DNA of 64,000 bases, from the IMG/VR virus record IMGVR_UViG_3300031576_000001, positions 124,001 through 188,000 of that record. One strand, given 5' to 3'. The notes under the pieces were generated by a model. That model searched no databases. It was not told the DNA's origin and saw nothing but the letters and a program-made list of their open reading frames with translations. The position numbers were made by a program, and so were the translations under genes. Position 1 is the first letter of the stretch. Every line of letters starts with the position of its first letter. Below, one piece after another: positions 1 through 64,000 of the stretch. The stretch comes from a virus.

Positions 1-1
1 A

Positions 2-772
2 GAGCTTGGTCCTGATGGTACACCCGTACAGAAAGCACAGGCGGCGGCTGGGTTGGGCTCCGTGGCATTCTTGTTTGAGCTTGCGACACCCAACGCCAAC
101 GACACCAATGAGGGGCTCAACCCCACCAAGGCCAAGGACTTCTTGACCAAGGTGGATCGTTTTGCGCAGAAGGCTGAAAAGCTCTACATCAACCTGGAGA
201 AATGGGAGACCGAGCAAAAGCAACTGCCCCCTGACCAGCGTGAAAAGAAGCCAAATTGTGTCACGCTTTCAACTTGTCACTCGGTTAAAGGTCTCGAATG
301 GAAAAACGTCACGGTGTCCATGCCTACTGGCAAGTTTCCGCTCCCTCTTCGCGTGGACCCGGATGACCCCCCTCCGACCCCTGAGCAAGTGGCAGAGCAC
401 AACACCGCCGAGCTAAACCTCGCCTACGTAGCCATGACCCGCGCCGCAGAAACCCTGAAGATTGTGTGCCCCATGCACGTTGACGGTAAACCCGCAGGCC
501 CCTCTGAGTTTGTGTTTCAAGCCGGTCTAGAGAGGGGCGAGAACGTAGCCAAGGTTAGCCAGGGCAGCGCCGAGGACAAGCTGCCCCCGGGCTACTTTGA
601 AGATACGGAATGGTCTGACACCGACTTTTCCGATACCACCCTCACGGCAAGCGAGGCTGACTACTACGCCCGTATGGAAAGGGAGCACCCTTCTCAGCTA
701 GCCTGGGATGCCACGCCTGGCGAGCTTGGCGTAGTGGAGCCCACCGTAACCGCTACCAAGTGGGACGCCTGA
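2..772 (+). CDS. UvrD/Rep-like DNA helicase, C-terminal part (5' end outside window)
   Basis: The frame is open from the left window edge, so this is the last 256 residues of a longer protein. Two superfamily 1 helicase motifs are visible. TCHSVKGLEW (about 272-301) matches the 'T.H..KG.EW..V' motif V region. NLAYVAMTRA (about 413-445) matches motif VI, whose Arg contacts ATP. The family unwinds DNA 3' to 5' using ATP in replication and repair. The tail after motif VI is acidic and unremarkable. It is followed by a small gene 14 bases downstream. A RecB-like nuclease-helicase cannot be excluded because the N-terminus is not visible. The family call is solid, the exact role is inference. Confidence 0.85.
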   Translation, partial: ELGPDGTPVQKAQAAAGLGSVAFLFELATPNANDTNEGLNPTKAKDFLTKVDRFAQKAEKLYINLEKWETEQKQLPPDQREKKPNCVTLSTCHSVKGLEWKNVTVSMPTGKFPLPLRVDPDDPPPTPEQVAEHNTAELNLAYVAMTRAAETLKIVCPMHVDGKPAGPSEFVFQAGLERGENVAKVSQGSAEDKLPPGYFEDTEWSDTDFSDTTLTASEADYYARMEREHPSQLAWDATPGELGVVEPTVTATKWDA

Positions 773-786
773 GAGGAACAGAACCG

Positions 787-1188
787 ATGACCACTACAAC
801 ACCCAAGAAAGCCGCTGCTACATTCGTAGGCTTCACCCTTGAAGAGTTTGACAAGTACATCAAACGCGCCTTCCGGGCCTTCAAGCCTACCCAGGTGAGA
901 CTAGGCAACGAGTTTGCCTACGTCCTTCACCTCTCAGAGCGGATCAAGATCCTCATCCAGTCGAGTATACACTCCTCGGGGTACGCCGCCGGCTCTGGTA
1001 CGGACCCGATCCGTGTGGGTTTTATGTACGCTGAGTCCAAAGGTGGCTCGCTCAGACCCCTCAAAGGCAAGAGCTTTCCCATTGTCAAGCGCACCGAAAA
1101 CTGGCGCGACAACCTGGAAGACCGCGTGAATGACTACCTAGAGGAGTACGAGTCCAACCGGGGCAACTACAAGGACACGTTTGACTGA
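787..1188 (+). CDS. Hypothetical protein, 133 aa
   Basis: I do not recognise the family. I chose the ATG at 787 because GAGAGGA at 770-776 lies at ribosome-site distance, although the frame opens earlier, inside the helicase gene. The protein begins with a Thr/Lys stretch, has a basic helical segment (DKYIKRAFRAFK), and ends in an acidic segment rich in Glu, Tyr and Asn. There is no signal peptide or membrane segment. It follows the helicase gene closely on the same strand and is probably co-transcribed, so a link to DNA metabolism is possible but only inferred. Confidence 0.7.
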   Translation: MTTTTPKKAAATFVGFTLEEFDKYIKRAFRAFKPTQVRLGNEFAYVLHLSERIKILIQSSIHSSGYAAGSGTDPIRVGFMYAESKGGSLRPLKGKSFPIVKRTENWRDNLEDRVNDYLEEYESNRGNYKDTFD

Positions 1189-1269
1189 GAGGGTGTCCTA
1201 CTGGGGTGGTTCCGTCTACGCTCCCCCTGAGCGTGCTGAGCTAGCTGCCCCTGTGCTACCCTCCCCAGG

Positions 1270-1989
1270 GTGACACCCTCCTACGCACCCCTCCCCTTGC
1301 ATTTGCGATACGACCCCATTACTCGCCCCTCACCCCAAGAGGCGGACACCGGGGTCGTGGTCTTTTCAACGCTGCCCGCGTTGTACGAGAGCCTCATCCT
1401 CGGTGCGCCCCTACCAAGCACCCTGGTCATCCGGCACTTGACCACGCCCACCCTCTTGGCAGGTACCCTCTTCCTTCACCGGGAAACGCTACTCTCACCC
1501 CTCACGCTGCCCCTGGTTTACGGTCTCGACCTCGCTGAGCGTGAGGGCTTCCCAGCGACGGCTCACCTACCGTCCCTCCCCGAGCTAAGGCTACCCTATG
1601 CCTCTCAGCCCAAGCCAGAAATCACTGCCCGCATAGGGGCTACCGTCGCCACGCTAAGAGACTACCTCGCCTGTCCACCCCCAGAACTACCCAAGGGCGC
1701 CTCTGTGCTTGACGTAGGCTCCAACGGGTTCGTTGTGGCTGAGGGTCTACGCACGCCCCTCCCCCTCTACCAGCAAGGCTACCTGCGGGGTGTCATCTTC
1801 CCCGTAGCCCCCTTCACTACAGTCACCATCTTCAAGAAAAGCCGCCTCGTCCCCATGGACCTTGGCTGCGCGCAACGCTACCTCAAAGCCCTCGACTCTA
1901 GCCTTGGTGTCGCCTTTGACCCCCTCTCCCTCTTGGTGCAAACCCGGCTCACCCGCGAAGAGGTAGTCAAGGTGCTCACCTACTGCTGA
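1270..1989 (+). CDS. Hypothetical protein, 239 aa, Leu/Pro-rich
   Basis: Unrecognised protein with a GTG start. An in-frame stop at 1237 and no other start codon between make 1270 the only reasonable choice. No clear Shine-Dalgarno sequence precedes it; TGTGCTAC sits 10 bases upstream, as before the starts at 3015 and 23354. The sequence is rich in Leu, Pro and Thr. Hydrophobic alternating stretches (residues ~28-60 and ~135-190) suggest a soluble alpha/beta fold rather than membrane segments. No catalytic motif was identified. It is the last gene before the first copy of the repeated leader element. Confidence 0.65.
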   Translation: MTPSYAPLPLHLRYDPITRPSPQEADTGVVVFSTLPALYESLILGAPLPSTLVIRHLTTPTLLAGTLFLHRETLLSPLTLPLVYGLDLAEREGFPATAHLPSLPELRLPYASQPKPEITARIGATVATLRDYLACPPPELPKGASVLDVGSNGFVVAEGLRTPLPLYQQGYLRGVIFPVAPFTTVTIFKKSRLVPMDLGCAQRYLKALDSSLGVAFDPLSLLVQTRLTREEVVKVLTYC

Positions 1990-2038
1990 CCCCCCCCCTG
2001 TGCTAACGCCCACACACCCTCTTGGTAGCGTTACATAA

Positions 2039-2221
2039 CCTATACAGGGTTTCCATACGGGTCAAAGATGACCTTGCCACTATTTACGATGTTTTTATCA
2101 CTGTGCCCCTGGGCGGGGACTCCAGTGACGATCAAGCGGAAACTGTCAAAGTGTATGGAAGCTCAGGGGTCTCACCTTACCCCTCATGCAGGTGCAACCC
2201 TTTGCTACCTGGCGCTAAGGG
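2039..2221 (+). repeat. Repeated leader element, copy 1
   Basis: Conserved block from CTATACAG (2040-2047) through TTCCATAC (2051-2058) and TTTACGATGTTTTTATCA to GTATGGAA (2153-2160). It contains a hairpin CACTG-n-GCCCC / GGGG..C-CAGTG (about 2099-2127). A second hairpin, AGGGGT/ACCCCT, follows at about 2165-2185. The block ends 50-60 bases before the GTG at 2222, which is preceded by GGCGCTAAGGGG. The sequence between 2051 and 2160 is nearly identical to copy 2 at 21862. Copies 3 and 4 are at 39052 and 58791. Confidence 0.85.
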
Positions 2222-2992
2222 GTGCGGCGCAAGATCGTAACCATTGGTACGGACGGCTTCTGTGACTACCTGCGGGTAGACGAGGCCAAGTACAACCTGG
2301 GGGCGGTCTCTGTGTTGAAGCTGGTCACGGAGACGAGCGCTGACATTTGGGAAGCCAAGGACACGGTAGAGGCGTTCTTGCGTGACGGTGAGGCTACTTT
2401 TGCTGCTGACCTGGACAGGGTAGACGAGCTTTGCGCGCCAGCGCGCCCACGGTTTGCGTTTCAGTGGGACTGGTCAGCTCCCCCGCGCCCTGAGAGCAAA
2501 CACCTTTCCCCGGAGACAGTTTACATGGCACACGACCCTCTAAGCGACGCTACAAAGCAAGGCATTGCGAACATTGAGCGTGAGATTGGGCTCCTTGAGC
2601 AGTCCGCGCGTGACAACAAGGGCATCACGGCGGACCAAGCCAAGAGCACCGTCGCCGTACTCAAGAAGATCATCGGGGAAATGCGGTCCCCCGGGGGGTC
2701 TATCGCTGGCAAGGACCAGAGCGATAACAGCACGTACTACAAGCTAGGCGCAGAGGGTGAGCAGATCGAGGGTGTCTTTACCAAGATGCACAAGACGGCT
2801 GACAAGATTCGCGCCCTGTCTGCCGCTGGCAAGAACTTCAACGCCAAGAGGGCTCTTGACGACGTGTACGAGGTGACCACGGGGGTCACGGCGCTCCTAG
2901 ACACGCCCGACCTGGCTACGGTAACGCCCGAGATTCAGAAGCTAGCGAGCAGGGCGGACCACCTACACGGGCTGTTCTTCCCCAAGGGTTGA
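2222..2992 (+). CDS. Hypothetical protein, 256 aa
   Basis: Unrecognised. It starts at GTG 2222 behind TAAGGGG, directly downstream of repeat copy 1. The N-terminal ~90 residues are mixed alpha/beta with several aromatic residues (FQWDWSAPPRP). The C-terminal ~150 residues are strongly helical, Lys/Ala/Glu-rich and heptad-like (residues ~110-250), which suggests a coiled-coil or helical bundle. There is no signal peptide or membrane span. Its place just upstream of the tail tube candidate, interrupted only by the HNH gene, makes a virion or tail-assembly role plausible, but nothing in the sequence proves it. Confidence 0.7.
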   Translation: MRRKIVTIGTDGFCDYLRVDEAKYNLGAVSVLKLVTETSADIWEAKDTVEAFLRDGEATFAADLDRVDELCAPARPRFAFQWDWSAPPRPESKHLSPETVYMAHDPLSDATKQGIANIEREIGLLEQSARDNKGITADQAKSTVAVLKKIIGEMRSPGGSIAGKDQSDNSTYYKLGAEGEQIEGVFTKMHKTADKIRALSAAGKNFNAKRALDDVYEVTTGVTALLDTPDLATVTPEIQKLASRADHLHGLFFPKG

Positions 2993-3014
2993 GGCTGTGC
3001 TACTTGCGTGGGCG

Positions 3015-4103
3015 ATGACCCAAACCAAGCTGTGCCAAAGGTGCATAAAAGACCTCCCTCTAGAGTCTTTTTACACCCACAACGGCAAGTCGTCCTCCGC
3101 AGTCTGCAAGCCGTGCAAGCTCGAAGAGAGCAAGCTCAAGTACCACGACCCAGAGGAGCACAAGCGCCAGCTTGAAGTGCGCCTTGCTGCCCAAGCTCAG
3201 CGCAAGCTCGACGAGAAGCAAGTTCGCACCCACAAGACCTGTACCCTCTGCCACCAAGAGAAGCCCCTGGGTCAGTTCTACAAGGCGTTGGGCGCACCGC
3301 GACCTAGCTGCAAGGTGTGCGACGACTCCCGACGTAAACCTACACCCAAAGTGATAGCCCGCAAAGAGGCATGGGCCGCGAAGGTTGCGGAGCGCGAAGC
3401 TCAGGAAGCTCTGGCTTTGCAAGCCGTGGGCGAAACCAAGTTCTGCGAGGAGTGTCGTGTAGACCGCCCTGTGGCGTGCTTCTACGTACCCAAGAAAGGC
3501 AAGCCTTGTAGCCCCCTCTGTAAGTCCTGCCTACGCGAGGACTTGAAGCTCAGCCGGTCTGACCCAGAGCAACACCGGCAGAAGGTAGCTCTACGCCTTG
3601 AGGAGCGTCTAGCGCGCGACGTGCTGGCGCAAGAAGCTGAGAAGCTGATTGCCGCGAAGGTGTGTACCTGTTGCAAGGTCGAGAAAACTCTTGGTGCGTT
3701 TAGGGCGCACCGTGGCCTTTATGGTCGAAGTTCATACTGCCGAAGGTGTGAACAAAAAGCCGCCCGAGAGTATTGCAAGCAAAACGGAGAGGCTTTGCGC
3801 GCACGGGCTAAGGTCTGGCGTGATGCCAACCCTGAGAAGATCAAGGCTATCATCCACCGTCGTCGAGCACGGCAAGCCGCGCTCCCTGACACGCTGACGG
3901 AAAATCAGTGGAAAGACATTCTGGTGTACTTTGACTACCGCTGTGCATACTGCCTCAAGAAGCTAAACTCCCCCACACTCGACCATGTTATTGCAATGGC
4001 TCGCGGCGGTGGGACTACAGAGGAAAACTCCGTACCGGCCTGTGGTTCTTGCAATAGCAGTAAACATGATCGTCTTATCTTTAGCATGTTGGAAAGGGCT
4101 TAA
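3015..4103 (+). CDS. HNH endonuclease with four N-terminal zinc-knuckle repeats
   Basis: The 362-residue protein carries four CxxC...CxxC zinc knuckles in tandem: Cys7/10/31/34, ~75/78/97/100, ~143/146/169/172 and ~216/219/242/245. Charged helical linkers rich in Lys, Glu and Ala separate them. A C-terminal HNH domain follows: CAYC (~310-313), LDHVIAMARGG (~322-332, with the Asp-His pair), then N..PACGSCN..K (~340-350). HNH domains cut DNA using one metal ion. ATG 3015 is preferred over the in-frame GTG at 2997; TGTGCTAC lies 11 bases upstream. The gene is wedged into the tail operon four bases before the tail tube candidate, typical of a free-standing homing endonuclease. A terminase-associated HNH role is an alternative. 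Confidence 0.9.
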   Translation: MTQTKLCQRCIKDLPLESFYTHNGKSSSAVCKPCKLEESKLKYHDPEEHKRQLEVRLAAQAQRKLDEKQVRTHKTCTLCHQEKPLGQFYKALGAPRPSCKVCDDSRRKPTPKVIARKEAWAAKVAEREAQEALALQAVGETKFCEECRVDRPVACFYVPKKGKPCSPLCKSCLREDLKLSRSDPEQHRQKVALRLEERLARDVLAQEAEKLIAAKVCTCCKVEKTLGAFRAHRGLYGRSSYCRRCEQKAAREYCKQNGEALRARAKVWRDANPEKIKAIIHRRRARQAALPDTLTENQWKDILVYFDYRCAYCLKKLNSPTLDHVIAMARGGGTTEENSVPACGSCNSSKHDRLIFSMLERA

Positions 4104-4106
4104 CTC

Positions 4107-4805
4107 ATGGCAGGCATTGAAACTCGTTACCCGTACAAGGTCGGAACGTCGAGCCAGACCCACTCGGTGGTGTCGCAGAAGAACAAAGTCTACTCGTACC
4201 AAGTCGGGAAGAATCAATACCAGCAAATCGGGGTAATGACCACGTTTGGACTCGACGAGTCTCGCACGGTGGACGTTGTTCGGGGTGTGGGTTTTGGTGA
4301 CCAGATTGCCGAGCTAGTCCCCGGTAACACGGAACCTGTGAGCATTTCCGTAGAGAAGACCTTGCTGTACCTTCTGAACCTATTTCAGGCCATGGGGTAC
4401 AAGGGTGGTGTTGACGGTCTAGCGCGTTCACTCAAACACCACCGCTGGCCGTTTGACATCAAGCAAGAAATGGTGTTCTCGGAGCTAGCTAGTATTGATG
4501 CCCAAGCCTACCCAGGTGCAAAAGCCGCTTCTATTGGTTTCCTCCAACCCGGTATGACTCTCGTACCACAAGAGGTGAAGGCGCTCTTTACCATCTTTGA
4601 GGCGTGCTGGTTTGAGCAGTACGGAACCAGCTATGGCGCGGATCAAGGCATGGTAGCAGAGTCCTCTTCGATTAAAGCCTCAGATGTAGTAGACGGAACA
4701 TCGCAGTACGGTGAGTATATTGACACAGGACTTGCACCAAACATCCAAGGTGCCGGTGCTGGAAAAGGATTCTCCATACGCTTCGGTTTACCCCTCTTAG
4801 TGTAA
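4107..4805 (+). CDS. Virion structural protein, candidate tail tube
   Basis: 232 residues, ATG at 4107 with GGAAAGG at about 4090-4096 as ribosome site. The sequence is rich in Gly, Ser, Tyr and Val in the N-terminal third, then has a helical middle (EKTLLYLLNLFQAMG, ~90-105) and a second beta-like half. It shows no enzyme motif. Size, composition and position immediately upstream of two chaperone-like genes and the tape measure fit a tail tube subunit, which would polymerise around the tape measure. The call rests on synteny more than on recognised residues. A tail completion or head-tail protein is the main alternative. Confidence 0.6.
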   Translation: MAGIETRYPYKVGTSSQTHSVVSQKNKVYSYQVGKNQYQQIGVMTTFGLDESRTVDVVRGVGFGDQIAELVPGNTEPVSISVEKTLLYLLNLFQAMGYKGGVDGLARSLKHHRWPFDIKQEMVFSELASIDAQAYPGAKAASIGFLQPGMTLVPQEVKALFTIFEACWFEQYGTSYGADQGMVAESSSIKASDVVDGTSQYGEYIDTGLAPNIQGAGAGKGFSIRFGLPLLV

Positions 4806-4834
4806 CCCCATTTTCGTGGGAGTCCCAAATACAG

Positions 4835-5728
4835 ATGAAAACACTAAATAGCTCGATTCTTGACTCCATTCTCGCCCAAGGTGCGAACCTCGGTATCGTA
4901 GAGGAGACCTTGGTTATCCAGGGTCTTACGCTGGTTCTGCGTAGCCTACGCCCCTCGGAGCACCAAGCAGCGGCACTGGCTCTCAAAGAGGTAGACGAGA
5001 ACGACTACCTCTACGAGCACATGCTGGAATACGTCTCCCGGTCCATCGTCGCCGTCAACGGTACGGACCTTCGCGGCGTGGTCACCATCGCTACCGAAGA
5101 GGAGGACGACAAGGGCAACCTACGCAAGGTCAAGCGTGAGCTACATGCCTACCTCAGAACCCACCTTGTCAGCACTTGGGGCAGAGAGGCGCTGACTACG
5201 TGCTACAGGAAGCTCCTAGAGGTCTTTGACCACGCTGAGGAAGAGTCCAAGAAGGGCGTGGTCTTCCACATACCGGACGAGTCTGGCGACGAGAAGATCC
5301 GCAGGCTTCTCACGGAGCTACGTGAGGCTACCCAGGAGGTGCCCCACGACCTAGCCAGGCGGCTCCTAGAGGAGCACGGGTTCTACCTGGGCGCTGACAA
5401 GGAAGAGGTTGAGAATGTCGAGGCTAAGCTAGCCTCCCTGTCACCCACAGAGGAAGCCCCTGCGCCGGTAGCTGAGCCTGTAGCCCGTGTCCCTGTGTAC
5501 GCTGCTACGCCCGCGGTCAGCCCTGGTCCTCCTACGGACGACGAGAAGGTGACTTCAACCAGGGCACAAGAGGCGGCTGACCTGGAGTCTCTTCCCGGTG
5601 ACCTACCCTCTCCCGGCAAGTCGGGCACCCCTGTGGTGGCACGTCAGGCGCCCCGTAGCATCGTCGGGCTAGACGCCCCTCCAAAGGGGGGGATCAACCC
5701 CAGGTTCGCTAGTCCGAGGCGTGCGTGA
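4835..5728 (+). CDS. Tail assembly chaperone-like protein 1
   Basis: 297 residues between the tube candidate and the tape measure, the usual place of tail assembly chaperones, which bind the tape measure before the tube polymerises. Residues ~1-180 are helical and charged. The segment LVLRSLRPSEHQAA (~34-47) followed by DYLYEHMLEYVSRSI resembles VVYKSLNHHEYERL...DFYVDFLAQSTY in the next gene, suggesting the two are paralogous. The C-terminal ~110 residues are Pro/Ala/Glu-rich and look disordered. The stop overlaps the next start as GTGA (5725-5728), indicating translational coupling rather than the -1 frameshift used by many siphophages. Function is inferred from synteny. Confidence 0.6.
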   Translation: MKTLNSSILDSILAQGANLGIVEETLVIQGLTLVLRSLRPSEHQAAALALKEVDENDYLYEHMLEYVSRSIVAVNGTDLRGVVTIATEEEDDKGNLRKVKRELHAYLRTHLVSTWGREALTTCYRKLLEVFDHAEEESKKGVVFHIPDESGDEKIRRLLTELREATQEVPHDLARRLLEEHGFYLGADKEEVENVEAKLASLSPTEEAPAPVAEPVARVPVYAATPAVSPGPPTDDEKVTSTRAQEAADLESLPGDLPSPGKSGTPVVARQAPRSIVGLDAPPKGGINPRFASPRRA

Positions 5729-7011
5729 CAAGTGCTGCCTCTGTCAAAGAGGCATATGAGCGTGAACAAGAAAAGCTACGACACGAAGGCAACCTAGAGG
5801 ATGACGACAGTTCGTTTCCTCTCCCCCAGGAGCCCGAGGTGGACCCCCGGGTCTACAAAAGTGTTGAGCCGCTCTTGTTCCGTGGCTTTCTTGCGTTGCC
5901 TGCCACGCTGGGCGATAACCTACGGGTCGTCTACAAGAGCCTCAACCACCATGAGTATGAGCGCCTACAGCTAACCCATGGGTCAAGGGACACTGACTTT
6001 TACGTAGACTTCCTGGCGCAGTCCACGTACCTCTTGGGGGGTCAGAACGTACTCTCTTGGGAGCACCGTGAGAAGGTCAAGCGGTTTTATGGGGAGGTGC
6101 CCCCTCCATTGCGTAACCGGATCTTGACCACGCTCTCTGAGTTGAACCGGCAGGCCAGTGACGGGGTGCGGCTCGTCGAGGCGTACGCCATGGAGACCCT
6201 CTCTCGGCTACGGTGGGTTCAATTGTACGGTCTGGACCTCACGTCAACGGCGGTAACGGGGGTAGAGGGCTCTTCCTTGCTGGGGTACAACTGGGGTCAG
6301 CTTCTCTGGCGGGCATTGAACCGGTACCAGGACACCCGAGAGGACATGGACAGGCATTGGGAGAACGCCAAATTCATCGGGGGGTGCTTTGCAGGCAAGG
6401 GTATCAACAAGGTCCATAACCAGGACCGGCGCCGCAAGCGCGAAGAGATTGAGAACCGTATCGCGCGGAAGGACCAAATCTTGCGTGAGGTTGTGCTACT
6501 TGAGAAGAGCCCTGAGAGGCGTGTCATGCGGGACGGGCACGTAGTCAAGTCAGCTCAAACGACCGAGGAGCTAGCCACCCAGCTTGAGCAGTCACTAAAG
6601 GGTGAGGAGGACTTTCACGACCGGGTTGTACGGGCTGTCGAAGAGTACCACGCCAAGGTCAGGGTTGACCGTGAGGCTGAGCTACAGCGGCTCTATGACG
6701 AGGCTGCCAGCAAGGCACAGGGTCAAGGGCTCACGGGCATTGTGGACCGTAAGGGTCTCTCCCGCGAAGAGGTTGAGCAGCGTATCGCCCGGACGAGGGC
6801 GATCATGGCTCAAGGAACGGCACAGAGAATGGTACGCCCCCCGCCGCCTAGTGAGAACCCCTACGAGCGTTTCCGTCAAGCGCCCGAGCAAAGCGAGCAA
6901 AGCGAGCAAAGCGAGCAAAGCGAGCAAAGCGAGCCTGGTAGCCCCAAGGGTGAGGTTCGTCCTTTGCCCCCTCTTAGGTCAAGATTATGGCAAAGGACAC
7001 TGAGGTTCTGA
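5725..7011 (+). CDS. Tail assembly chaperone-like protein 2
   Basis: 428 residues, GTG start overlapping the previous stop by four bases. The N-terminal half carries the segment VVYKSLNHHEYERLQL and a helical domain resembling the preceding gene product. A basic motif NQDRRRKREEIENRIARK (~233-250) and long charged helices follow. Near the C-terminus the DNA holds about five tandem copies of a 9-base unit, GAGCAAAGC (6887-6931), encoding repeated Glu-Gln-Ser. The last 25 bases overlap the tape measure start. Position and similarity to the neighbour suggest tape-measure chaperoning. A structural role at the tail initiator cannot be ruled out. Confidence 0.55.
   Translation: MTSAASVKEAYEREQEKLRHEGNLEDDDSSFPLPQEPEVDPRVYKSVEPLLFRGFLALPATLGDNLRVVYKSLNHHEYERLQLTHGSRDTDFYVDFLAQSTYLLGGQNVLSWEHREKVKRFYGEVPPPLRNRILTTLSELNRQASDGVRLVEAYAMETLSRLRWVQLYGLDLTSTAVTGVEGSSLLGYNWGQLLWRALNRYQDTREDMDRHWENAKFIGGCFAGKGINKVHNQDRRRKREEIENRIARKDQILREVVLLEKSPERRVMRDGHVVKSAQTTEELATQLEQSLKGEEDFHDRVVRAVEEYHAKVRVDREAELQRLYDEAASKAQGQGLTGIVDRKGLSREEVEQRIARTRAIMAQGTAQRMVRPPPPSENPYERFRQAPEQSEQSEQSEQSEQSEPGSPKGEVRPLPPLRSRLWQRTLRF
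6887..6931 (+). repeat. 9-bp tandem repeat, about five copies
   Basis: Tandem GAGCAAAGC units, in frame, encode five Glu-Gln-Ser triplets in the C-terminal linker of the second chaperone-like protein. Such a tract can gain or lose units by replication slippage without shifting the frame, so copy number may vary between isolates. Confidence 0.9.
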
Positions 7012-10000
7012 AGTTTGCGGTCGAGCTAGACCCCAAGAAGGCTATCAAGGCTGCCAAACAGCTACAGACCTCTTGGCAAGAGCTTCAGAAGATACCCAAG
7101 GACTACGCCAAGGACAGCAAGAAGTCCCTTGAGGGTGTGCTCACCAACTTCAATAAGCTCACTCGCGGGATGGAGGACTTCAACAAGGCGGCACTCCAAG
7201 CCAAGAAGAACCCCTTCTTGGATTCCAGCCAAAAAGGCGCCATTCAGAAGACCAAAAACCTGAGCCTGATGTTCGCCAGGCTTAACCACCAAACCAAGGC
7301 GCTAGCCAAGGCAAGGGAGAAGGTACAAGCTAAGTGGGACGACGCTAAGGCAAGCGGGGACACGGCTGAGCTAACTAAACAAGCCAGAATCCTGGGGGAC
7401 ATGGAAGCCAAGGAGCAGAAACTCCTGGCGGCTTTTCAGAAGGAAGCTAAGGCTGCTTCTTCGATTGCAGCGGCGTCCAAGGTGGCGGTAGCCGCTTCAG
7501 CGCAAATACTCAAAGAGGCTAGCGAGAATCTAGAGGAGTATGAGGAGCGCTCGGTCAAGCGTGCCAGTGAGCTACGCAAGGAGCTGATGGGTTACGGGGG
7601 TGAGGAGTTTGGTAAGGACTTCACAGAGAACCTGGAGGGGGGTATGTCTGCCCTAGCCTCTAAGTCAGGGGGTGATTTTGCTAAGTCTGTCATGGGACTC
7701 CTCAAGTCCGGGGGGAAGGGACTAGCTGGCATTAGTACAAGAATGCAAGCTAAAGCTGCTATAACCGGCAAGGAGCCCGGCATGATGGGCAAAGCTGCTG
7801 GGGCGGCTGGCGCGGGTATCGGTAAGATTATGGGGGTATTCTCCAAGCTCGGTCCAGTTATAGGGCTGGTCTCTTCTGCTGTGGTGGGTCTGGTCAAGCT
7901 ATTTATAGATGCGCAAGCCGCTGCCAAGGAGTTCAACAAGGAAATACTCACGGGTGCCTCTACGGCTGAGTTTCTGGCCGCGTCCGGGGGTAAGAGCGCC
8001 ATAGCGTTTGCCAACTTGGAGGACACCATGAAGCAGCTACGGGACGCCGCGTTTGACTACACAACCAATACAGACCTTGGAATATCAAGCAAGGAGCACG
8101 CAGCATTCACCAACACACTGGCCAAAGAGGGTGTATCCCTCAAGCAAATCACAGACGAGGCTGCGCGCTCCAATAAAAGCGTGGGTGACTTTGAGAAGAC
8201 CTTGATTACCTCTGGTGTTGTGTACTCCCGTGTTTTCGGGGTGTCTCTGGACGAGATTGCCTCACTTCAGGCTACTATGCAGGCGGACCTGGGTGTTTCA
8301 TTGAAGACCGCAACCGACCAGTTTGCTGAGATCAATATCGCGATGAAGGACTCGGGTATTGCCGCAAACAAGTTCTTTGGTATCGTGCGTAACCTCTCAT
8401 CCGACATGGGTTTTTTCAATCTTCGTATGGCTGAGGCTGGTAAGCTCTTGAAACTTGTGAGCAAGAGCATGAACGCCAAGCAAGCGGAGAAGTTCATTCA
8501 GAACCTCTCCGGGCACTTCAAGGGCCAGAGCTACGCTGACCGTATCCGTGCAACGCTGGTAGCTGGCAAGGGTCAAAAGGGTGGCGCCATTGCTACAGCC
8601 AAGAACCTGGAGGGTGAGCTACAGGGCAAGATCAAGACCCTTGCCACAGAGGCTCAAGGTAAAGGGGTGAACCCAGAGGGTCTACGTAAAGCTATTGCCG
8701 CTGGGGGTAAAGACCTCACCGACTTTATGGCAGCTAATGCAGAAAAGATGACGGGTGCCATGCGTAGTGAGGTTATAGATGCCTCCAAGCAGTCCCAGCT
8801 TGTCCAGGGTGGCAAGAAAGGCGACCTCTTCAGCTCTGCGCGTGGTTTGAAGAACGCGGGTCCAATAGCCGCCCTCAAGCAATTGGACTCCATTGCTGGC
8901 AATATGTTCGAGGGTAAGAAGTTCAACGAACTTTCAGGGAAAGAGCACTTTGCAATGACTAACCTCCCTGGAGGCGGGACGGAAGAATTGATGGACGAGG
9001 TTGACAAATTCCGCAAGGGTGTTGCGGTGTCAAAAGCGGAGATGCTAAACAAAATCAAAAACGACAAGGCCCTTAGTGAGGATGAGGGGCGTTTGCTCGC
9101 ACAGCTAGGGCTCACGGGTAAGAGCAAAGAGGAAATCTCTAAGGGCGTGGCTGGTGCAGACGAGGAGGACTTTTTCAACTCCATGTCAGCAGATCAAAAG
9201 CGTATTGCACTAGAGGGTGAAAACGCTACGGACTTCGCTAAGAAGCAAACGGGTCTAACGGACACATTGATTTCTAAGCTAGAGCGCCTCAGTGAGTTCT
9301 TGATGAATAAGTATTACAATATAATCGTAGACGTGTATGATGCACTTACTGACATGCCTGGTATGGGGGGCTCCTCTAGGAAAGAGCAAATACGTCAAGA
9401 GACTCTTTCTATGGGCGGTGGGAAACAAATGCTAGACATGCTCACAGGGGGTAGAGGCACTCTGCAAGGCTTGCAAGCTAGCTACTCTAAGGAAACGGAC
9501 CCTCAGAAGCAAGCACAACTGGCTATAGACGTGAACAAGCAACAGATGGCAGTAAACGAAGCCTCTGGAAAAGTGTTGAAAGCTATTACAGGTAAGGGGG
9601 GCACTTTCGGCATTGGGACAAGCGATGCTGAAATGGCTCAGAAGGCGGGTGTGAAAGCTGGGCTATCTGAGGACATGAATCGTAACTTTTCGACGTGGAT
9701 CAAAAAAGGGAAAACAGGAGAAGAAGCTGCAAAGCTCGCTGGTCTCTCTGATGATCAGATGGCAAGAGTTGCTGCGGAGGCTATGAAGACAATGGATGTT
9801 CAAGCTCTTCGGACAGTAACAAGTTGGGGTGTAACAAACACGGGTGTTGGTGCCACCCCTACTGCTAGCACCCCAGGCACTACCCAGGAGCTACCACCGC
9901 CAGCGCCCGAGGCACAGAAAACTGCCGAAGAGACCGCCAAAGCCGCACAAGCCCAGGTCGCAGCTACCGAGGAGCAAACCAAGGTTCTTGACACCAAGGG

Positions 10001-10733
10001 CATCAAGCTCGACAAACCCTTCCTCAAGACCAAGATTGGTCCTCAAGTAGAGGAAAGTACCCTCTCGGCGCTACGTACCGCCCTCTTTGAGTTCTACGTT
10101 CTACAACATACACCGCTGGCAGACGTGGCTGAGGCGATCAAGGGGGGTCTGGACCCCAAGAGCGCAGGCGAGAAGCTAGTCGCCGGCATGAAAGAGCAAG
10201 GCAGTGCATTCAATGCTGGCGAGACCGTCAAGGCTAACGCAGCCGGAGGCACCGTCATGCGTCCCGCCCCAGGTGAAGCGTTTGCCTCCGTAGCCCCAGG
10301 GGAGACAATCGTACCCAAAGGTGGCGGCGCGGGGGGCATCACGATCAACGTCAACGTAGGGGGCGCACCGCTCGCTACGATCATCGAGGGTAAGGTCAAA
10401 GAGGGTATCGAGATTTGGCAACGCCGTGAGGCGATGAGAGCCTTACCCCGTGGGAAACTTCACCCTACGCAACCCAGAGAACCTACCCAGGCTAGACGCC
10501 CCCGGGGTAGACGCGAAGTACCGTCACGGAGCCGAAGGGCTCCGAGGGGGGGTGCCCATGGTCTTTCAAGTGACCTCTCCGCTGGACGAGCGCACCCTTC
10601 TCTTGCCTCACGCCCTGGTCTTGCATATCAACCCCAAGAGCCTGGACGAGTCGTTCACCAAGAAGGTCGAGCGTATTCAGACCCGGGGCGGTTTCGTCGA
10701 GCAACACTGGTGGGAAGACCTCACCAGCATTAG
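6987..10733 (+). CDS. Tape measure protein
   Basis: At 1248 residues, this is the longest protein before the baseplate genes and is rich in Lys, Ala, Gly and Glu with long helices, as expected for the tape measure that sets tail length and is ejected with the DNA. One hydrophobic span (about residues 284-306, VIGLVSSAVVGLVKLFI) is a candidate membrane segment. The Gly-rich end GGGAGGITINVNVGG followed by a helix ending RRE is typical of tape measure C-termini. From about residue 1155 the reading becomes Arg/Pro/His-rich and is really an out-of-frame reading of the next gene, overlapping it by 284 bases. One missing base near CCCC (10446-10449) would end it at TAG 10493-10495. At ~0.15 nm per residue the tail would be about 170-190 nm long. 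Confidence 0.88.
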   Translation: MAKDTEVLKFAVELDPKKAIKAAKQLQTSWQELQKIPKDYAKDSKKSLEGVLTNFNKLTRGMEDFNKAALQAKKNPFLDSSQKGAIQKTKNLSLMFARLNHQTKALAKAREKVQAKWDDAKASGDTAELTKQARILGDMEAKEQKLLAAFQKEAKAASSIAAASKVAVAASAQILKEASENLEEYEERSVKRASELRKELMGYGGEEFGKDFTENLEGGMSALASKSGGDFAKSVMGLLKSGGKGLAGISTRMQAKAAITGKEPGMMGKAAGAAGAGIGKIMGVFSKLGPVIGLVSSAVVGLVKLFIDAQAAAKEFNKEILTGASTAEFLAASGGKSAIAFANLEDTMKQLRDAAFDYTTNTDLGISSKEHAAFTNTLAKEGVSLKQITDEAARSNKSVGDFEKTLITSGVVYSRVFGVSLDEIASLQATMQADLGVSLKTATDQFAEINIAMKDSGIAANKFFGIVRNLSSDMGFFNLRMAEAGKLLKLVSKSMNAKQAEKFIQNLSGHFKGQSYADRIRATLVAGKGQKGGAIATAKNLEGELQGKIKTLATEAQGKGVNPEGLRKAIAAGGKDLTDFMAANAEKMTGAMRSEVIDASKQSQLVQGGKKGDLFSSARGLKNAGPIAALKQLDSIAGNMFEGKKFNELSGKEHFAMTNLPGGGTEELMDEVDKFRKGVAVSKAEMLNKIKNDKALSEDEGRLLAQLGLTGKSKEEISKGVAGADEEDFFNSMSADQKRIALEGENATDFAKKQTGLTDTLISKLERLSEFLMNKYYNIIVDVYDALTDMPGMGGSSRKEQIRQETLSMGGGKQMLDMLTGGRGTLQGLQASYSKETDPQKQAQLAIDVNKQQMAVNEASGKVLKAITGKGGTFGIGTSDAEMAQKAGVKAGLSEDMNRNFSTWIKKGKTGEEAAKLAGLSDDQMARVAAEAMKTMDVQALRTVTSWGVTNTGVGATPTASTPGTTQELPPPAPEAQKTAEETAKAAQAQVAATEEQTKVLDTKGIKLDKPFLKTKIGPQVEESTLSALRTALFEFYVLQHTPLADVAEAIKGGLDPKSAGEKLVAGMKEQGSAFNAGETVKANAAGGTVMRPAPGEAFASVAPGETIVPKGGGAGGITINVNVGGAPLATIIEGKVKEGIEIWQRREAMRALPRGKLHPTQPREPTQARRPRGRREVPSRSRRAPRGGAHGLSSDLSAGRAHPSLASRPGLAYQPQEPGRVVHQEGRAYSDPGRFRRATLVGRPHQH

Positions 10734-11349
10734 CGCCTCAGCTACAACGGGTGCCTTCGTCAACATAAGGACCGGGCTAGCCTCCGTCCTACGTAGAGAG
10801 ACCATCGCCTATGACCGGTTTCAAGACCTGAGAGACCTGTACCGTAACAATGGCTCCCTCTACGCACCCAACGGGCAAATCGTGCTTCAGGGCTACATCA
10901 TGCTCCTTTACGACCGGGGCACCTACCTCGGTACGTTCAGGTCGTTTAACTTCGAGGAAACCGATGACAGCCCCTTTGCGTTCTCCCTCAATTGGGAGTT
11001 CAAGGTCGAAAAGACCATCCTCAAGGTGCCCACGGCTCTCGTAGGTCGTAACCTACCCACGCCAGCTTTGCTACAGACGAACCCTCTTGGCAAGACAGAG
11101 CCTACCCCTGACGCCATTGCTGCCAAGCTAAGAGAGTCCGCTGAGAAGGCAGCGCGCGAGACGGCAAACGAGAAGGAGCACCAACGGGAAGTGTCGGGCT
11201 ACATTGCAGAGGGCCCAGCTTTGAAAAGGGCACTTGAAACGGACGTTATCTTTGGCAGCACCACCCCGGACAGCTTTGAGGCTCGCCAGCAAGCAAGGAA
11301 CCTAGCCAAGGGTCTACCTATCACGGGGGGGTTGCGTCCCCCACGTTGA
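10450..11349 (+). CDS. Baseplate/tail hub adaptor protein
   Basis: 299 residues, GTG start. A later ATG at 10558, preceded by a G-rich stretch, is the alternative. Residues ~60-195 form a beta-rich domain: LHINPKSL, TRGGFVEQHW, then DLYRNNGSLY and a block with G.I.LLYD..TYLG.F..F..EE.DDSPF. The same pattern recurs at the C-terminus of the next gene product, so the two are paralogs. This arrangement after the tape measure recalls the small adaptor proteins that bridge tube and hub in contractile tails. The C-terminal ~100 residues are helical and charged. Role in the tail is well supported by position; the exact homolog is uncertain. Confidence 0.6.
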   Translation: MGNFTLRNPENLPRLDAPGVDAKYRHGAEGLRGGVPMVFQVTSPLDERTLLLPHALVLHINPKSLDESFTKKVERIQTRGGFVEQHWWEDLTSISASATTGAFVNIRTGLASVLRRETIAYDRFQDLRDLYRNNGSLYAPNGQIVLQGYIMLLYDRGTYLGTFRSFNFEETDDSPFAFSLNWEFKVEKTILKVPTALVGRNLPTPALLQTNPLGKTEPTPDAIAAKLRESAEKAARETANEKEHQREVSGYIAEGPALKRALETDVIFGSTTPDSFEARQQARNLAKGLPITGGLRPPR

Positions 11350-11378
11350 TCCGTGAGGCTGCGCCCTAGACAAGAACC

Positions 11379-13445
11379 ATGCCAGACTATCGCCCCGGTC
11401 AACGTGTTACAACCTCTTTGGAGGACAACGCCAAGTATTACGACCCTGACCTGTACAGTGCGCTCCTTACGTTTTCTAACTCGCTGACACTGGACCCGGA
11501 CGAGCTAAGCGAGAACTTCCTACCTCTTCATGGGGCGAAGCCTAACCCAAAGCCCTTTGTGGTGGGCGTACTACCCCCCAACTTGCCTATCACAGGGCGC
11601 ATTCTGGATCGGTCTGCGTCTATTGCGGCTCAGGAGCAGCTAGGTACGGCTGTCCCACAGACCGTGCCGGCGGGTCAAGCTGTCCCTGGTAACCCCGGTG
11701 CCGCTGGCGCGGGTGGTCCTAACGCTCTCTCCACCGATGCACAGCCTGGCGTGGGGGGAGCCAACCTGCCCCCGTCGTTCTGGAACAAGTACGTAGAAAT
11801 GTGCAACAGGTTGGGTATTCACCCCCTGGAACTGGTCATTGTGATCAACAATGAGTCAGGGTTCAAGCCGGGTAGTCAGAATTTCACCACCAAGAAGGGG
11901 CGTGCCAAAGAGGCGGTAGCCAAGGGGTTGAACCAGCTTACCAAGGCGACGGCTAAGTCCAAAGGAATGACCGAGGAGGAGTGGTCCACCTACCAGAACA
12001 TGAGTGCCGAGGACCAACTCTACTGGGTTGAGAAATTCTACCAGGGTCACGGCGGCAAGGACACACTTGACCTCTACAGGGTTACCTTTGGGGGGTACGC
12101 TGGGCACAAGGATGAGAAGCTCAACAACCCAGACGGTTCCCTCTACGCTTCCAAAGAATGGCAGGCTAAGTACACAGCAGATCATCCCGGTACGGTATGG
12201 CCCTTTCCAGGGAGTAACGACTCTTCCTACTACTCCAACATAAATCTCGACATAGCTGAAGGATCGTTTGCTGCGCTTGTCGGGCATATTGACCCCAAGA
12301 ATCCTCCACGCAAGGGCTGGATTGGTGAATCTGATTTGCGTAGAATCATTGGTAATGGGTACCCTTCTGACCTCAATGACCGTATAGAGGCTGCCCAGAA
12401 GGCAGTGGGTAACAGCAAGGGGACACCACCACAGCGCCCCGGGGCTGCCGGGGGTGGGGGCGCGGGGGGTACTACCAATGCTTGGGCTAGCGGGGGTAGT
12501 AGCGCCGCCCAGGCTGCACACCGCCGCATTAGTAAACTGGCTACAGGGGACGTGAACCTCACCACGGGGCTCGGTCAAGACCTCAGAACCCTCCAAGAGG
12601 CGTATATTCGCGAGGTCTCCGCTCAGGCGGCGGCCATGAGGGATGCGCCCCCCCTCCGCTTGCTCGTCAACCCTAGCTCCTTCAAGGTAGCCTCTGAGAA
12701 GGTCATATCTGATGGTACTGGGGGTAGGTACGGACCCATTGTTGAGCACTGGGGTGACGGTCAAGACAAAATAGACTTCTCTGGTAAGATTGCCGCCTTC
12801 TACACGGTGGACCCCGCGGGCGAGACAAGAGGTTCCGGGCTATCGCGCGCCAGCCGTAACTTCTCAGCCTCGTTCAAGAACTTCATGAGCCTGTACCTGC
12901 TCTATCGAAACAATGGGGCGTTGTACACGCTGGCAGACCCCACGCAGCCCCCCACATTTACCGCCGTGGGTACGGTCTACCTGTATTACGATGGCATTCT
13001 CTATCTGGGCTCCTTTGACACGTTTTCGATTACAGAGTCGGAGGATATACCGTACTCCCTGGAATACTCTCTCACGTTCACCGTGAGAATGGAGTTCCAG
13101 CTTGACTTGCAGATTGACGAGACGTTTGCTTACGGCGCACCACGAAACCTCAGCAAGCAACCCATACAAACTACCAGTGACCCCTTCAACCCCGCGCTAG
13201 CTACTGTCTACAACTCCACGGTCAGGAGCAATGTCAAGAGGTTCGAGGCCAGTCGCGATTGGATAGCAAAGCACCCTGACGAATGGGCTAAGTACATGAG
13301 CGGTACACCGCAGTCTACTACTACGCCCTCTCCGTTGCCAGGGACGGGGACGACCACGCAGCCTGCCACAGCCCCGGAGACCAAGGAACAGACCAACGCC
13401 AGGATCTTCCTCTTGATAAGCAACACCAACACGGGTAAGAAGTAA
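11379..13445 (+). CDS. Tail adaptor protein with embedded lytic transglycosylase-like domain
   Basis: 688 residues. Residues ~125-320 look like a lysozyme-fold transglycosylase. VINNESGFKPGS (~153-164) supplies the catalytic-type Glu in an ES.F.P context. AKGLNQLTKATAK follows with the GL.Q pattern, then SAEDQLYWVEKF and a Tyr/Gly-rich stretch. Such domains cleave peptidoglycan locally during DNA injection. Gly/Ala/Pro-rich linkers flank it. The C-terminal ~170 residues (from RLLVNPSSFKV, ~425) repeat the adaptor domain of the upstream gene, including VEHWGD, YLLYRNNGALY and LYYDGILYLGSFDTF...ESEDIPY. The protein is therefore a fusion of a muralytic module to a duplicated hub adaptor. It lies 30 bases after that gene. 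Confidence 0.72.
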   Translation: MPDYRPGQRVTTSLEDNAKYYDPDLYSALLTFSNSLTLDPDELSENFLPLHGAKPNPKPFVVGVLPPNLPITGRILDRSASIAAQEQLGTAVPQTVPAGQAVPGNPGAAGAGGPNALSTDAQPGVGGANLPPSFWNKYVEMCNRLGIHPLELVIVINNESGFKPGSQNFTTKKGRAKEAVAKGLNQLTKATAKSKGMTEEEWSTYQNMSAEDQLYWVEKFYQGHGGKDTLDLYRVTFGGYAGHKDEKLNNPDGSLYASKEWQAKYTADHPGTVWPFPGSNDSSYYSNINLDIAEGSFAALVGHIDPKNPPRKGWIGESDLRRIIGNGYPSDLNDRIEAAQKAVGNSKGTPPQRPGAAGGGGAGGTTNAWASGGSSAAQAAHRRISKLATGDVNLTTGLGQDLRTLQEAYIREVSAQAAAMRDAPPLRLLVNPSSFKVASEKVISDGTGGRYGPIVEHWGDGQDKIDFSGKIAAFYTVDPAGETRGSGLSRASRNFSASFKNFMSLYLLYRNNGALYTLADPTQPPTFTAVGTVYLYYDGILYLGSFDTFSITESEDIPYSLEYSLTFTVRMEFQLDLQIDETFAYGAPRNLSKQPIQTTSDPFNPALATVYNSTVRSNVKRFEASRDWIAKHPDEWAKYMSGTPQSTTTPSPLPGTGTTTQPATAPETKEQTNARIFLLISNTNTGKK

Positions 13446-13449
13446 CCCC

Positions 13450-16400
13450 ATGGCTCGCAGTCCCTTCTCCGGCACGTTTACCCCCAACGTCAGACCTACC
13501 GTGGTCATGGCGCCTGACGCCAAGGTGCTCATCAACGGGGAGAGTGAGCTAATCGGGTGCCCCTCTTGCCGTAAGCAGTTTGACATCAACAAGTTTGTCA
13601 CCAGCGTTCAGGTGGACCTCAACGTAGACAGTGCCCCCGGTAGCGCCACGATTAGCCTCTCTGTACCCAGGCACACCGTAGACGACATCTTCTTTGACGG
13701 GGAGGTCATCCTGTCCCCCATGATGGAGATCGAGGTCTTTGCTAAAGGCTACTTCCTTGTCGAGGGCGTGCCTCAGTATTACCCTATATTCTGGGGATTG
13801 ATAACCGAGGTAGGTGTCTCTCAGTCGGGGAGTGACACCACGGTAAGCATTCAGTGTGCAGACATTCTCAAGTGGTGGGAGCTGTGCATGATCAACGTCA
13901 ACCCGGCGTACCTTTCCCCTGTGGGCACGGGTCAGCAAGGGTGGTCCATCTTCGGTAACGTGCTCTTCGGTCGTAACCCTTACGATATGATCTTCACCCT
14001 GGCTAACCAGTCCTTCGGGGACATCGTGGTTGGTACGGGCTCTCTGGTCTCCCTTCACAAAGAGGCTGACCAACCCAAGGTCTTCAAGGCTGCCATCGGG
14101 GAAATGATGCTCTACTGGGAAAAGAGGTTCTCCCGCATAAGAAGCAACCTCTTGCTGTACGGCGTGAACGGTGTTGCCGTCCGTGGGGCTTCTATCTCCG
14201 AGGAAGTCGCTGCGGGCAAAGCCAAGAACAAAGGCAACTTTGTCTCGTCCGTTATCTTCGGGGCAAATGGCTCTGACCCTCAGTCTGTCTTTGATCCGAC
14301 TAGCCCAGCCGTCACTGCGTTTCGTACACAATTCATGAATGCTGGCGACTTGAACTTTTACCAAGCGGAGTTTCAATCCAAGCTAGAGATCGCCAACCTA
14401 TGCAAGGACGCTATTGGGTTTGAGTTTTACATGGACGTGACGGGGGACATTGTATTCAAGCCCCCCTTTTACAACCTCGACGTGGTAGCTAACAAGCCGG
14501 TCTCTTGGATACAGGACATTGACATTATCTCGGAGGACTTCTCCGAGTCAGAAGCAGAAGTCATCACTCAGATCCAGTGTACCGGCTCACCCTACGGTAA
14601 CATTGACTACGGTATGCCCGAAGAGCTAACGCCCCACGTCACGGTCACGGACTATCACTTGCTAAGGCGTTACGGCTGGCGGACGCACTCTTACGACAGT
14701 ACCTTCATGGGGTCCAACGTGCAAATGTTCTACCACGGTATGGACATTTTGGACCGGATGAATGCAAAGAGACACCGCGGTACTGTGAGTATTCCTCTTC
14801 GCCCTGAGCTTAGGCTAGGCTTCCCGGTCTACATACCACACAAGGACCAGATTTGGTATGTCACGGGCATAAGTCACAATATCGAGTTTGGTGGGCGTGC
14901 GCAGACCACGCTGACGCTTACCGCCAAGAGGGGTAAGTTTCACGCCCCCAAGGGTATCGGTACGTTTCAGAGCAAAGGGCAAGCCAAGCCGCCCCAGGGT
15001 AAGCTCAACCCCAAGTCAATAAGGGCACAGAAGTTTGAACTAAAGCTAGGCGCTGCCGCTACCTTCCCGCCGGATGTACTACAGAAGGACGACGCACAGG
15101 GGGCAGCACCGTATGAGCCCCTCTTGCTCAGGCACCCCAAGACCGGGCGCTCTCTGGGTTACCCTAACGTGGTCATGGTGTACACCCGCCCCTTCAAGCC
15201 TGACCCTGCCACCATGGCTCAGACGCAAGGCAAGAAGCCCAATGGTCCTGTCTCGGCGGTAGCTAAGAAGCAACAAGCGGAGTACAAGGCGAACCAGAAA
15301 GCGGACGCCAAGAAGCAATCCGAGGGACTCAATGCTATCTTCGATGACGACAAGATACAACTTCTCAGGGAAAAGCTGGACCGTAACAAGTACAGCTACG
15401 GTCTTACCACGGCGGGCGTCTACGTCTACGCTTACGACAAGGGGGGCTGGATCAACCAGTTTGCCCTCGTCCCGGGTAGCAATATCTCGGTCCTCAACAG
15501 CCAGGGTGACCCTGACGCCAAGGTGGTACAGCAAAACCAGAGCGTTCTCATCCGTCCTGTGTCCGACGAGCGAGGCTTCGAGCTAGTGGGTAACTACCGT
15601 TACGGTCGAGGCGTCTCTTTGCGTGACGGTTCCCTTGTTATCACGAATGGCAAGACCAATGCGCTGGCGACCATTAGCCTGCAAACGGCGGTTTCCGGTG
15701 ATCTGTTTGCCACGCTAGCGGCTGCCTCTCAGGGGCTCACCACGATTTACACCGGAGAGGGTAACCCCGCCGAGACTTTGGCACAGTTGAACCCCACGCA
15801 AGACCGCGACTTGCAGACCGCGGTTACGCTTCAACCGGACGGGTCCGCTGTACTTATCCAGGGCACACCCAACTTCGTTGACGCCGCCCCGCTGGGCTCC
15901 CCCGAGGAGCAAGGCACCTTCCCCAGCGTAGAGGCGGGTCAACTGTCACGCGCCCTCACGCTAGCCGAGCTAGGCAGGTTCAACGAGAAGGCGCCGGAGG
16001 AGAACTGCGTGTGCCTCTCGGGGCGGCAAGAACTAGCCTTCTTGAACACGGGCTACCAAGTCGAGACGCTGACCGCCAGCGGAGCGGACCCCAGCAAGCT
16101 CTTCGGGAAGCTGGCGGACCTGGATATTACCGTTACTGCCTCTTCTACGGCTCGGTTTACGGGCGTTGACCCGGAGCACCGGAGCCCCCTCCAACCTACC
16201 AAGCTCTCCTACAAGGAGGTGCAGGGTAAGATAGACACCTTCCTTTACAACCTGTACAGCGCCCTAGACGCCCCTCACCAAGCCTACGAGCGCATTCTAC
16301 GTGGGCAACCCCTCTCCGAGGACGTTCTACCCACCACGCCAGGCGCGAGCCCGAATAGCGGCATAGCACCCCCCTTCAATGGGCTACGTAGGCAGGCTCT

Positions 16401-16686
16401 TGGTGACCCCGCTGCCATCGCTCAGGACTACCAGGCGAGCGGTAACCGGGTTGACCAAGTGCTCGACAAGTTCGCCAAGGATACCAAGAAGGGCGAGCAA
16501 TTGGCTAACCTGCAAGCCCAGATTGCACAAGCCAAGCTGGACAAGAAGCTGCTTGACATTGAGGTCAGCAGCCTTGGTCCCTCCGATTCTGAGGCTAAGA
16601 GGCAACAAGTGCTCAAGGCTCTCTTTGAGACAGAGCAGAATATAGCCAACTTGGAGCTACGCTACCAGCAAGCGGTCTCTTCGTGA
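13450..16686 (+). CDS. Baseplate hub protein (gp27/gpD-like)
   Basis: 1078 residues. The N-terminal ~500 residues fit a hub. KFVTSVQVDLNVDSAPGSATISLSV is followed by a segment around PIFWGLITEVGVSQ and then ADILKWWELC, the beta-barrel pattern of tail hub proteins (T4 gp27, P2 gpD, VgrG N-terminus). These form a trimer at the tube tip and hold the spike. The region KRHRGTVSIPLRPELRLGFPVY...WYVTGISHNIEFGG is characteristic of the hub's second barrel. An extra CPSC pair sits at ~37-40. The C-terminal ~550 residues are a long beta and coil extension ending in a Lys/Gln/Leu-rich coiled coil (from ~1010). It sits between adaptor and spike genes, the expected order. Confidence 0.78.
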   Translation: MARSPFSGTFTPNVRPTVVMAPDAKVLINGESELIGCPSCRKQFDINKFVTSVQVDLNVDSAPGSATISLSVPRHTVDDIFFDGEVILSPMMEIEVFAKGYFLVEGVPQYYPIFWGLITEVGVSQSGSDTTVSIQCADILKWWELCMINVNPAYLSPVGTGQQGWSIFGNVLFGRNPYDMIFTLANQSFGDIVVGTGSLVSLHKEADQPKVFKAAIGEMMLYWEKRFSRIRSNLLLYGVNGVAVRGASISEEVAAGKAKNKGNFVSSVIFGANGSDPQSVFDPTSPAVTAFRTQFMNAGDLNFYQAEFQSKLEIANLCKDAIGFEFYMDVTGDIVFKPPFYNLDVVANKPVSWIQDIDIISEDFSESEAEVITQIQCTGSPYGNIDYGMPEELTPHVTVTDYHLLRRYGWRTHSYDSTFMGSNVQMFYHGMDILDRMNAKRHRGTVSIPLRPELRLGFPVYIPHKDQIWYVTGISHNIEFGGRAQTTLTLTAKRGKFHAPKGIGTFQSKGQAKPPQGKLNPKSIRAQKFELKLGAAATFPPDVLQKDDAQGAAPYEPLLLRHPKTGRSLGYPNVVMVYTRPFKPDPATMAQTQGKKPNGPVSAVAKKQQAEYKANQKADAKKQSEGLNAIFDDDKIQLLREKLDRNKYSYGLTTAGVYVYAYDKGGWINQFALVPGSNISVLNSQGDPDAKVVQQNQSVLIRPVSDERGFELVGNYRYGRGVSLRDGSLVITNGKTNALATISLQTAVSGDLFATLAAASQGLTTIYTGEGNPAETLAQLNPTQDRDLQTAVTLQPDGSAVLIQGTPNFVDAAPLGSPEEQGTFPSVEAGQLSRALTLAELGRFNEKAPEENCVCLSGRQELAFLNTGYQVETLTASGADPSKLFGKLADLDITVTASSTARFTGVDPEHRSPLQPTKLSYKEVQGKIDTFLYNLYSALDAPHQAYERILRGQPLSEDVLPTTPGASPNSGIAPPFNGLRRQALGDPAAIAQDYQASGNRVDQVLDKFAKDTKKGEQLANLQAQIAQAKLDKKLLDIEVSSLGPSDSEAKRQQVLKALFETEQNIANLELRYQQAVSS

Positions 16687-16713
16687 CGCCCCGCGTGGTA
16701 CACTGAAAGCCCT

Positions 16714-18870
16714 ATGAGCACCTGGAATCAAGGCAAACCGCTGGGCGTCAACCCTTTCAGGGACTTCGTAGACCAAGACAACCCCTTCATGGGGCTACGC
16801 CTGGGTACAATCTCGCGCGTTGACCCCGTGAACATGAAGGTGGACGTGACCCTCCTTACCGGGGGCCCAAGCAAGAGGATCGAGGTCTCCCTTACCCAGG
16901 GGCTCGCCGGTCCCCGTAGCTTCCTTGGGGGCGTCCCCGAAGAGGGCTCTGTGGTGGTCTGTGGCTTCCGTCGTCAGCATAAAAACGCCTTTGACCTGCA
17001 CATTCTCGGCTACCTCTCCGTGGGTAACAAGACCGGGGCGAGGTTTGACCCCTTTGCCATCACGGACCCCGCCGAGCTTTCCCCCGAAGACAGGGAAGTC
17101 TACGACACCGTTTATGGTCCCCTTACCCGCATGAAGCGGTTGCAGCTTCGCCCAGGGGACATAGGCGCCATGAGTAGCTCTGGGTCTGAGATGACCCTCT
17201 CTCGTGATTTGCGCCTGTGTAACCGAGCGGGTGACTTGATTGAGCTTAGAGACGCCGAGAGGTCACTTGTTACCCAGGCTTTGCACCGGATAGGGTCAAC
17301 GGGCGCCGCGTACCTCTACTCTGGACCGATCCGGCGCGTTGCTTACCTTCCCCCGACCGAGATAACCAAAGAGGGCTCCCTGGCGTTTGCCAAGGGGTTT
17401 GAGGGTGCGGGCGTGTGGGAAGAGCGTGGCGCGGGGCAGGCGGGCTCTGTCTACCGCTACGCAAAAGACGGCTCACTGGCTAGCTTTCTCGTGGCGCCCT
17501 CGGTCACCACGCTGGCTAACCACCGAAGGGTCTCCTACACAACCCGCCTCTCCGGGGAGGTACCCGATGACCCGGAAGGCTCTGGGTTGGTTTTCACGGA
17601 GAACCGCACAGAGATTCGCCACCTTTCCGACCTCACGCTTGACACGCTCGACGAGATACATGGGTTCTCTTTGACCCGCCCCGTGTCCTACATTGAGCAC
17701 GTCATGGGTACTTTGGTAGGCAACGACGCGGACTCGGCTCAGGGTCAGAGGGTGTATGGCAAGGTACTCCGACCCCGCCTCTTCGCGGACTTCCTGTCTC
17801 ACACCCGGGGCGACTGGGCGCTAGAGGAGGTAGACCGCACCGGCTCTGACCAAGAGGTACTCACGGTCGCTGGCGCCCTCTTGACCAAACTGCAACCTAC
17901 CTACGGCAAGAGCCGGACCCCCTTTGCCTTCGCGGTCAACAAGCAGGGTAAGGTCTACCTCAACGTACCCAAGCCTGGCGTGGACCGTAGCAACCCAGGC
18001 GTATCCGCCGAGGTCAACCTGGAGGGTGCTCTCAAGGCGTACATCGGCGCTGCTAACCCTACTAACACCTCTCTGCACCTCACCCTTGAAGGGGGGGTCA
18101 AGGCTGACATAGGGCATAACACAGAGGGAGGTGGTCAGGGGGGGCAGGCTATCGAGGTCACCTATCACTCGGCGGTACGTCAGGCTTACCGGGGGGAGGG
18201 TAACGACGACAACCTCGCGCTGTCCACGGACGTACAGGGTAACCTGCGACTCACGACGACGGGCGAGCGTCAAGAGACCATCGGAGCCTCGTACTTGCTA
18301 AACGTCTCGGGGATGCTGCAAGCCGGCGCTGACCGGGTAAACGTCAACGCCTCCTCTGGGTACAGTGGAAATTACGGGGAGCTAAACCTGCTTGTCGCGG
18401 GCAAGAGTCAGCACAACTACGCGCTGGCGGTTCTGGAGACCATCGTGGCAGGGGGGCGCCAGACCACGGTTCTTGCTGGGGGCATGACGGAGACCATCGT
18501 GGTGGGCGCCAAGAGCTTCTCTGTCCTGGGGGGTGCCTTCCTGACCCATGTTGCCGCCGGGGCGTACACGGTCAGCGTGGGGACGGGGGCTATTACCCTG
18601 TCCACCGTGGCCGGCGCCGTGGTGGTTACCGCGGGCTCGGGGGCAATGACGCTTACCTCGGGTCTAGCGCTGGCGATAACGGCGGGTCTAGCCATGACAC
18701 TGACCGCCTCTACGCTCATCGCCCTCACGGCTCCCCAGGTTCTACTAGGCGCACCGATAGCCCCTCTGGGCGTGTGCCGCGGTGTCCCTCTTCTCCCCCC
18801 CGGGGTACCTACGCTTGACCTGATTACGGGACTGCCCTTGCCAGGCAGCCTCTTGGTTAGGTCTATTTAG
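16714..18870 (+). CDS. Baseplate spike protein (gp5/gpV-like, OB-fold plus beta-helix)
   Basis: 718 residues. Residues ~28-110 form an OB-fold: LGTISRVDPVNMKVDVTL and GGVPEEGSVVVCGF, matching the N-terminal domain of spike proteins. The middle is beta-rich. Residues ~565-675 are a repetitive Thr/Ala/Gly/Val stretch (TIVAGGRQTTVLAGGMTETI..., TLTSGLALAITAGLAMTLTA), the signature of the intertwined three-stranded beta-helix of a membrane-piercing spike. It ends in a Pro/Gly/Leu-rich tail. The spike caps the hub and pierces the host envelope. The start at 16714 lacks a strong ribosome site but directly follows the hub gene. The last 8 bases overlap the minus-strand gene at 18863. Confidence 0.85.
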   Translation: MSTWNQGKPLGVNPFRDFVDQDNPFMGLRLGTISRVDPVNMKVDVTLLTGGPSKRIEVSLTQGLAGPRSFLGGVPEEGSVVVCGFRRQHKNAFDLHILGYLSVGNKTGARFDPFAITDPAELSPEDREVYDTVYGPLTRMKRLQLRPGDIGAMSSSGSEMTLSRDLRLCNRAGDLIELRDAERSLVTQALHRIGSTGAAYLYSGPIRRVAYLPPTEITKEGSLAFAKGFEGAGVWEERGAGQAGSVYRYAKDGSLASFLVAPSVTTLANHRRVSYTTRLSGEVPDDPEGSGLVFTENRTEIRHLSDLTLDTLDEIHGFSLTRPVSYIEHVMGTLVGNDADSAQGQRVYGKVLRPRLFADFLSHTRGDWALEEVDRTGSDQEVLTVAGALLTKLQPTYGKSRTPFAFAVNKQGKVYLNVPKPGVDRSNPGVSAEVNLEGALKAYIGAANPTNTSLHLTLEGGVKADIGHNTEGGGQGGQAIEVTYHSAVRQAYRGEGNDDNLALSTDVQGNLRLTTTGERQETIGASYLLNVSGMLQAGADRVNVNASSGYSGNYGELNLLVAGKSQHNYALAVLETIVAGGRQTTVLAGGMTETIVVGAKSFSVLGGAFLTHVAAGAYTVSVGTGAITLSTVAGAVVVTAGSGAMTLTSGLALAITAGLAMTLTASTLIALTAPQVLLGAPIAPLGVCRGVPLLPPGVPTLDLITGLPLPGSLLVRSI

Positions 18871-19063
18871 GCAAGCTGTCGATCTTGCTCTCAAGAAACT
18901 CTGCGGTCGCGTGGTTGAGCGTTATACCCGCGCAGGCGGTAGCTAGGGTTTGCGTAGAGACGCCAAACTCCTCTGCAATCTTGCCAAGGGTGCTGGCTTT
19001 CACGCGATTGGTCAGGAACACTTGGTACTGTGACGCTATGGGGCGACGACGAGACTTGCTCAT
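18863..19063 (-). CDS. Small helix-turn-helix protein, 66 aa
   Basis: A 66-residue basic protein. TLGKIAEEFGVSTQTLATACAG (~25-46) has the spacing and hydrophobic pattern of a helix-turn-helix (A..FGVS..T). The N-terminus is MSKSRRRP. It probably binds DNA and may regulate phage genes, but its target is unknown. It is the last gene of a minus-strand cluster, ends 8 bases inside the convergent spike gene, and its start at 19063 follows GGTGTAAC. Confidence 0.6.
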   Translation of the reverse strand: MSKSRRRPIASQYQVFLTNRVKASTLGKIAEEFGVSTQTLATACAGITLNHATAEFLESKIDSLPK

Positions 19064-19104
19064 GGGGAAGTAGTTACACCGCTCACCCTTCTCACGGGTT
19101 AGGG

Positions 19105-19308
19105 CTACTTGATGGCTTCAAGGAGTCGCACTGCGTAGTTGTACCCGCACCTGAGCGAGCAGAAGAAGCTGTTGGACTGGTAACCGTACCCCAGCAACGC
19201 CCCCCTCTGAGCAACGGTTTTGAAGCCTTCCTCCGTGGTAATCTTGACGTAATCTACGTCGTACACGGCAACCAAAGGCTTTTCGCACGTCCGACACGTT
19301 AGCTTCAT
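19105..19308 (-). CDS. Small zinc-ribbon protein, 67 aa
   Basis: ATG at 19308 is preferred to the longer frame because GAAGGGGAGA precedes it. CRTCEK at residues ~5-10 and CSLRCGYNYA near residue 50 supply four cysteines with zinc-ribbon spacing. There are no other features. It is probably a small nucleic-acid-binding or adaptor protein of the early phage type; function unknown. It is part of the minus-strand run 18863-20810. Confidence 0.6.
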   Translation of the reverse strand: MKLTCRTCEKPLVAVYDVDYVKITTEEGFKTVAQRGALLGYGYQSNSFFCSLRCGYNYAVRLLEAIK

Positions 19309-19325
19309 GGTCTTGTCTCCCCTTC

Positions 19326-19583
19326 TCACTGGTTACTCCGTACCACAGAGGGCTCAAACGCTAGCTCTTCGAGCTTGAACCGACCGAACGGCGTGCAACG
19401 AAACTCACCCTCTTTGACAGGCACGAGCGCCGAGAGGGGGAACCAACCTTGCTCCCCGTTCGCCTGACAGCGGAGAAGCACGGCTTTGCTGGTGCGCTTT
19501 ACCTCTGTGACCTTGAAGACACAGTGGGTGTGATACCCACGCCCGACAAGCGTGGCGGTTATCTTGTAGGTCGGGGCTACCAT
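19326..19583 (-). CDS. Hypothetical protein, 85 aa
   Basis: Unrecognised small basic protein with beta-rich composition (ITATLVGRGYHTHCVFKVTEV, then WFPLSALVPV), suggestive of a small barrel. No strong ribosome site is visible before ATG 19583, so it may be translated by coupling to the gene ending at 19589. It ends 17 bases before the zinc-ribbon gene. Confidence 0.55.
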   Translation of the reverse strand: MVAPTYKITATLVGRGYHTHCVFKVTEVKRTSKAVLLRCQANGEQGWFPLSALVPVKEGEFRCTPFGRFKLEELAFEPSVVRSNQ

Positions 19584-19588
19584 GACGG

Positions 19589-19933
19589 TCAGCCCACCGC
19601 GAGGAGAGCGTGACCCTTGTCGGTGACGCGGTAGAGGGTGTGATGCTCACCGTAGACCTCCAGGTACCCCTGAGCGACGGCGCGGTCCACCACGTTGACC
19701 CCGTGGAGGGGGTTGTGTTTGGCGCGGGCCTGGACGCCCATCCACCCCTTCTCCCCGTAGGCAAAGTGCCCGAGGGTCTGGCGGGAAGCGGTGATGTGCT
19801 TGCGGCACCCCGCATTCTTGACCACCCAAGCCACGAGCCCTTTGACGTGGCGGGGCAGGATGTTCATGCCCTCGTGCGCCCGGTAGGGGTGCTCGGTGGG
19901 GAGGCTGCTGAGAGAGAAGGTGGAGGTTGCCAT
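19589..19933 (-). CDS. Hypothetical protein, 114 aa, possible winged helix
   Basis: ATG 19933 is preceded by GCGTAAGAGGGG, the ribosome-site motif also found before 22058 and 58720. The protein contains HVKGLVAWVVKNAG, a basic central region with several His, and a C-terminal segment VAQGYLEVYGEHHTLYRVTDKGHALL, whose 'Y.VT.KG' ending resembles the last strand of winged-helix domains. DNA binding is therefore possible but not shown. Confidence 0.6.
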   Translation of the reverse strand: MATSTFSLSSLPTEHPYRAHEGMNILPRHVKGLVAWVVKNAGCRKHITASRQTLGHFAYGEKGWMGVQARAKHNPLHGVNVVDRAVAQGYLEVYGEHHTLYRVTDKGHALLAVG

Positions 19934-19964
19934 GACCCCTCTTACGCTCAGCCTACCTCACGAT

Positions 19965-20360
19965 TCACGGAATTCTCTGGTACGGGTCAGGGATGACCCT
20001 TGCCTTACGAGGGCTAGCGTCCGCCAAGAGGCTGTTTAGTTTCGTGGCTTGCTTTTGAAAAAACTGGGCTACGCGCTCCAATGCCCAGGTTTTTGCAACG
20101 TCGAGACTGCGCCTTGCGAGGCTTTTTGCGGGCATGTGCCAGACGGCAACCTCTTCGCAGGATTGGTAGCTCAACCAAGCGTACCACTTCCCGGTCAGCG
20201 CAGCGCCTTCCAGGGAAGGCGCGCCCCCCCAAGAGGACAGCTCGACGGCGAAGTTATGGTCAAGGTCATAGGTGTAGGTCGTAACACGCCCACACCCTTC
20301 CTGCTCGGTGTCGAGGAGAACCCTCCACCCCTTAGAGGCTTGTTTGTGGTTCATCACCAT
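19965..20360 (-). CDS. Hypothetical protein, 131 aa
   Basis: I chose ATG 20360, with GGAGAGGG six bases upstream. The frame remains open further upstream, but there it runs antisense-style through the preceding zinc-ribbon gene. The N-terminal part has beta-like segments (YTYDLDHNFAVELSSWGG, KWYAWLSYQS). The C-terminal part is a basic amphipathic helix (RRSLDVAKTWALERVAQFF). No family is recognised. It overlaps the stop of the upstream gene by about seven bases, so translation is probably coupled. Confidence 0.55.
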   Translation of the reverse strand: MVMNHKQASKGWRVLLDTEQEGCGRVTTYTYDLDHNFAVELSSWGGAPSLEGAALTGKWYAWLSYQSCEEVAVWHMPAKSLARRSLDVAKTWALERVAQFFQKQATKLNSLLADASPRKARVIPDPYQRIP

Positions 20361-20581
20361 GGACCCTCTCCAAGTGTCGAGGTCTCTTCCCACTTGATCG
20401 CCTTGAAGGACTCCAGGGAAATCCGGGTGTGGCACTCGGGGCAGAGGAGAAAGTAGGACGTGTCGGCAGCCGGGGTGTGATCGAAGTCCGTGGTACGACA
20501 GTCTTTGAGGGTGAAACCGATCCGGCTCCCGCACCTTTGGCAGGAGCACTGGGCAAACTTCTGTGAGATTTTGTACGCCAT
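20354..20581 (-). CDS. Small zinc-ribbon protein, 75 aa
   Basis: The sequence CSCQRCGSRIGF near residue 12 and LCPECHTRISLE near residue 50 provide a four-Cys zinc ribbon of the kind found in many small phage proteins. ATG 20581 lies in TAAGAGACACACATG. It sits in a tightly packed minus-strand operon. Function is unknown; nucleic acid or protein binding is likely. Confidence 0.6.
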   Translation of the reverse strand: MAYKISQKFAQCSCQRCGSRIGFTLKDCRTTDFDHTPAADTSYFLLCPECHTRISLESFKAIKWEETSTLGEGPW

Positions 20582-20810
20582 GTGTGTCTCTTAGGTAAGC
20601 TGTCTTGCCTGTCTTCGTAAAACGCCTTGGGTTGAACACGCCACCATGGGGTAACCTGGCTACGTTCCTCTTCGCTCATGCCGTGCCAGAGGGCGTCCAG
20701 TCTGTCGATGAGGGTCAGGGTACCTACCCGCTGGTGACTACCCACCCCTCGTCCACGCTTTGCCTGTGCTCGACCAAGATCCAGGCTGCATCGCTGTTGG
20801 TTTGACTCAT
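20582..20810 (-). pseudogene. Small gene split by frameshift(s)
   Basis: An excellent ribosome site (AAGGAG, reverse strand of 20816-20821) precedes ATG 20810, but that frame stops after 28 residues (TAG at 20724-20726). In the -1 frame the reading continues as VGTLTLIDRLDALWHGMSEEERSQV, clearly protein-like. One extra G in the GGG run (20727-20729) joins the two. A further added C near CCC around 20627 would give a stop just before the next start at 20581. The intact product would be about 70-75 residues. Without that second repair the -1 frame stays open to 20332, through the next gene. Either the sequence carries base-call deletions or the gene is broken. Confidence 0.5.
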
Positions 20811-20827
20811 GGTAGACTCCTTGTATC

Positions 20828-21394
20828 GTGCCTCTTACACCGCCCGGGGTAGCCGCCCCCCTCCTAGCCAGCCTTGTTTCCTTCGGTCACTTGGGTACAC
20901 ACACGCCCACCCTCGCTCAAGGCATTGCCCAAGGCGTAGTGACGTGGGCTCTCTCGGTTACCGTGACCACCGTGGACGTAGGGACGGCGGGCGCTGGGGT
21001 TGGACTTCTACCCCTACCACCCCCACCTACCTTGCTCGCGACTATGCAAGCGGGCTTCCTTGGTCAGGGTATCGTGGGTATCTTTGCACCCCTGACGGCA
21101 AACGCCATTGCCTCGGGGCTTACCGCCGGCTTCCCCCAGGCGCTCATCACCACGACCCACCCCACCGTGGGCGCAGGTACCGCCGTGGCTACCTTTACGG
21201 CTGCGCCCGCCGTGACCTTCCTCTTGGCGGGTTTTGCTTCCGTGGGTTGGACAGGCGCGGCGCTCCCCCAGCTAGCCAGCGCCATCGGTTTCGCCCTGGA
21301 CACGGCTTTCGCTAGTCACGTCGTACCCATCCCTATTGTTGGACCCCCCTCTCCGGTAGCTTCTGGTGGGTTTGGCTTTGGCAGCCTTCTGTGA
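20828..21394 (+). CDS. Gly/Ala-rich putative virion protein, 188 aa
   Basis: GTG start 17 bases from the divergent start at 20810. The protein is almost free of charged residues and is rich in Gly, Ala, Val, Thr and Pro. It has regularly spaced patterns such as LAQGIAQGVV, MQAGFLGQGIVG and LASAIGFALDTAF that suggest a repeated small domain. There is no clear signal peptide, though some stretches are hydrophobic. Such composition is seen in baseplate- and spike-associated proteins of contractile tails, and the gene lies between tail blocks. The function is inferred. A membrane-active role is an alternative. Confidence 0.5.
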   Translation: MPLTPPGVAAPLLASLVSFGHLGTHTPTLAQGIAQGVVTWALSVTVTTVDVGTAGAGVGLLPLPPPPTLLATMQAGFLGQGIVGIFAPLTANAIASGLTAGFPQALITTTHPTVGAGTAVATFTAAPAVTFLLAGFASVGWTGAALPQLASAIGFALDTAFASHVVPIPIVGPPSPVASGGFGFGSLL

Positions 21395-21495
21395 TCTCTT
21401 AGCTAGCGGAGGGGTGGAATGTGACCCTACAGAAAGCCGTGGGGTAGCCTCCTTTGACAGAGAGGGCGAGCGCCAAGGGGTGTACTCCTCTTGGC

Positions 21496-21852
21496 ATGAG
21501 AAACCACATCCTCGCCCGAATCCCCACCGCCACCCTGGTCCGTGGCCCCGTTTGCAGCACGTTGACCCCCGAGCAGATCGAGCGCGCCAAGCGCTTCATC
21601 GGGGTCTTTGCCGAAGTCTCCTCGATGAGCCTGGAGAGCTTGACCCACGACGAAAACCCCGAGCGGGAGATCCGCATCTGGGAGGACATGGCGGTCGCCT
21701 ACACCAAGAGCGTCGGTAGCTGCAAGACCGCCGCAGACCGCAAGAAGCTCTACCTCAACATCCTTCAGAAGACCCTGGACGCCCCGGAAACGGCGATCAT
21801 CGTCAAGCCCGTAGGGCTGCGCCCGTGGCGGTCCCCCTTCAAGGGTGCTTAG
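21496..21852 (+). CDS. Hypothetical protein, 118 aa
   Basis: Unrecognised, mostly helical (LTPEQIERAKRFIGVFAEV; then ADRKKLYLNILQKTLD). ATG 21496 gives the most natural N-terminus; the frame opens 42 bases earlier. It has no motif for catalysis or metal binding. It is the last plus-strand gene before repeat copy 2 and may belong to the same transcript as the Gly/Ala-rich gene 100 bases upstream. Confidence 0.6.
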   Translation: MRNHILARIPTATLVRGPVCSTLTPEQIERAKRFIGVFAEVSSMSLESLTHDENPEREIRIWEDMAVAYTKSVGSCKTAADRKKLYLNILQKTLDAPETAIIVKPVGLRPWRSPFKGA

Positions 21853-21861
21853 TAAGCCTAC

Positions 21862-22057
21862 CTAAACTATACAGTGTTCCCATATGGGTCAAAGATGACC
21901 CTGCCACTATTTACGATGTTTTTATCACTGAGCCCCGAGGCGGGGACTCCAGTGACGATCAAGCGGAAACCGTCAAAGTGTATGGAAGCTCAGGGGGTGC
22001 AAGGCGACCCCAGCAGAAAGTTGTGAACGGTACCCTTGGTTGAGTGTAAGAGGGGTT
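21862..22057 (+). repeat. Repeated leader element, copy 2
   Basis: Near-identical to copy 1 from CTATACAG (about 21867) to GTATGGAAGCTCAGGGG (about 21980-21996). Hairpin 1: CACTG-A-GCCCC / GGGG-A-C-TC-CAGTG (about 21926-21954). Hairpin 2: GGGGTGCAAGGCGACCCC (about 21993-22012). The second hairpin region and following GTTGTGAA match copy 4. A G-C pair in the loop-proximal position here is A-T there. The element ends at GAGTGTAAGAGGGG, the ribosome site for 22058. Confidence 0.88.
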
Positions 22058-22246
22058 ATGGAAAACCTCTCAGCCTTCAAGGTGACCGTCAAGGTGGGTC
22101 GCCGCACCCTGAGCTTTATCCGGTTCGCTCCTAGCCTGGAGGCGGTTGTGGTGGACGCCCACAGGGTTCTGAGCCAGGACTTTGCCCGCACCCAAGCCAA
22201 GCTCCTCTCGGTCGAGCCCACCCTGGACCCCCGGGTGACCTCGTGA
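22058..22246 (+). CDS. Hypothetical protein, 62 aa
   Basis: ATG 22058 is preceded by GTAAGAGGGG. This small protein has a beta-strand N-terminus (FKVTVKVGRRTLSFIRFAP) and a helical C-terminus. No family recognised. It lies directly behind repeat copy 2 and its stop overlaps the next start as GTGA (22243-22246), so the two are translationally coupled. The repeat element is likely to control both. Confidence 0.65.
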   Translation: MENLSAFKVTVKVGRRTLSFIRFAPSLEAVVVDAHRVLSQDFARTQAKLLSVEPTLDPRVTS

Positions 22247-22647
22247 CCCCGGAGAGGGCGTTGGCGGGCTACCCCGTGACAAGGGCGCAAGTCCAGTGGG
22301 GGCTAAAGCTCTACCGGTACGTGGCGGGGTTGCGCTTCTTTGACTTCCCGATCCGGTCGTGGGGCGATGTTCACCCTCACTTGAGGGATTCACCCTGGTT
22401 GAGTAACCAAGGCGTAGCGCCGACGCGCGAAGAGGTCACGGGGGCGTTGCACAACCTCTTGGACCGAGCGATCACGCACAAAGGTGCCGCGCCGACTCCG
22501 AGGAAAGCTGAGTTTGACTACCAGGCTCAGCTTTACCGTGACCAGTGCCGGCTGCAAGACATCGCAAAGAGGGTCCGTGTGTACCAGTTCGAGACCCGCC
22601 AGTGTCGCGAGCGCTTTTCGCACCTCTTGTCCAGGTACGACGACTAA
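22243..22647 (+). CDS. Hypothetical protein, 134 aa
   Basis: Starts at GTG within the GTGA overlap with the previous gene. The product is basic and helical, with Trp and Arg/Gln-rich segments (YQAQLYRDQCRLQDIAKRVRVYQF). No motif is recognised. It is convergent with the minus-strand gene at 22390, whose open frame overlaps it by 258 bases, an overlap that is probably not real. Confidence 0.6.
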   Translation: MTPERALAGYPVTRAQVQWGLKLYRYVAGLRFFDFPIRSWGDVHPHLRDSPWLSNQGVAPTREEVTGALHNLLDRAITHKGAAPTPRKAEFDYQAQLYRDQCRLQDIAKRVRVYQFETRQCRERFSHLLSRYDD

Positions 22648-23019
22648 GGGCTTCTCGGGTTCACCCTCGGTTTGCCCCTCTGGGTCTGCTTTGCCTTCGG
22701 CGCCCTTGGTTTGGGTTGGACGCAGCCATTTATCCAGGTTGTTACCCAACCCAAACGCCTGGCGTTCCTGGGGGTTGAGCTTCAGGTAGGCGGACTTCAG
22801 CAGTTCCTTCGCGCTCGGGTATGGGCTAAGGACACCCCGGATGATGAACCTCGGCGTACCGTCAGCCTCGCAGAAGGTGAGACTGTGCCTCTCGGCACAC
22901 CCCTCGTGGGTACTAACCGTGTACAGGTGCAGATTGATCAAAGGGCCCCCGTCGTCAAGCTGCGCCTTGTACCAGTCAGCAAAGGTGTCAGCCGTAGAGA
23001 CTTCGTGCAACTCTTTCAT
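22390..23019 (-). CDS. Hypothetical protein, up to 209 aa, 3' end doubtful
   Basis: ATG 23019 overlaps the preceding stop (ATGA). The first ~120 residues look genuine: THEGCAERHSLTFCEADGTPRFIIRGVL, then a helical part and an acidic Gly/Glu/Lys-rich stretch. Beyond ~residue 120 the frame runs antisense through the plus-strand gene 22243-22647. One extra G in the GGGG near 22675 would end the protein at TGA 22661-22663, leaving the two convergent genes 13 bases apart. Function unknown. It forms a two-gene operon with the 62-residue gene upstream. Confidence 0.5.
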   Translation of the reverse strand: MKELHEVSTADTFADWYKAQLDDGGPLINLHLYTVSTHEGCAERHSLTFCEADGTPRFIIRGVLSPYPSAKELLKSAYLKLNPQERQAFGLGNNLDKWLRPTQTKGAEGKADPEGQTEGEPEKPLVVVPGQEVRKALATLAGLELVHTDPLCDVLQPALVTVKLSLVVKLSFPRSRRGTFVRDRSVQEVVQRPRDLFARRRYALVTQPG

Positions 23020-23204
23020 GCACCTTCTGTATATTCGGTAAAGTCCCCAAGGGAGAGAGTGAGCCTGTTAGTCAGCTCCTTTTTCAGATCCTCCGTGATG
23101 TCTGGGATCGTCTCATCACGGAGGATGTCGATAAGAGTACACGCTTCTTCGAAGTCGAGCGTGAAGGTGATGGTTTGCGGCGTCACTGTTGTTGTCACGA
23201 TCAT
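23016..23204 (-). CDS. Hypothetical protein, 62 aa
   Basis: Small acidic protein. The pattern TITFTLDFEEACTLIDILRDE, then helical LKKELTNRLTLSL, suggests a strand-helix-helix fold. The TGA overlaps the next start as ATGA. Between its start and the plus-strand gene at 23354 lie 150 bases holding a possible 27-codon plus-strand frame (MVRAYYTKQE..., about 23203-23286) with no ribosome site, which I do not call. Confidence 0.55.
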   Translation of the reverse strand: MIVTTTVTPQTITFTLDFEEACTLIDILRDETIPDITEDLKKELTNRLTLSLGDFTEYTEGA

Positions 23205-23353
23205 GGTACGCGCTTACTACACCAAGCAAGAGCACCCTTGGCAAGAAAAGGAAAATAACGACCCGACCCGACAGGTGGTGCTCTAGTGAGGGTGGTGACT
23301 CTTCCGACTACACACACTGGCCCTGGCTTTACCCTTGTGCTACCAAAGCGGGA

Positions 23354-26300
23354 ATGACCTTCAGCCTCTCAGGTTACGTGCTCTTCTCACCTCGGGTAGG
23401 GGGTGGGAATGGTCCCTACACGTCAACCCCAGACGCCGTGGTCCTTGACCAAGCGGCTTTTGACGCGGCGTACCCCTCCGACGAGTCGGTACCCCGTTGT
23501 GACTACCTCGTCCTACCCCTTACCCAGGGTGACCTCCACCAAGCCCAGTTTGGGTGGGTACGCAATGACACCCCGTTGGAGCGCTTTGGTTACGACGGGC
23601 GAGCGGATCACTTCCGACCCCTCCAGGGTGGACCCCCCCAAGAGGTAGGTGTTACTGGACCCACCAGTAACACGGACAGGATGGCGGTGCGCCCCATCCC
23701 CCTCTTGCCATTGTCTCCCTCTCAGCCGGTCAGGGTATTCTTGTCGTCGGGCTTTGAGCTTACAGTGCAAACCAAGACCCTTGACGCTGACTTTACCGTG
23801 GGTGGTCCGCTCCCTGGGTTTGTCGAGGTCTCTCTAGAGACCGGCAGACTCAACTTTGCTACGGCGGACCTCACCTCCTTTAATAGGCAGGGGGTACGCT
23901 ACCAGGGGCAACGGTACGCGGGCGACAGTAACCACCCTCTTGGCTTTTACGGTCTGGACACGCTGTACCTCAACCCTCTCCCTGGGACGGGGCAGTACCC
24001 CCTGGTCAAGGTCGAGGAGGGCGTGTGGCTCACCCCCGTAGAGGTTCCTGATGAGGGTTCCTTTACAGTGCCCGCTGCTGGTACGTTCCAATGGGCTCGC
24101 GACACAGGCAAGGTAAACGTCCCCTCTGACGTGGACCTCCTCGGGCTGCGTGTCTTTTACGATGGTGTACTTCTCGCCGCGCCCCTCTCGGTACCCTCGG
24201 CTCCCCTGGGAATGGTTCAGGCGAGCAGACTGACCAGCGCCAACGTACCCCTCTCCTTGTTGGTTCCGGGTGCGGACCTTTGGCTACGGGTGGGCTCTAC
24301 GCAACTGGCGGCAGTCAAGCTGGTGGCAGCTTTTGATGGTACGGCGGGGCAGGCTGGCGTGGTTGAGGTAGTAACCAGCACGGGGCAAGCGAAGCTAAGC
24401 CAGGTAGACACCAATGCTCTCCTCGGTCAGCCCGCCACGGTCTACTCCGGTGACCTCCCCATTGAGCGTGGCGTTGCACTCAGGCTCTTCCGTAGCCCCG
24501 TCAACCTGACGGGGGGTACCGTCAAGGACGTAACGACGACGTACACGGCTGAAAACGCTACGCTGGCAGCGCCCCTCTTGGGTACGCCCAGCGTGAGTCT
24601 TCCGCAGGTTCCCATTGACGACCGGCTTTACGATGACCCCGCCTGGCTAAACCTACTTGCTCTCCCCCCGCTGTCAGACCCCTCTACGGGAAGATTGCGC
24701 GTAGAGGTTACCCAAGGGACCGGTAGCGTTACAGGGGTACAGAAACGACTTGACTCCCCCGTAGCCCCCCCGGACGCAAACAGCGCTGGCGTGGTGCTGG
24801 ACGGGGCTAGTTTGTCCCTGGCAGAGCGCAAACTCGACGTGTTGGTTACGCCCACCACGCGCACCGGAAGCGTCACATTGCCTGACCCCGCCTTGGTTAC
24901 CTCTTCGCTAGAGAGGGAAACCTTCGCCGGGTCAGGCACCTTTGTACCGATAACCGAAGGCGTACAGTACAGCCTGGACCCTTTTAGCGGGGTGGTGTCC
25001 CTTATCACCTACCCTGGCACGCCCCTCGTTACGGACAAGGCGAGCGCCTCAGTCTCGGGCTTCGTCCTCACGGACACTTCCGGTGTCAACTTCCTAACAG
25101 AGGGGGTATCTTCCGACTCCCTGGTTATCGTCCGTAGCCCGCCCGTCGTCGAGGGTGTCTATGCCGTCATCGCCGTAGGCGCTACCACGCTTACCCTTGA
25201 CGTGTCGCTGCCTCCTACCGCCCCTGTAACTTACGAGGTCCGAAGCGAGCCCGAGATCCTGAGAGATCGGGTGTGGCGCCCATTTGCCCCCCTCGACCCG
25301 TCTTTCCAGCTAGAGCGGTACACCCCTCTAGGTACGGTGCAGAACGCGCCTCCGCTAACCACGGACACAGGGAATGCTCCAAGGTTGCGGTTCAAGATTG
25401 GCAACGCGCTAACGCCCCTTGTCACGGTCAAGCCGGATGACGCCAGCCTCACGCTAGCCGGCGCACTACCCTCCCTCTCCGTGGAGATTAGCCAAGAGAC
25501 AGGGCACCTTCGGTTCAGTGCGCTCGACCTGGGTTTCCCTCTAGCGCAAGCCGTAACCTTGAGAGACGGTGCAGATTACAAAGTCTCACCGGACCTTGGG
25601 TTTGTCTCCCTCGCCCGACCCTTTCTCTCCGGGGAGTCGGCGCTGGTGACGTACCGTCCCACGCTGGACGCTCCGACCGTGACGGAGCCGGTAGGCTTTC
25701 AGATCAGCCGAGAGGCGTTTACGGCGGTAGCCCCGACGACCACGGTACTTTTCAACCAAGCTGGGCTACCGGTAGCCCCTGCTCCGCCCCCTCTCACCCT
25801 AAGAGGGTCACGACCCCAGGTTGAAGGGGTTACGGTGGTAACGAACCTCGCCAATGGGACCGTGACCTTCTTGCCGTCCGCTCAGGTGACCAAGCACTTC
25901 CCCGCTGGTCCCTTGGAAATAGGGGAGACTGTCTACATAACGTATTTTGTGACGGTGGCGGCGGGGGGCGAAACCTCGTTTACCGTGTTGCAAGGCACCA
26001 TTGCTACCCAGCCGGTCACCCTCTCTCAGGGGGACGTGACCATCACCTTCCCGGGTGACGTGACGCTCACGCTGGCACCCTCCGTGGCTTTGCGAGTCAG
26101 TGTCTCTGACGTGTACCTCGTCCAAAGCTCGGCTTACAACGGCAGCGTGACAACGGCGACCCTGAGTACGCCTCTTCGGCAAAGCGTTACCGCCCCTCCC
26201 CTTGAGGTCACCTCCGGCCCCCTCTCCTCGTACTTCCTCCCTGACCTTGGCTTTTACGAGGCTTTGCCCAGGGGAGCCAAAGAGGCTCGGCTTGTCGGAG

Positions 26301-29254
26301 ACAGGGTAAAAAGCTACCCCCAAGGCACCCTTGTCCTTTGGGATGGTGAGCCGTACCACGTAGAGGGGGTCAAGCGAGACGGGGGGGTGACGGTGCTCTC
26401 CCTTGGCGCGGCAACCGACCGGGAGTACGCCGGGGTTTCACTGGCGCGCTCTATCCGACCCGTGCTCCCCGGGGGTGCTGCTGTCAGTACCCAGACGCCC
26501 CTCCTTGACGGTGTGGACCTCCTCTACCGCAAGGTGCCAGGTCAGGTAGGCTCCTTGCTAGAGGGGGTTACCGTGACAACCTCGGGTCAAGTGACGGGGC
26601 TACCCCCTCTGGGTGACAGCGAAGAGCAAGGGGTGGCTTACCGTGGGTACGGCAGCCTAGAGGCCGGGCAGAGTCTACGGGCGAGCTACACCGTTAAGAG
26701 GGTGCCTACGGCGAGCAATGGGTACGCCGGGCAAGTCTTGGTCGCCACGTACACCACATGGTCCCCCGATAGCTTTTACTTCCGAGTTGAGAAGCTGTCC
26801 GATGTGCGCGCAGAGGCAGCCCGGCGCCAGCAAGCCGAGGTTTCAGCGAGTCTACCCTCCTCGGGTCCAAGGCTGAGTAATGACCCTGGGTTGACACTAG
26901 CCGACAGGGGGCGAGCCTCGGTCTTCTACGAAGAGAGCGTGTACCGCAACGATGACGTGGCTTTCCGCTCCTTCCTGCTCTTTACCAATGACCTCGTTAC
27001 CCTCTTGGAGAACGCCAGGCTGGATGCTGTAGGGGTCAACGTGGGGGGGCGTGACGGTCAGCTACGGTTCAACGGCTCGCTAACGAACCCAGCGGTCGTG
27101 ACGGTCAGCGTAGCCCTCAATCAGATTGACGACCTGTACCAAGTAAGCCCTGGACCCTACGTGGTGACAGGTCCACCCTTTGTTGTTACGCCGCAGTACA
27201 CCTATGCCCCCGCGTGGACGCCTGCCCCGCAAAGCCGGTTCTTCAAAGCCAAGAGGCGTCCCTTTGGAGTAGCCTCTGTGGCTGCACTACCCGCGCAGGG
27301 TGACGTGGTTCTTGACCTGGGGGTCCGTAACTTGACCCAAGTGTCTTACGTGAGGGACCGGCAACCCTGGGCGCTTGTCACAGCGCCCGCAGCTTCGGGT
27401 GCCTTTACCGTGTCCGTGGATGACGCTGACGGCGACGCCTACCTCGTCCGCCCCAACTTCGGGGTGGGTAATCAAGTAGACCTCCTACGCCCCGATGGGT
27501 CCGTGGTTGGAGGTAGCCCTTACGAGATAGCCTCCCTCACGCCAACCTCCCTCACGTTCACGGTGGCTCTGACAGACAACGTACCCAGGGGGGCAACGGC
27601 GGTACGCTCTTTGGACGACCTGGCGTACTATCAAGTCGGAAAAGACCTTGGGCTAGACGCAACGGGTGGGCTTCTCACTTACATTGTGCCCTTTCCTCCG
27701 CTGGACGGTTCGGTCCCGCTTGTGCCGGCGGCGCTAGAGGTACTCCCCCCCAACCCGGGGCAGCCTCTTAGCACAGAGGTTTTCCTGTCCCCCGCAGCCA
27801 CCACGCCAGACCGCCCCCCGGTGCTGGACGGTCTAGACCTGGACGACGACGGCGAGGTTAGTTTTCCCTTGCAAAGCCCCACGGACGTTTGCGAGCAAAA
27901 CAGCTTGGGGGTGGGCAGGTTGCCTGACGTGTTTGCTCGGTATGCTGCCCTTGTGAGCGTGACGACACCCACGGAGACCTTCACGGCGAATTTGACGGCG
28001 CTCAACGTGATTACCCGGACAAGCGGGAACTTCGGAATCCTGCCGCTACCCGGTCAACTGGTCCGAATCCTCTCCGGGGTACACGCGGGCACCGCCTTTG
28101 TGCGGGTTGCCTCTGCAACCCTAACGGCGATCACGGTGGACGTACCCTACGGCAGCCTCGACACTGGCTTTACTGCGGTTGTAGGGGTCTCTTTGTTCGC
28201 CTTGACCGGCGCAGGCACCGTCATTGCTTTTGGTCTCACGTTGGAGGATGCCGTAGCTACCTTTCAGACCAACGGGGTTCTACCTGGGTACACCGTGGTC
28301 AATACGGTTACACTGGAGAGAAGCCAGGTCACGGCTGTACCGGACGAGACGCACCTGACGCTGGCTTCCCCGTTGACGCTGGGTGCTATCAATTACAGGG
28401 TAGAGAACCCGTTGTGCTCCTTCTCTGCGCTAACCACGCAGTCTACGGCACTCGACAAGCTGAGAGAGGTTGTGGCGACCAATGACCTCCCTGCCCTCCC
28501 CAGTGAGATAAGGGCGCTAGAGAGGGCGCTGGACCTCATATTCACGGACAGGGCAGGTAACCCGGAGTCTGTCACTGTTACGTTGCCCTCCACGGTAACC
28601 GGTCCCGTCTGGTCTGGCGTGACGCCAGGCGACACCGTGTTCTTCCGAGAGGGTGCAAACAGGGGCGTCTACACGGTGGCTTCCGTGGTGGGCACGGTTA
28701 TCACGGTTTCCGGGGCTCTTTCGCTAGCGGGCTCTGACTTCGTTCGGGTGGTCCAGCTAGAGGGCGTGAGCCAAGAGGGCGTAGTTACGCTGGCTAGCCT
28801 CCTCTTTGAAGTAGACGACTACAACTCGGCATTGATCGCGCTGTTGGTCCAACTAGCGAGCTTTCCAGTGCTTTCTGCATCCTACGCCAACAGGCTGGTC
28901 AGCTCAGAGCTGACCCCTTTGCTTGCGGTTCTTGCTGTGCGTGACCCGGCAGCTTGGGAAACTAGGGTCTTTTCCTTTCTCCGTGGGGGAGAGCGTTTGT
29001 ACGACAAGAGGTTTGCGTGGATAGACGGCAGATTGAACAAGTTGACGGGGACGCTGGCTCGGATAGCGCAGGCAAGGCAACGCCGGCTACAGAACCAGGC
29101 CAGCCTGACCAACCAATTGATACGCCTCCTCAGCCTCAGTGGGTTAGGCGTGACAAGCTGCCTATCCAAGAGAAGCTCTCCGACGTGCTTAGAGCCACCA
29201 TTGAGGCTACCAGACAACAAATTGCGCACGAGAAAGCCAAGCTCGCCAGGATGA
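23354..29254 (+). CDS. Giant beta-rich virion/baseplate protein, about 1966 aa
   Basis: ATG 23354 gives MTFSLSGYVLFSPRV and is preferred over frames opening earlier. TGTGCTAC lies 10 bases upstream. The product is rich in Val, Thr, Pro, Leu and Gly with many short strands. It has repeated patterns such as 'LP..TV.VY....L..G', 'LNFATADLTSF' and 'LRFSALDLGF', and blocks like VTAVPDETHLTLASPL, so it is probably a chain of small beta domains. No enzyme motif was seen. At 29141-29143 the frame departs from sense. The continuation VRRDKLPIQEKLSDVLRA... lies in the -1 frame and stops at TAG 29266-29268, abutting the next GTG. One extra G in GGG restores it. Likely a baseplate or tail-periphery protein from its place in the operon. 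Confidence 0.7.
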   Translation: MTFSLSGYVLFSPRVGGGNGPYTSTPDAVVLDQAAFDAAYPSDESVPRCDYLVLPLTQGDLHQAQFGWVRNDTPLERFGYDGRADHFRPLQGGPPQEVGVTGPTSNTDRMAVRPIPLLPLSPSQPVRVFLSSGFELTVQTKTLDADFTVGGPLPGFVEVSLETGRLNFATADLTSFNRQGVRYQGQRYAGDSNHPLGFYGLDTLYLNPLPGTGQYPLVKVEEGVWLTPVEVPDEGSFTVPAAGTFQWARDTGKVNVPSDVDLLGLRVFYDGVLLAAPLSVPSAPLGMVQASRLTSANVPLSLLVPGADLWLRVGSTQLAAVKLVAAFDGTAGQAGVVEVVTSTGQAKLSQVDTNALLGQPATVYSGDLPIERGVALRLFRSPVNLTGGTVKDVTTTYTAENATLAAPLLGTPSVSLPQVPIDDRLYDDPAWLNLLALPPLSDPSTGRLRVEVTQGTGSVTGVQKRLDSPVAPPDANSAGVVLDGASLSLAERKLDVLVTPTTRTGSVTLPDPALVTSSLERETFAGSGTFVPITEGVQYSLDPFSGVVSLITYPGTPLVTDKASASVSGFVLTDTSGVNFLTEGVSSDSLVIVRSPPVVEGVYAVIAVGATTLTLDVSLPPTAPVTYEVRSEPEILRDRVWRPFAPLDPSFQLERYTPLGTVQNAPPLTTDTGNAPRLRFKIGNALTPLVTVKPDDASLTLAGALPSLSVEISQETGHLRFSALDLGFPLAQAVTLRDGADYKVSPDLGFVSLARPFLSGESALVTYRPTLDAPTVTEPVGFQISREAFTAVAPTTTVLFNQAGLPVAPAPPPLTLRGSRPQVEGVTVVTNLANGTVTFLPSAQVTKHFPAGPLEIGETVYITYFVTVAAGGETSFTVLQGTIATQPVTLSQGDVTITFPGDVTLTLAPSVALRVSVSDVYLVQSSAYNGSVTTATLSTPLRQSVTAPPLEVTSGPLSSYFLPDLGFYEALPRGAKEARLVGDRVKSYPQGTLVLWDGEPYHVEGVKRDGGVTVLSLGAATDREYAGVSLARSIRPVLPGGAAVSTQTPLLDGVDLLYRKVPGQVGSLLEGVTVTTSGQVTGLPPLGDSEEQGVAYRGYGSLEAGQSLRASYTVKRVPTASNGYAGQVLVATYTTWSPDSFYFRVEKLSDVRAEAARRQQAEVSASLPSSGPRLSNDPGLTLADRGRASVFYEESVYRNDDVAFRSFLLFTNDLVTLLENARLDAVGVNVGGRDGQLRFNGSLTNPAVVTVSVALNQIDDLYQVSPGPYVVTGPPFVVTPQYTYAPAWTPAPQSRFFKAKRRPFGVASVAALPAQGDVVLDLGVRNLTQVSYVRDRQPWALVTAPAASGAFTVSVDDADGDAYLVRPNFGVGNQVDLLRPDGSVVGGSPYEIASLTPTSLTFTVALTDNVPRGATAVRSLDDLAYYQVGKDLGLDATGGLLTYIVPFPPLDGSVPLVPAALEVLPPNPGQPLSTEVFLSPAATTPDRPPVLDGLDLDDDGEVSFPLQSPTDVCEQNSLGVGRLPDVFARYAALVSVTTPTETFTANLTALNVITRTSGNFGILPLPGQLVRILSGVHAGTAFVRVASATLTAITVDVPYGSLDTGFTAVVGVSLFALTGAGTVIAFGLTLEDAVATFQTNGVLPGYTVVNTVTLERSQVTAVPDETHLTLASPLTLGAINYRVENPLCSFSALTTQSTALDKLREVVATNDLPALPSEIRALERALDLIFTDRAGNPESVTVTLPSTVTGPVWSGVTPGDTVFFREGANRGVYTVASVVGTVITVSGALSLAGSDFVRVVQLEGVSQEGVVTLASLLFEVDDYNSALIALLVQLASFPVLSASYANRLVSSELTPLLAVLAVRDPAAWETRVFSFLRGGERLYDKRFAWIDGRLNKLTGTLARIAQARQRRLQNQASLTNQLIRLLSLSGLGVTSCLSKRSSPTCLEPPLRLPDNKLRTRKPSSPG

Positions 29255-29267
29255 CAGGGAGACGCTA

Positions 29268-31406
29268 GTGGCGGATTGGAAGACCTACAAGCTAACCATA
29301 CCGGGCACGGACCTCTTCAAGAAGGTCAGGGACGCCCTAGAGGTACTTGTCGCGCTGTTGGACTTCCTCAAAGCCCTGCTCAACACGGTCAAGGTCTTCC
29401 TGGTAGACTTCGGTAACCCGCTCATCGCGCTCATTCAGGCGCTCATTCTCCTGCTGGAAGCCTTTATCAACTCACTGCGGGCCACGGGGCTATTTGGTTT
29501 GTACCATGTACCGCCCGTGACGTGGGATGACTTCCTCGACTTTTTCAACGGTACGGCGCCCTTTACGGAAGTCTTCAAAGCCAGCCTCTTTGACGGCAAG
29601 GACTACAACCGCCCTCAGCCTATAACGGGGGCTACCAAGAGCGGGTTTATCTTGCTCGTTGTGGATGCTTCCGACGTGGCTACCCTGGTCAGGCGCATAC
29701 AACAACTCCTTGCCCTCTTCGGTAAAGAGTTTGCCGCCCCAAGGCTAAGAGCCCCTCAGAACGTCAAGGTCTTTCCGCTGGACGGTGGCAAAGACCCCTT
29801 GCTGTCACTGCCCGCGGTCTTCGGGTCACCTACCAAGGCTTTGGCAGTCGAGTGGTCCAACCCTACCCAGATTCTCCCGCCGGACCCTGGCTTTGAGGGG
29901 CAGCTAACCTCTCTCCGTGATGAGTTTACCGCCCCTGGCTACCTCATCGAGCGTACCGAGGAGCCCACGGGCAAGACGGTGACCCACGGTGTCGAGCAAA
30001 CCGACCTGAGAGGCAGGGTGAGTACGGCACAGTTTGTAGTCAGGGAGGACAGCGGCAGGCTCTTCAGGGAGTACAGCGCTTACTTCGGGGTCGCTCCGGG
30101 TGACTTTACTGCGACTTTCTTGCTCGGCTCGCTGGGTACGTTCCGGTTTATCGACGACACGGTTGAGAAAGGTAAGCGGTACACTTACCGGGTGAGACCC
30201 TTCCTGGGCGAGCTAGGTCTGGACCCTGTGTTCCATGAAATGCCCTTCCCCCCTCTCCGTGAGAAGCGGTTTGGTTTGCGGCAGTTTGTTCAAGACTACC
30301 CCGGCAAGAACCTGATTCTGGGCGACCCCTCGCCCGAGGCGTCTGGCGTAGTGGCGGACCTCCCGCTTGACTTTGACGTGCTCAACTCGCTTCGCACCCT
30401 GTTCAAGACAGCGTTCTCACTGAACTTTCATTTGCCTTTGCCAGTGGGAGCGACCTTCGATAACAAGGGGTTTCCCACGGGAGTCACGAGCCCCTCTTCG
30501 GTAGGCAAGGGCTCTCTTCTGCCTCTGGCGTCCTCACTGTCCCAGCTTGTGGGTGAGCCTGTTGCGCAGGAAATCCCCCTCACGATAGACAAGACCCCGC
30601 CTGGCGCTGTGCAAAGCTACGAAGAGATAGGCAACCTGCCCCCCAGTAGAGTACCCAAGTTTCCTTGGCAAACCTTTACGGTAAGGCGTCGGGCGAACCA
30701 GCTAGCCATACAAATTGCGGGCGCCATGCTGGACAACCAAGGGACTGCCTCTCGGTACAAGGCGCTCATGACGGGCGGGCTACCCTTCGGTCAAGTGCAG
30801 TTTGGGATTCTGACGAGCGCGATTAACATAGAGGGTCTTACCACGGGGCTAGTACGAGACCCTGGCCCGGGGCTACCGGTAGAGACCCTCAACGGGGCTT
30901 ACAACCTGTACTTCATGGACCCCGTCTACCGGCTCAATGTGCTCGCCGCTGTCAAGTTTGCGTTGACGCTGGCCAGCGTGGGTACGCCGCCAAACTGGGT
31001 AAGCATCTCGGTCTTCAGGGACATTGTGCCGTGGCTGGGGGAGATATTCAACGACATACTCGCCAAGATTCAAGCCCTTGTGGACGCCTACAACGGGGCA
31101 ATCAAGGAGATCAAGGCGTACATTGACTTGATCCAGCGCAAGATTGACGCCCTGGAAAACTTCTTGAAGTTCCTTATCTCGATTCTGGACCAGATCGAGG
31201 CGTTGGAGCTTACCGTTAGCGTGCTCAACTCGGGCACGGTCAACGTGGATGCCTCCGGGTGGGCTGACATTGTGGACAGCGCCTCTACGCAACCCGCCGC
31301 CCCCTCGCGTGACCCTAACGGCTACTCAGCCGGCGTCGCGCTGGCTTACGTAGGCTCCGACGTAAAGGCTTTCGAGACCGCCCTAGAGGCTCTCTTCGGC
31401 AAGTAA
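29268..31406 (+). CDS. Baseplate-region structural protein, 712 aa
   Basis: GTG start overlapping the preceding TAG by one base. The N-terminal ~75 residues are a long hydrophobic helical stretch (VLVALLDFLKALLNTVKVFLVDF, then LIALIQALILLLEAFI), unusual for a soluble virion protein and possibly membrane-active or buried. The middle is mixed beta with a fibronectin-like passage (YLIERTEEPTGK..., KRYTYRVRPFLGELG). The C-terminus (~570-650) is a coiled coil (NDILAKIQALVDAYNGAIKEIKAYI) followed by a short beta tail. No family is recognised. A structural role is inferred from size and context. Confidence 0.65.
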   Translation: MADWKTYKLTIPGTDLFKKVRDALEVLVALLDFLKALLNTVKVFLVDFGNPLIALIQALILLLEAFINSLRATGLFGLYHVPPVTWDDFLDFFNGTAPFTEVFKASLFDGKDYNRPQPITGATKSGFILLVVDASDVATLVRRIQQLLALFGKEFAAPRLRAPQNVKVFPLDGGKDPLLSLPAVFGSPTKALAVEWSNPTQILPPDPGFEGQLTSLRDEFTAPGYLIERTEEPTGKTVTHGVEQTDLRGRVSTAQFVVREDSGRLFREYSAYFGVAPGDFTATFLLGSLGTFRFIDDTVEKGKRYTYRVRPFLGELGLDPVFHEMPFPPLREKRFGLRQFVQDYPGKNLILGDPSPEASGVVADLPLDFDVLNSLRTLFKTAFSLNFHLPLPVGATFDNKGFPTGVTSPSSVGKGSLLPLASSLSQLVGEPVAQEIPLTIDKTPPGAVQSYEEIGNLPPSRVPKFPWQTFTVRRRANQLAIQIAGAMLDNQGTASRYKALMTGGLPFGQVQFGILTSAINIEGLTTGLVRDPGPGLPVETLNGAYNLYFMDPVYRLNVLAAVKFALTLASVGTPPNWVSISVFRDIVPWLGEIFNDILAKIQALVDAYNGAIKEIKAYIDLIQRKIDALENFLKFLISILDQIEALELTVSVLNSGTVNVDASGWADIVDSASTQPAAPSRDPNGYSAGVALAYVGSDVKAFETALEALFGK

Positions 31407-31420
31407 GGGTTGTCCTAGGT

Positions 31421-31607
31421 TACAGGTTCCTCTTTGGTACCCTACGCGGTTTGACGTCCAGGCAACTACGCGCGTATTTGGCGTACATGGACGAGAGCCC
31501 GTCGTGCGAGAAGTCCGTGAGAACTTCTTCGCCCGCGCTGCGTTGGCTGCTGTAGAGGAGAACCGTGTGGTTAGGGGTCATGGTATCCGCTCATACGCCC
31601 GCACCTC
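31421..31607 (+). other. Out-of-frame 5' part of the 31608 gene
   Basis: Protein-like sequence is spread over three frames. Frame 2 gives RFLFGTLRGLTSRQLRAYLA and YMDES (31424-31497), frame 1 gives VVREVRENFFARAALAAVEE and NRVVRG (31501-31577), and frame 3 leads into the next feature. Each switch is -1 and is repaired by one extra base, in CCC (31498-31500) and GGGG (31574-31577). The intact gene would therefore start near 31410-31451. Confidence 0.6.
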
Positions 31608-32432
31608 TTGGCGATTCACGACTATTTCTTGTGCTACCCTTACCTACACGACTCCCACGGAGAGGTTACGCCTACCTTGCCCCACGCAGACATACATGGC
31701 ACCTACAACCGCTCACAACTCACGCGGTTCCTGACCTACGCCCGCTCACAGCTACCTTACGTAGAGGGGCGTATCCTACACCTAGAGGCTGAGGTTGAGC
31801 GTACCGGTCAGCTACTCATGGCACTTGACGCCAGCGGTAACCCTCTTGGGTACTCCTCGACCCCCCCTGGCTCGGTCGTTGACCGGCTTTTCAAGAGTTA
31901 CCTGGCGCAAGGCGGCTCCCCTCTCTTTGATTTGCAGCTACGGGCGATGTCTCAGCCCGTGTACTTGCAGAAGGGGGACGAGACGACGGCGCCTCAGCTT
32001 TTCAACAACGGAGAGGTTCTAGGCAGGGGCTACAACCTGGACGCCACGACGGGCGAGCTAATGTTTGGGGTACGGACCTGGCTAGATGACGCGCTGGGGA
32101 GCCGGCTTGGGTGGTTGGAGCGCCAGATCCGGCGCCACCAAGACTACCGTGACCAGCTTAGCGCTGAGGTTGCCCTACTCAGGCTCATCACTAGCCCGGC
32201 GGACACAGGGGGCTCCCTTGCAAACCTAGCTAACGAGCTAACTACCCTTCTCAGTGACCCCTTGTACCGCGCCGTCTATGACGACCTGGGCAAAGACCCC
32301 TTCGGTCGGCTCACCGCGGCGCCCTTTGCCGCGTATGACACCACGGGGGAGGCTGGCGAGACAAGAGCCCCCCAAGAGGAGTACGTGAAAACCAGCAAGG
32401 GTGTCGTGGTCCCTGGTCAGCGTAGCGTGTAA
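31608..32432 (+). CDS. Virion-region hypothetical protein, at least 274 aa
   Basis: The uninterrupted part begins at TTG 31608. With the two -1 shifts upstream repaired, the true protein would be about 60 residues longer. Residues after ~55 contain a coiled-coil segment (RILHLEAEVERTGQLLMAL) and a second helical part (WLERQIRRHQDYRDQLSAEVALL). The C-terminus is acidic with a short tail (APQEEYVKTSKG). The start of this frame includes YFLCYPYLHDSHGEV. No family is recognised. It sits between two structural proteins and the GNAT-fold gene, so a virion or assembly role is plausible. Confidence 0.6.
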   Translation: MAIHDYFLCYPYLHDSHGEVTPTLPHADIHGTYNRSQLTRFLTYARSQLPYVEGRILHLEAEVERTGQLLMALDASGNPLGYSSTPPGSVVDRLFKSYLAQGGSPLFDLQLRAMSQPVYLQKGDETTAPQLFNNGEVLGRGYNLDATTGELMFGVRTWLDDALGSRLGWLERQIRRHQDYRDQLSAEVALLRLITSPADTGGSLANLANELTTLLSDPLYRAVYDDLGKDPFGRLTAAPFAAYDTTGEAGETRAPQEEYVKTSKGVVVPGQRSV

Positions 32433-32484
32433 TAGCGCGCCCCTTCCCTCTGAGCGTCCCCCTTATGTTGAGCCTCTAGGTAAG

Positions 32485-33543
32485 ATGTTTTTCACGAGAC
32501 AAGCCCCAATCATAGTCAGACGCTACCTGGACCGGGTAGCCCAAGGTCAAGGTCAGGGTGACTCTGGTAAGGGGGGCGTCCCCGCGCAGTGGGTAGAATG
32601 GCTCAAAGCAGAGCACCAAGGCGGCAAAGAGAAGGTCGGCAACCCTAACGCTGACACCAAGAGCCGTTTCCCCCAGGTAAGCTACTCGACGGCGTTGAAG
32701 TATAAGCCCTTTTATCAGAAAGCGCTTGAGGAGTACAAGGAGTGGGTCAAAGATCAAGCTGGCAAGGGTAAGAAGGAAACCAAGCCCAAAGAGGAAGAGC
32801 CTAAGCCCGCCAAGAAAGCTGGCACGTCTATCTTGAAGACCGGGAAGCGTACCGTGGGCAAGGTGACTTACGAGTCCAAGCTAGACGAGCGCACCAAGAA
32901 GACGGTGGAGTCCCTGTGGGGCAAAGAGCCTCCTAGCATGGAGGACTTTCACGCAATGTTTGATATTGGGGGCGACCGCAAGACAAGTGTTCTCCTCAAA
33001 AATGGGTACAAGCCAGGCTCGATTGCGGTAGAGCTTACCTTTGAGGACAACAGCGGGAAAACCGTAGGTGCAGTCACCCGACTCTTTCACAAGTCGGGTG
33101 ACAAGCTACAGGTAACGCACGACCTTTTCAAGCTGGACGAGAGCCTACAAGGGAAAGGCGTGGGGCGTAAGGTTATCGAAAAGAGCCTCGATGACTACAA
33201 GAAAATGGGCGTTTCGCAAGTCAAGCAAGAGAGTGCGTGGGTGGGGCGGTACACTTGGGCGAAGATGGGCTATCAAGCTGACAACATGGACGAGGTTAAA
33301 GAGGGAGCCCGCACCCCCCTCTTGTCGCTTGGTTATTCGGAGAAGCAAGTAGACGACATTTTGCGGGACGAAGTACCAAACCTGAGTGCGCTAGCTGACC
33401 TGACTACCCCCTCTGGGCGCAAGATCGGCAAGGAGGTTCTCCTCCATGACGACATGCCCAACGTCATGGTACACCTCAACCTGGACGAGAGTGACCCAGG
33501 GTACAAGCGTATGAAAGCCTACCTGGCAAAGGACAAGAGCTAA
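32485..33543 (+). CDS. GNAT-fold protein in the structural operon
   Basis: 352 residues, ATG 32485 behind TAGGTAAG; earlier codons in the frame overlap the previous gene. The N-terminal ~120 residues are basic and helical (PIIVRRYLDRVAQGQGQ, ALEEYKEWVKDQAGKGKK), followed by a Lys/Pro/Glu linker. The C-terminal half carries an acetyltransferase motif A: LDESLQGKGVGRKVIEKSL (~215-233, Q.KG.G pattern for the acetyl-CoA pyrophosphate) and SAWVGRYTWAKMGYQ (~251-265), the usual GNAT ending. GNAT enzymes acetylate amines. The substrate is unknown. Its place among virion genes raises the possibility of a packaged, injected enzyme. The short gene after it follows by two bases. Confidence 0.72.
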   Translation: MFFTRQAPIIVRRYLDRVAQGQGQGDSGKGGVPAQWVEWLKAEHQGGKEKVGNPNADTKSRFPQVSYSTALKYKPFYQKALEEYKEWVKDQAGKGKKETKPKEEEPKPAKKAGTSILKTGKRTVGKVTYESKLDERTKKTVESLWGKEPPSMEDFHAMFDIGGDRKTSVLLKNGYKPGSIAVELTFEDNSGKTVGAVTRLFHKSGDKLQVTHDLFKLDESLQGKGVGRKVIEKSLDDYKKMGVSQVKQESAWVGRYTWAKMGYQADNMDEVKEGARTPLLSLGYSEKQVDDILRDEVPNLSALADLTTPSGRKIGKEVLLHDDMPNVMVHLNLDESDPGYKRMKAYLAKDKS

Positions 33544-33545
33544 TT

Positions 33546-33770
33546 ATGGACACGGTAGCAGCCAAGAAGAAAGACAAGACGCCAAAGGCACCCGCCCAGG
33601 ACGATCTAGCGAAAGACCTTGAGGATCTAGCGGACAAGGGCAAAGAGAAAGTCACCGTGCCTGCGCCCGCCTCCAAGGGTGACAAAAAGAAGCCCAAGCA
33701 GAAGAAAACAGCGGCAGAAGCCATTGTGGACCGGTATCTTGGGGTATCCGACGACACTGAAGCTGTGTAA
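33546..33770 (+). CDS. Small Lys/Ala-rich protein, 74 aa
   Basis: Low-complexity, strongly charged protein (KKKDKTPKAP, DDLAKDLEDLADKGKEK, KKKPKQKKTAAEA). It is probably disordered with a short C-terminal helix. It starts three bases after the GNAT-fold gene's stop and resembles that protein's Lys-rich linker in composition. It may be a partner or a DNA/polyanion-binding peptide; no function can be assigned. Confidence 0.6.
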   Translation: MDTVAAKKKDKTPKAPAQDDLAKDLEDLADKGKEKVTVPAPASKGDKKKPKQKKTAAEAIVDRYLGVSDDTEAV

Positions 33771-33797
33771 ACCCATAGCCTCTTCGTAAAGACCTAG

Positions 33798-34919
33798 ATG
33801 AGTTTTGACCGGCAGATAGACCAAGCGTGTCCGCACCAAGTCCACGAAGAGGTACTCTTTACCGAGGATGACCTTCGTACCGTGAGACCCTTGCGTCCCA
33901 TTGCCTCTGCGGGCTCTGTGAGGGTGTGGCTCAACGGTCAAACCTCCCCGGTGCCCTCGTTTGGTACACTTCTGCCTGCTGTGCTGCCAGGCACCCGCAG
34001 TGGACCTTTCACGTACCCCACCGGCAGCCTCTTGCTCCGGGTCAACGGGGCAGCCCCACAGACAATCCTCTTCCCTGGCGCCACGGGCGAGAGTCCTGAA
34101 AGGGTAGCCAGGCTGTGCAACGTCCAGGTCAAGGGTTGCCGTATGACCGTGAGCAACCAAAGGCTCATGTTGACCACGGATGAGGCTGGCAGACCGTCAA
34201 CCCTCTGGCTAGAGCCTACCCCCCTCGCGACCACGCTAGGCTTCAAGGCACAGAGGGAGGTACGGGGTCAAAGTCTACACCCAGGGTGGGTCTTGGTAAG
34301 GGACCAGAACACGCTAGACGACCGACCAACCCGGCTCATTCTCTTTGATAAGCCTCTCACGGCGTACATGAACCACGTAGAGGTCTCCTACAGCACGATC
34401 CAGCAAGAGTGCCGGCGCTGCGGGGGCACGGGGTACGAGTACGACTGGCGCTTGACGCGCAAGGGTAACTACGTAGAGGTACGTGACGAGGCACTACTCA
34501 TTCAGGAGTTCCTCAAGGACTTGCTGACCATACGTGGCTCTAACCCTTTTCACGGGTGGTATGGCTCTGAGCTAATCGAGCGCATAGGGTCCAAGATTGT
34601 GGACGGCGCCCTTCTACAGAACCTCATTGCCTCGGACGTTAGCCAGACGTTCAATCTCTGGCAGACGGTCAAGAAGGGGCAAGAGACGGTGCAACGACTC
34701 TCGGATGAGGAGTACCCTTACCGGCTCCTTTCGGTGCGTGCCAGGCAAAGCCAGGAAGACCCTACGGTGGTCTTTGTAGAGTTTACGGTGCAAAACCGGT
34801 CCCTGAAGAACATCATCCTAGAGAGGGGCTTCCGTGTTCCTGACGCTAGCGGGCTCCTTCTCTCGGCGGGGCAGGGTACGTTGCGGCAGTCCCTTCTATC
34901 GCCCACGCTGGTAGCGTGA
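33798..34919 (+). CDS. Baseplate wedge protein, gp25-like C-terminal domain
   Basis: 373 residues. The C-terminal ~130 residues have the gp25/W pattern: LLTIRGSNPFHGWYGSELIERIG, then IASDVSQTFNLW...QRLSDEEYPYRLLSV and VFVEFTVQNRS, as in the small lysozyme-fold-like wedge protein that starts sheath assembly. A CRRCGGTG motif (~205-212) forms half of a zinc finger just before it. The N-terminal ~190 residues are beta-rich. It lies 29 bases before the J-like gene, the usual gp25-gp6 order of contractile tails. The domain call is based on pattern and context, without a search. Confidence 0.65.
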   Translation: MSFDRQIDQACPHQVHEEVLFTEDDLRTVRPLRPIASAGSVRVWLNGQTSPVPSFGTLLPAVLPGTRSGPFTYPTGSLLLRVNGAAPQTILFPGATGESPERVARLCNVQVKGCRMTVSNQRLMLTTDEAGRPSTLWLEPTPLATTLGFKAQREVRGQSLHPGWVLVRDQNTLDDRPTRLILFDKPLTAYMNHVEVSYSTIQQECRRCGGTGYEYDWRLTRKGNYVEVRDEALLIQEFLKDLLTIRGSNPFHGWYGSELIERIGSKIVDGALLQNLIASDVSQTFNLWQTVKKGQETVQRLSDEEYPYRLLSVRARQSQEDPTVVFVEFTVQNRSLKNIILERGFRVPDASGLLLSAGQGTLRQSLLSPTLVA

Positions 34920-34948
34920 AAGACGTAAAAGGGTCAGGCTAGGTTGCA

Positions 34949-37900
34949 ATGGCTACAGCTCCCCAAGTTTACAGCCGCGACGGTGTAACCCTCGTTACCA
35001 ACCTGACGTACACCACCAACGAGACCGCTGTGACCATCACGGGCGTAGTCACGGTGCAAACGGTGGACATTCAGGTTTCGGTCAACGGGGGTAACTTTGT
35101 ATCCGACCCCGCCCTCATCCTCTTTGACCTGACCGCTTTCACGTTTCCCAACCCGGCTAGCTACCCCACGGGGTTCGTTCTTCAGCCTGGGACCAACACG
35201 TTTCAGTTCCGAACCATTGACATTCTTGGTGCCGTGTCCCCTCCGGCGACCGTGACGGTCCTTAGCATTGCCGCCTCTTTCATCAACAACGTCACCGTCC
35301 CTAGCGGTATCCGCCTGCGTAGACGCCGCGACGCAATAGACCTCCTCATCGCCAAGCCGGGGTTGGAGTTCTCAGCCAACGGGACACCGCTACCCAGCAC
35401 CTTCCGGGGGTATAACGTGTACGCCTCTTCGTCGCCAGGGGGCGAGGGTACGGGGTACTACAAGGTCAACGAGAACCTGTTGACCCTCACGGACGGGGCG
35501 TACTTTGAGGAAGACGCCTCCACGGTGTTCTCCGACACGACAACCTGGGCAAACACCAACCAACAGCTTCTCCGGGTCAAGGTCTCCGAAGAGGATGAGT
35601 TTGGTAACGAGCTAGCGATCAGGCTGGACAGAACCTACGCAATAGGCATTTACAGCGACAAGCTACGCTACACGTCGGGCGTAGAGACCGTCACTTTGAT
35701 TGACTTCGTTAGGTTTAGGCACACGCGCACGGGGGGCGTGGGTCTCATCAATGAAGACCAGTTCTCCAACGTAGATGACACAGAGCCGCTGTACTACGTG
35801 GTCACGGGCGTTTACTTTGACCCTCTGACCAACACGGTCTTTGAGTCACCGTACAGCCAAGAGGTACTGGGGGCTCCCCTTGTTCTGGACACTGCCATTC
35901 TGGACTTGCCGCAGGTGACCAGGCTGCAAATCCAGACGAGCTTTATCCAGTCGGTCAACCGGGTTTTGCAAGAGCTGTCCCTGATACCGGGCTCGACCAT
36001 GAGGGACGTAACGATTGACCCCTTCTCCTCTGAGTTTGAGCGGGTGTGGTTTCTCCTCGACTTTGTTCACCGTAGCCAGAGCTTCCTCACGCTCTTGCAG
36101 ATTGACGACCCTAACGGGGACGGTACCAGCGACCCCGTAGCCCAGACAGCGTACAAGGTAGCCCTCAAGGCGGCTCTGGGTTTTACGTCGGACAGCGCCA
36201 CGCAAGCGCTCATTGACACGGCGTTTGAGAAACTAGGGTCCAACCAGGACGTAACACGGCTCCCCGGCAGACCCGCGGTAGGTCAGGCTGTTTTTTACAG
36301 TGAGGCGCGGCCCACCGTGGACCTCACTGTGCCTGCGGGCACCACGGTTACCTCTCGGGCGGACGAGGATCTAGGGCTCTCCACCCAGAGGTTCCGGGTG
36401 GGGGGCTCCTTCGTACTCACCGCGGCGAACGCAGACGCCTTCTACAATTTTGACACCAAGAGGTACGAGATTGTAGCGGACATTGTAGCCGAGTCCAGTG
36501 GAGGGGCGGGTAACGTGCCAGCGGGTCAGATTGACTCGGCTAGCGGTGTCAATGGGCTCTCCGTGATCAACACGGAGGCTACCGTGTTCGGGCTAGACCG
36601 GGAGACCAACGCTCAGCTAGCGGAGCGAGCCATCCTCAAGACCTCTTCGGTGGACACGGGCACAGAGGGGGGCTACCTCCTGGCGGTCATCGGTCAGCCC
36701 GGGGTGCTCAAAACCAAGATCGTCAAGTCGGGTGACCCCCTCATGATGAGGGATTACGACGATCTACGCAAGAAGCACATTGGCGGGAAGGTGGACATCT
36801 GGATACAAGGGCTAAGGGAGCGTCAGGTCACGGAGCAGTTTGCGTTCACCTTTGAGATAGCCCGCGACGTGCTTTGCACCATCGTGGACCTCCCTACGTT
36901 GACGCTCCGTGTCAACGACTCACGGGTAACGCCTACCACGCCGATCCTCGAAATCCTGAACAACCCGGTCAATGGGTTGGGGGTACGAAACGTCACACTG
37001 GGTCAGGATTACGACGTGACAGGGGTAATCATCATTGACTACCAGACCTTCAAGCTCAACACGGCGATACCTCAGCCCGTGACCTTCAAGGATGACCTGA
37101 TTATTGCGGACTACAGGTTCCGTAGTTCGCCCGACTTTGCATTCACCTTTCAGCCGATCAGAAGGGTTACCTCTGTGGTGGGTGAAGTCTCGGGCTCACT
37201 CAACTCCACGACAGGCTACAAGGTGTTCAAGGCAGAAGACCCCTTGTTCAACGGGGAGAGCACGCTAGCCAAAGACTTCCTCAGAATCACACAGAGCAAT
37301 GGGGTGCCCACGGGTCAGGGCATAGCGGTCAACGCAGAGGTGCATGTGCTCATCGGGTTCTTTGAGGAGCCCTTGAACTTTATCGGGATCAACACCCAGA
37401 CCATCAGGGTCTTCTCGGCTGACCGTACCGTGGAGTACAACGGACCTGAAGACCCCTTGCCGGACTTCACGATTGTGGTGGGTACCCCTACGCGCCCTGT
37501 GAAGATCGTAAGGACGCCCGCCTCTCTCATCGTCAATGGCCAGACGGTGAGCGTGGATTACGAGCACGACGAGAACATGGTGGTGACCTACGTGGTCAAT
37601 GACCTCCTCCAAACCGTGCAAGGCGTCGTCAACAAGATGCGTCACGTCACGGCGGACGTGGTAGTCAAACAAGCCGTGGACAACCCCCTCTCTTTGGAAA
37701 CCACGGTTCAACTAAAGGCTGGCGCCACCAAAGATAAGGTGGACCCCCAGATCCGTACCAGGGTCAGCCAAGAGCTAAACCAAAAACTCATCGGTCAAGG
37801 GAGCGCTCAGTCCGACATTATCGCCGTGGTAGACAACACCAGCGGGGTTGACTTTGAGATCGTACCCCTCGCCAGAATGGCGTACAGCGACGGCGCCCGG

Positions 37901-38395
37901 AGAATCCGTGAGACTCTTGCCTCAGAGTTCTTGCCCGTGCCCGCCATGAACCAGGGAGGTCAGTCGGTTTACCTTTCAGAGGTATCCTTGCAGTTCCCTA
38001 CCACGGACGGCGGGGGTAACGAGACCGAGCACAAAGGCGTCTTCCAAGACGATGTAGCCCTCACCCTCTCCGCTGACACGGTAAGCGTAGGCGCTGCGCC
38101 TGACCAAGCCTTCATTATCGGAGCGAAAGGTGCCTCCCTCCCGGGCTACAGTGATGACGTGACCCTGCAAAACGCGGGCTTTGTCACGGTAGAAGCACGG
38201 GACGCAGAACGGGCGAAGAGGTCCGGTAACCGTGTCCTTGTGGCCCTGCTCACCCCAGACACGCCAGCCTCGCACCTCTACGCCGTCTCCTACGTGGTCA
38301 GGGGCGACAAGGGCGCCAAAGACATACCCGCCGCCCAGGTCGAAGCGATCAGCCTGGGTTCCCTGGTTATTACCTACTCCACGCCCAAGATTTGA
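34949..38395 (+). CDS. Baseplate J-like (gp6-like) wedge protein
   Basis: 1148 residues. The segment GGAGNVPAGQIDSASGVNGL (~518-537), followed by NTEATVFGLDRETNAQLAERA, is the hallmark of the Baseplate_J family (G..GNV.AG.I.....V.G...V.N......G.D.ET...L..R). These proteins dimerise to form the wedge ring around the hub. The N-terminus (~1-330) adds beta domains with an immunoglobulin-like feel. The C-terminus after ~780 is a further beta extension. Starts at ATG 34949, 29 bases after the gp25-like gene. Its end overlaps the convergent minus-strand gene by 26 bases. Confidence 0.85.
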   Translation: MATAPQVYSRDGVTLVTNLTYTTNETAVTITGVVTVQTVDIQVSVNGGNFVSDPALILFDLTAFTFPNPASYPTGFVLQPGTNTFQFRTIDILGAVSPPATVTVLSIAASFINNVTVPSGIRLRRRRDAIDLLIAKPGLEFSANGTPLPSTFRGYNVYASSSPGGEGTGYYKVNENLLTLTDGAYFEEDASTVFSDTTTWANTNQQLLRVKVSEEDEFGNELAIRLDRTYAIGIYSDKLRYTSGVETVTLIDFVRFRHTRTGGVGLINEDQFSNVDDTEPLYYVVTGVYFDPLTNTVFESPYSQEVLGAPLVLDTAILDLPQVTRLQIQTSFIQSVNRVLQELSLIPGSTMRDVTIDPFSSEFERVWFLLDFVHRSQSFLTLLQIDDPNGDGTSDPVAQTAYKVALKAALGFTSDSATQALIDTAFEKLGSNQDVTRLPGRPAVGQAVFYSEARPTVDLTVPAGTTVTSRADEDLGLSTQRFRVGGSFVLTAANADAFYNFDTKRYEIVADIVAESSGGAGNVPAGQIDSASGVNGLSVINTEATVFGLDRETNAQLAERAILKTSSVDTGTEGGYLLAVIGQPGVLKTKIVKSGDPLMMRDYDDLRKKHIGGKVDIWIQGLRERQVTEQFAFTFEIARDVLCTIVDLPTLTLRVNDSRVTPTTPILEILNNPVNGLGVRNVTLGQDYDVTGVIIIDYQTFKLNTAIPQPVTFKDDLIIADYRFRSSPDFAFTFQPIRRVTSVVGEVSGSLNSTTGYKVFKAEDPLFNGESTLAKDFLRITQSNGVPTGQGIAVNAEVHVLIGFFEEPLNFIGINTQTIRVFSADRTVEYNGPEDPLPDFTIVVGTPTRPVKIVRTPASLIVNGQTVSVDYEHDENMVVTYVVNDLLQTVQGVVNKMRHVTADVVVKQAVDNPLSLETTVQLKAGATKDKVDPQIRTRVSQELNQKLIGQGSAQSDIIAVVDNTSGVDFEIVPLARMAYSDGARRIRETLASEFLPVPAMNQGGQSVYLSEVSLQFPTTDGGGNETEHKGVFQDDVALTLSADTVSVGAAPDQAFIIGAKGASLPGYSDDVTLQNAGFVTVEARDAERAKRSGNRVLVALLTPDTPASHLYAVSYVVRGDKGAKDIPAAQVEAISLGSLVITYSTPKI

Positions 38396-38708
38396 GTAAG
38401 TGCCTCGCCCCGTGTAAGCAAGGCGTGGTGTCGGAACCCTCTTCGGTCGCCGTGCTGGACAACTTCTGCGGAGAGAGCAGCATACTGGCGTAAGCCTTGC
38501 ATACGAGAACGTCGAGACGGCGTAGACGATTAGCCTCTTTGCTCAGGCGGATAGCCTCCGCTTGGTCGCGTGCCTGGCAGATCAGGTCGGCAACATCCCT
38601 CATGTGGATCACGCCCAAGAGGAGGTACATGAAGTTCTCGACGACTCCGTTGAGCTTGTCTAGCTCGTAAGGGGTGGCGCCGTGGTTGGGTTTGGGGTTC
38701 TCGGTCAT
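38370..38708 (-). CDS. Hypothetical protein, 112 aa
   Basis: ATG 38708 overlaps the preceding stop (ATGA), which fixes the start; the upstream continuation of the frame is shadow sequence. The product is helical: YELDKLNGVVENFMYLLLGV, then DLICQARDQAEAIRLSKEANRLRRLDVL. No motif is recognised. It is the second gene of a minus-strand pair controlled by repeat copy 3 and ends 26 bases inside the convergent J-like gene. Confidence 0.6.
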   Translation of the reverse strand: MTENPKPNHGATPYELDKLNGVVENFMYLLLGVIHMRDVADLICQARDQAEAIRLSKEANRLRRLDVLVCKAYASMLLSPQKLSSTATEEGSDTTPCLHGARHLLKSWAWSR

Positions 38709-38974
38709 AACTCGTCCTCTACACCGCAGGCGTTCAGGTCGCTCGGAGGGAACACACGCACTTCCACCGTCTTGACCTCGGGCGTGACCCCAAGGTACTT
38801 TTTGACCCAAGCCTCCCCGTTGCCCTTGCGCACGTCCATCTTGAAGACCGGAGGCAGCCCGTGAAACCTTGGGTAGGGTAGCGGGGCGTCGCCCGGGGGG
38901 TACAGGAACACCTTGTCATGCGTGGGGTACACGTAAACCACCACGCGAGCAATCGGCAGACTGAGAGGCAACAT
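38705..38974 (-). CDS. Hypothetical protein, 89 aa
   Basis: ATG 38974 lies behind GGTGTAAGGGGGTGTC, the ribosome-site motif shared by genes downstream of the repeat elements. The N-terminus is hydrophobic (LPLSLPIARVVVYVY) and the rest is mixed beta with Pro. It could be a small soluble barrel; no motif is recognised. It is the first gene after repeat copy 3 on the minus strand and is coupled to the next gene by an ATGA overlap. Confidence 0.6.
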   Translation of the reverse strand: MLPLSLPIARVVVYVYPTHDKVFLYPPGDAPLPYPRFHGLPPVFKMDVRKGNGEAWVKKYLGVTPEVKTVEVRVFPPSDLNACGVEDEL

Positions 38975-39181
38975 GACACCCCCTTACACCGCCTCTCGGG
39001 GGGTTGTCTAGAGCCCTGTAGTATGGGTCTCTTTACACCCACCTCGACCTACAAGTGTATGGAGAAATTCTGTCGGTGCACACTGGAGTCCTCCCCTCGG
39101 GGCTCACTGATAAAAACATCGTAAAAAGTGGCAGGGTCATCTTAGACCTACCCGGAAGTTCCATATGGGTCTGTATGGAAA
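38975..39181 (-). repeat. Repeated leader element, copy 3
   Basis: Read on the minus strand, it contains TTTACGATGTTTTTATCA, then a hairpin with GAGCCCC / GGAGGACTC (about 39084-39110) and a second hairpin TGGGT/ACCCA (about 39022-39042) before the start at 38974. It diverges most from the others: one arm has CAGTG instead of CACTG, breaking a pair. It also carries an extra palindrome-like CCATA...TATGG at the upstream end (39160-39177). Confidence 0.8.
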
Positions 39182-39193
39182 CCAAGAGGGCTC

Positions 39194-39403
39194 TCAGGTC
39201 TTCAAGAGACGACCATCGCACCCTCGGTGGAAGGTGGGTATGTACACGCCCTCTCTAGAGGGACCGCCCGGGGGGTGCCGTCTGTACTCTTTTCCGCAGA
39301 GGTGGCAGAGCGCGCCGCCGTTTACTCGGTGGCACTCTTCTACGGTGTCGCACCAGTCAACGAACCAGGGGCATCCTCCCACAGGGAGCACCACGCATCG
39401 CAT
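39194..39403 (-). CDS. Small Cys-rich protein, 69 aa
   Basis: Seven cysteines in 69 residues, including CHLCGK (zinc-finger-like) and a late HRGC. This density favours a metal-binding protein over the plus-strand frame on the opposite side. GGAAAGAAC precedes the start. It lies just upstream of repeat copy 3 on the same strand. Function unknown. Confidence 0.5.
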   Translation of the reverse strand: MRCVVLPVGGCPWFVDWCDTVEECHRVNGGALCHLCGKEYRRHPPGGPSREGVYIPTFHRGCDGRLLKT

Positions 39404-39438
39404 CTTTAGTTCTTTCCTGCTACCTGTAGGCAGAGTGC

Positions 39439-40635
39439 ATGACTGAGGGTTACGGACGAGACGACTACGGCAGGGGTCGCTACGGCTCTACGCCAGCGCT
39501 GGGGCTTACCAATGCCTTCTCGCTGGGTCCAACCTCGGCGGTATTGCAGTTCACGGCGCCCCTGGACCTTACCCACGGGTCCACGCTGGACCCGCTGTCC
39601 TACAGTATACCGGGGCTCACGGTTCTCTCGGTCCAAGTCCTCTTCCCTGACGTACTCCGGCTGGTCACGACGGTTCAAGGGTGGGTTCTGTACGAGGTCA
39701 CGGTACACCCCTCAGTCAGGAGTACCTCTCGGCTACCCATAGAGATTGACCAGCGCGTAGACACCTTCTCTGGGTACGCCACGACCCCCTCCTTCTTTGC
39801 TACGGCGCAAAGCAGCACAAGGGTCCAGGTCATTGCCGGGGCGGACCTCCTTAGTGACCTGGCGCTGGCCGCAGCCTCGTCCTACCAAGTCTTTGACCTC
39901 CTGGGCAACCCGGTACCCGTCATCCTGGCGACGCCTCGTACCTACCTTGGGGTGACAAGGCGGGTAGACCTTGACCTGGGCGTAGCCCTCCTACCCAACC
40001 AGTTCTACCGGGTGGTCGTGGCCAACGTGGTTTTCACGGTGGACGGTCGAAACCTCGTGCCTAACGAGGCAACCTTCCTGTGGAAGCCCAAGCCGTTGAC
40101 GGTAGCGGCAGCCATCCCCGACTTCAGCGGAGAGGTCTCCGGGGGGCTCTTTGGTACGCCGGCAGGCTTGGTCTTCTTCTCGCCCTCCCTAGAGGACGTA
40201 GCCCCTCTCAGCGCTATACAGATCGACGAGCTATCGGTTTGTAGTCGTGCCTACGAGGTCTATGAGTACCCAAAGCCAGTTGACCCCTTGCCCCTGTCCA
40301 CCTTCGGGGGCTACAACCCAGGGCAGACCAACAACACGGCGTATGTCCTGTGGGCTCCCTTCCCCAGACTAAACGAAGCCAAGATGGCGCTGTCTGCCAT
40401 CTACCCCGAGGTCTACGCCGGGGCTAACAGTGGTCGCTGCGTTGCCGTGCTAGACGAGCCTCATGACCCCCTCTTGGTATCCCTGCTCAATAACCCCTAC
40501 TGGCAGACCTTCGGTACGGGCGTCCTGCACCCCTTCAAGACAGCTAGTAACCTGGCACCTATACCAGCCGGCACCACAACCACAATCACCATCGTCCCCT
40601 TATCCCCTACCGTGAACTACGCACAATGTACATGA
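39439..40635 (+). CDS. Structural protein of the fibre block, 398 aa
   Basis: ATG 39439 with AGGCAG upstream. The N-terminus is Gly/Arg/Tyr-rich (EGYGRDDYGRGRYGS). The rest is beta-rich with several immunoglobulin-like stretches (VLQFTAPLDLTHGSTL, YRVVVANVVFTVDGRNL), which recall 'V.F...L....A....Y.V' domains. No catalytic motif was seen. It opens the plus-strand fibre block and its end overlaps the next start, so it is likely a tail-fibre attachment or baseplate-periphery protein. Inferred from context. Confidence 0.6.
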   Translation: MTEGYGRDDYGRGRYGSTPALGLTNAFSLGPTSAVLQFTAPLDLTHGSTLDPLSYSIPGLTVLSVQVLFPDVLRLVTTVQGWVLYEVTVHPSVRSTSRLPIEIDQRVDTFSGYATTPSFFATAQSSTRVQVIAGADLLSDLALAAASSYQVFDLLGNPVPVILATPRTYLGVTRRVDLDLGVALLPNQFYRVVVANVVFTVDGRNLVPNEATFLWKPKPLTVAAAIPDFSGEVSGGLFGTPAGLVFFSPSLEDVAPLSAIQIDELSVCSRAYEVYEYPKPVDPLPLSTFGGYNPGQTNNTAYVLWAPFPRLNEAKMALSAIYPEVYAGANSGRCVAVLDEPHDPLLVSLLNNPYWQTFGTGVLHPFKTASNLAPIPAGTTTTITIVPLSPTVNYAQCT

Positions 40636-41267
40636 AAGAAATCGCAAACCGCGCACTCGCCAAGGTGGCCATGCAACTAGGCTACCGCCCCCTGGAGGAT
40701 ACTGTCTCTGGCTTCCGCGGAGAGGTCTTCATGGAGCTACGCGACGGTGCGTCTGGTAAGCTGATAGACAAGAGGCACCAAAAAAACCTGATTGTTAAGG
40801 ACTTTTCAGTACTTCTTGCCCGCTTGGCAAAGAACAATCAGGAGCCCCCAAAGGGTCTTTTCTGTCTTGCTGTGGGCACTGGTGACATAGGGTGGAACCC
40901 CATGGCGCCCCCAGCGCCAACGAACACCCAGAGGTCACTCTACGCTGAAATCTCGCGTAAGGTGTTCGCTAGCACCACGTTTATTGACGGCGCTGGTATC
41001 CCTGTAGGCATACCGACTAACGTGGTGGACTTCACGACCACGTTTACAGAGAGCGAGGCTGTTGGACCTCTGGTGGAAATGGGTTTGCTGGGGGGTAACA
41101 TCTCAACAAACCTGGCTATAAAGAACCCTACGCTGCCACCAAACGGACCGTACAATCCCCTAACGGACCTCACACTAACCGAGTCGCTTGGGAATTACTT
41201 GACGTTCGCTGTTTTGAATAAGCCGCCTACGGCGACCCTCACGATTACCTGGAGAATTCAGTTCTGA
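40632..41267 (+). CDS. Tail/fibre-associated virion protein, 211 aa
   Basis: ATG 40632 overlaps the previous stop as ATGA; an in-frame ATG six bases upstream is possible. Residues ~28-110 show the pattern GEVFMELRDGASGKLIDKRHQKNLIV, then FCLAVGTGDIGW and RSLYAEISRKVF. This 'D...G.......N.I' plus 'LAVGTG' layout occurs in many short phage virion proteins near fibre genes. The remainder is beta-rich. There is no enzymatic signature. Confidence 0.6.
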   Translation: MKEIANRALAKVAMQLGYRPLEDTVSGFRGEVFMELRDGASGKLIDKRHQKNLIVKDFSVLLARLAKNNQEPPKGLFCLAVGTGDIGWNPMAPPAPTNTQRSLYAEISRKVFASTTFIDGAGIPVGIPTNVVDFTTTFTESEAVGPLVEMGLLGGNISTNLAIKNPTLPPNGPYNPLTDLTLTESLGNYLTFAVLNKPPTATLTITWRIQF

Positions 41268-41302
41268 TATGTACTCTTTCTTTCACCTAGAGGGCTTCTG
41301 AC

Positions 41303-43993
41303 ATGACATTCAAAGAATACGGTCCTGGGGTGTCTGGTTACCTCGACCCCGAGGAAAGAGCATTCCTGACAGGTGTATTTCAGTCCGCCAAGCCAGTGCT
41401 TGACACAGAGCTGAACCTGGCTTCAGACCTTGAGGACCAGATTAGCCAGGGAGTCCCTCTCAGTGGTACACCCTCTGGGTGGCTCACGCGAGACGCTATC
41501 GACCAGCCTGATAACTTCCCCATCTTTCAGGCTGTAGGCGCGTCAAATACCCTGCAAGTCTCAGGTCCGCTACTAGCTAACGTGAATGGTTGGCTTGTCC
41601 GTGTCACCAACACGGGTATCGCCCCTGGTAACCAGCTAGACCTTGGGGCGGGACCGGCGGGTGCGGCTTCCAAGAGGGTGGACTTTGTACTTCTAGAGGT
41701 TTGGCTAAGGCTTCTCTCGGCGGCTCCGTCTACGGTAGGCAAGAGCCCAGCGGCTCGAATCTGGCGTAACGGTAACGTCAAAGTGTCTCCGGCTGACGAT
41801 CTGGTAGTCAACTTCCCTGATGACATACTCGACGTGAATGTGGGCTCCGAGACGACCAAGAGGGTACAGGTACAATACCGTCTCAGGGTGGTTCAGGGGG
41901 TGGACCTCTTTAGTTACCCGGACGGGATGAGTGACCCCCTCATTGTAGCCCGCACGGTGCCCCCCAACGCGGCGACCCCAGACGGGGCAGTGCCCCCGGC
42001 GCTCTACCCTTACCAGAACCAGGACGCTAACGGGGACACTGGGCTCTGGCGGGCTGGCCTTGGGGACGCAACGTCGGCTTCCGACCTGGGGACCGTGGAT
42101 GGGTTTATGTACGCCATCCCCTTTGCGGCTGTTTTCCGTAGAAACACAACCGCTTTTGCCAAGAACAGTAACCATAATGGGGGTATACTCTCCCCCGGAC
42201 CTAGCGACCGCCCCGATGGTCTCTTTCACAACGTCATTGTCCTAGACGACGTGGCGGACCTACGGCGCCTTGTAGCCTCGGAGTCGTGGTCCCTTCCCGA
42301 AGTTCTACAGCGCAACCTTCGGCTCATGCTGGACAACCAACTGAGAACCGAGTGGGAAGAGACCCCCAACGGGGGCGGGGTGTGGGGTCACAGTAATCTC
42401 TGGGCAGACGAGATTGGGCCCGTAGACACGCCTGGCGCTACACTCATCGGTGATTTTGACGCAGTGCTCCGTAGGTTCAGTGACCGGGCTGTCCTAGAGA
42501 TAGCCACGCTGAGGATCACTGGACCCTTCGTGGACGGGCAAGTCATCACCCTCAACCCCACCGTGCTCCCTGTCTACCCTTACGCGGCTTTCAACTGGGC
42601 GTCCTTTGCACCCTCTGAGGTACGCTGGCTCGACGTGGTAAGCGCCCGCTTTGACGGAGAGGGTGTTGCCGGGGCTACCCACGTTGACGCCCCTATCGTG
42701 ACCATGACCGGCTTTGGTACGGACCCGGTAGGTCCAGTGACACTCACGCTGGGCACGGTCTCGACCATACCCATCACGACGGAGGCGCTCTACGTTGACC
42801 TCCTGATAGCATATCCCAACTTTAGGGGTGCTCAAGGCAGTGGCTTGACCCGTACCCCAGTAGCTAACTACCCCTTGGACGTTACCGGGGCGAGCGGGGC
42901 GGTACAGATCAACAACCCGGTGCAACTACCGGCTGCCGCACCCATCCTCTTTAGCCAGCTAAACGTGGGGTCAGACTTCTCACACCGAGAGGTACGGCTA
43001 CAATACGAAACCCTCTCTCAGGTCGTGCTGGTCAATGCCCCGGCTGCCGTGGGTGTCTCGACGATTGACCTCCCCGAGAGGGCACTAGCTATAACGCTCA
43101 TTGAGCGTAGTCCTTTCCCTGGTCCGTTTGCACCCATCGTGGGGGGGTTTACAATAGACGCCTCGGGGCGCGTAGTCACGCTGACCAACCCGGCAGACTT
43201 TACAACCACCGTGTTGGATCGATGGCGCGTGACCCTGCAAGCGGTGCGCCCTCTACCGCAAAACGGCGAGCAACTGACGCTGTACTACCCCGCGAGGGCA
43301 CCCCAGGCGGTACGAAGTGCCTTGCTGGGCGTCGCCAAGGTTTTTCACCCCAAGCTCGTTGGGGACACCTTGCTAGCCATCACTACGGGTAGCGGTAGCC
43401 AGGGAGAGGGTTACCCATTCCCTTACGCTTACGTGCAAACAGGGGGTGTTTACCCCACGTCAATTGGTACGTTTGGCGGTGAGCATGAGCTAGACGGTCC
43501 CGCGACTCTCTCTGTGTCGGACTTCAACGCCACCACAGGCTGGCTCAAACTTCACCCCTACGTGGGGTACGAGCCCACTGGACCTGTCACCTTTACCAGG
43601 GCGCCCACCGACGCTGACATAGAGGGACGTAGCTTCTTTACGGGCGTACCACCTGGGGACTACATACCCAACACGTTTGCACAATTGCTGAGCGACCCCT
43701 CGCGTCACAAAAACGTACTACCCCTCCTCTTGGAGCTACCGTTTGCCAGTCCGCCTCTGGGCTCGCAGGGTGCCTTGTACTTCGGAATCCTCATGAGGTG
43801 GGCCATGGACGCTCAAAACTCGGTCGTTATGAACCCCGACTTGACACTCAACACCACCACACTGTCCATCTTCCGTACCAAGGGTCTCTTGACCGGAAGG
43901 AAGGCGTTATGCCCTCAAGTGCAAACCCCGCCATCGTCGTCAACCCGGGTCCAGGTAAGTCTCTCCCTGGTCAGGTACAGGTGGGCTCACTAG
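41303..43993 (+). CDS. Fibre/baseplate connector protein A, 896 aa
   Basis: The N-terminal ~320 residues are clearly paralogous to the protein at 53823. Shared landmarks in order: VLDTELNLASDLEDQ, TPSGWLTRD, KRVDFVLLEVW, ETTKRVQVQYRLRVV, YPDGM, TGLWRAG, GTVDGFMYAIP and FRRN. The rest is a string of beta domains. The shared part probably anchors two different adhesins to the same tail site. The last ~28 residues overlap the next gene's start by 85 bases and look unnatural; the real end may be nearer 43893. A fibre hinge or wedge role is inferred. Confidence 0.62.
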   Translation: MTFKEYGPGVSGYLDPEERAFLTGVFQSAKPVLDTELNLASDLEDQISQGVPLSGTPSGWLTRDAIDQPDNFPIFQAVGASNTLQVSGPLLANVNGWLVRVTNTGIAPGNQLDLGAGPAGAASKRVDFVLLEVWLRLLSAAPSTVGKSPAARIWRNGNVKVSPADDLVVNFPDDILDVNVGSETTKRVQVQYRLRVVQGVDLFSYPDGMSDPLIVARTVPPNAATPDGAVPPALYPYQNQDANGDTGLWRAGLGDATSASDLGTVDGFMYAIPFAAVFRRNTTAFAKNSNHNGGILSPGPSDRPDGLFHNVIVLDDVADLRRLVASESWSLPEVLQRNLRLMLDNQLRTEWEETPNGGGVWGHSNLWADEIGPVDTPGATLIGDFDAVLRRFSDRAVLEIATLRITGPFVDGQVITLNPTVLPVYPYAAFNWASFAPSEVRWLDVVSARFDGEGVAGATHVDAPIVTMTGFGTDPVGPVTLTLGTVSTIPITTEALYVDLLIAYPNFRGAQGSGLTRTPVANYPLDVTGASGAVQINNPVQLPAAAPILFSQLNVGSDFSHREVRLQYETLSQVVLVNAPAAVGVSTIDLPERALAITLIERSPFPGPFAPIVGGFTIDASGRVVTLTNPADFTTTVLDRWRVTLQAVRPLPQNGEQLTLYYPARAPQAVRSALLGVAKVFHPKLVGDTLLAITTGSGSQGEGYPFPYAYVQTGGVYPTSIGTFGGEHELDGPATLSVSDFNATTGWLKLHPYVGYEPTGPVTFTRAPTDADIEGRSFFTGVPPGDYIPNTFAQLLSDPSRHKNVLPLLLELPFASPPLGSQGALYFGILMRWAMDAQNSVVMNPDLTLNTTTLSIFRTKGLLTGRKALCPQVQTPPSSSTRVQVSLSLVRYRWAH

Positions 43994-46083
43994 GAGGGAT
44001 TATCAGTACCAGCGCTGACCTGTCAGCGCACATTTTGGACCCCCAGGACGCTCACTTTGCTGGCGCTATCGGGGTACCGACGACCTACCCCCCCACGGGG
44101 GCGCCCCTCCTCTCCTCGGTGGGGGGTCCGTTTGACGGGGAGTCGGTTCTGGACGTTTTGGTTCAAGTTGCCGGCTTGTTGCCCTCTGCGCCTGACCGTC
44201 TAGGCTTTGACGGCGCCGTGGTCAACTCAGGGGTCACCAATTGGGGTGCCCTTGGGTTGAACGCTCTTACGGGGGGGTTTGCTAACGGAGCCGCGGTACG
44301 GTTCACCAAGAACCTGTTGCCTGACCCTGTCGCTAGCTTTACGGCGCAAGGTAACCTTTACCCTGCTGACCGTGGGGTCTTGGCCGTGTACACCAGCACA
44401 ACGGGCAACTTCCTTGACGGTGCCTCTACGCTGGTTGGCGCTCTTTGGCTAGGAAGCACCGCGAGTCAGCCGGTAGCGCTCACGGTAGCCTCAGCGAACT
44501 TCTCAGAGATAAACCGTGATGCCGGGCAGGGGGACTATGTACCCTCTCTGGTAGGTACGGACAAGCTAGCCCTGACCTTCCGGCTGCCTGTGCTCTCTGA
44601 CTACAGTGCCTTTCCGCTATCAGGGTACGCTAACTTCCCTCAGAGGTTTACGCACTACCAGCTAGCACAGTACGCAATAGCGTCACCCGCGCTGGCCCCA
44701 GGCGACAACGGCTCCATTCTCTTCGCGCATTGGAAGCCAGCCTTTGCCGTGTCGGATGCCGCGATTGCAGGTGGCAACCTTACCCTGGTAACGCTGACCA
44801 GTACCAATGCTTACTCAGCAGTACCCACGCTAGGTGACTTTGACACCGGGGACGTGGTTACCCTCAATAGGCGGTTTATCTTCAGTGACGCGGACAGCGG
44901 TACGGCACCTTCGGGGGTTGGTTTCGCTTCCGCTCTGGCCAACTCCCCGAGCACCAAGTTTCTGTCGGGCATAGCCTACATGGACGGTGCGGCGGCACCC
45001 CTATTCAACATTGACGTGCAGTTCAATGACTTGTTCAACGACTCGTTCAACACGGACGCTACGCCTGACGGGGTGAATACCCCTCTTGGGTTTGGTTCCC
45101 TGGTCAACCCCGTAGCCCTTGACTTCTCCCGGCTAGGCAACAGCACACTGCAAGAGAAGAGCTACAACGAGCTACAGCAAGCCGGCGGTTCACCGTACAC
45201 CCCTGCCTTCTCCCCGCAACCCGGACACACCGGAGAGCTATCTTTGCTAGGCATTAGCCCCGGTGTGCTCTCCCCTATCTTCACTCGCACCGGAACGATC
45301 AGGGTACACCTACGCAAGCCGTACCAACCAGCGGTCTTGTATATCGACACCACCAACTTCCTGGTCAATACGTACCCCAACCCGCCCTCTGTGCTCAACC
45401 CCACCACGGAAACCAAAGAGACCTTCAAGGACGAGTTCTACCGTTACCTAACCACGGTAAGCGTAGCGACCACCAAGGATCTCGTACCAGGGGGCGGTGA
45501 TGTTTACGTTTCCGCCTCTACGCTGGCGCTGGGTGACGGCAACCTCCAAGTAGATGCCTCCAAGCTAGTGTACCCCCAAGGGGACTACAGCAGCCCCGCC
45601 CTGTACCTACCCACACCTCAGCCGGATTACTCTAGCTTTCCAGCGTCAGACCCCTTGAGCCACATTCGGAGCTACGTCCGGGCGTTCAACACAACTCAGG
45701 TGGTCAACAAGGGAAAACTACGGATCAAGGGCGTAGTGCCCGCTGCCTTTGCAGCTACCACCGCTTGGACGGGGGACCGGGTGGCGGACCACCTAGGGGG
45801 GATGGTGGTCGAGTTGTTCTTCCAAGACGCTGACGGACCCACGGTCAAGCGTGCTGACCTGGGGCGACCCAAGGGGAGCCCGGACCTTCTCTCCGAGGAC
45901 ACGCGCGGCTGTCTGGTAGGCAAAGAGGGTTCTGGCGTGGACTGGACGTACACGTTTGAGCTTCCGTGGTTCAACTGGAAAGCTGCGAGTGGTAAGTGCC
46001 CCCTATTTGTCAGGGTCTCGTACTTCAAGAGCGCTGGCGTAAGTCACGAAGTCACGGAAGTTGAGTACCTTCCTCTTGTCTAA
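43909..46083 (+). CDS. Putative tail fibre/adhesin, 724 aa
   Basis: ATG 43909 follows GGAAGGAAGG, a strong ribosome site, which fixes the start although the frame opens at 43798. The protein is Gly/Ser/Thr/Asn-rich and beta-dominated, with no recognised enzyme motif. The N-terminus (SLPGQVQVGSLGGIISTSAD) could be the attachment part and the C-terminal ~150 residues (GDRVADHLGGMVVELFFQDADG) a compact beta tip. It lies between connector protein A and the giant 2570-residue protein. Confidence 0.58.
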   Translation: MPSSANPAIVVNPGPGKSLPGQVQVGSLGGIISTSADLSAHILDPQDAHFAGAIGVPTTYPPTGAPLLSSVGGPFDGESVLDVLVQVAGLLPSAPDRLGFDGAVVNSGVTNWGALGLNALTGGFANGAAVRFTKNLLPDPVASFTAQGNLYPADRGVLAVYTSTTGNFLDGASTLVGALWLGSTASQPVALTVASANFSEINRDAGQGDYVPSLVGTDKLALTFRLPVLSDYSAFPLSGYANFPQRFTHYQLAQYAIASPALAPGDNGSILFAHWKPAFAVSDAAIAGGNLTLVTLTSTNAYSAVPTLGDFDTGDVVTLNRRFIFSDADSGTAPSGVGFASALANSPSTKFLSGIAYMDGAAAPLFNIDVQFNDLFNDSFNTDATPDGVNTPLGFGSLVNPVALDFSRLGNSTLQEKSYNELQQAGGSPYTPAFSPQPGHTGELSLLGISPGVLSPIFTRTGTIRVHLRKPYQPAVLYIDTTNFLVNTYPNPPSVLNPTTETKETFKDEFYRYLTTVSVATTKDLVPGGGDVYVSASTLALGDGNLQVDASKLVYPQGDYSSPALYLPTPQPDYSSFPASDPLSHIRSYVRAFNTTQVVNKGKLRIKGVVPAAFAATTAWTGDRVADHLGGMVVELFFQDADGPTVKRADLGRPKGSPDLLSEDTRGCLVGKEGSGVDWTYTFELPWFNWKAASGKCPLFVRVSYFKSAGVSHEVTEVEYLPLV

Positions 46084-46096
46084 GGTCTAAGCGAAG

Positions 46097-49000
46097 ATGA
46101 GCGCCACACACACACCGACTACGACCGAGACCAATCTGACGGTGCCCGAGAGGGAGGCTTTGCGTCATGCCGACCTCTTCTCTCAGGAAAAAGCTCTCAC
46201 GCTGGGCGGCAACGAACCCTTTACCACGGGGGTTAGCCAGACCTTTGCAGACCATCTTTCCCCTACGCCCACCGAAGAACCGGGTAAGGGGTTGGGGACG
46301 TTTACCAAGGTGAATCTGCCCGCTGAGGTAGCCTCTTGGTACGGACCCACGCAGCCAACCCAAGGCACAGAGGGTCGGGCGCTCAACATCTCGACCTGGC
46401 AAGACCTTACCCAGACTTTTGGGCTTTCAGTCTTGCCAGGGGACGTACTCTTGGTAAAAGCCAAGAGCGGGTCTACGACGGACAACGCTTACGCGGTGGG
46501 CACTGTGTCTGCACTGACAGGCACAACCCTCACGCTGACCAACATTGTCAACCCCTCCAACGTGGGCTCCGAGGATGAGCTAGACCCCGCGCCCCTAGAG
46601 GTAGGCTGGAGCTACATCGTCATCCGTCCTAACGCCAAGAGGCTCTTTGCGCTTCCTGGGTCTGGACCCTTGGGGAGTGAGCAAGCCTTTCTCTTCGTGG
46701 ACAGCTCGGCGCCTCACACGGTCGCAGCCCCCAGGCTCGACGGTATCGAGGGCGCCCGTATCACCAAGATCGTACCCCCTCAGCTTGGTACGGGCGACAG
46801 GGCGGACTCGGTTTACGACTTCGGCGCACGCACGGGGCTAGACAAGCTGGGGTACAGGGTCGTCTTGTACCCTGATAACGGGGCAGGCGCACCAGACCTT
46901 ACCAAGCCGATCACGTCCACCACGCCGGTTCTGGACAGCACCAAGCCGGCGGCGGACCAGAGGATGACGGTGGACTACCACGCTGGCGTGGTACGGTTTG
47001 CCATCCCTCCGGTGACGGGTAGTGAGGTCAAACCCAGTGCCCTCTGCGTGGAACCTGCCACAGGGAGGCTGCGCCTCTATGCTGTCTACTGGGCTTCGCA
47101 ACCCACGGTAGCTCCTTACGTAGAGGGCGCTCCCAAGGAGCTTTACCACGTAAGGTCGGATGAGTACGACGCTAAGGCGGCGGGCTTTGTCCGGTACGAC
47201 GCTGCCCGCGAGGCTTGGTTGCTAGGGGCTACTGACACCGGAGAGGAACTTTACGTCCAGGCGCTCACAGGGACGGGGGTTACGTACTTTGGGGTCCAAG
47301 ACAGCACTACACCGCTCTCGACGGAGAGATACTTTGCGTACACTCAGGGCGATAACGCTTGGAAGTTCAAGAGGCAGCCGCTAACTGAGCCGGTGACAGA
47401 CCCCGCTACGTCCATGGACCTTGTGGTCGCGGACAAGACGGCGTTTACGGTGGGCGCGGGCGCTAACCCCCCGCAGAACCCCGGGGGGGACTACAACCCC
47501 TCTGGGCTGGTAGGCTACCGAGACCCCACGACCAAGCTGCAAGAGGCAGTCAAGGCTGCGATTCTTGACGGTTACGGCGAGGTTCATCTTCGGAGAGGGG
47601 AGTACCGTTTGACCAGCACGGTCACGGTGCCCCCTGGCGTGAAGATCACTGGCGAGGGTGCGGCTACCAGGGTGGTCTCTAAACCGGATGGTGCTGGCGA
47701 CGCTCACGCCCTCTTCAAGTTTGGCGCAAACACGCCTTGGGGGGTGTGGGACGCTGATTACCCTCTCTCAGGGAGCTACACCCCTCCTAGCGTAACTCTT
47801 GACCCTACGGCAAGGATTGAGGGGTATGATATTGTTTGGAACCCTGTACGCCGTGTATGGGGTGTAACGTGGGCGGACAGTGTAGCTAACGAGGTTTACT
47901 TCCGAGAGGTGGACCTACAGGGTCAGTGGTCCTCTCAGACTCTCACGGTAGCGACGCTCCCCCTCTTTACTCGCTTCACGGCGCACGCTCTAGCTCCGCA
48001 CCATACCACGGGCCACTACCCCAGGATGGTTCACGTAGAGGGTACGGATGAGTACGTCGTGGTTTACGTGCGCGACACAGGTGCCGGGCCAGAGTCCGTT
48101 ATCGAGACGGTAAAACGGTTGGCTGGTGCTTTCAGTTTGAAGTTCCCGTCCACCACAGTTACGGGGGACTACGCAAATAACAGTACGCCAAGTCTAGCCT
48201 CTTCGGGCTCCGAGGTACGTCTGGCGTTCTCCTCGTTTGCTTCCGATTACAGCACGGTGAGTGTACAGACGGCGAGCTATGATGTAGGCACAGGTCTTCT
48301 TACACCGGTAGACACCACGGGGGACCGTGACGCAAATCGCATCATCACGTCCGTGGACATCGCGGCTAAGAACGACAGCACCTACGCCGTGGTCTGGTCC
48401 GAGAGACAAGGACTCCTTGTTACGTCGGTCTGTGGTACAACGGTAAGCTCAAATGTGGTTACCGTTGGTGGGATTATTGTGCTCCTACTGCTCCCTGGGA
48501 TGCGCTTTCTCTGTCACGACAACTTGGCCTCCGTGGATAACGGTAGGAGCGGGGTCATCGTAGGCGTGGCGGGGCTGAACGTCACGGTGGCTTTTGATGA
48601 TGGTGACCAATTCTTTCACTCGAATACCGCGGGTTTCAACTTCTCAGCGGCGCCCCTGTCCACGATATACGCAGCGACTTCAACCGATATGGCAGGGGGG
48701 AGCACGCTCCTTGTCGTGGTTGCTGGTGGTGAAATTACTTCTTTCTACAGTAGAGACGAGCGCGAGCCTGACTTTGTTAGGATTTGTCGTGGGGGTGACG
48801 GCTGGCTCATTGTGTACCAACTGTTTGACACCGTGGCTCGTCTAGCGGGCGACACCATGCGGAACCTTGACGACGGTTTCAACACAGTGTTTTACGACAG
48901 TAGCGCCACCTACCCCCCGGACGGTGACGTACCGTTGGCCAGCCTCTCGGTACACAGAGAGTACCTCTCTACGTGCTTTGCTTTGCTGGGGGACAACTTT

Positions 49001-52000
49001 ACACTCACGGGGCCAACACCTTCCGACAGAACAGGTCTCAACCCCACCAGCCTCTCAGACTTCCCTGCGATGGGTGCGGACACACACCGTACCGGGCGAG
49101 TGCTAGGGGGTCGTAAGCCTATCCGGGTTCCTTGGGCAAACAGCGTTCTCAACACGTCGCGCCCTGAGCTAGAGGTCTCTGCCAGGAATTACTGCCACGC
49201 TTGGAACCTTGTAGACGACAAAGTACCCTCTTTGTTGCCCGACGTGACGTGGACCGGAGAGGATTGGATGGTGGTCTCTCCGACCATGGCGGGCATTTGG
49301 TCGGACACGGGGGTAATCAGTAATGACGCGGGCACCGAGATCCTGACTGACGAGAGCTTCATCTTTGGTACAGGGTCAAGCCCAACGTCCAACAATGATG
49401 GGTCTTTTCTACCCCTCACGGTTACACCCTTCTCTGACGCGGTTTACTTTCCAGTCACGGGTGAGACTGTTTTGATTACGGGGGTGCGCAGCGAGCACGT
49501 AATTGAACTCGCTTCTATTCCCGTTGCGCCCGTGGGTATCCCTGGGAGCCAGAAAGAGTGGTGTTTGGTTAACGGTAGCACCACACTAGGACTATCGGGG
49601 GGAATGCCTAACCTGGGTTTCCGGGTCTCTACCAAGGGTGAGGTACTCACTACCTCTTCGTACCTCACCTTCGCCATCCCCGAATCCGTTTCGACTTCTC
49701 GCCCGCGTAGCCAAGAGGTTCTCAACCGTAGCCTCTGGGGTGACGCTACCTTTTCAACCCGAAAGTACGGGGACACCAGCCTCTCTTGGAATGACCAAGT
49801 AAGCACGTCCAAGCTCGCCGCGGACCTCACGGTACAAGGTGTCACTTTGGGCGCCCCTAAGCCTACCTCGGAGCAAGCCCGGCTAGAGAGCCCCCTCTGT
49901 GCCATTGCGTGGGGTGAGAACACCTACGGACTGGTAGACCGGATCACGGGGGGTATCGGTGGGGGTCGCGTCAACAAGCTCAACTTCTACCGCCAGAGCT
50001 TCGGACGGTGGAACTCCTCTCTGGAGAGCATGACCCTTACCGGGGGCGCGGCTACCCTGAGCCAAGAGTCCTTCGAGCACGTCTACACCCGTCACGGGTG
50101 GGTCACGTCAGCGCAAGTGGGGTGGTCCACGGACGGCTACCGCACCTTCTTCCCCCATTTCACAGCCCGCTTCTTGAAGGGGCTCATGAACACGGGCAGC
50201 CTCTTTGACCTTGCGTCCGGTGACCCTGCTCGCGATACAGATTGGTTTGTTGACCTCTCAGCGATGGTTGCTGACCAAGAGGGTGGTCATGGGGTCAGGG
50301 TCCGGGGCACACCGTTTGCGCTAACACCCACGAGAGACCCCACGGACAACTTCTTGGGGATTGCCAACGTGCCAGGGGTCGGCTTGACCAACCTGAACAC
50401 GATGCAACCCAAGTCTCTTTGGAATGGTCGTGACTGGGTAGTCTTCTTCCCGGGGGTTTTGGTCAACGCGCAGCCCGCGAACGCCATTTCGATTGAGAAG
50501 ATGATGCACCACCGTGGGGTCATATCCATGGTGGTCTTCCCCGGAGAGGGTCTGGAAATGGACGGGGCGTTGGTAGGTGACGAGCTTACCAACCCGGCGG
50601 CACTGGCGACCAACCTACGGTCAGCCAAGGTGGTAGCCACGGGGCACATAACCTGCGGGGCGTACAACCTGAGCATGAACCGAGAGGTAGTCTTGCTTGA
50701 CGTAGCCTACTCGGGCAAGACGTACTGCGTTGTGTGGTCGATGGGGCTACAGACCACGGACCCTTCTACAGTGAGCACGGCGTTCACGGGTGCCAATGGT
50801 GGTAACCTCATAGGGTACACTCTATTTCACGACAGCACCGGAACCACGACAGCCTTTGGTAACGTGGTGTCTGGTAGCATTTCCGCACCAGACACCTTTG
50901 ACCCGGGAGGAGGGGTGACACACCTCCTAGAGCTTGACTCTACCATCCCGGGCTTGACGGTAGACAACCAGCAACGCAAGGCGAGGTTCTTGTCACCCAA
51001 GATTATTTGGGATGGTAAGCAATTTCAAATCTTCGTGGTTCACCGTGACGACAACTACGGCGCGCTGGCTACAGACCACGGTTTCATGAAACAGGTTGCA
51101 GTGGCAGAGGATGGCAGTGGGCACACATTGCAAATGCGGAATGCTGCAAATCGCTATGTCCCAGTGGCGGGATACGGCACGGCAAGGGTGCTAGGGCAGT
51201 TCACCATTGACCCCTACTTGAAGCCCGCGGGTGCGAAGCTGGTGTTGAGGCTCAACCTCACGACTTCAGGGCCATTCGGAGAGTATGGTGGTGTTGTGCT
51301 GCCTGGGGACACTTTGGTCATAACCAAAGTAACGGATTTGCTGGGCACTTTGGAGGAATTCAAGCTCGCTGGCGTTTACACGGTAACGGATTACGATGCA
51401 CAGAACGGTTATGTTTCCCTTTCCGCTGACTTCGATAGCACGCTAGCAGGGCCGTCTTACCTGGCATACGGCTATCTTCTCTCTGGGGGTATGGCCGCCA
51501 AGAGGGATGCTCCCTCCGGGGCGTTGACTAACGCCGGTCAGAACTACCTACAGACGGTGGTTTCCACCGAGCCCACTTCCACGTTGCAAAACATGGTCCG
51601 TATCTGGGACACCGCCTACAACGAAGAGAATGGGGAGTATACCCTCTTGGTGGAAGCCGAGGGCGACGGGGGCTTTTTCCTCGGGCTTCTAGCCTTCTCA
51701 CGGTCTACAGGGTCCGTTGTCCGTGAAGTCGAGCTGGCAGGTATAGTTGGACCCGTTACCTACCTTGACGCCTCTCTAGCTTGGAACGGCGACCGTTACT
51801 TCGTCGCCGCTGCCAAGAAAGACGCCATCGCAGGGGAGTCTGTGGACACCTACCTCGTCAGCCGTGACTTCATGGTCGAAGAGGCTAATGCACCGGCCTA
51901 CGTGCCCACTGACTTCGTGGGTAACACGGGGCGGAAGATGCCTGGACCTGGGTACGGGGCGTACTCCGCAGCTTCCAACCTGCCGCTGGCTAGTTTCCGG

Positions 52001-53809
52001 GGCGTCAAGGTCAAGTGGAACCCTGTCCTTGGACGGTGGGGTCTGGCGGTCTCTCTTGTGTGGTCCGGTCACGGGGCGGCTCAACTTTACCAGACCGGGT
52101 GGAATGTCAGGTCTCTTCTCGACGAGCCGGCAACAACCCTTGGGGTGGGTGTCCGGGTAGGTCGCGACTTCGGTTTGACTGTGGGAACTGCGTACCGCCA
52201 GCCTGGAATGCGCTTCTTGACGCAGAGGCTCACCCCCCTCTTTGGTCTCACGGCGCCAGACTTTGCATCTAGCTTGCCCCAGGTTATCGCGGATACCGTA
52301 ACCTTGGTCAACTCCTCTCAAAACGCCAAGGTGGGCGACCTCTTTGCAGTTGCAGGGAGAGGGCCAGGGGGCACAGATATTCGCAGAACCGCCACCCTTT
52401 TCGGGGGCGCGGCGCTGGACAATGCCAGCGTGGACATGCCGTGGAATGACGCAACGAACGCCATTGATGTGGCAGTGGGTGATTATGACGCTGTGCCCCC
52501 GGACGGAACCTTTACTGTTGTGGGACGCCTCGCTCAGTACAATTTGCTGTTCAACGAAGGCGCTGGCGTTACCTATACCGCGACAAGTCTTACGGATACT
52601 GATGTCTTCCCAGGGTTCATTACCATGGGAGTGCAACCAGGGGACCGTGTTTACGTGGGCGGTAACGCTTTGGTCTACGTGCTGTCCGTGGCGCCCACCG
52701 TGCTCACCACAACACCCTTTGGGGTGCTCCCCCCCGCAGGCACGCACTACACGGTCACACGTCCCTCCTCTTACCTCTACAACCTGAAGTCCTCGCTAAG
52801 CACAATCTTGCTCACGGGTGACGTGGATGCCGCTACCCAGCGCACCCCCCTCTTGGAGTCTACCGGGGGACACACCCTGGAATTCCTACCCAGAGAGGAC
52901 GTGTTCCTGATTACGCTTGGGTACGGCACGCCTTGTGTAGAGGTAGACGGAGCCGAAGGCGTCGCTCTAAGTAACCTCACCCTCGGGGGTAGCCAGGACA
53001 TCACGGTCAAAGTAGCTCAACACCCCTGGCTTGCTCAGTCCGGGCTTGCCGTGGGCTGCGTTGACTCCGGCTCCCCCCTCTACCCCAAGAGACCTTCTCT
53101 GGCTTTCAGGTTCCCCGTGCCTAGAGAAGCCCCCGTGACGCTAAGCAATGTGGTAAGCCGCACCAAAATGCGGTACAAGGGAGTCTTAGCCATGGGCGCC
53201 ACCCTCTACCTCATTGACCTTTACAACGACGAGATCAATGCAGCCCTGTCGGACAGCGCCGCTGCCCTGACCAGCAAAGAGGTCACCGGGAACTACGTCA
53301 TCCCCTACGGGCTCTCCCTACCCCTCTTGGCGCCCCCTACAAGCCGAGCCAACTTGCTCTTGCAGAAGCATCAAGGGCTCCTGGCCATGCACCCTGGCTT
53401 TACGAACCAAGCCTACGATGACTGCCTGGACGCCAACGGCTTTGACCTGACCTACCCCTTCACCCTCGGCTCTTTCGGGGAGCGGGGCTCTATCAAGTTC
53501 AACACGGCGCAAACCGTCATGGTGCCGCTGGCGTTCGCGCCAGCCCAGGTCGTTCTCAACTTCGAGCCGTACACGTACAGCGACAGTGACAACGCGACGG
53601 GCTTGTACCAGCGAACCTACCAAGAGGTTGCACCCTCGGTCTTTACTGCCACGGCGAGCTTCAACAATGGGGCTACCTTCGTTAGCCTCTTGGCAGGCGG
53701 TTTGGAGAGCATCCCCCTGGCAGACCAAGGAAACCAGTTCATTCTGAGGCTGACACTGGCGTTCCCTGGTCCTCACGTCGGGCTTGCAGGTTGGTCCTTG
53801 CTATACTAA
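46097..53809 (+). CDS. Giant tail fibre/adhesin with beta-helix and propeller-like repeats
   Basis: 2570 residues. At about 470-530 a pectate-lyase-type beta-helix start is visible: LQEAVKAAILDGYGEVHLRR followed by GEYRLTSTVTVPPGVKITGEG. From ~575 on, a WNP/WNG...W.V motif recurs: IVWNPVRRVWGVTW, VTWTGEDWMVVSP, SLWNGRDWVVFFPG, IIWDGKQFQIFVV, LAWNGDRYFVAAA and VKWNPVLGRWGLA. These resemble blades of a beta-propeller. A second helix-like stretch lies near 2250-2320. Such architecture fits a receptor-binding or glycan-degrading fibre; no catalytic residues can be named. It ends 14 bases before connector protein B. Confidence 0.68.
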   Translation: MSATHTPTTTETNLTVPEREALRHADLFSQEKALTLGGNEPFTTGVSQTFADHLSPTPTEEPGKGLGTFTKVNLPAEVASWYGPTQPTQGTEGRALNISTWQDLTQTFGLSVLPGDVLLVKAKSGSTTDNAYAVGTVSALTGTTLTLTNIVNPSNVGSEDELDPAPLEVGWSYIVIRPNAKRLFALPGSGPLGSEQAFLFVDSSAPHTVAAPRLDGIEGARITKIVPPQLGTGDRADSVYDFGARTGLDKLGYRVVLYPDNGAGAPDLTKPITSTTPVLDSTKPAADQRMTVDYHAGVVRFAIPPVTGSEVKPSALCVEPATGRLRLYAVYWASQPTVAPYVEGAPKELYHVRSDEYDAKAAGFVRYDAAREAWLLGATDTGEELYVQALTGTGVTYFGVQDSTTPLSTERYFAYTQGDNAWKFKRQPLTEPVTDPATSMDLVVADKTAFTVGAGANPPQNPGGDYNPSGLVGYRDPTTKLQEAVKAAILDGYGEVHLRRGEYRLTSTVTVPPGVKITGEGAATRVVSKPDGAGDAHALFKFGANTPWGVWDADYPLSGSYTPPSVTLDPTARIEGYDIVWNPVRRVWGVTWADSVANEVYFREVDLQGQWSSQTLTVATLPLFTRFTAHALAPHHTTGHYPRMVHVEGTDEYVVVYVRDTGAGPESVIETVKRLAGAFSLKFPSTTVTGDYANNSTPSLASSGSEVRLAFSSFASDYSTVSVQTASYDVGTGLLTPVDTTGDRDANRIITSVDIAAKNDSTYAVVWSERQGLLVTSVCGTTVSSNVVTVGGIIVLLLLPGMRFLCHDNLASVDNGRSGVIVGVAGLNVTVAFDDGDQFFHSNTAGFNFSAAPLSTIYAATSTDMAGGSTLLVVVAGGEITSFYSRDEREPDFVRICRGGDGWLIVYQLFDTVARLAGDTMRNLDDGFNTVFYDSSATYPPDGDVPLASLSVHREYLSTCFALLGDNFTLTGPTPSDRTGLNPTSLSDFPAMGADTHRTGRVLGGRKPIRVPWANSVLNTSRPELEVSARNYCHAWNLVDDKVPSLLPDVTWTGEDWMVVSPTMAGIWSDTGVISNDAGTEILTDESFIFGTGSSPTSNNDGSFLPLTVTPFSDAVYFPVTGETVLITGVRSEHVIELASIPVAPVGIPGSQKEWCLVNGSTTLGLSGGMPNLGFRVSTKGEVLTTSSYLTFAIPESVSTSRPRSQEVLNRSLWGDATFSTRKYGDTSLSWNDQVSTSKLAADLTVQGVTLGAPKPTSEQARLESPLCAIAWGENTYGLVDRITGGIGGGRVNKLNFYRQSFGRWNSSLESMTLTGGAATLSQESFEHVYTRHGWVTSAQVGWSTDGYRTFFPHFTARFLKGLMNTGSLFDLASGDPARDTDWFVDLSAMVADQEGGHGVRVRGTPFALTPTRDPTDNFLGIANVPGVGLTNLNTMQPKSLWNGRDWVVFFPGVLVNAQPANAISIEKMMHHRGVISMVVFPGEGLEMDGALVGDELTNPAALATNLRSAKVVATGHITCGAYNLSMNREVVLLDVAYSGKTYCVVWSMGLQTTDPSTVSTAFTGANGGNLIGYTLFHDSTGTTTAFGNVVSGSISAPDTFDPGGGVTHLLELDSTIPGLTVDNQQRKARFLSPKIIWDGKQFQIFVVHRDDNYGALATDHGFMKQVAVAEDGSGHTLQMRNAANRYVPVAGYGTARVLGQFTIDPYLKPAGAKLVLRLNLTTSGPFGEYGGVVLPGDTLVITKVTDLLGTLEEFKLAGVYTVTDYDAQNGYVSLSADFDSTLAGPSYLAYGYLLSGGMAAKRDAPSGALTNAGQNYLQTVVSTEPTSTLQNMVRIWDTAYNEENGEYTLLVEAEGDGGFFLGLLAFSRSTGSVVREVELAGIVGPVTYLDASLAWNGDRYFVAAAKKDAIAGESVDTYLVSRDFMVEEANAPAYVPTDFVGNTGRKMPGPGYGAYSAASNLPLASFRGVKVKWNPVLGRWGLAVSLVWSGHGAAQLYQTGWNVRSLLDEPATTLGVGVRVGRDFGLTVGTAYRQPGMRFLTQRLTPLFGLTAPDFASSLPQVIADTVTLVNSSQNAKVGDLFAVAGRGPGGTDIRRTATLFGGAALDNASVDMPWNDATNAIDVAVGDYDAVPPDGTFTVVGRLAQYNLLFNEGAGVTYTATSLTDTDVFPGFITMGVQPGDRVYVGGNALVYVLSVAPTVLTTTPFGVLPPAGTHYTVTRPSSYLYNLKSSLSTILLTGDVDAATQRTPLLESTGGHTLEFLPREDVFLITLGYGTPCVEVDGAEGVALSNLTLGGSQDITVKVAQHPWLAQSGLAVGCVDSGSPLYPKRPSLAFRFPVPREAPVTLSNVVSRTKMRYKGVLAMGATLYLIDLYNDEINAALSDSAAALTSKEVTGNYVIPYGLSLPLLAPPTSRANLLLQKHQGLLAMHPGFTNQAYDDCLDANGFDLTYPFTLGSFGERGSIKFNTAQTVMVPLAFAPAQVVLNFEPYTYSDSDNATGLYQRTYQEVAPSVFTATASFNNGATFVSLLAGGLESIPLADQGNQFILRLTLAFPGPHVGLAGWSLLY

Positions 53810-53822
53810 AGCCTTAGCCAAG

Positions 53823-56800
53823 ATGAGTAACGACAACCTGGGACCAGGGGTCTCTCGTGTTCTCGACCCCACGTCAACACAGTACGACCTCGTTGTCTGG
53901 CAAGCGGACAAGCCTCCGCTCGATTCCGAGCTGAACCTGCTTCAACAGCTAGCCACGCAAGGGCTAGCTCAGTCCCATCACGTCAACACGCCCTCCGGGT
54001 GGCTCTCCAACAGCACCAACCCCAGCGACGTTTACGAAACCAACCCCCTCTGGTCCAACTGGTTCAAGTTTGGTCACCAAGGCTCTGGCGAGAAACGTGC
54101 CATCCCCTGGGCTGTCGTCAACGGGTGGTATATCCCGGTCACCGCTACCCAAACAGGCACCCCCCCGGGTAGCGCAGACAACACAGCGACTTGGAACCGG
54201 GTTACACTAGACCCCCCTCCCCTGAACGCAGGGGACAAGCGGGTTGACTTCATTTTCCTAGAGGCGTGGCGAGCCCGCGTACCCACGGGGGTTGCCGCCT
54301 CTAAGCCAGAGGCCGCCTCCGTGTACCGCTTTGGTAACGTAGAGGGGGGCACGTCCTACCTACCCGACGACCTACAAGACCCTGAGATCGGAGTCGAGAC
54401 TACCCAGAGGGTACAGGTTCAGTACCGGCTCAGGGTAGTCACGGGGCTTCTAGGGCTCGCGGCGTACCCTGATGGTTTTGACATCACCAAGGTTTTTGCG
54501 AGGGGGCTAGCTGCCGTACCTGGGAGCTACACGTTCGCCAACATGAGGCAAGAGCTAGGTGACCCTGGGCTCTGGCGCGCTGGTGACGGCTCGCTACCTG
54601 CCCAGACCGCCCTTGGCACGGTAGACGGCTACACTTACGCAATCCCGCTGGCTTTCATCTTCCGGCGCAACGGAGTGGCGTGGAATGGTGACCCCTTCGC
54701 TAACTTGAATGGGGGGGTCAATCGCAACCCTACGGCCACCTCTCGGGCGGGTTTCAAGACGTTTTCTGCGATGCCCACGCTGGCAACAGATTTGTCGTCA
54801 ACAAGTTTGTCGTCAACTTTGTCAGCCTACACGGCGAACACGTTGCCTTTGCCAGCCACCCCTACCTCTCCGGTGCTCCTCAAGATTGGGGACGAGCTAG
54901 TCACCTACCAAACCGTCTCAGGCACGACGTTGACGCTGGTAGCCCGTGGGGTCAACGGTACCAGGGCAGAGACCCACAAGGCGGGCACGCCGGTAGAAAT
55001 TGTGCCTGGGCGACCCGATGGTTACTTTGCAGACCAGATTGCAGCCACGGACATTCTGGACGCTAGGCACGTCGTAAGCCCCCAGGGGTTTGACTACAAC
55101 GCCCTTCTTAGGGGGGCACTAGGCAAGCTCCTGAGAGGGGACTTGCAGGCTAATTGGAAGAGTGCAGATCAGACCCAGGGTCCGTGGCTTCTCTACCAGG
55201 ACAAGGTAACAGATGGGGCGGTGGCCCTCGGGGTAACCAAGCTGGACGGTCCTAACCTTGTCAGGCGCGTTTGGAGTGACGCCTCTACGCTGGAAACGGT
55301 GGACACCCACGTCACCCCTTCGCCTGGCATCGTCCCCGGTCCCGGGGCAGTTCAGATTGCAACCCCGTGGTCCTTGTCGCTACCCGCAGAGACCACGTTT
55401 CAGTCGGTACCGAATGAGTTTAACTCAGGGGACATTATCAGGATTCAGCCTAACGCCTTTCAGCAAGGGCTAGGCGCGGACACCGACCAAGTACGGTTTG
55501 TCAACGATGGCTTGGCTGGGGCGGTACAGGTTCGTATCCGAGGTCAGTCCTTTTCGATAGACCCCATTTTCATCACAGTAACCCCCCTAAACCCCAACCC
55601 TGGAGACCCTCTAGTCATTACCTTTGTGGGTTCTGGGATCTACCCCATTGCGGGCGACGTGGCGATCACGGTGAGGGTGCTGTACGGACCCGGTAGAGGC
55701 ACGTCACGCAAGTTTGACAGCGTACACTCCCTGGCGATGCTGACGAATGCCGGGGGTGAGTACCTCTTGGCGGGTCCGACAGTACCGGCTAGCAACGTGC
55801 CGCTTCGCGCGGCTTGGCTCCCTCTGTGGTCCAGGTTCCGTAACACCCTCTTTGCAGGACAATGGCCCACTACCGCAGAGGCTTACGCTGACGCTTCTAG
55901 CAAGACGGTGGCTATCCAGCCTTTCCGTCGCATCACGTTCCCCCAGGCAGTAACGCAGGACGGCAACGCCGTAAACGGTTATGGTAACGTGACCTACGTG
56001 GGTGCAAACGCTACCACCAATGGCTCAGACACCCTCAGTAAGGTGGATGGCACCTTTGCCGGCTTTCTGGTGGGTTTTGCCCTGGTCATTACGAGTGGGC
56101 CCGCCAAGGGTCGTTACACTGTGACAGCCGTACCCAATCCTCTACAAGTACAGGTTGAGGGCATCTTGCCCTCAACACTGCCTCTAGGTATACCTGTATC
56201 AGCCTTCCACTTTGAGGACGCACGGGGTATCATGCCCACGGTGGACAGCAACTTGCTGCCAAAGTGGGTTACCACGGACCCCTTGGGGCTATTTGCTGGG
56301 AGTGTCATTGGACCGCTCAACAACGCATTCCAGCGGAACCTGTACGTTACACTGCCCCGTCACCTTGTACCGGGGTGGGGTGACATTCTCTCCCCGGTCA
56401 TGTTGCCCGGGGGCTCTGTGGTGTTTGACGAGGGTGTCAACTTCGGGTTGCAGTCTAAACAGGGTAGCGTCTATTCGGATACCAACCACAACCCACAGTA
56501 TATCAACTACGTTAACGCACCCTACACTAACGCGGTCTTCTCGACGCACAACCTCACTTCCCTGCCTGGTACGGTAGCGGCGACATACAACGCGGTTACA
56601 CCCTCTCCGGGTGTAGCGGGTGCAAGGTTTTACTCTGACCCCACGGGTAGAGCGGGCGTCGAGCTACCCCCGTTCTATGGTGTGGCTCGCCTCTGGGCAG
56701 TGTACGAGGCTCAGGACTACCTGACCAATGGCAGCGCTTACGTTAGTGCGACGAGAAGCCCACTGGTCATTGGAAGCCCGGCTCAGAACCTTCTACGGCA

Positions 56801-58148
56801 AAACTTTGAGGGTCCGTTCTTCTTCATCACGAAGGACGATGACGGTGACAGCACGTTCGTACTCAACGCCAACGCGCTGGACCTCAGCAAGTCTACCCTC
56901 GTACCCATTCCCACCTTTACCGCAGGACGGTACGTTATCGAGGCGAGCATCTTCGGTTTTGACCGTAACTCGTTCAACGTAAACTCAGATTTCCGGCTTG
57001 TCCTCTCGCGAAACCGCACGCTGGCGAACAGCTCTGGACCGCTACGCAGCGCTAATCTGGGCGTTACCCTCCCTGGGGTGACGGCGATACTCCCTGGACC
57101 TTTGGCTGCCTCTGACGGCGTGGTCATCAATTACAGTCGAGCGGCTTACCAGGGCGATGCTTGGGGTAGTGAGACGACTTACACGGACACTGCGCAGCGC
57201 ATGGGACCGCTAAGTTCCGTTGATGCATACCAGCTAAGCGCCACACAACTTGACCAGAACGCCCTGACGCGACCTTACCAGAAGCCCCTAGAGGTTCTCG
57301 CCTCTGTGTCATTCCAGACCACGGCTGGCACGGGTAGGTTGGGGATGGAGGCATCGTCGGGTCTAAATGTGCTGAACATTGGGTACGAAAATCCCGCGGT
57401 CTACCCACCACCCTCCCCCGTGGCGGCCCGTCCGAGGAGCATTCTTGGCGCGCTGGTGGGCATCACTGAGTCCTACGGTACAGACCTGTCAGCGTGTACG
57501 TCCAGGCTACCTCTTGGGGGTCTCTTCCGCGATAAAGACTTCCGGGGTGAGCCGGTAGCCACGGGTAAGTCAGCCTTCGTCGTGGAGCCTGGCGAAACGA
57601 ACCTTGGTCTAGCCTCACTGTCCCCAAGAGGGCGCCAAGAGGTAAGGGAGCTACCTGTGACCCCCGTAACGTCTTGCAGCGGAGAGGCTGGTGACGTGAT
57701 TGTCCACGTTGACGGCGAGCAGTCAAGCTACGTGCCCCTTGTGAACTATCGCACCACGCGGGGGGGCTCTTTGTACAGCGCGACGTTGCCCCGTCCGGGT
57801 GGCGAGGTCTCTGCCAGGATGAGCCAGATCACAACGCCCGTAGCCAACCACCCCAACGTGCTCTCTGTCAAAGCCCTGCTTGTTCGCAACGCTTTGACTC
57901 AGAACGGGTTCGGTGAGGTCTCTTCGGGTGGGGAGCTTATGATGCTCATTGCTACCGAGGTTCACCGGCTGAACGTCTCTGGAATCCTGACCGCTACAGG
58001 GGGCGTGACTATCTCGACCAATGGCACCAAAGAGGGTTACAGCGCCGCTGATCTATACCGGATCGAGGGTCGCCCGCTAGAGTCAGACCACGTAGGGCTC
58101 AGGGTCAACCCCTTTGGTATTACCCTGACAAGGCGTGCATTAGGCTAA
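53823..58148 (+). CDS. Fibre/baseplate connector protein B, 1441 aa
   Basis: ATG 53823 is preferred over an in-frame upstream codon. The N-terminal ~300 residues repeat those of connector protein A: PLDSELNLLQQL, TPSGWLSN, KRVDFIFLEAW, ETTQRVQVQYRLRVV, YPDGF, PGLWRAG, GTVDGYTYAIP and FRRNG. A short insertion at ~361-400 (TLTLVARGVNGTRAETHKAGT) is a module also known from other tail proteins. The remainder is beta-rich with a compact C-terminal domain. It is likely the second adhesin using the same anchor as protein A. It ends with 8 bases overlapping the minus-strand gene at 58140. Confidence 0.63.
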   Translation: MSNDNLGPGVSRVLDPTSTQYDLVVWQADKPPLDSELNLLQQLATQGLAQSHHVNTPSGWLSNSTNPSDVYETNPLWSNWFKFGHQGSGEKRAIPWAVVNGWYIPVTATQTGTPPGSADNTATWNRVTLDPPPLNAGDKRVDFIFLEAWRARVPTGVAASKPEAASVYRFGNVEGGTSYLPDDLQDPEIGVETTQRVQVQYRLRVVTGLLGLAAYPDGFDITKVFARGLAAVPGSYTFANMRQELGDPGLWRAGDGSLPAQTALGTVDGYTYAIPLAFIFRRNGVAWNGDPFANLNGGVNRNPTATSRAGFKTFSAMPTLATDLSSTSLSSTLSAYTANTLPLPATPTSPVLLKIGDELVTYQTVSGTTLTLVARGVNGTRAETHKAGTPVEIVPGRPDGYFADQIAATDILDARHVVSPQGFDYNALLRGALGKLLRGDLQANWKSADQTQGPWLLYQDKVTDGAVALGVTKLDGPNLVRRVWSDASTLETVDTHVTPSPGIVPGPGAVQIATPWSLSLPAETTFQSVPNEFNSGDIIRIQPNAFQQGLGADTDQVRFVNDGLAGAVQVRIRGQSFSIDPIFITVTPLNPNPGDPLVITFVGSGIYPIAGDVAITVRVLYGPGRGTSRKFDSVHSLAMLTNAGGEYLLAGPTVPASNVPLRAAWLPLWSRFRNTLFAGQWPTTAEAYADASSKTVAIQPFRRITFPQAVTQDGNAVNGYGNVTYVGANATTNGSDTLSKVDGTFAGFLVGFALVITSGPAKGRYTVTAVPNPLQVQVEGILPSTLPLGIPVSAFHFEDARGIMPTVDSNLLPKWVTTDPLGLFAGSVIGPLNNAFQRNLYVTLPRHLVPGWGDILSPVMLPGGSVVFDEGVNFGLQSKQGSVYSDTNHNPQYINYVNAPYTNAVFSTHNLTSLPGTVAATYNAVTPSPGVAGARFYSDPTGRAGVELPPFYGVARLWAVYEAQDYLTNGSAYVSATRSPLVIGSPAQNLLRQNFEGPFFFITKDDDGDSTFVLNANALDLSKSTLVPIPTFTAGRYVIEASIFGFDRNSFNVNSDFRLVLSRNRTLANSSGPLRSANLGVTLPGVTAILPGPLAASDGVVINYSRAAYQGDAWGSETTYTDTAQRMGPLSSVDAYQLSATQLDQNALTRPYQKPLEVLASVSFQTTAGTGRLGMEASSGLNVLNIGYENPAVYPPPSPVAARPRSILGALVGITESYGTDLSACTSRLPLGGLFRDKDFRGEPVATGKSAFVVEPGETNLGLASLSPRGRQEVRELPVTPVTSCSGEAGDVIVHVDGEQSSYVPLVNYRTTRGGSLYSATLPRPGGEVSARMSQITTPVANHPNVLSVKALLVRNALTQNGFGEVSSGGELMMLIATEVHRLNVSGILTATGGVTISTNGTKEGYSAADLYRIEGRPLESDHVGLRVNPFGITLTRRALG

Positions 58149-58409
58149 GACTAGCTGACCTAAGCCCCCTTTGACCGTGTAGCGTAGAGGGTGGGGCGCT
58201 GTCGCGGGCTGCGTGGGGCTGCGCCCTTCAAGCGAGGCGCACCACGCGAGCGTGACCCGGGCTTCCTCTTCGGAGGGGGCTTCTACCTCGTCGAGATACC
58301 AGAGCTTCTTTAGCCAGGCCGGCGCCCGGTATACCAGGCAGAACAGGTTGTCCCACCACCGGGTATTCTGGTTTGCTGGGTCCACCGTGAAAACGTGCTT
58401 GGTAGCCAT
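58140..58409 (-). CDS. Hypothetical protein, 89 aa
   Basis: ATG 58409 is preceded by GAGAGGTTACCTC; the longer frame upstream is shadow. It has a hydrophobic, Trp-rich N-terminal half (TRWWDNLFCLVYRAPAWLKKLWYL) and an acidic helix (APSEEEARVTLAWCASLEG). The Trp content suggests membrane contact or a small beta fold. Function unknown. It is the distal gene of the pair controlled by repeat copy 4. Confidence 0.55.
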   Translation of the reverse strand: MATKHVFTVDPANQNTRWWDNLFCLVYRAPAWLKKLWYLDEVEAPSEEEARVTLAWCASLEGRSPTQPATAPHPLRYTVKGGLGQLVLA

Positions 58410-58420
58410 GAGGTAACCTC

Positions 58421-58720
58421 TCAGGGGGTAACGGTTTTCTTGCTCTGGCGCGGGAGGCTGATACGCCCGACCCCGCGGATCTTGGCGAGCGCCGCACAAG
58501 CCTCTTTGAGGCTGCTGCACTCTTTGACCGCTTTGCAGGCAGTACGGCAGTCGTAGATCGTCCAGGCAATGTACTTGACCGGACCACCGCCCAGCTTAGC
58601 GTGTCCAGACCAGTAACGCCCCACCTCGAAGCTGACCATGTACGCCTGGTCGGCGGTCTTGTACGCCCTCTCCCCCCAGGGGATGAGCTTCTCGGTCTTG
58701 GTGCTGTCGGTGGTGTCCAT
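58421..58720 (-). CDS. Hypothetical protein, 99 aa
   Basis: ATG 58720 follows GCGTAAGAGGGGGG, immediately downstream of repeat copy 4. The sequence has mixed alpha/beta character: AYMVSFEVGRYWSGHAKLGG, then KYIAWTIYDCRTACKAVKEC and a helical end. No motif is recognised. Its leader DNA matches that of the 22058 gene over the second hairpin and beyond, so both genes probably share regulation. Confidence 0.6.
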   Translation of the reverse strand: MDTTDSTKTEKLIPWGERAYKTADQAYMVSFEVGRYWSGHAKLGGGPVKYIAWTIYDCRTACKAVKECSSLKEACAALAKIRGVGRISLPRQSKKTVTP

Positions 58721-58910
58721 GCCCCCCTCTTACGCTTACCCTAGCTCCGAATTCACAACTTTTGTTGGGGTCACCTTGTACCCCCGGCGTCTCCATACAC
58801 TTTCACGGTTTCCGTGTTCTGCACACTGGAGTCCCCCTCTAGGGGCTCAGTGATAAAAACATCGTAAAATGTGCCAGGGTCATAGGAGACACCTCCGGTT
58901 TTTCCATACG
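58721..58910 (-). repeat. Repeated leader element, copy 4
   Basis: Minus-strand copy. It contains TTTACGATGTTTTTATCA, then hairpin CACTG-A-GCCCC-TAGA-GGGGG..TC-CAGTG (about 58833-58853), then GTATGGAG. A second hairpin, GGGGTACAAGGTGACCCC (about 58767-58786), follows, then AAAGTTGTGAA. The loop-proximal A-T pair replaces G-C of copy 2. The ribosome site GCGTAAGAGGGG lies just before the start at 58720. Confidence 0.85.
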
Positions 58911-58912
58911 TC

Positions 58913-59299
58913 CTAGGTAGGCTCACCAAGAGGGTTGCGTTCGTTGTAGAGCCGGCAAGCGGTCTCGTGGGTACAGGGGAGACGTTGCCACCAAAGAACC
59001 CCCTTGTCGGGCACGCTGGTGTACCCCCAGAAGGTGTTCTCTCCCTCGTAGGGGACGGCGGGTACAAGCCAGCCGATCTGGTCACCCTCCCCGCTAGCGT
59101 AGGGGCTACGCCAGCCGGGGTCGTGGCTCTTGGCTTGGGCTTTCTCAGCGCAGAGCGCGCAGAAGAGGTCCGTGTAGTTTGCGCAAGTGTTGTGCTCACG
59201 CCACAGGCGGACGTCCCTCGCGCCGCACCCGTCGCAGGCGTAAGCCTGGGGTGTCGCCGGGTTCTGGTAGCTGAAGTCTCGGAAGTTGCGTTCTGGCAT
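58913..59299 (-). CDS. Hypothetical protein with zinc ribbon, 128 aa
   Basis: ATG 59299 is chosen; the upstream TTG in the same frame overlaps the preceding gene. Cys pairs CDGCGARDV (~23-31) and FCALCAEKAQ (~46-55) form a treble-clef or ribbon-type zinc site. The rest is rich in Trp, Gly and Tyr (GWLVPAVPYEGENTFWGYTS), with CTHETACRL near the C-terminus. Metal or nucleic acid binding is likely, function unknown. It ends at the boundary of repeat copy 4. Confidence 0.6.
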   Translation of the reverse strand: MPERNFRDFSYQNPATPQAYACDGCGARDVRLWREHNTCANYTDLFCALCAEKAQAKSHDPGWRSPYASGEGDQIGWLVPAVPYEGENTFWGYTSVPDKGVLWWQRLPCTHETACRLYNERNPLGEPT

Positions 59300-59768
59300 A
59301 GCCCTCAACTACACCGAGGATCTCTTGGGCTGCCGTGATGAGGTCTGAGGTGAGACCTACCCGGGGGTCGGTTTGCAGGAAGTTAGGACTACCTACAAAG
59401 AGGGGTAGGTCATCAATCACCACGTAGGTTTGGCATGGCGTAAGGTGAGCTTGAAGGAACCTGCGGATTTCCTGGGCCTTATTGGGTGTACCTGTGCGTG
59501 GGGTAACGTGGGCTAGTTCCCCGAGAAAGCCGTGGGTTGAGAGCCACCCTTGACACTGCTCGACGGAGAACAGGGGGTACCAGTGAGAGGAGAGCACGAA
59601 CACTACGCCCTCTTGGACGAGACCATTAAGGAGGCACACCTTGGAGGTCATGAGGAGTCGCCCGGGGTAGAAGCTGTCCACGTCCCGCTGGCGACTTTGG
59701 CGGCAAAGGTGCTCCGTGGTGTTGAGCACACCGTCAAAATCCACGAGAACGAAGCGCGGTAGGGTCAT
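59196..59768 (-). CDS. HAD-family phosphatase-like protein (Swiss-Army-Knife RNA-repair HAD type)
   Basis: ATG 59768 with AAGGAG eight bases upstream. Motif I VLVDFDGVLNT gives Asp10 and Asp12, both intact. Motif II is VLSSHW (Ser60). A basic helix with KAQEIRRFL (Lys97, Arg102/103) follows, and motif IV is YVVIDD (Asp119/Asp120). The layout fits small HAD domains associated with RNA-repair enzymes, which act as phosphatases on RNA ends. The last ~35 residues look Arg/Pro-rich and overlap the next gene by 104 bases. One extra base would end it at about 59305. A second, degenerate copy is at 61403. Confidence 0.72.
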   Translation of the reverse strand: MTLPRFVLVDFDGVLNTTEHLCRQSRQRDVDSFYPGRLLMTSKVCLLNGLVQEGVVFVLSSHWYPLFSVEQCQGWLSTHGFLGELAHVTPRTGTPNKAQEIRRFLQAHLTPCQTYVVIDDLPLFVGSPNFLQTDPRVGLTSDLITAAQEILGVVEGYARTQLPRLQLPEPGDTPGLRLRRVRREGRPPVA

Positions 59769-59819
59769 GTGGGTTAGACTCCTTCTGTACACCCTCTGAG
59801 AGAGGAAAGGTTACACACG

Positions 59820-59987
59820 ATGATCCATCACATGACACATACCGACGTACCCCTACAGCTACGCCAGCGCACAGCCAAAGAGGCATGTACCAAGCTCAAA
59901 GAGAAGCTAAGTGATCCCACGCTGAGTCAGGCTCAGAGGCGGGTGCTACGGGCTCAGTTGACAAAGATCGAGGAATGGGGTAGCTAA
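59820..59987 (+). CDS. Small charged helical protein, 55 aa
   Basis: Frame of 55 codons with AGGAAAGG upstream. The sequence reads as two amphipathic helices rich in Lys, Arg, Gln and Leu (AKEACTKLKEKLSD; SQAQRRVLRAQLTKIEEWGS). It is divergent from the HAD gene 51 bases away. Its stop lies three bases before the ATG of the extended frame 59991. No family is recognised. It is short, but the codon use and ribosome site support it. Confidence 0.55.
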   Translation: MIHHMTHTDVPLQLRQRTAKEACTKLKEKLSDPTLSQAQRRVLRAQLTKIEEWGS

Positions 59988-60063
59988 ACTATGCCTGCGG
60001 TGATGCCTTCGGGCGTTGAGCACTGCCTCTCGTGCAAAAGGCGTGTCCTGCGTACCTCTACTG

Positions 60064-60122
60064 AGAGGGGGGTATATCTGGAACCCCCTCTGTCTGAGGC
60101 TCTTATACCTCAGACAGAGGGG
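60064..60122 (+). promoter_or_regulatory. Alternative RNA hairpins before the holin-like gene
   Basis: Three arms are visible. A: AGAGGGGG (60064-60071). B: CCCCCTCTGTCTGAGG (60084-60099). C: CCTCAGACAGAGGGG (60108-60122). B and C pair perfectly over 15 bp with an 8-base loop and bury GAGGGG, the ribosome site of ATG 60129. A and B can pair over 8 bp instead, freeing C. This is the layout of a translational switch. Confidence 0.7.
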
Positions 60123-60128
60123 AACACC

Positions 60129-60449
60129 ATGGAAGCAGCCTTTAGTATTTTCATGTCCTGGCAGGCGGTCTTTACCTGTCTCGTGGTAGCGGGTCTGACC
60201 TACGTGCTGCGTACCGCCGCCGAGGGTGCCGCCCCTGGGCTAGCGTCCGCCTCTTGGTGGACCAAGGCAGCGGTGCCGCTGGCGCCTCTGTGCAACGGGG
60301 CTCTCCTCGGGGTGGTCCCGGGCTACCCCTGGCCAGAGCAAGTGAGCACGCTGGCAGCCCGTATCTTCTTTGGGTTTGTCTGCGGGATGTTTTCCATGAT
60401 TGTCTACGCAAGGGCGCGTGACTTCATGAAGGGGCAACAAGGCGGCTGA
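60129..60449 (+). CDS. Small membrane protein, holin-like candidate, 106 aa
   Basis: ATG 60129 with GAGGGGAAC ahead. Three hydrophobic segments are visible: ~5-27 (FMSWQAVFTCLVVAGLTYVL), ~48-66 (AAVPLAPLCNGALLGVV) and ~78-98 (LAARIFFGFVCGMFSMIVYA). A basic tail (RARDFMKGQQGG) follows. The 'P..G..LG...' and 'G...G.FS...Y' pattern is seen in several phage holins, which permeabilise the inner membrane at lysis. The same frame opens at ATG 59991 (46 residues longer), giving a possible dual-start protein, as in some holin pairs. The strong hairpins upstream suggest timed translation. Function is inferred. Confidence 0.52.
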   Translation: MEAAFSIFMSWQAVFTCLVVAGLTYVLRTAAEGAAPGLASASWWTKAAVPLAPLCNGALLGVVPGYPWPEQVSTLAARIFFGFVCGMFSMIVYARARDFMKGQQGG

Positions 60450-60481
60450 CCGACAAGGTTAGCAGTTGGTAGGAGTTAGCT

Positions 60482-60532
60482 ATGATCAACATAGCAGTCG
60501 GCACTTTGCAACAAGCTGGAGAGTCTTTCTGA
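60482..60532 (+). CDS. Possible 16-aa leader peptide
   Basis: ATG 60482 has a strong GGAG-type site (TAGGAGTTAGCTATG) and encodes MINIAVGTLQQAGESF, ending two bases before ATG 60535 of the next gene (TGAGTATG). The next gene has a weaker site of its own, so translating this peptide may deliver ribosomes to it. Confidence 0.4.
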   Translation: MINIAVGTLQQAGESF

Positions 60533-60534
60533 GT

Positions 60535-61059
60535 ATGGTCACCTGTGCGGGTATCAAAGAGGCTAGTTTCTGGGTCTTCCGGTGGTTTGTAGCCCCCATC
60601 GTCGCCCTAGGGCTCATTCTCTTGGCGCTGACCTCCTCGGGCTTTGGTAAGACGTTCCCCATCGGGGGCTTGCTTCGCAGGCTCTTCGGCAAAGAGGCTC
60701 CTGAGCGCACCAAGGCTGAGGTCGCCTCGTCCCTTGACCCTGAGAGGGTGGACCCCGCGGGTAACCTCATTCCTCTGGGTACGCCCGACGCCAAGGGGTT
60801 CGCTCAGTTCCCTGTGGTGCCTATCGCAGTGCCCGATGTCTTTGATGACCCGGAGACGGTGACGTTCACCACGCCCGCAGGCGTAATAAAGACTGTGGAC
60901 CTCCCCAAGGGTGTAACCAGCGACAAGGTGGACAAGGTGGACAAGGTGCTTATCATTACCCCAAGTGTCGTCGTGGTGACCGTAAAAGACAGCAGCACAG
61001 TAAAAGCAGCTACCGTTGACGAATTGCTTGAACGCTACAGCAAAGAGGGCGTAGGATAG
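60535..61059 (+). CDS. Membrane-anchored protein, 174 aa
   Basis: Starts at ATG 60535. A single membrane span (FRWFVAPIVALGLILLALTSSGFG, ~14-37) is followed by a soluble part with Pro/Val-rich strands (VTFTTPAGVIKTVDLP) and a tandem DKVDKVDKV (9-base repeat, 60928-60950). The C-terminus is a charged helix. Topology with one N-terminal anchor resembles inner-membrane spanins or accessory lysis proteins, and it follows the holin-like gene, but no family-specific residues are visible. Confidence 0.5.
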   Translation: MVTCAGIKEASFWVFRWFVAPIVALGLILLALTSSGFGKTFPIGGLLRRLFGKEAPERTKAEVASSLDPERVDPAGNLIPLGTPDAKGFAQFPVVPIAVPDVFDDPETVTFTTPAGVIKTVDLPKGVTSDKVDKVDKVLIITPSVVVVTVKDSSTVKAATVDELLERYSKEGVG

Positions 61060-61061
61060 CC

Positions 61062-61448
61062 ATGACCACGATAGCTGAACGTGTTGCCAGTCGCGCCGCC
61101 GCCTCTCCGCAGAACGGAGTGCAGTGGGTACGTGATGAGATCCTCATTCAGAAGTGCTCTACGGGGAAGACACCTATCGTCGAGGTCGCGGCGTACTTGC
61201 ACAACATCATCAAGAGCAGCCAAGAGATACACAAGCTGCTTAGTGAGGCTACAAAGAATGCCCAGGATGCCGTGAGTGGTGGCGACACTATCACGGCTCA
61301 GGATTTGGAGAGGGCGATCTACAAAGAGGCTGTGCTGCCGGCGGGGGGTGAAGACCCTCTGGGCAAGCTGCTCGCCAAGGTGATTGCCCATGGGGACTAC
61401 GTTTACTTACCCTTGGCTTTGGAAACGGGCGCAGTCCCCTTCTTGTGA
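61062..61448 (+). CDS. Hypothetical protein, 128 aa
   Basis: ATG 61062 is two bases after the previous stop. The protein is mostly helical and slightly basic: ERVASRAAASPQNGVQWVRD, then VEVAAYLHNIIKSSQEIHKL. No motif is recognised. It is convergent with the degenerate HAD gene, with an overlap of 46 bases. It is likely co-transcribed with the holin-like and anchored genes. Confidence 0.6.
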   Translation: MTTIAERVASRAAASPQNGVQWVRDEILIQKCSTGKTPIVEVAAYLHNIIKSSQEIHKLLSEATKNAQDAVSGGDTITAQDLERAIYKEAVLPAGGEDPLGKLLAKVIAHGDYVYLPLALETGAVPFL

Positions 61449-61996
61449 CTACGTGCCTTGACGGGTTTGAAGTGCTCAGGGGGTGGCTCCCTGGGTCGCT
61501 TGATCTTGGTGACGGGCTTAGCTGACGGGTCGAGGAGGTTGATTGCCTGGCAGAGGTTCTCTGAGCAAAGACCTAGCGCCGGGTTGACCTTGACGAGGCG
61601 GGGGGCGTAGTCAGGCATGAACTTGAAGACCTCTTCGCTGTCCAGGGCGACCCAAGAGGTTGCGGGGTGCTCAGCGAGGAACCTGCGGATCGTGGTGGCT
61701 TTGGCGGGCTCTAGCTTGTGATTGACCAGGGCAGACACTTCCCCAGTAAAGCCGTGGCTTTTCAGGTGCGTGTTTAGCTGCTCCACGTCATACCGTGCCC
61801 ACCACCGAGAGGTCACCACGACCTTACCCTTACCTACCAAGTAGTTCAGCCTGCGAACTAGAGGAGGGCAGAGGCGTTGAGCAGGTTGTCTCTTGAGCCC
61901 CTCTGGTGACAGCCTCTTGGCTAGGTTGCTCAGGTACACAGGGGTATTCAATACCCCATCCAGTTCTAGGAAGATGAACTTTACGGGCTCCGTCAT
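61403..61996 (-). CDS. Degenerate HAD-family paralog
   Basis: 197 residues, ATG 61996. It aligns along its length with the gene at 59196: FIFLELDGVLNTPVYL versus VLVDFDGVLNT, VVVTSRWWARYDVEQL versus VFVLSSHWYPLFSVEQ, HGFTGEV versus HGFLGEL, IRRFLAEH versus IRRFLQAH, and WVALDSEEVF versus YVVIDDLPLF. The nucleophile-position Asp of motif I is Glu (Glu11), and the second motif IV Asp is Ser (Ser120). In HAD enzymes the first Asp forms the phospho-intermediate, so catalysis is probably lost or altered. The C-terminus is a Lys/Pro-rich tail (KIKRPREPPPEH) that could bind nucleic acid. Confidence 0.72.
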   Translation of the reverse strand: MTEPVKFIFLELDGVLNTPVYLSNLAKRLSPEGLKRQPAQRLCPPLVRRLNYLVGKGKVVVTSRWWARYDVEQLNTHLKSHGFTGEVSALVNHKLEPAKATTIRRFLAEHPATSWVALDSEEVFKFMPDYAPRLVKVNPALGLCSENLCQAINLLDPSAKPVTKIKRPREPPPEHFKPVKARSHKKGTAPVSKAKGK

Positions 61997-62066
61997 GGTT
62001 TTCAGACTCAGAAAGTACACCGAGGTAGCCTCTTCGCCTGAGAGGGGGTAGCCTTAGCCTTTAGCC

Positions 62067-62717
62067 ATGAGATACCGAGTCCTCCTTGCTGTTACCCTCT
62101 TCGCCCCCACCGTGCTCGCCCAAGACCCTGTGCAAACCGAGAACCCCGCGGCTTGTACGTCGGACAGTGTTTGCATACCCAGGGAGGATCTAGCTGTTTT
62201 CGTTCAACTTTTGAAAGAGCGGCAGTGCTTGGTACGCACCAAGCCTGAGATTACCCTCTCGCCCATCCCGCTGGTCATTGACCGACAGGGTAGAGTCTAC
62301 GGAGAGACAAAGACCACCCTACTCATACAATGGTGTAACTTTGAGATTACAGGGGGTGGGCCCGTCAAGATTGACGTGGCGGTACAGGATGAGCCCGTGC
62401 CCCCACCACCCAAGCCGTCCCTCTGGCAGCCCGCGCTAAGGCTAGGCGTGGGCTACACAGTGCAAGCCTCTTGGGATGCTTTCTTGCTAGTCTCCCCTCT
62501 GGCGTACCGGGGCGTGAGTCTCAACGGTCACGCTGGGGTGCGCTCCATAGGTGGCGGTTTGGGCTACGGTGTAACCTCTTACGGAGGCTTTTACGCTGGG
62601 TACAGCTACAGCTACGAGGGTAAGCACGGGGCTACGCTGGGCGTATACGGCCGGCTCTGGTTAGTCCACCCCGCTAAGAGGGTGCTACCGACTAGAAAAG
62701 CGTCTTCACCAAGGTAG
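62067..62717 (+). CDS. Secreted protein with barrel-like C-terminus, 216 aa
   Basis: The N-terminus is a clear signal peptide: MRYRVLLAVTLFAPTVLA, cleavage likely after Ala18. Mature residues contain Cys30, 36, 54 and 90, perhaps disulfide-bonded. The middle has SPIPLVIDRQGRVYGE, followed by a proline linker (PPPPKPS). The C-terminal ~90 residues are Gly/Tyr-rich alternating strands (LRLGVGYTVQ, GGLGYGVTSYGGFYAGYSYS, LGVYGRLW) like an outer-membrane barrel. The last residues may be over-read. One extra C in CCCC (62669-62672) would stop it at 62677. Lysis (spanin-like) or surface exclusion are possible roles. Confidence 0.55.
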   Translation: MRYRVLLAVTLFAPTVLAQDPVQTENPAACTSDSVCIPREDLAVFVQLLKERQCLVRTKPEITLSPIPLVIDRQGRVYGETKTTLLIQWCNFEITGGGPVKIDVAVQDEPVPPPPKPSLWQPALRLGVGYTVQASWDAFLLVSPLAYRGVSLNGHAGVRSIGGGLGYGVTSYGGFYAGYSYSYEGKHGATLGVYGRLWLVHPAKRVLPTRKASSPR

Positions 62718-63298
62718 CGCTCGTACAAGGCGCTTAGCTCGTCGCAGGTTTGCTGGACTTGACTCTGGTAACTCTCGTCGATGCGACAACCCCAGAGGTA
62801 CAGCGACTTGTAGAGACCGTCCCTTGTCACGTTGTGGAGTGTGTTAGCCAGCGCTCCGTGCCCCAAGGAGTTACCAACCCCACCAAAACCGCGGGTAACC
62901 CCCCTACCCAGCGTCAACTCGCAACGGTACACGGCACCCTCTTTGGTGACCGTCACTTTGGAACCCAGCCTGTCCCTATCGCCCTTAGCCCAGAGGGTAG
63001 CCAGACTTATCGCCAGGTGCTCCATCCCAGGCACGTTTCTCTTTTTGTCCAAGAGAACCCGTCGCAGTCTGTTCCATTGGCTTTCACTGATACGGTCGGA
63101 CCAGAAGTTGTCTGCATAAAACCTGTCCCCCAGGTGCTCAAGGAACGCCTCTCGGTAGGACGCCCCGTTGGTTTTCCGCACCGGACCCTCTGCAAACCGA
63201 GCCGTGAGCGAGAAAAGCCCGTTTCGTTCCTGGCAGGTTAGCTGCCAGTCCCTCTTGACGTTGTTTATCACGATGGCTGTGCTCAAGTAATCCAGCAT
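62612..63298 (-). CDS. Hypothetical protein, 228 aa
   Basis: ATG 63298 with GGAGACC upstream; the further upstream TTG is less likely. The N-terminal part (LDYLSTAIVINNVKRDWQLT) leads into a basic alpha/beta domain with RRVLLDKKRNVPGMEHL. A Gly-rich stretch (RGVTRGFGGVGNSLGHGAL) and a helical C-terminus follow. No family is recognised. It is convergent with and overlaps the secreted-protein gene by about 105 bases. A single missing base would end it at 62706 and remove the overlap. Confidence 0.55.
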   Translation of the reverse strand: MLDYLSTAIVINNVKRDWQLTCQERNGLFSLTARFAEGPVRKTNGASYREAFLEHLGDRFYADNFWSDRISESQWNRLRRVLLDKKRNVPGMEHLAISLATLWAKGDRDRLGSKVTVTKEGAVYRCELTLGRGVTRGFGGVGNSLGHGALANTLHNVTRDGLYKSLYLWGCRIDESYQSQVQQTCDELSALYERYLGEDAFLVGSTLLAGWTNQSRPYTPSVAPCLPS

Positions 63299-63339
63299 GG
63301 CGTGTGGGGTCTCCAAAAGGGGTTCTGCACGGCTTTGCC

Positions 63340-63657
63340 ATGGTGGTACACCTTTTCCCGGCAGCTAGGGCTGTGCAACGCCGTATCGTAGCAAGATGGG
63401 TAGACAAGGGCACGCGAAAGCTGTCACGAGAGGTATACCGTCGCATCGGGGAAGACCCGCAAAGCGCTCAGTACCTCTCCGGGCTTCTACGGCGTCAAGC
63501 TGGTGACGTAGTGTCACTCCCCCCCTACGACCCCGCCCCGTTCAAGGAGATCGTAGACACTTGCCTCATGGTGACTGACCGTGACCCGGCGCGACTAAGA
63601 GACCTTGGATCAGCCTTGGACAGCCTGGCGCAAGCTGGGGCTAAAGCTACCGGGTGA
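63340..63657 (+). CDS. Hypothetical basic protein, 105 aa
   Basis: ATG 63340 is chosen; the frame opens earlier at 63304. The product is strongly basic (ARAVQRRIVARWVDKGTRKLSREVYRRIG) and helical, with a Pro/Tyr segment (SLPPYDPAPFKEIVD). It may bind nucleic acid or another protein. No motif identifies it. It is convergent with the minus-strand gene starting at 63981, overlapping by 48 bases. Confidence 0.5.
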   Translation: MVVHLFPAARAVQRRIVARWVDKGTRKLSREVYRRIGEDPQSAQYLSGLLRRQAGDVVSLPPYDPAPFKEIVDTCLMVTDRDPARLRDLGSALDSLAQAGAKATG

Positions 63658-63981
63658 CAGCGGTGACGGGTGACAGCACGGTTTGCGGTATCTGCCGCGA
63701 GCTAAGCTCCAGATGTAGCTGAGGAGCCGGAAGAACATGCGCGAGACAAAGCCCTCTTCCTCGACGGGGCTTGGCGTCACGGGCGAGGGGGCGTCGTACA
63801 CGACCGGGGGTTCCTCTTCGGGTTCAGTCTGGACGCTGGGTTCCGTGGTCGTCACGCTCGGGGCAACCAAGGTGACGTGGCTCACGTAGAGTTTGCCGTC
63901 CCTACGGACCTCTTTGTTGGACACGGCGGCACCGAGGCGGGTACCGATGATGTGCGGGTGCGTACCGAAATGTGACGCCAT
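63610..63981 (-). CDS. Hypothetical protein with possible membrane segment, 123 aa
   Basis: ATG 63981 is close to the right window edge. The N-terminal ~40 residues are beta-like (KLYVSHVTLVAPSVTTTEP). A Pro/Glu/Thr-rich linker (EPEEEPPVVYDAPSPVTPSP) follows, then a hydrophobic stretch (RMFFRLLSYIWSLARG). The C-terminal Ser/Pro tail overlaps the convergent gene and may be an over-read. It is unrecognised. The sequence beyond 63981 is too short to interpret. Confidence 0.45.
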   Translation of the reverse strand: MASHFGTHPHIIGTRLGAAVSNKEVRRDGKLYVSHVTLVAPSVTTTEPSVQTEPEEEPPVVYDAPSPVTPSPVEEEGFVSRMFFRLLSYIWSLARGRYRKPCCHPSPLSPGSFSPSLRQAVQG

Positions 63982-64000
63982 ACCCTCGACCGTGCTACCC

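Follow-up and report, generated by a model that had tools for sequence, protein, structure and literature searches.

A repeated hairpin-rich element and a promoter-like start cassette as a candidate control module for small genes of a jumbo phage

The stretch of DNA analyzed here (the window, 64,000 nucleotides) spans positions 124001-188000 in a virus record of 322,633 bp and carries four of the six copies of a hairpin-rich element of about 190 bases, each of which stands upstream of a small gene (Table 1). The window also encodes a Baseplate_J protein (34949-38395), for which we recovered 46 related loci in IMG/VR, many of them on contigs of 200-450 kb and the closest with about 59% amino-acid identity at best. 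In the annotated phage collection, its top match was to an uncultured phage of 485 kb, and the next were to Tunturiibacter phage Tunturi_5 and Bacillus phage G. Since these matches are to large phages and are distant at best, the source is, judging from protein similarity, a jumbo phage of bacteria without a close sequenced relative in the collections searched. Elsewhere in the window, a two-gene pair at 32401-33770 (+) looks inserted; homologs of its neighbors (31608-32432 and 33798-34919) adjoin closely in most relatives. Within an open reading frame, the 9-mer GCTCGCTTT is repeated about six times in tandem at 6870-6934 (-). The HAD_SAK_2 domain (HAD domain of Swiss Army Knife RNA repair proteins) is found in two genes, 59196-59792 (-), which stands upstream of element copy c5, and 61403-62020 (-).

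A preliminary description had reported a repeated block with an invariant core at four sites of the window. Both observations held: the 18-nt core, TTTACGATGTTTTTATCA, is exact at all four sites (c2 to c5), and dinucleotide shuffles gave zero matches even with three mismatches allowed. Its author had proposed a search for additional copies in the full genome, and this recovered two exact cores beyond the window, at record positions 2232-2249 (-) (c1) and 244996-245013 (+) (c6), so that the whole record, which is possibly incomplete, has six exact cores and zero near-copies. A blastn search with the whole element recovered the identical six copies and nothing else of comparable length. The copies align without gaps over 135 columns, some parts being only 55-65% identical, and the positions invariant across all six are distributed unevenly (16/30 in the 30 bases before the core, 18/18 in the core, and 18/30, 7/35, and 7/22 in successive blocks beyond it). 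We distinguish an A-type (c1, c2, and c3), a B-type (c4 and c6, 95% identical), and a mosaic copy (c5).

Table 1. Element copies, start cassettes, and downstream genes in the window
Feature	Position in window	Strand	Remarks
Element copy c2	2017-2187	+	Core 2083-2100; A-type; terminal hairpin inverted; downstream cassette degenerate
Element copy c3	21862-22014	+	Core 21910-21927; A-type
Element copy c4	39021-39190	-	Core 39108-39125; B-type; CCATAC for GTATGG
Element copy c5	58764-58934	-	Core 58851-58868; mosaic; closing stem of unrelated sequence GGTGTCTCC/GGAGACGCC
Cassette of c3, GTGAA-N16-GTGTAAGAGGGGTTATG	22023-22060	+	-35-like box at core+113; ATG 22058
Cassette of c5, GTGAAT-N15-GCGTAAGAGGGGGGCATG	58718-58756	-	-35-like box at core+112; ATG 58720
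Cassette-only form without upstream element	19931-19968	-	ATG 19933
Degenerate cassette of c4, GTGTAAGGGGG		-	ATG 38974
Small gene after c2	2222-2992	+	256 aa; GTG start 2222; no family match
Small gene after c3	22058-22246	+	62 aa; no family match
Small gene after c4	38705-38974	-	89 aa; minus-strand island in plus-strand virion module
Small gene after c5	58421-58720	-	99 aa; minus-strand island

The distance from the core to the start codon is 147-151 nt in five copies (c1, c3, c4, c5, and c6, all with ATG) and 139 nt in c2 (GTG), and the strand of the element is that of the downstream gene in every copy. As this spacing is fixed and the intervening sequence is partly random in its identity (31% over its last 30 columns), the length from element to start is held more tightly than the sequence. 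Spacing and strand thus give good support to the earlier suggestion that dispersed units of small genes are marked by a cassette in steady orientation and at a steady distance. That every copy lies between two genes of its own strand is true in the window but fails at 245 kb, where an opposite-strand gene begins about 45 bp past the upstream end of c6. The described hairpins were likewise recovered in part: a CACTG..CAGTG hairpin whose loop varies and one of the GGGGT/ACCCC type each occur in most copies, but the latter does not have a uniform orientation, its loop being reverse-complemented in c2, and the GTATGG said to follow the first hairpin is replaced in c4 and c6 by CCATAC.

Copies dispersed on both strands, their inverted repeats, and the inter-copy recombination suggested by the mosaic c5 and the nearly identical c4 and c6 would suit a duplicated site with a role in replication, partition, packaging, or recombination that lies between genes by chance, or else a mobile cassette that spreads with accessory genes. 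We consider this decidedly improbable, as neither the fixed distance to the start codon nor the constant gene orientation would be expected and the downstream proteins are mutually unrelated. A comparison of the proteins flanking the elements found no similarity among them, and related mobile genes were rejected as carriers on this ground. The gene after c1 (L084:1601-2101, minus strand) can be read without a stop across a second start cassette and on into another small protein, and its 166-aa frame may therefore contain an internal promoter.

The interval down to the start codon had been described as one continuous leader. The last ~45 nt ahead of the start codon are an independent cassette, more numerous than the element, with a second, separate motif, GTGAA-N16-GCGTAAGAGGGGTTATG; the weaker blastn matches of the whole element fall mostly in the 30 bases immediately preceding the start codon. 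A search with GTGAA-N{14-18}-GCGTAA recovered 13 sites, each with a spacer of 16, and one with GTGA-N{17-21}-GTAAGNGG recovered 16 sites, all of one length though five were allowed (control, 0 in both cases). The consensus is GTGAATC..........AGCGTAAGAGGGGTTATGA (also written GTGAATC..AGCGTAAGAGGGGTTATG), with an A/T-rich stretch just 5' of the cassette (66% A+T in the last 10 bp). There are about 20 cassettes in total, 19 of them clear copies (including that of c6 and two further variants) and those of c2 and c4 degenerate. Nearly all stand at a constant distance ahead of an ATG, where a small protein of 33-299 aa begins. Six of the approximately 20 carry the upstream element, two of these six being the degenerate ones, and in c1, c3, c5, and c6 the GTGAA (-35-like) box lies 112-113 bp after the start of the core.

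In its TGAA and CGTA boxes and their nearly equal spacing, the cassette is like the Bacillus subtilis SigW promoter consensus, TGAAAC-N16,17-CGTA (PMC2375139), and as a bipartite motif it resembles an ECF-type promoter fused to a start codon. It differs from SigW/ECF-type promoters in a spacer rigid at one length, in extended boxes (GTGAATC and AGCGTAAG), and in its fusion to the start codon at a fixed distance; the spacing of TGAAT/C...CGTAA is constant in 16 sites and one base shorter than that of SigW when the hexamer is read as TGAATC. Beyond the window, the phage encodes a 215-aa protein with sigma-70 region 4 (PF04545, 1.1e-13; L141:1435-2082, genome 58756-59403), possibly with a second region-4-like helix-turn-helix. 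A search of the phage for sigma region 2 detected none, so that of the two regions (2 and 4) of a cognate ECF sigma factor, region 4 alone was found. The protein is kept in 13 of the 15 related jumbo phage contigs tested, with about 42-50% identity, and the relatives that have it lack the cassette (none above control level). Because it is common to relatives without the cassette, recognition of the cassette may not be its role: either its specificity differs among phages, or another factor, perhaps the host's, would read the cassette.

Neither the element nor the cassette was recovered elsewhere. Searches of IMG/VR with the core or extended core (in scans that may omit very near relatives of the record), of GTDB genomes, and of the phage collection found no homologs of the element, and the covariance-model search in relatives that had been proposed for it found none in 28 related phage contigs (best E value of 0.05, not credible over that many records). 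Rfam gave no match at or above the gathering threshold in the window and nothing credible at E values up to 5 around the six copies; a group I intron, ribozyme, or HEARO-type RNA, being without Rfam support, was rejected, and the HNH gene near c2 (2997-4103) has no counterpart at the other copies examined. The cassette was not above control level in relatives, a search of IMG/VR found no homologs of it elsewhere, and repeated 12-mers in 80 kb of each of four relatives included no similar multi-copy start cassettes. In a related phage contig of 323 kb, there are two CRISPR-like arrays that differ in their repeats (L158:17700-18170, minus strand, and L160:3757-3990, plus strand) and, outside the array, four solitary partial repeats, TTGCTCGCTGCGGCGAGAC (L159:8563, L159:4994, L160:3457, and L160:2070), which could be RNA anti-CRISPR-like or mini-array units.

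We then consider the folding of the element, which bears on whether it acts as DNA or RNA. The largest of several inverted repeats occupies alignment columns 47-75 (11 pairs, 5-nt loop). A structured 5' leader RNA, transcribed from a promoter within or ahead of the 5' portion of the element, in which the hairpins and closing stem control termination, antitermination, or translation, is possible if on balance unlikely; the GTGAA..GCGTAA cassette would then be a second promoter or a translation-start element. Consistent with such a leader, 93% of the cells in the stems of four hairpins pair, compared with 31-49% when the partners are slid; the strands of element and gene always agree; and the closing stem is significant in three copies (c1, P = 0.014; c2, P = 0.002; c5, P = 0.014) and is built from two unrelated sequences, that of c5 being entirely different. 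The hairpin at columns 84-94 has two pairs changed on both sides, but all of these changes come from the B-type copies c4 and c6 and represent one event. The number of covarying pairs among the six copies does not exceed that in shuffles, although the covariation score surpassed almost all of the shuffles (1 of 500), in a control that ignores relatedness. The MFE z values for c1 to c6 are -4.2, -1.9, -1.4, +0.4, -3.1, and -0.2 on the sense strand and -3.9, -1.9, -2.1, -0.5, -1.7, and -1.6 on the opposite strand; the fold is convincing in two copies (c1 and c5) and weak in four, with z near zero in c4 and c6. No folding specific to the sense strand was found across the six copies, and the inverted repeats therefore do not favor the transcribed strand. 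The 18-nt core, the best-conserved part, is mostly unpaired, the surroundings of c3 yielded neither a sigma-70-like promoter nor an intrinsic terminator, and the promoter-like motif stands downstream of the element. In its strongest form, in which the element is a new class of phage structured RNA (an antiterminator-like or ligand- or protein-sensing leader) made from an unrecognized internal promoter and switching six dispersed accessory units together, the leader is distinctly unlikely.

Two further RNA-level readings bear on the same features. A family of six paralogous small noncoding RNAs of ~150-190 nt, ending at the GGGGT/ACCCC hairpin with the promoter of the next gene directly behind, would accommodate the multiple hairpins, the gapless length, and the position of that hairpin at the end of the element just upstream of the cassette; however, there is no T-run terminator, Rfam match, or recognized promoter, and the strict tie to gene starts is left unexplained, which makes it improbable. 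A conserved upstream micro-ORF (MTLPLFTMFLSLSP...) acting as an attenuator peptide is highly improbable: although the in-frame segment ATGACCCTG..ATGTTTTTATCA is open in 6/6 copies, the end of the frame varies (after SP in c5, about 26 aa in c1), amino-acid-changing substitutions outnumber silent ones, and no constant ribosome-binding site lies ahead; the variable ends and substitutions led us to disfavor it. A pairing of an upstream CCCTCTT with AAGAGGGG at the start was dropped, as CCTCTTGG is abundant throughout the window; the octamer CCTCTTGG/CCAAGAGG occurs 55 times against 24.8 expected under a fourth-order model, and CGGAGAGG/CCTCTCCG is likewise enriched (28 against 8.1).

The reading that we favor, at roughly even odds (about 0.5), is that element and cassette together constitute a cis-regulatory DNA module, specific to this lineage, that serves the small accessory gene units of the jumbo phage. 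Its direct basis is the copy number, gapless length, fixed spacing, rigid one-length cassette, and inverted repeats; further points for DNA are the folding on both strands, the pieces inverted between copies, the opposite-strand gene close upstream of c6, the likeness to SigW promoters, and the sigma region-4 protein. Counting against it, hairpin arms are kept while loops vary and the closing stem of c5 is rebuilt, as RNA would show. Since the promoter-like motif lies between element and start codon in 4/6 copies, the main transcript probably starts past the element; with a start near the ATG, upstream control at the DNA level is a likelier role for the element than that of a 5' leader. Of the earlier proposal of a regulatory RNA or promoter-leader, the cassette marking dispersed units survives, but the transcribed leader is made less likely by the downstream promoter-like motif and the strand-neutral folding; its own refuting conditions gave a mixed outcome, the additional genome copies being in its favor and the lack of homologs in the 28 related contigs not. 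We envisage that each unit would open with an ECF-like promoter, GTGAA-N16-GCGTAA, fused to GAGGGGTTATG, from which the transcript would start at or just before the ATG, and that six of the approximately 20 units would add the ~190-bp element upstream. Its core and inverted repeats would bind one or more phage or host regulators, which, once bound, might raise or time expression of the units together. The degenerate cassettes of c2 and c4 imply that the element cannot serve only that promoter.

Six copies at a fixed spacing suggest a switch by which scattered accessory genes are coordinated, not a known RNA family. HEARO and omega RNAs and other upstream structured RNAs are alike in placing a hairpin-rich block of ~150-200 nt before an open reading frame, but the element has no Rfam match, small non-endonuclease downstream genes, and no fold supported by covariation. 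The phage antitermination RNA put of HK022, whose two hairpins act on RNA polymerase shortly after the promoter, likewise places adjacent hairpins ahead of phage operons, but in our phage the promoter-like cassette is downstream of the element, and a link in sequence or fold would be conjectural. Little is understood about the accessory genes scattered in virion modules of jumbo phages, including the means of their expression separately from the structural operons; to this, a portable start cassette to which a precisely spaced upstream module can be added would, if true, be a concrete answer. The nearest known analog is the SAS/ESAS system of cluster K mycobacteriophages, in which the 13-bp SAS, GGGATAGGAGCCC, lies within 3-9 bp of start codons and the ESAS is an element of ~50 bp with 17-bp imperfect inverted repeats separated by a spacer of mostly 4-13 bp (PMC3203893). 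Its authors favored protein-DNA binding over mRNA hairpins (PMC3203893), and promoter boxes were later proposed within the ESAS, making these putative promoters (PMC11373665). Both systems have a short cassette directly before many start codons, a subset with a conserved inverted-repeat element upstream, and copies private to one phage lineage. By sequence, however, they are unrelated, GGGATAGGAGCCC not being found in the cassette GTGAATC..AGCGTAAGAGGGGTTATG; here the outer element has a length of ~190 bp, several inverted repeats, and an 18-bp core that is invariant, compared with the one 17-bp pair of the ESAS, and the promoter-like boxes are in the inner cassette rather than the outer element. 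We therefore regard the module as analogous to SAS/ESAS, neither homologous to it nor a member; if our reading is true, a very different phage would have arrived a second time, by way of unrelated sequence, at the same two-layer plan.

Follow-up and report, generated by a model that had tools for sequence, protein, structure and literature searches.

In phage T4, the hairpins of gene e, soc and I-TevI hide the Shine-Dalgarno (SD) sequence on longer transcripts, and the S holin gene of phage lambda combines upstream structure with a dual start. The two lambda starts are those of S105 and S107 (PMC10865782). Phage RNA can also act against host defence: solitary CRISPR repeats carried by phages serve as RNA anti-CRISPRs (Racrs), which trap Cas6 together with Cas7 in a dead-end complex (Camara-Wilpert 2023, PMC10651486), and such repeat copies are known from both phages and plasmids. 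Finally, viruses carry mini-CRISPR arrays (PMC11656645; PMC6858448), which act in virus-virus competition (PMC11656645).

The locus described here lies in a 64-kb portion (the window) of a jumbo phage record of 322,633 bases, window position 60005 corresponding to record position 184005; coordinates refer to the window unless stated otherwise. A leader of 141 nt separates a 55-aa open reading frame (ORF; 59820-59987, +), which ends in TAA at 59985-59987, from the gene for a 106-aa small membrane protein, possibly a holin (60129-60449, +). The codon score of the 55-aa ORF is ambiguous, and family searches with it gave no match at a meaningful E-value. In the explanation we prefer, to which we assign a probability of about 45%, this leader is non-coding and carries an anti-CRISPR-like decoy together with a static translational brake on the holin-like gene.

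The membrane protein is encoded by a stretch with a coding-like codon score (60129-60446). Its product contains three hydrophobic stretches, and its structure model is helical with low confidence (pLDDT 61); no relatives were found in virus collections. The holin-like character that had been ascribed to the gene thus agrees with the hydrophobic stretches and with a match to PHROG 1299, although this match is too weak (E=0.02) for confirmation and no lysis family was found among the neighbouring proteins tested. Together these features point weakly to a possible holin-like small membrane protein. As in lambda S, a small membrane gene of the lysis type has a stem-loop beside its start, and a second in-frame ATG, at 60153, recalls the lambda dual start. 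The stem of the present phage, however, is much stronger and occludes the SD itself; the holin is unconfirmed, and dual products are not in evidence.

The 5' part of the leader holds a feature that the first-pass annotation had missed: positions 60002-60023 are the 3' half of a CRISPR repeat. Its identification began with the Rfam family CRISPR-DR33, whose consensus ends in ...GAUGCCGUuAGGCGUUgAGCAC and whose match to the leader is below the cut-off and differs in the loop; across the window, no Rfam family reached its gathering score. The complete mimic, designated copy D, spans 36 nt (59988-60023, +) directly 3' of the TAA of the 55-aa ORF. Its 3' 22 nt, GATGCCTTCGGGCGTTGAGCAC, recur without change in the 3' part of the 36-nt repeats of subtype I-B/MYXAN (Myxococcota, Acidobacteria and others), and comprise a Cas6-type hairpin, GAUGCC-UUCG-GGCGUU (60002-60017, +), also found in the bacterial repeats, plus an 8-nt crRNA-type handle, UUGAGCAC (60016-60023, +). 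The handle was placed by the type I Cas6 cutting rule and by the repeat/spacer boundary in arrays, according to which Cas6 would cut between 60015 and 60016. The isolated 36-mer has a competing fold; in the wider context the hairpin does form, being paired in the minimum free energy structure of 59985-60150. The 5' 14 nt are not significantly repeat-like, and the 5' half performs no better than shuffled sequence (P 0.65). The sequence immediately upstream showed no promoter-like site, and a search of the phage for HEARO/IscB guide RNA returned no match.

Bacterial counterparts were located with the 21-mer GATGCCTTCGGGCGTTGAGCA. When bacterial and archaeal genomes were searched, it turned up in 20 bacterial stretches. 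Most of these are true CRISPR arrays that repeat every ~70-75 nt; their 36-nt repeats, for instance GTGATCCCCGCTCCGATGCCTTCGGGCGTTGAGCAC, come from genomes whose titles name Myxococcota, Acidobacteria, Planctomyces and others. Bacteria differ from one another in the first half of the repeat, and it is the second half, consisting of hairpin and handle, that the phage copies. The cas genes beside the arrays (cas1_MYXAN, Cas5/DevS, Cas7/DevR and Cas8a1/Cmx1 in stretch L010; Cas6/Cmx6, Cas3 and Cmx8 in stretch L018) place the repeat in the MYXAN branch of subtype I-B. A search for a MYXAN-type Cas6 detected none in the phage. When 331 distinct spacers from bacterial and viral arrays with this repeat were compared with ~83 kb of phage DNA (the window and two other phage stretches), the best match was 16 nt, which is at chance level.

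The leader region shares short exact repeats with other parts of the phage record. Within this record, the 18-nt core GCCTTCGGGCGTTGAGCA occurs in four exact copies, all on the + strand, at record positions 5683 (copy A), 52742 (B), 52813 (C) and 184005 (D), with the 21-mer present in A, C and D. No version of the core with one to three mismatches was found in the record, and the reversed control gave 0. Copy B has TAA for GAT before the core, and the last base of copy C is G instead of C. Neither A nor D has another copy within 100 nt. Copies B and C lie at a distance of 71 nt, flanked by a sliding-clamp gene (DNA polymerase processivity factor) and an ATPase gene. This distance is the period of a true array, with one 35-nt spacer, and it equals the host array period; record positions 52719-52849, with two degenerate repeats around that spacer, thus look like a putative phage mini-array. 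Such an array could use host Cas proteins against rival phages, as known viral mini-arrays make plausible, in which case A and D would be decayed relics. We regard this explanation as unlikely, given that A and D lack an in-phase partner, that no significant resemblance to a repeat was seen in the 5' half of A, B or D (that of C is borderline, P 0.05), and that the first 20 nt of the B spacer have no exact match in IMG/VR. The pair likewise departs from virus-borne mini-arrays in its degenerate 5' halves, the changed last base of C and a spacer for which no target was found.

The surroundings of copy A are distinctive in another respect. This copy lies in a non-coding stretch (record ~5100-6000) among five hairpins, whose 5-6 bp stems are unlike one another and whose 7-nt purine loop, AG[AC]GAGA, is shared. 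On the strand of this stretch, 5 of 10 such words form stems, compared with 0 of 40 in the window, the B/C stretch or the opposite strand of the copy-A stretch. The stretch has the appearance of a structured phage RNA displaying the loop repeatedly.

By analogy with the Racrs, the four half-repeats are candidate decoys for the Cas6 of a presumed I-B system in the host. The element at 59988-60023 would mimic the Cas6-binding half of the I-B/MYXAN repeat; once transcribed by the phage, it would probably bind Cas6 of the host, possibly along with further proteins of Cascade, and pull them off the real crRNAs, while the three half-repeats elsewhere in the phage would raise the decoy dose. Like the Racrs and other solitary repeat units, the phage copies are unaccompanied, phage-borne repeats matching a bacterial system, and the exact stretch exceeds chance (21-22 identical nt; four occurrences of the core against none in the reversed control). 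Copy D also shares with them a non-coding position, between the ORF at 59820-59987 and the gene at 60129, and a preserved Cas6 hairpin. The differences are that the match is limited here to the 3' 22-24 nt, that four copies reside in one jumbo phage, two of them (B and C) in array spacing and only A and D outside any array, and that decoy activity is putative.

Existing software would treat copy D in two ways. SRUFinder counts a match as full when both its identity to a known CRISPR repeat and its coverage of that repeat are at least 90%; the best ungapped match of copy D is 29/36, with at most the 3' 24 nt exact (~67% coverage), so it falls into the 'partial' class and is not filed as a full solitary repeat unit, although it may work like one. 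In addition, the program masks confident ORFs ahead of its search, and a reading frame called from 59991 would therefore mask the copy altogether. Elements of this kind can thus be lost from view when reading frames are extended automatically. Four scattered copies of the Cas6 hairpin and handle alone, matching the little-studied I-B/MYXAN subtype, in one jumbo phage would reveal the part of the repeat that is sufficient. A bolder proposal is that the half-repeat acts together with the stem-loop further along the leader: cleavage of the phage message by host Cas6 at 60015/60016 would change how the rest of the leader folds, or how stable it is, and with it the output of the membrane-protein gene. 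The phage would then adjust a lysis-type gene according to whether host CRISPR-Cas is present, but we consider this highly improbable.

Similar half-repeats occur in other viruses. The sequence GATGCCNNNNGGCGTTGAGCAC was found in 23 IMG/VR stretches, some of which appear to be duplicates of one virus. Single or paired intergenic half-repeats are present, for example, in L029/L041, L033, L034, L039 and L048, and the copies within long ORFs (L037, L038/L047/L049 and L045) are likely due to chance. Contigs L039, L029/L041, L034 and L048 are candidates for RNA anti-CRISPRs or mini-arrays. Another contig classed as viral (L042, 13.5 kb) carries 54 copies of the repeat 3' half, that is, a full-size CRISPR array.

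The second component of the leader is a stem-loop at 60085-60122 (+), in which arm B (60085-60099) pairs with arm C (60108-60122) across an 8-nt loop. All 15 of 15 pairs are perfect, as the first-pass annotation had stated, and the stem by itself is predicted at -30.8 kcal/mol. It is the only perfect 15-bp stem with 3-60 nt between its arms in the 64-kb window, compared with 0.017 expected per Markov shuffle. For positions 59985-60150 the predicted folding energy is -70.7 kcal/mol (z = -4.3), a stability matched by 0 of 200 shuffles. Of 31 start regions compared in the window, that of 60129 has the most stable fold. An SD-like GAGGGG (60117-60122, +) lies inside arm C; in three fold windows it stays buried, with an unpaired probability of at most ~0.5% per base. 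The earlier proposal that the stem covers the ribosome site of ATG 60129 was therefore borne out, and the predicted stable fold, together with the rarity of the stem, supports occlusion of that site. The stem-loop would then act as a separate, static brake, holding translation of the membrane protein very low on transcripts that contain both arms. No matching stem-loop of 9 bp or longer adjoins any of the other three half-repeats. An intrinsic terminator at this stem was rejected, as no U run follows it and the terminator scan was empty there.

The brake has one evident difficulty, namely that with a -31 kcal/mol stem and nothing to open it the gene would hardly be expressed. The hairpins of gene e, soc and I-TevI share the burial of the SD on longer transcripts and suggest one kind of escape: read-through early transcripts would be silent, and late transcripts starting within the stem would be translated. 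The loop does contain TTATACC, but no late promoter was detected at the stem, no promoter-like site at the loop and no shared promoter motif upstream of other genes, making such control rather improbable. A shared phage promoter in the loop was also discarded: CCTCTT-type words are common across the whole window, and no motif is enriched. Alternatively, the stem could serve the stability or the RNase III processing of a polycistronic phage message and cover the SD incidentally. A perfect, GC-rich stem without a U tail would suit that role, and overlap with some gene start by position has a chance of ~5% by our own estimate; nevertheless, the stem takes in the SD precisely and has no equal in 64 kb, and we view a stability or processing role as doubtful.

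Arm B had also been proposed to alternate between two exclusive partners as part of a switch. Both pairings can form, the other being an 8-bp helix between arm A (60064-60071, +) and 60084-60091, but they are not balanced: at -16.3 kcal/mol, A-B is ~14 kcal/mol weaker than B-C, in contrast to the comparable stabilities of a two-state leader. When folding was followed at growing 3' ends, A-B was present until arm C was made and was then displaced; in the complete fold, arm A pairs with 60052-60059 in an upstream hairpin (60052-60059/60068-60075, +) that competes for it. A-B is thus possible solely as a folding intermediate.

The same switch invoked a leader frame from ATG 59991. This frame (59991-60128, +) is indeed open and in frame with both the upstream 55-aa ORF and the 60129 gene, although 46 open codons are unremarkable at the local base composition (~0.18 by chance, our own estimate). 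It begins with the CRISPR-repeat mimic, and its codon score of -0.067, which ranks at the 0.9th percentile among coding windows and at the 87th among non-coding frames, is not coding-like. A ribosome that translated it and melted B-C would simply produce an in-frame fusion of 152 aa instead of switching the start at 60129. The arms, the frame and the buried SD all exist, but control in which leader translation or A-B pairing opens B-C, starts 60129 and times lysis as an attenuator or dual start is not supported by these results, and the link to lysis timing depends on the unconfirmed holin; we judge such control very unlikely.

Searches of virus collections found no relatives for the 1454-aa tail-type protein or the sliding clamp of the phage and just two, both distant, for the clamp loader. 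Two opposite-strand genes, at 59196-59792 (-) and 61403-62020 (-), flank the membrane-protein gene cluster, and both carry a similar DGVLNT motif close to the start. The former matches Pfam HAD_SAK_2 (E 6e-17), a HAD domain of RNA-repair proteins.
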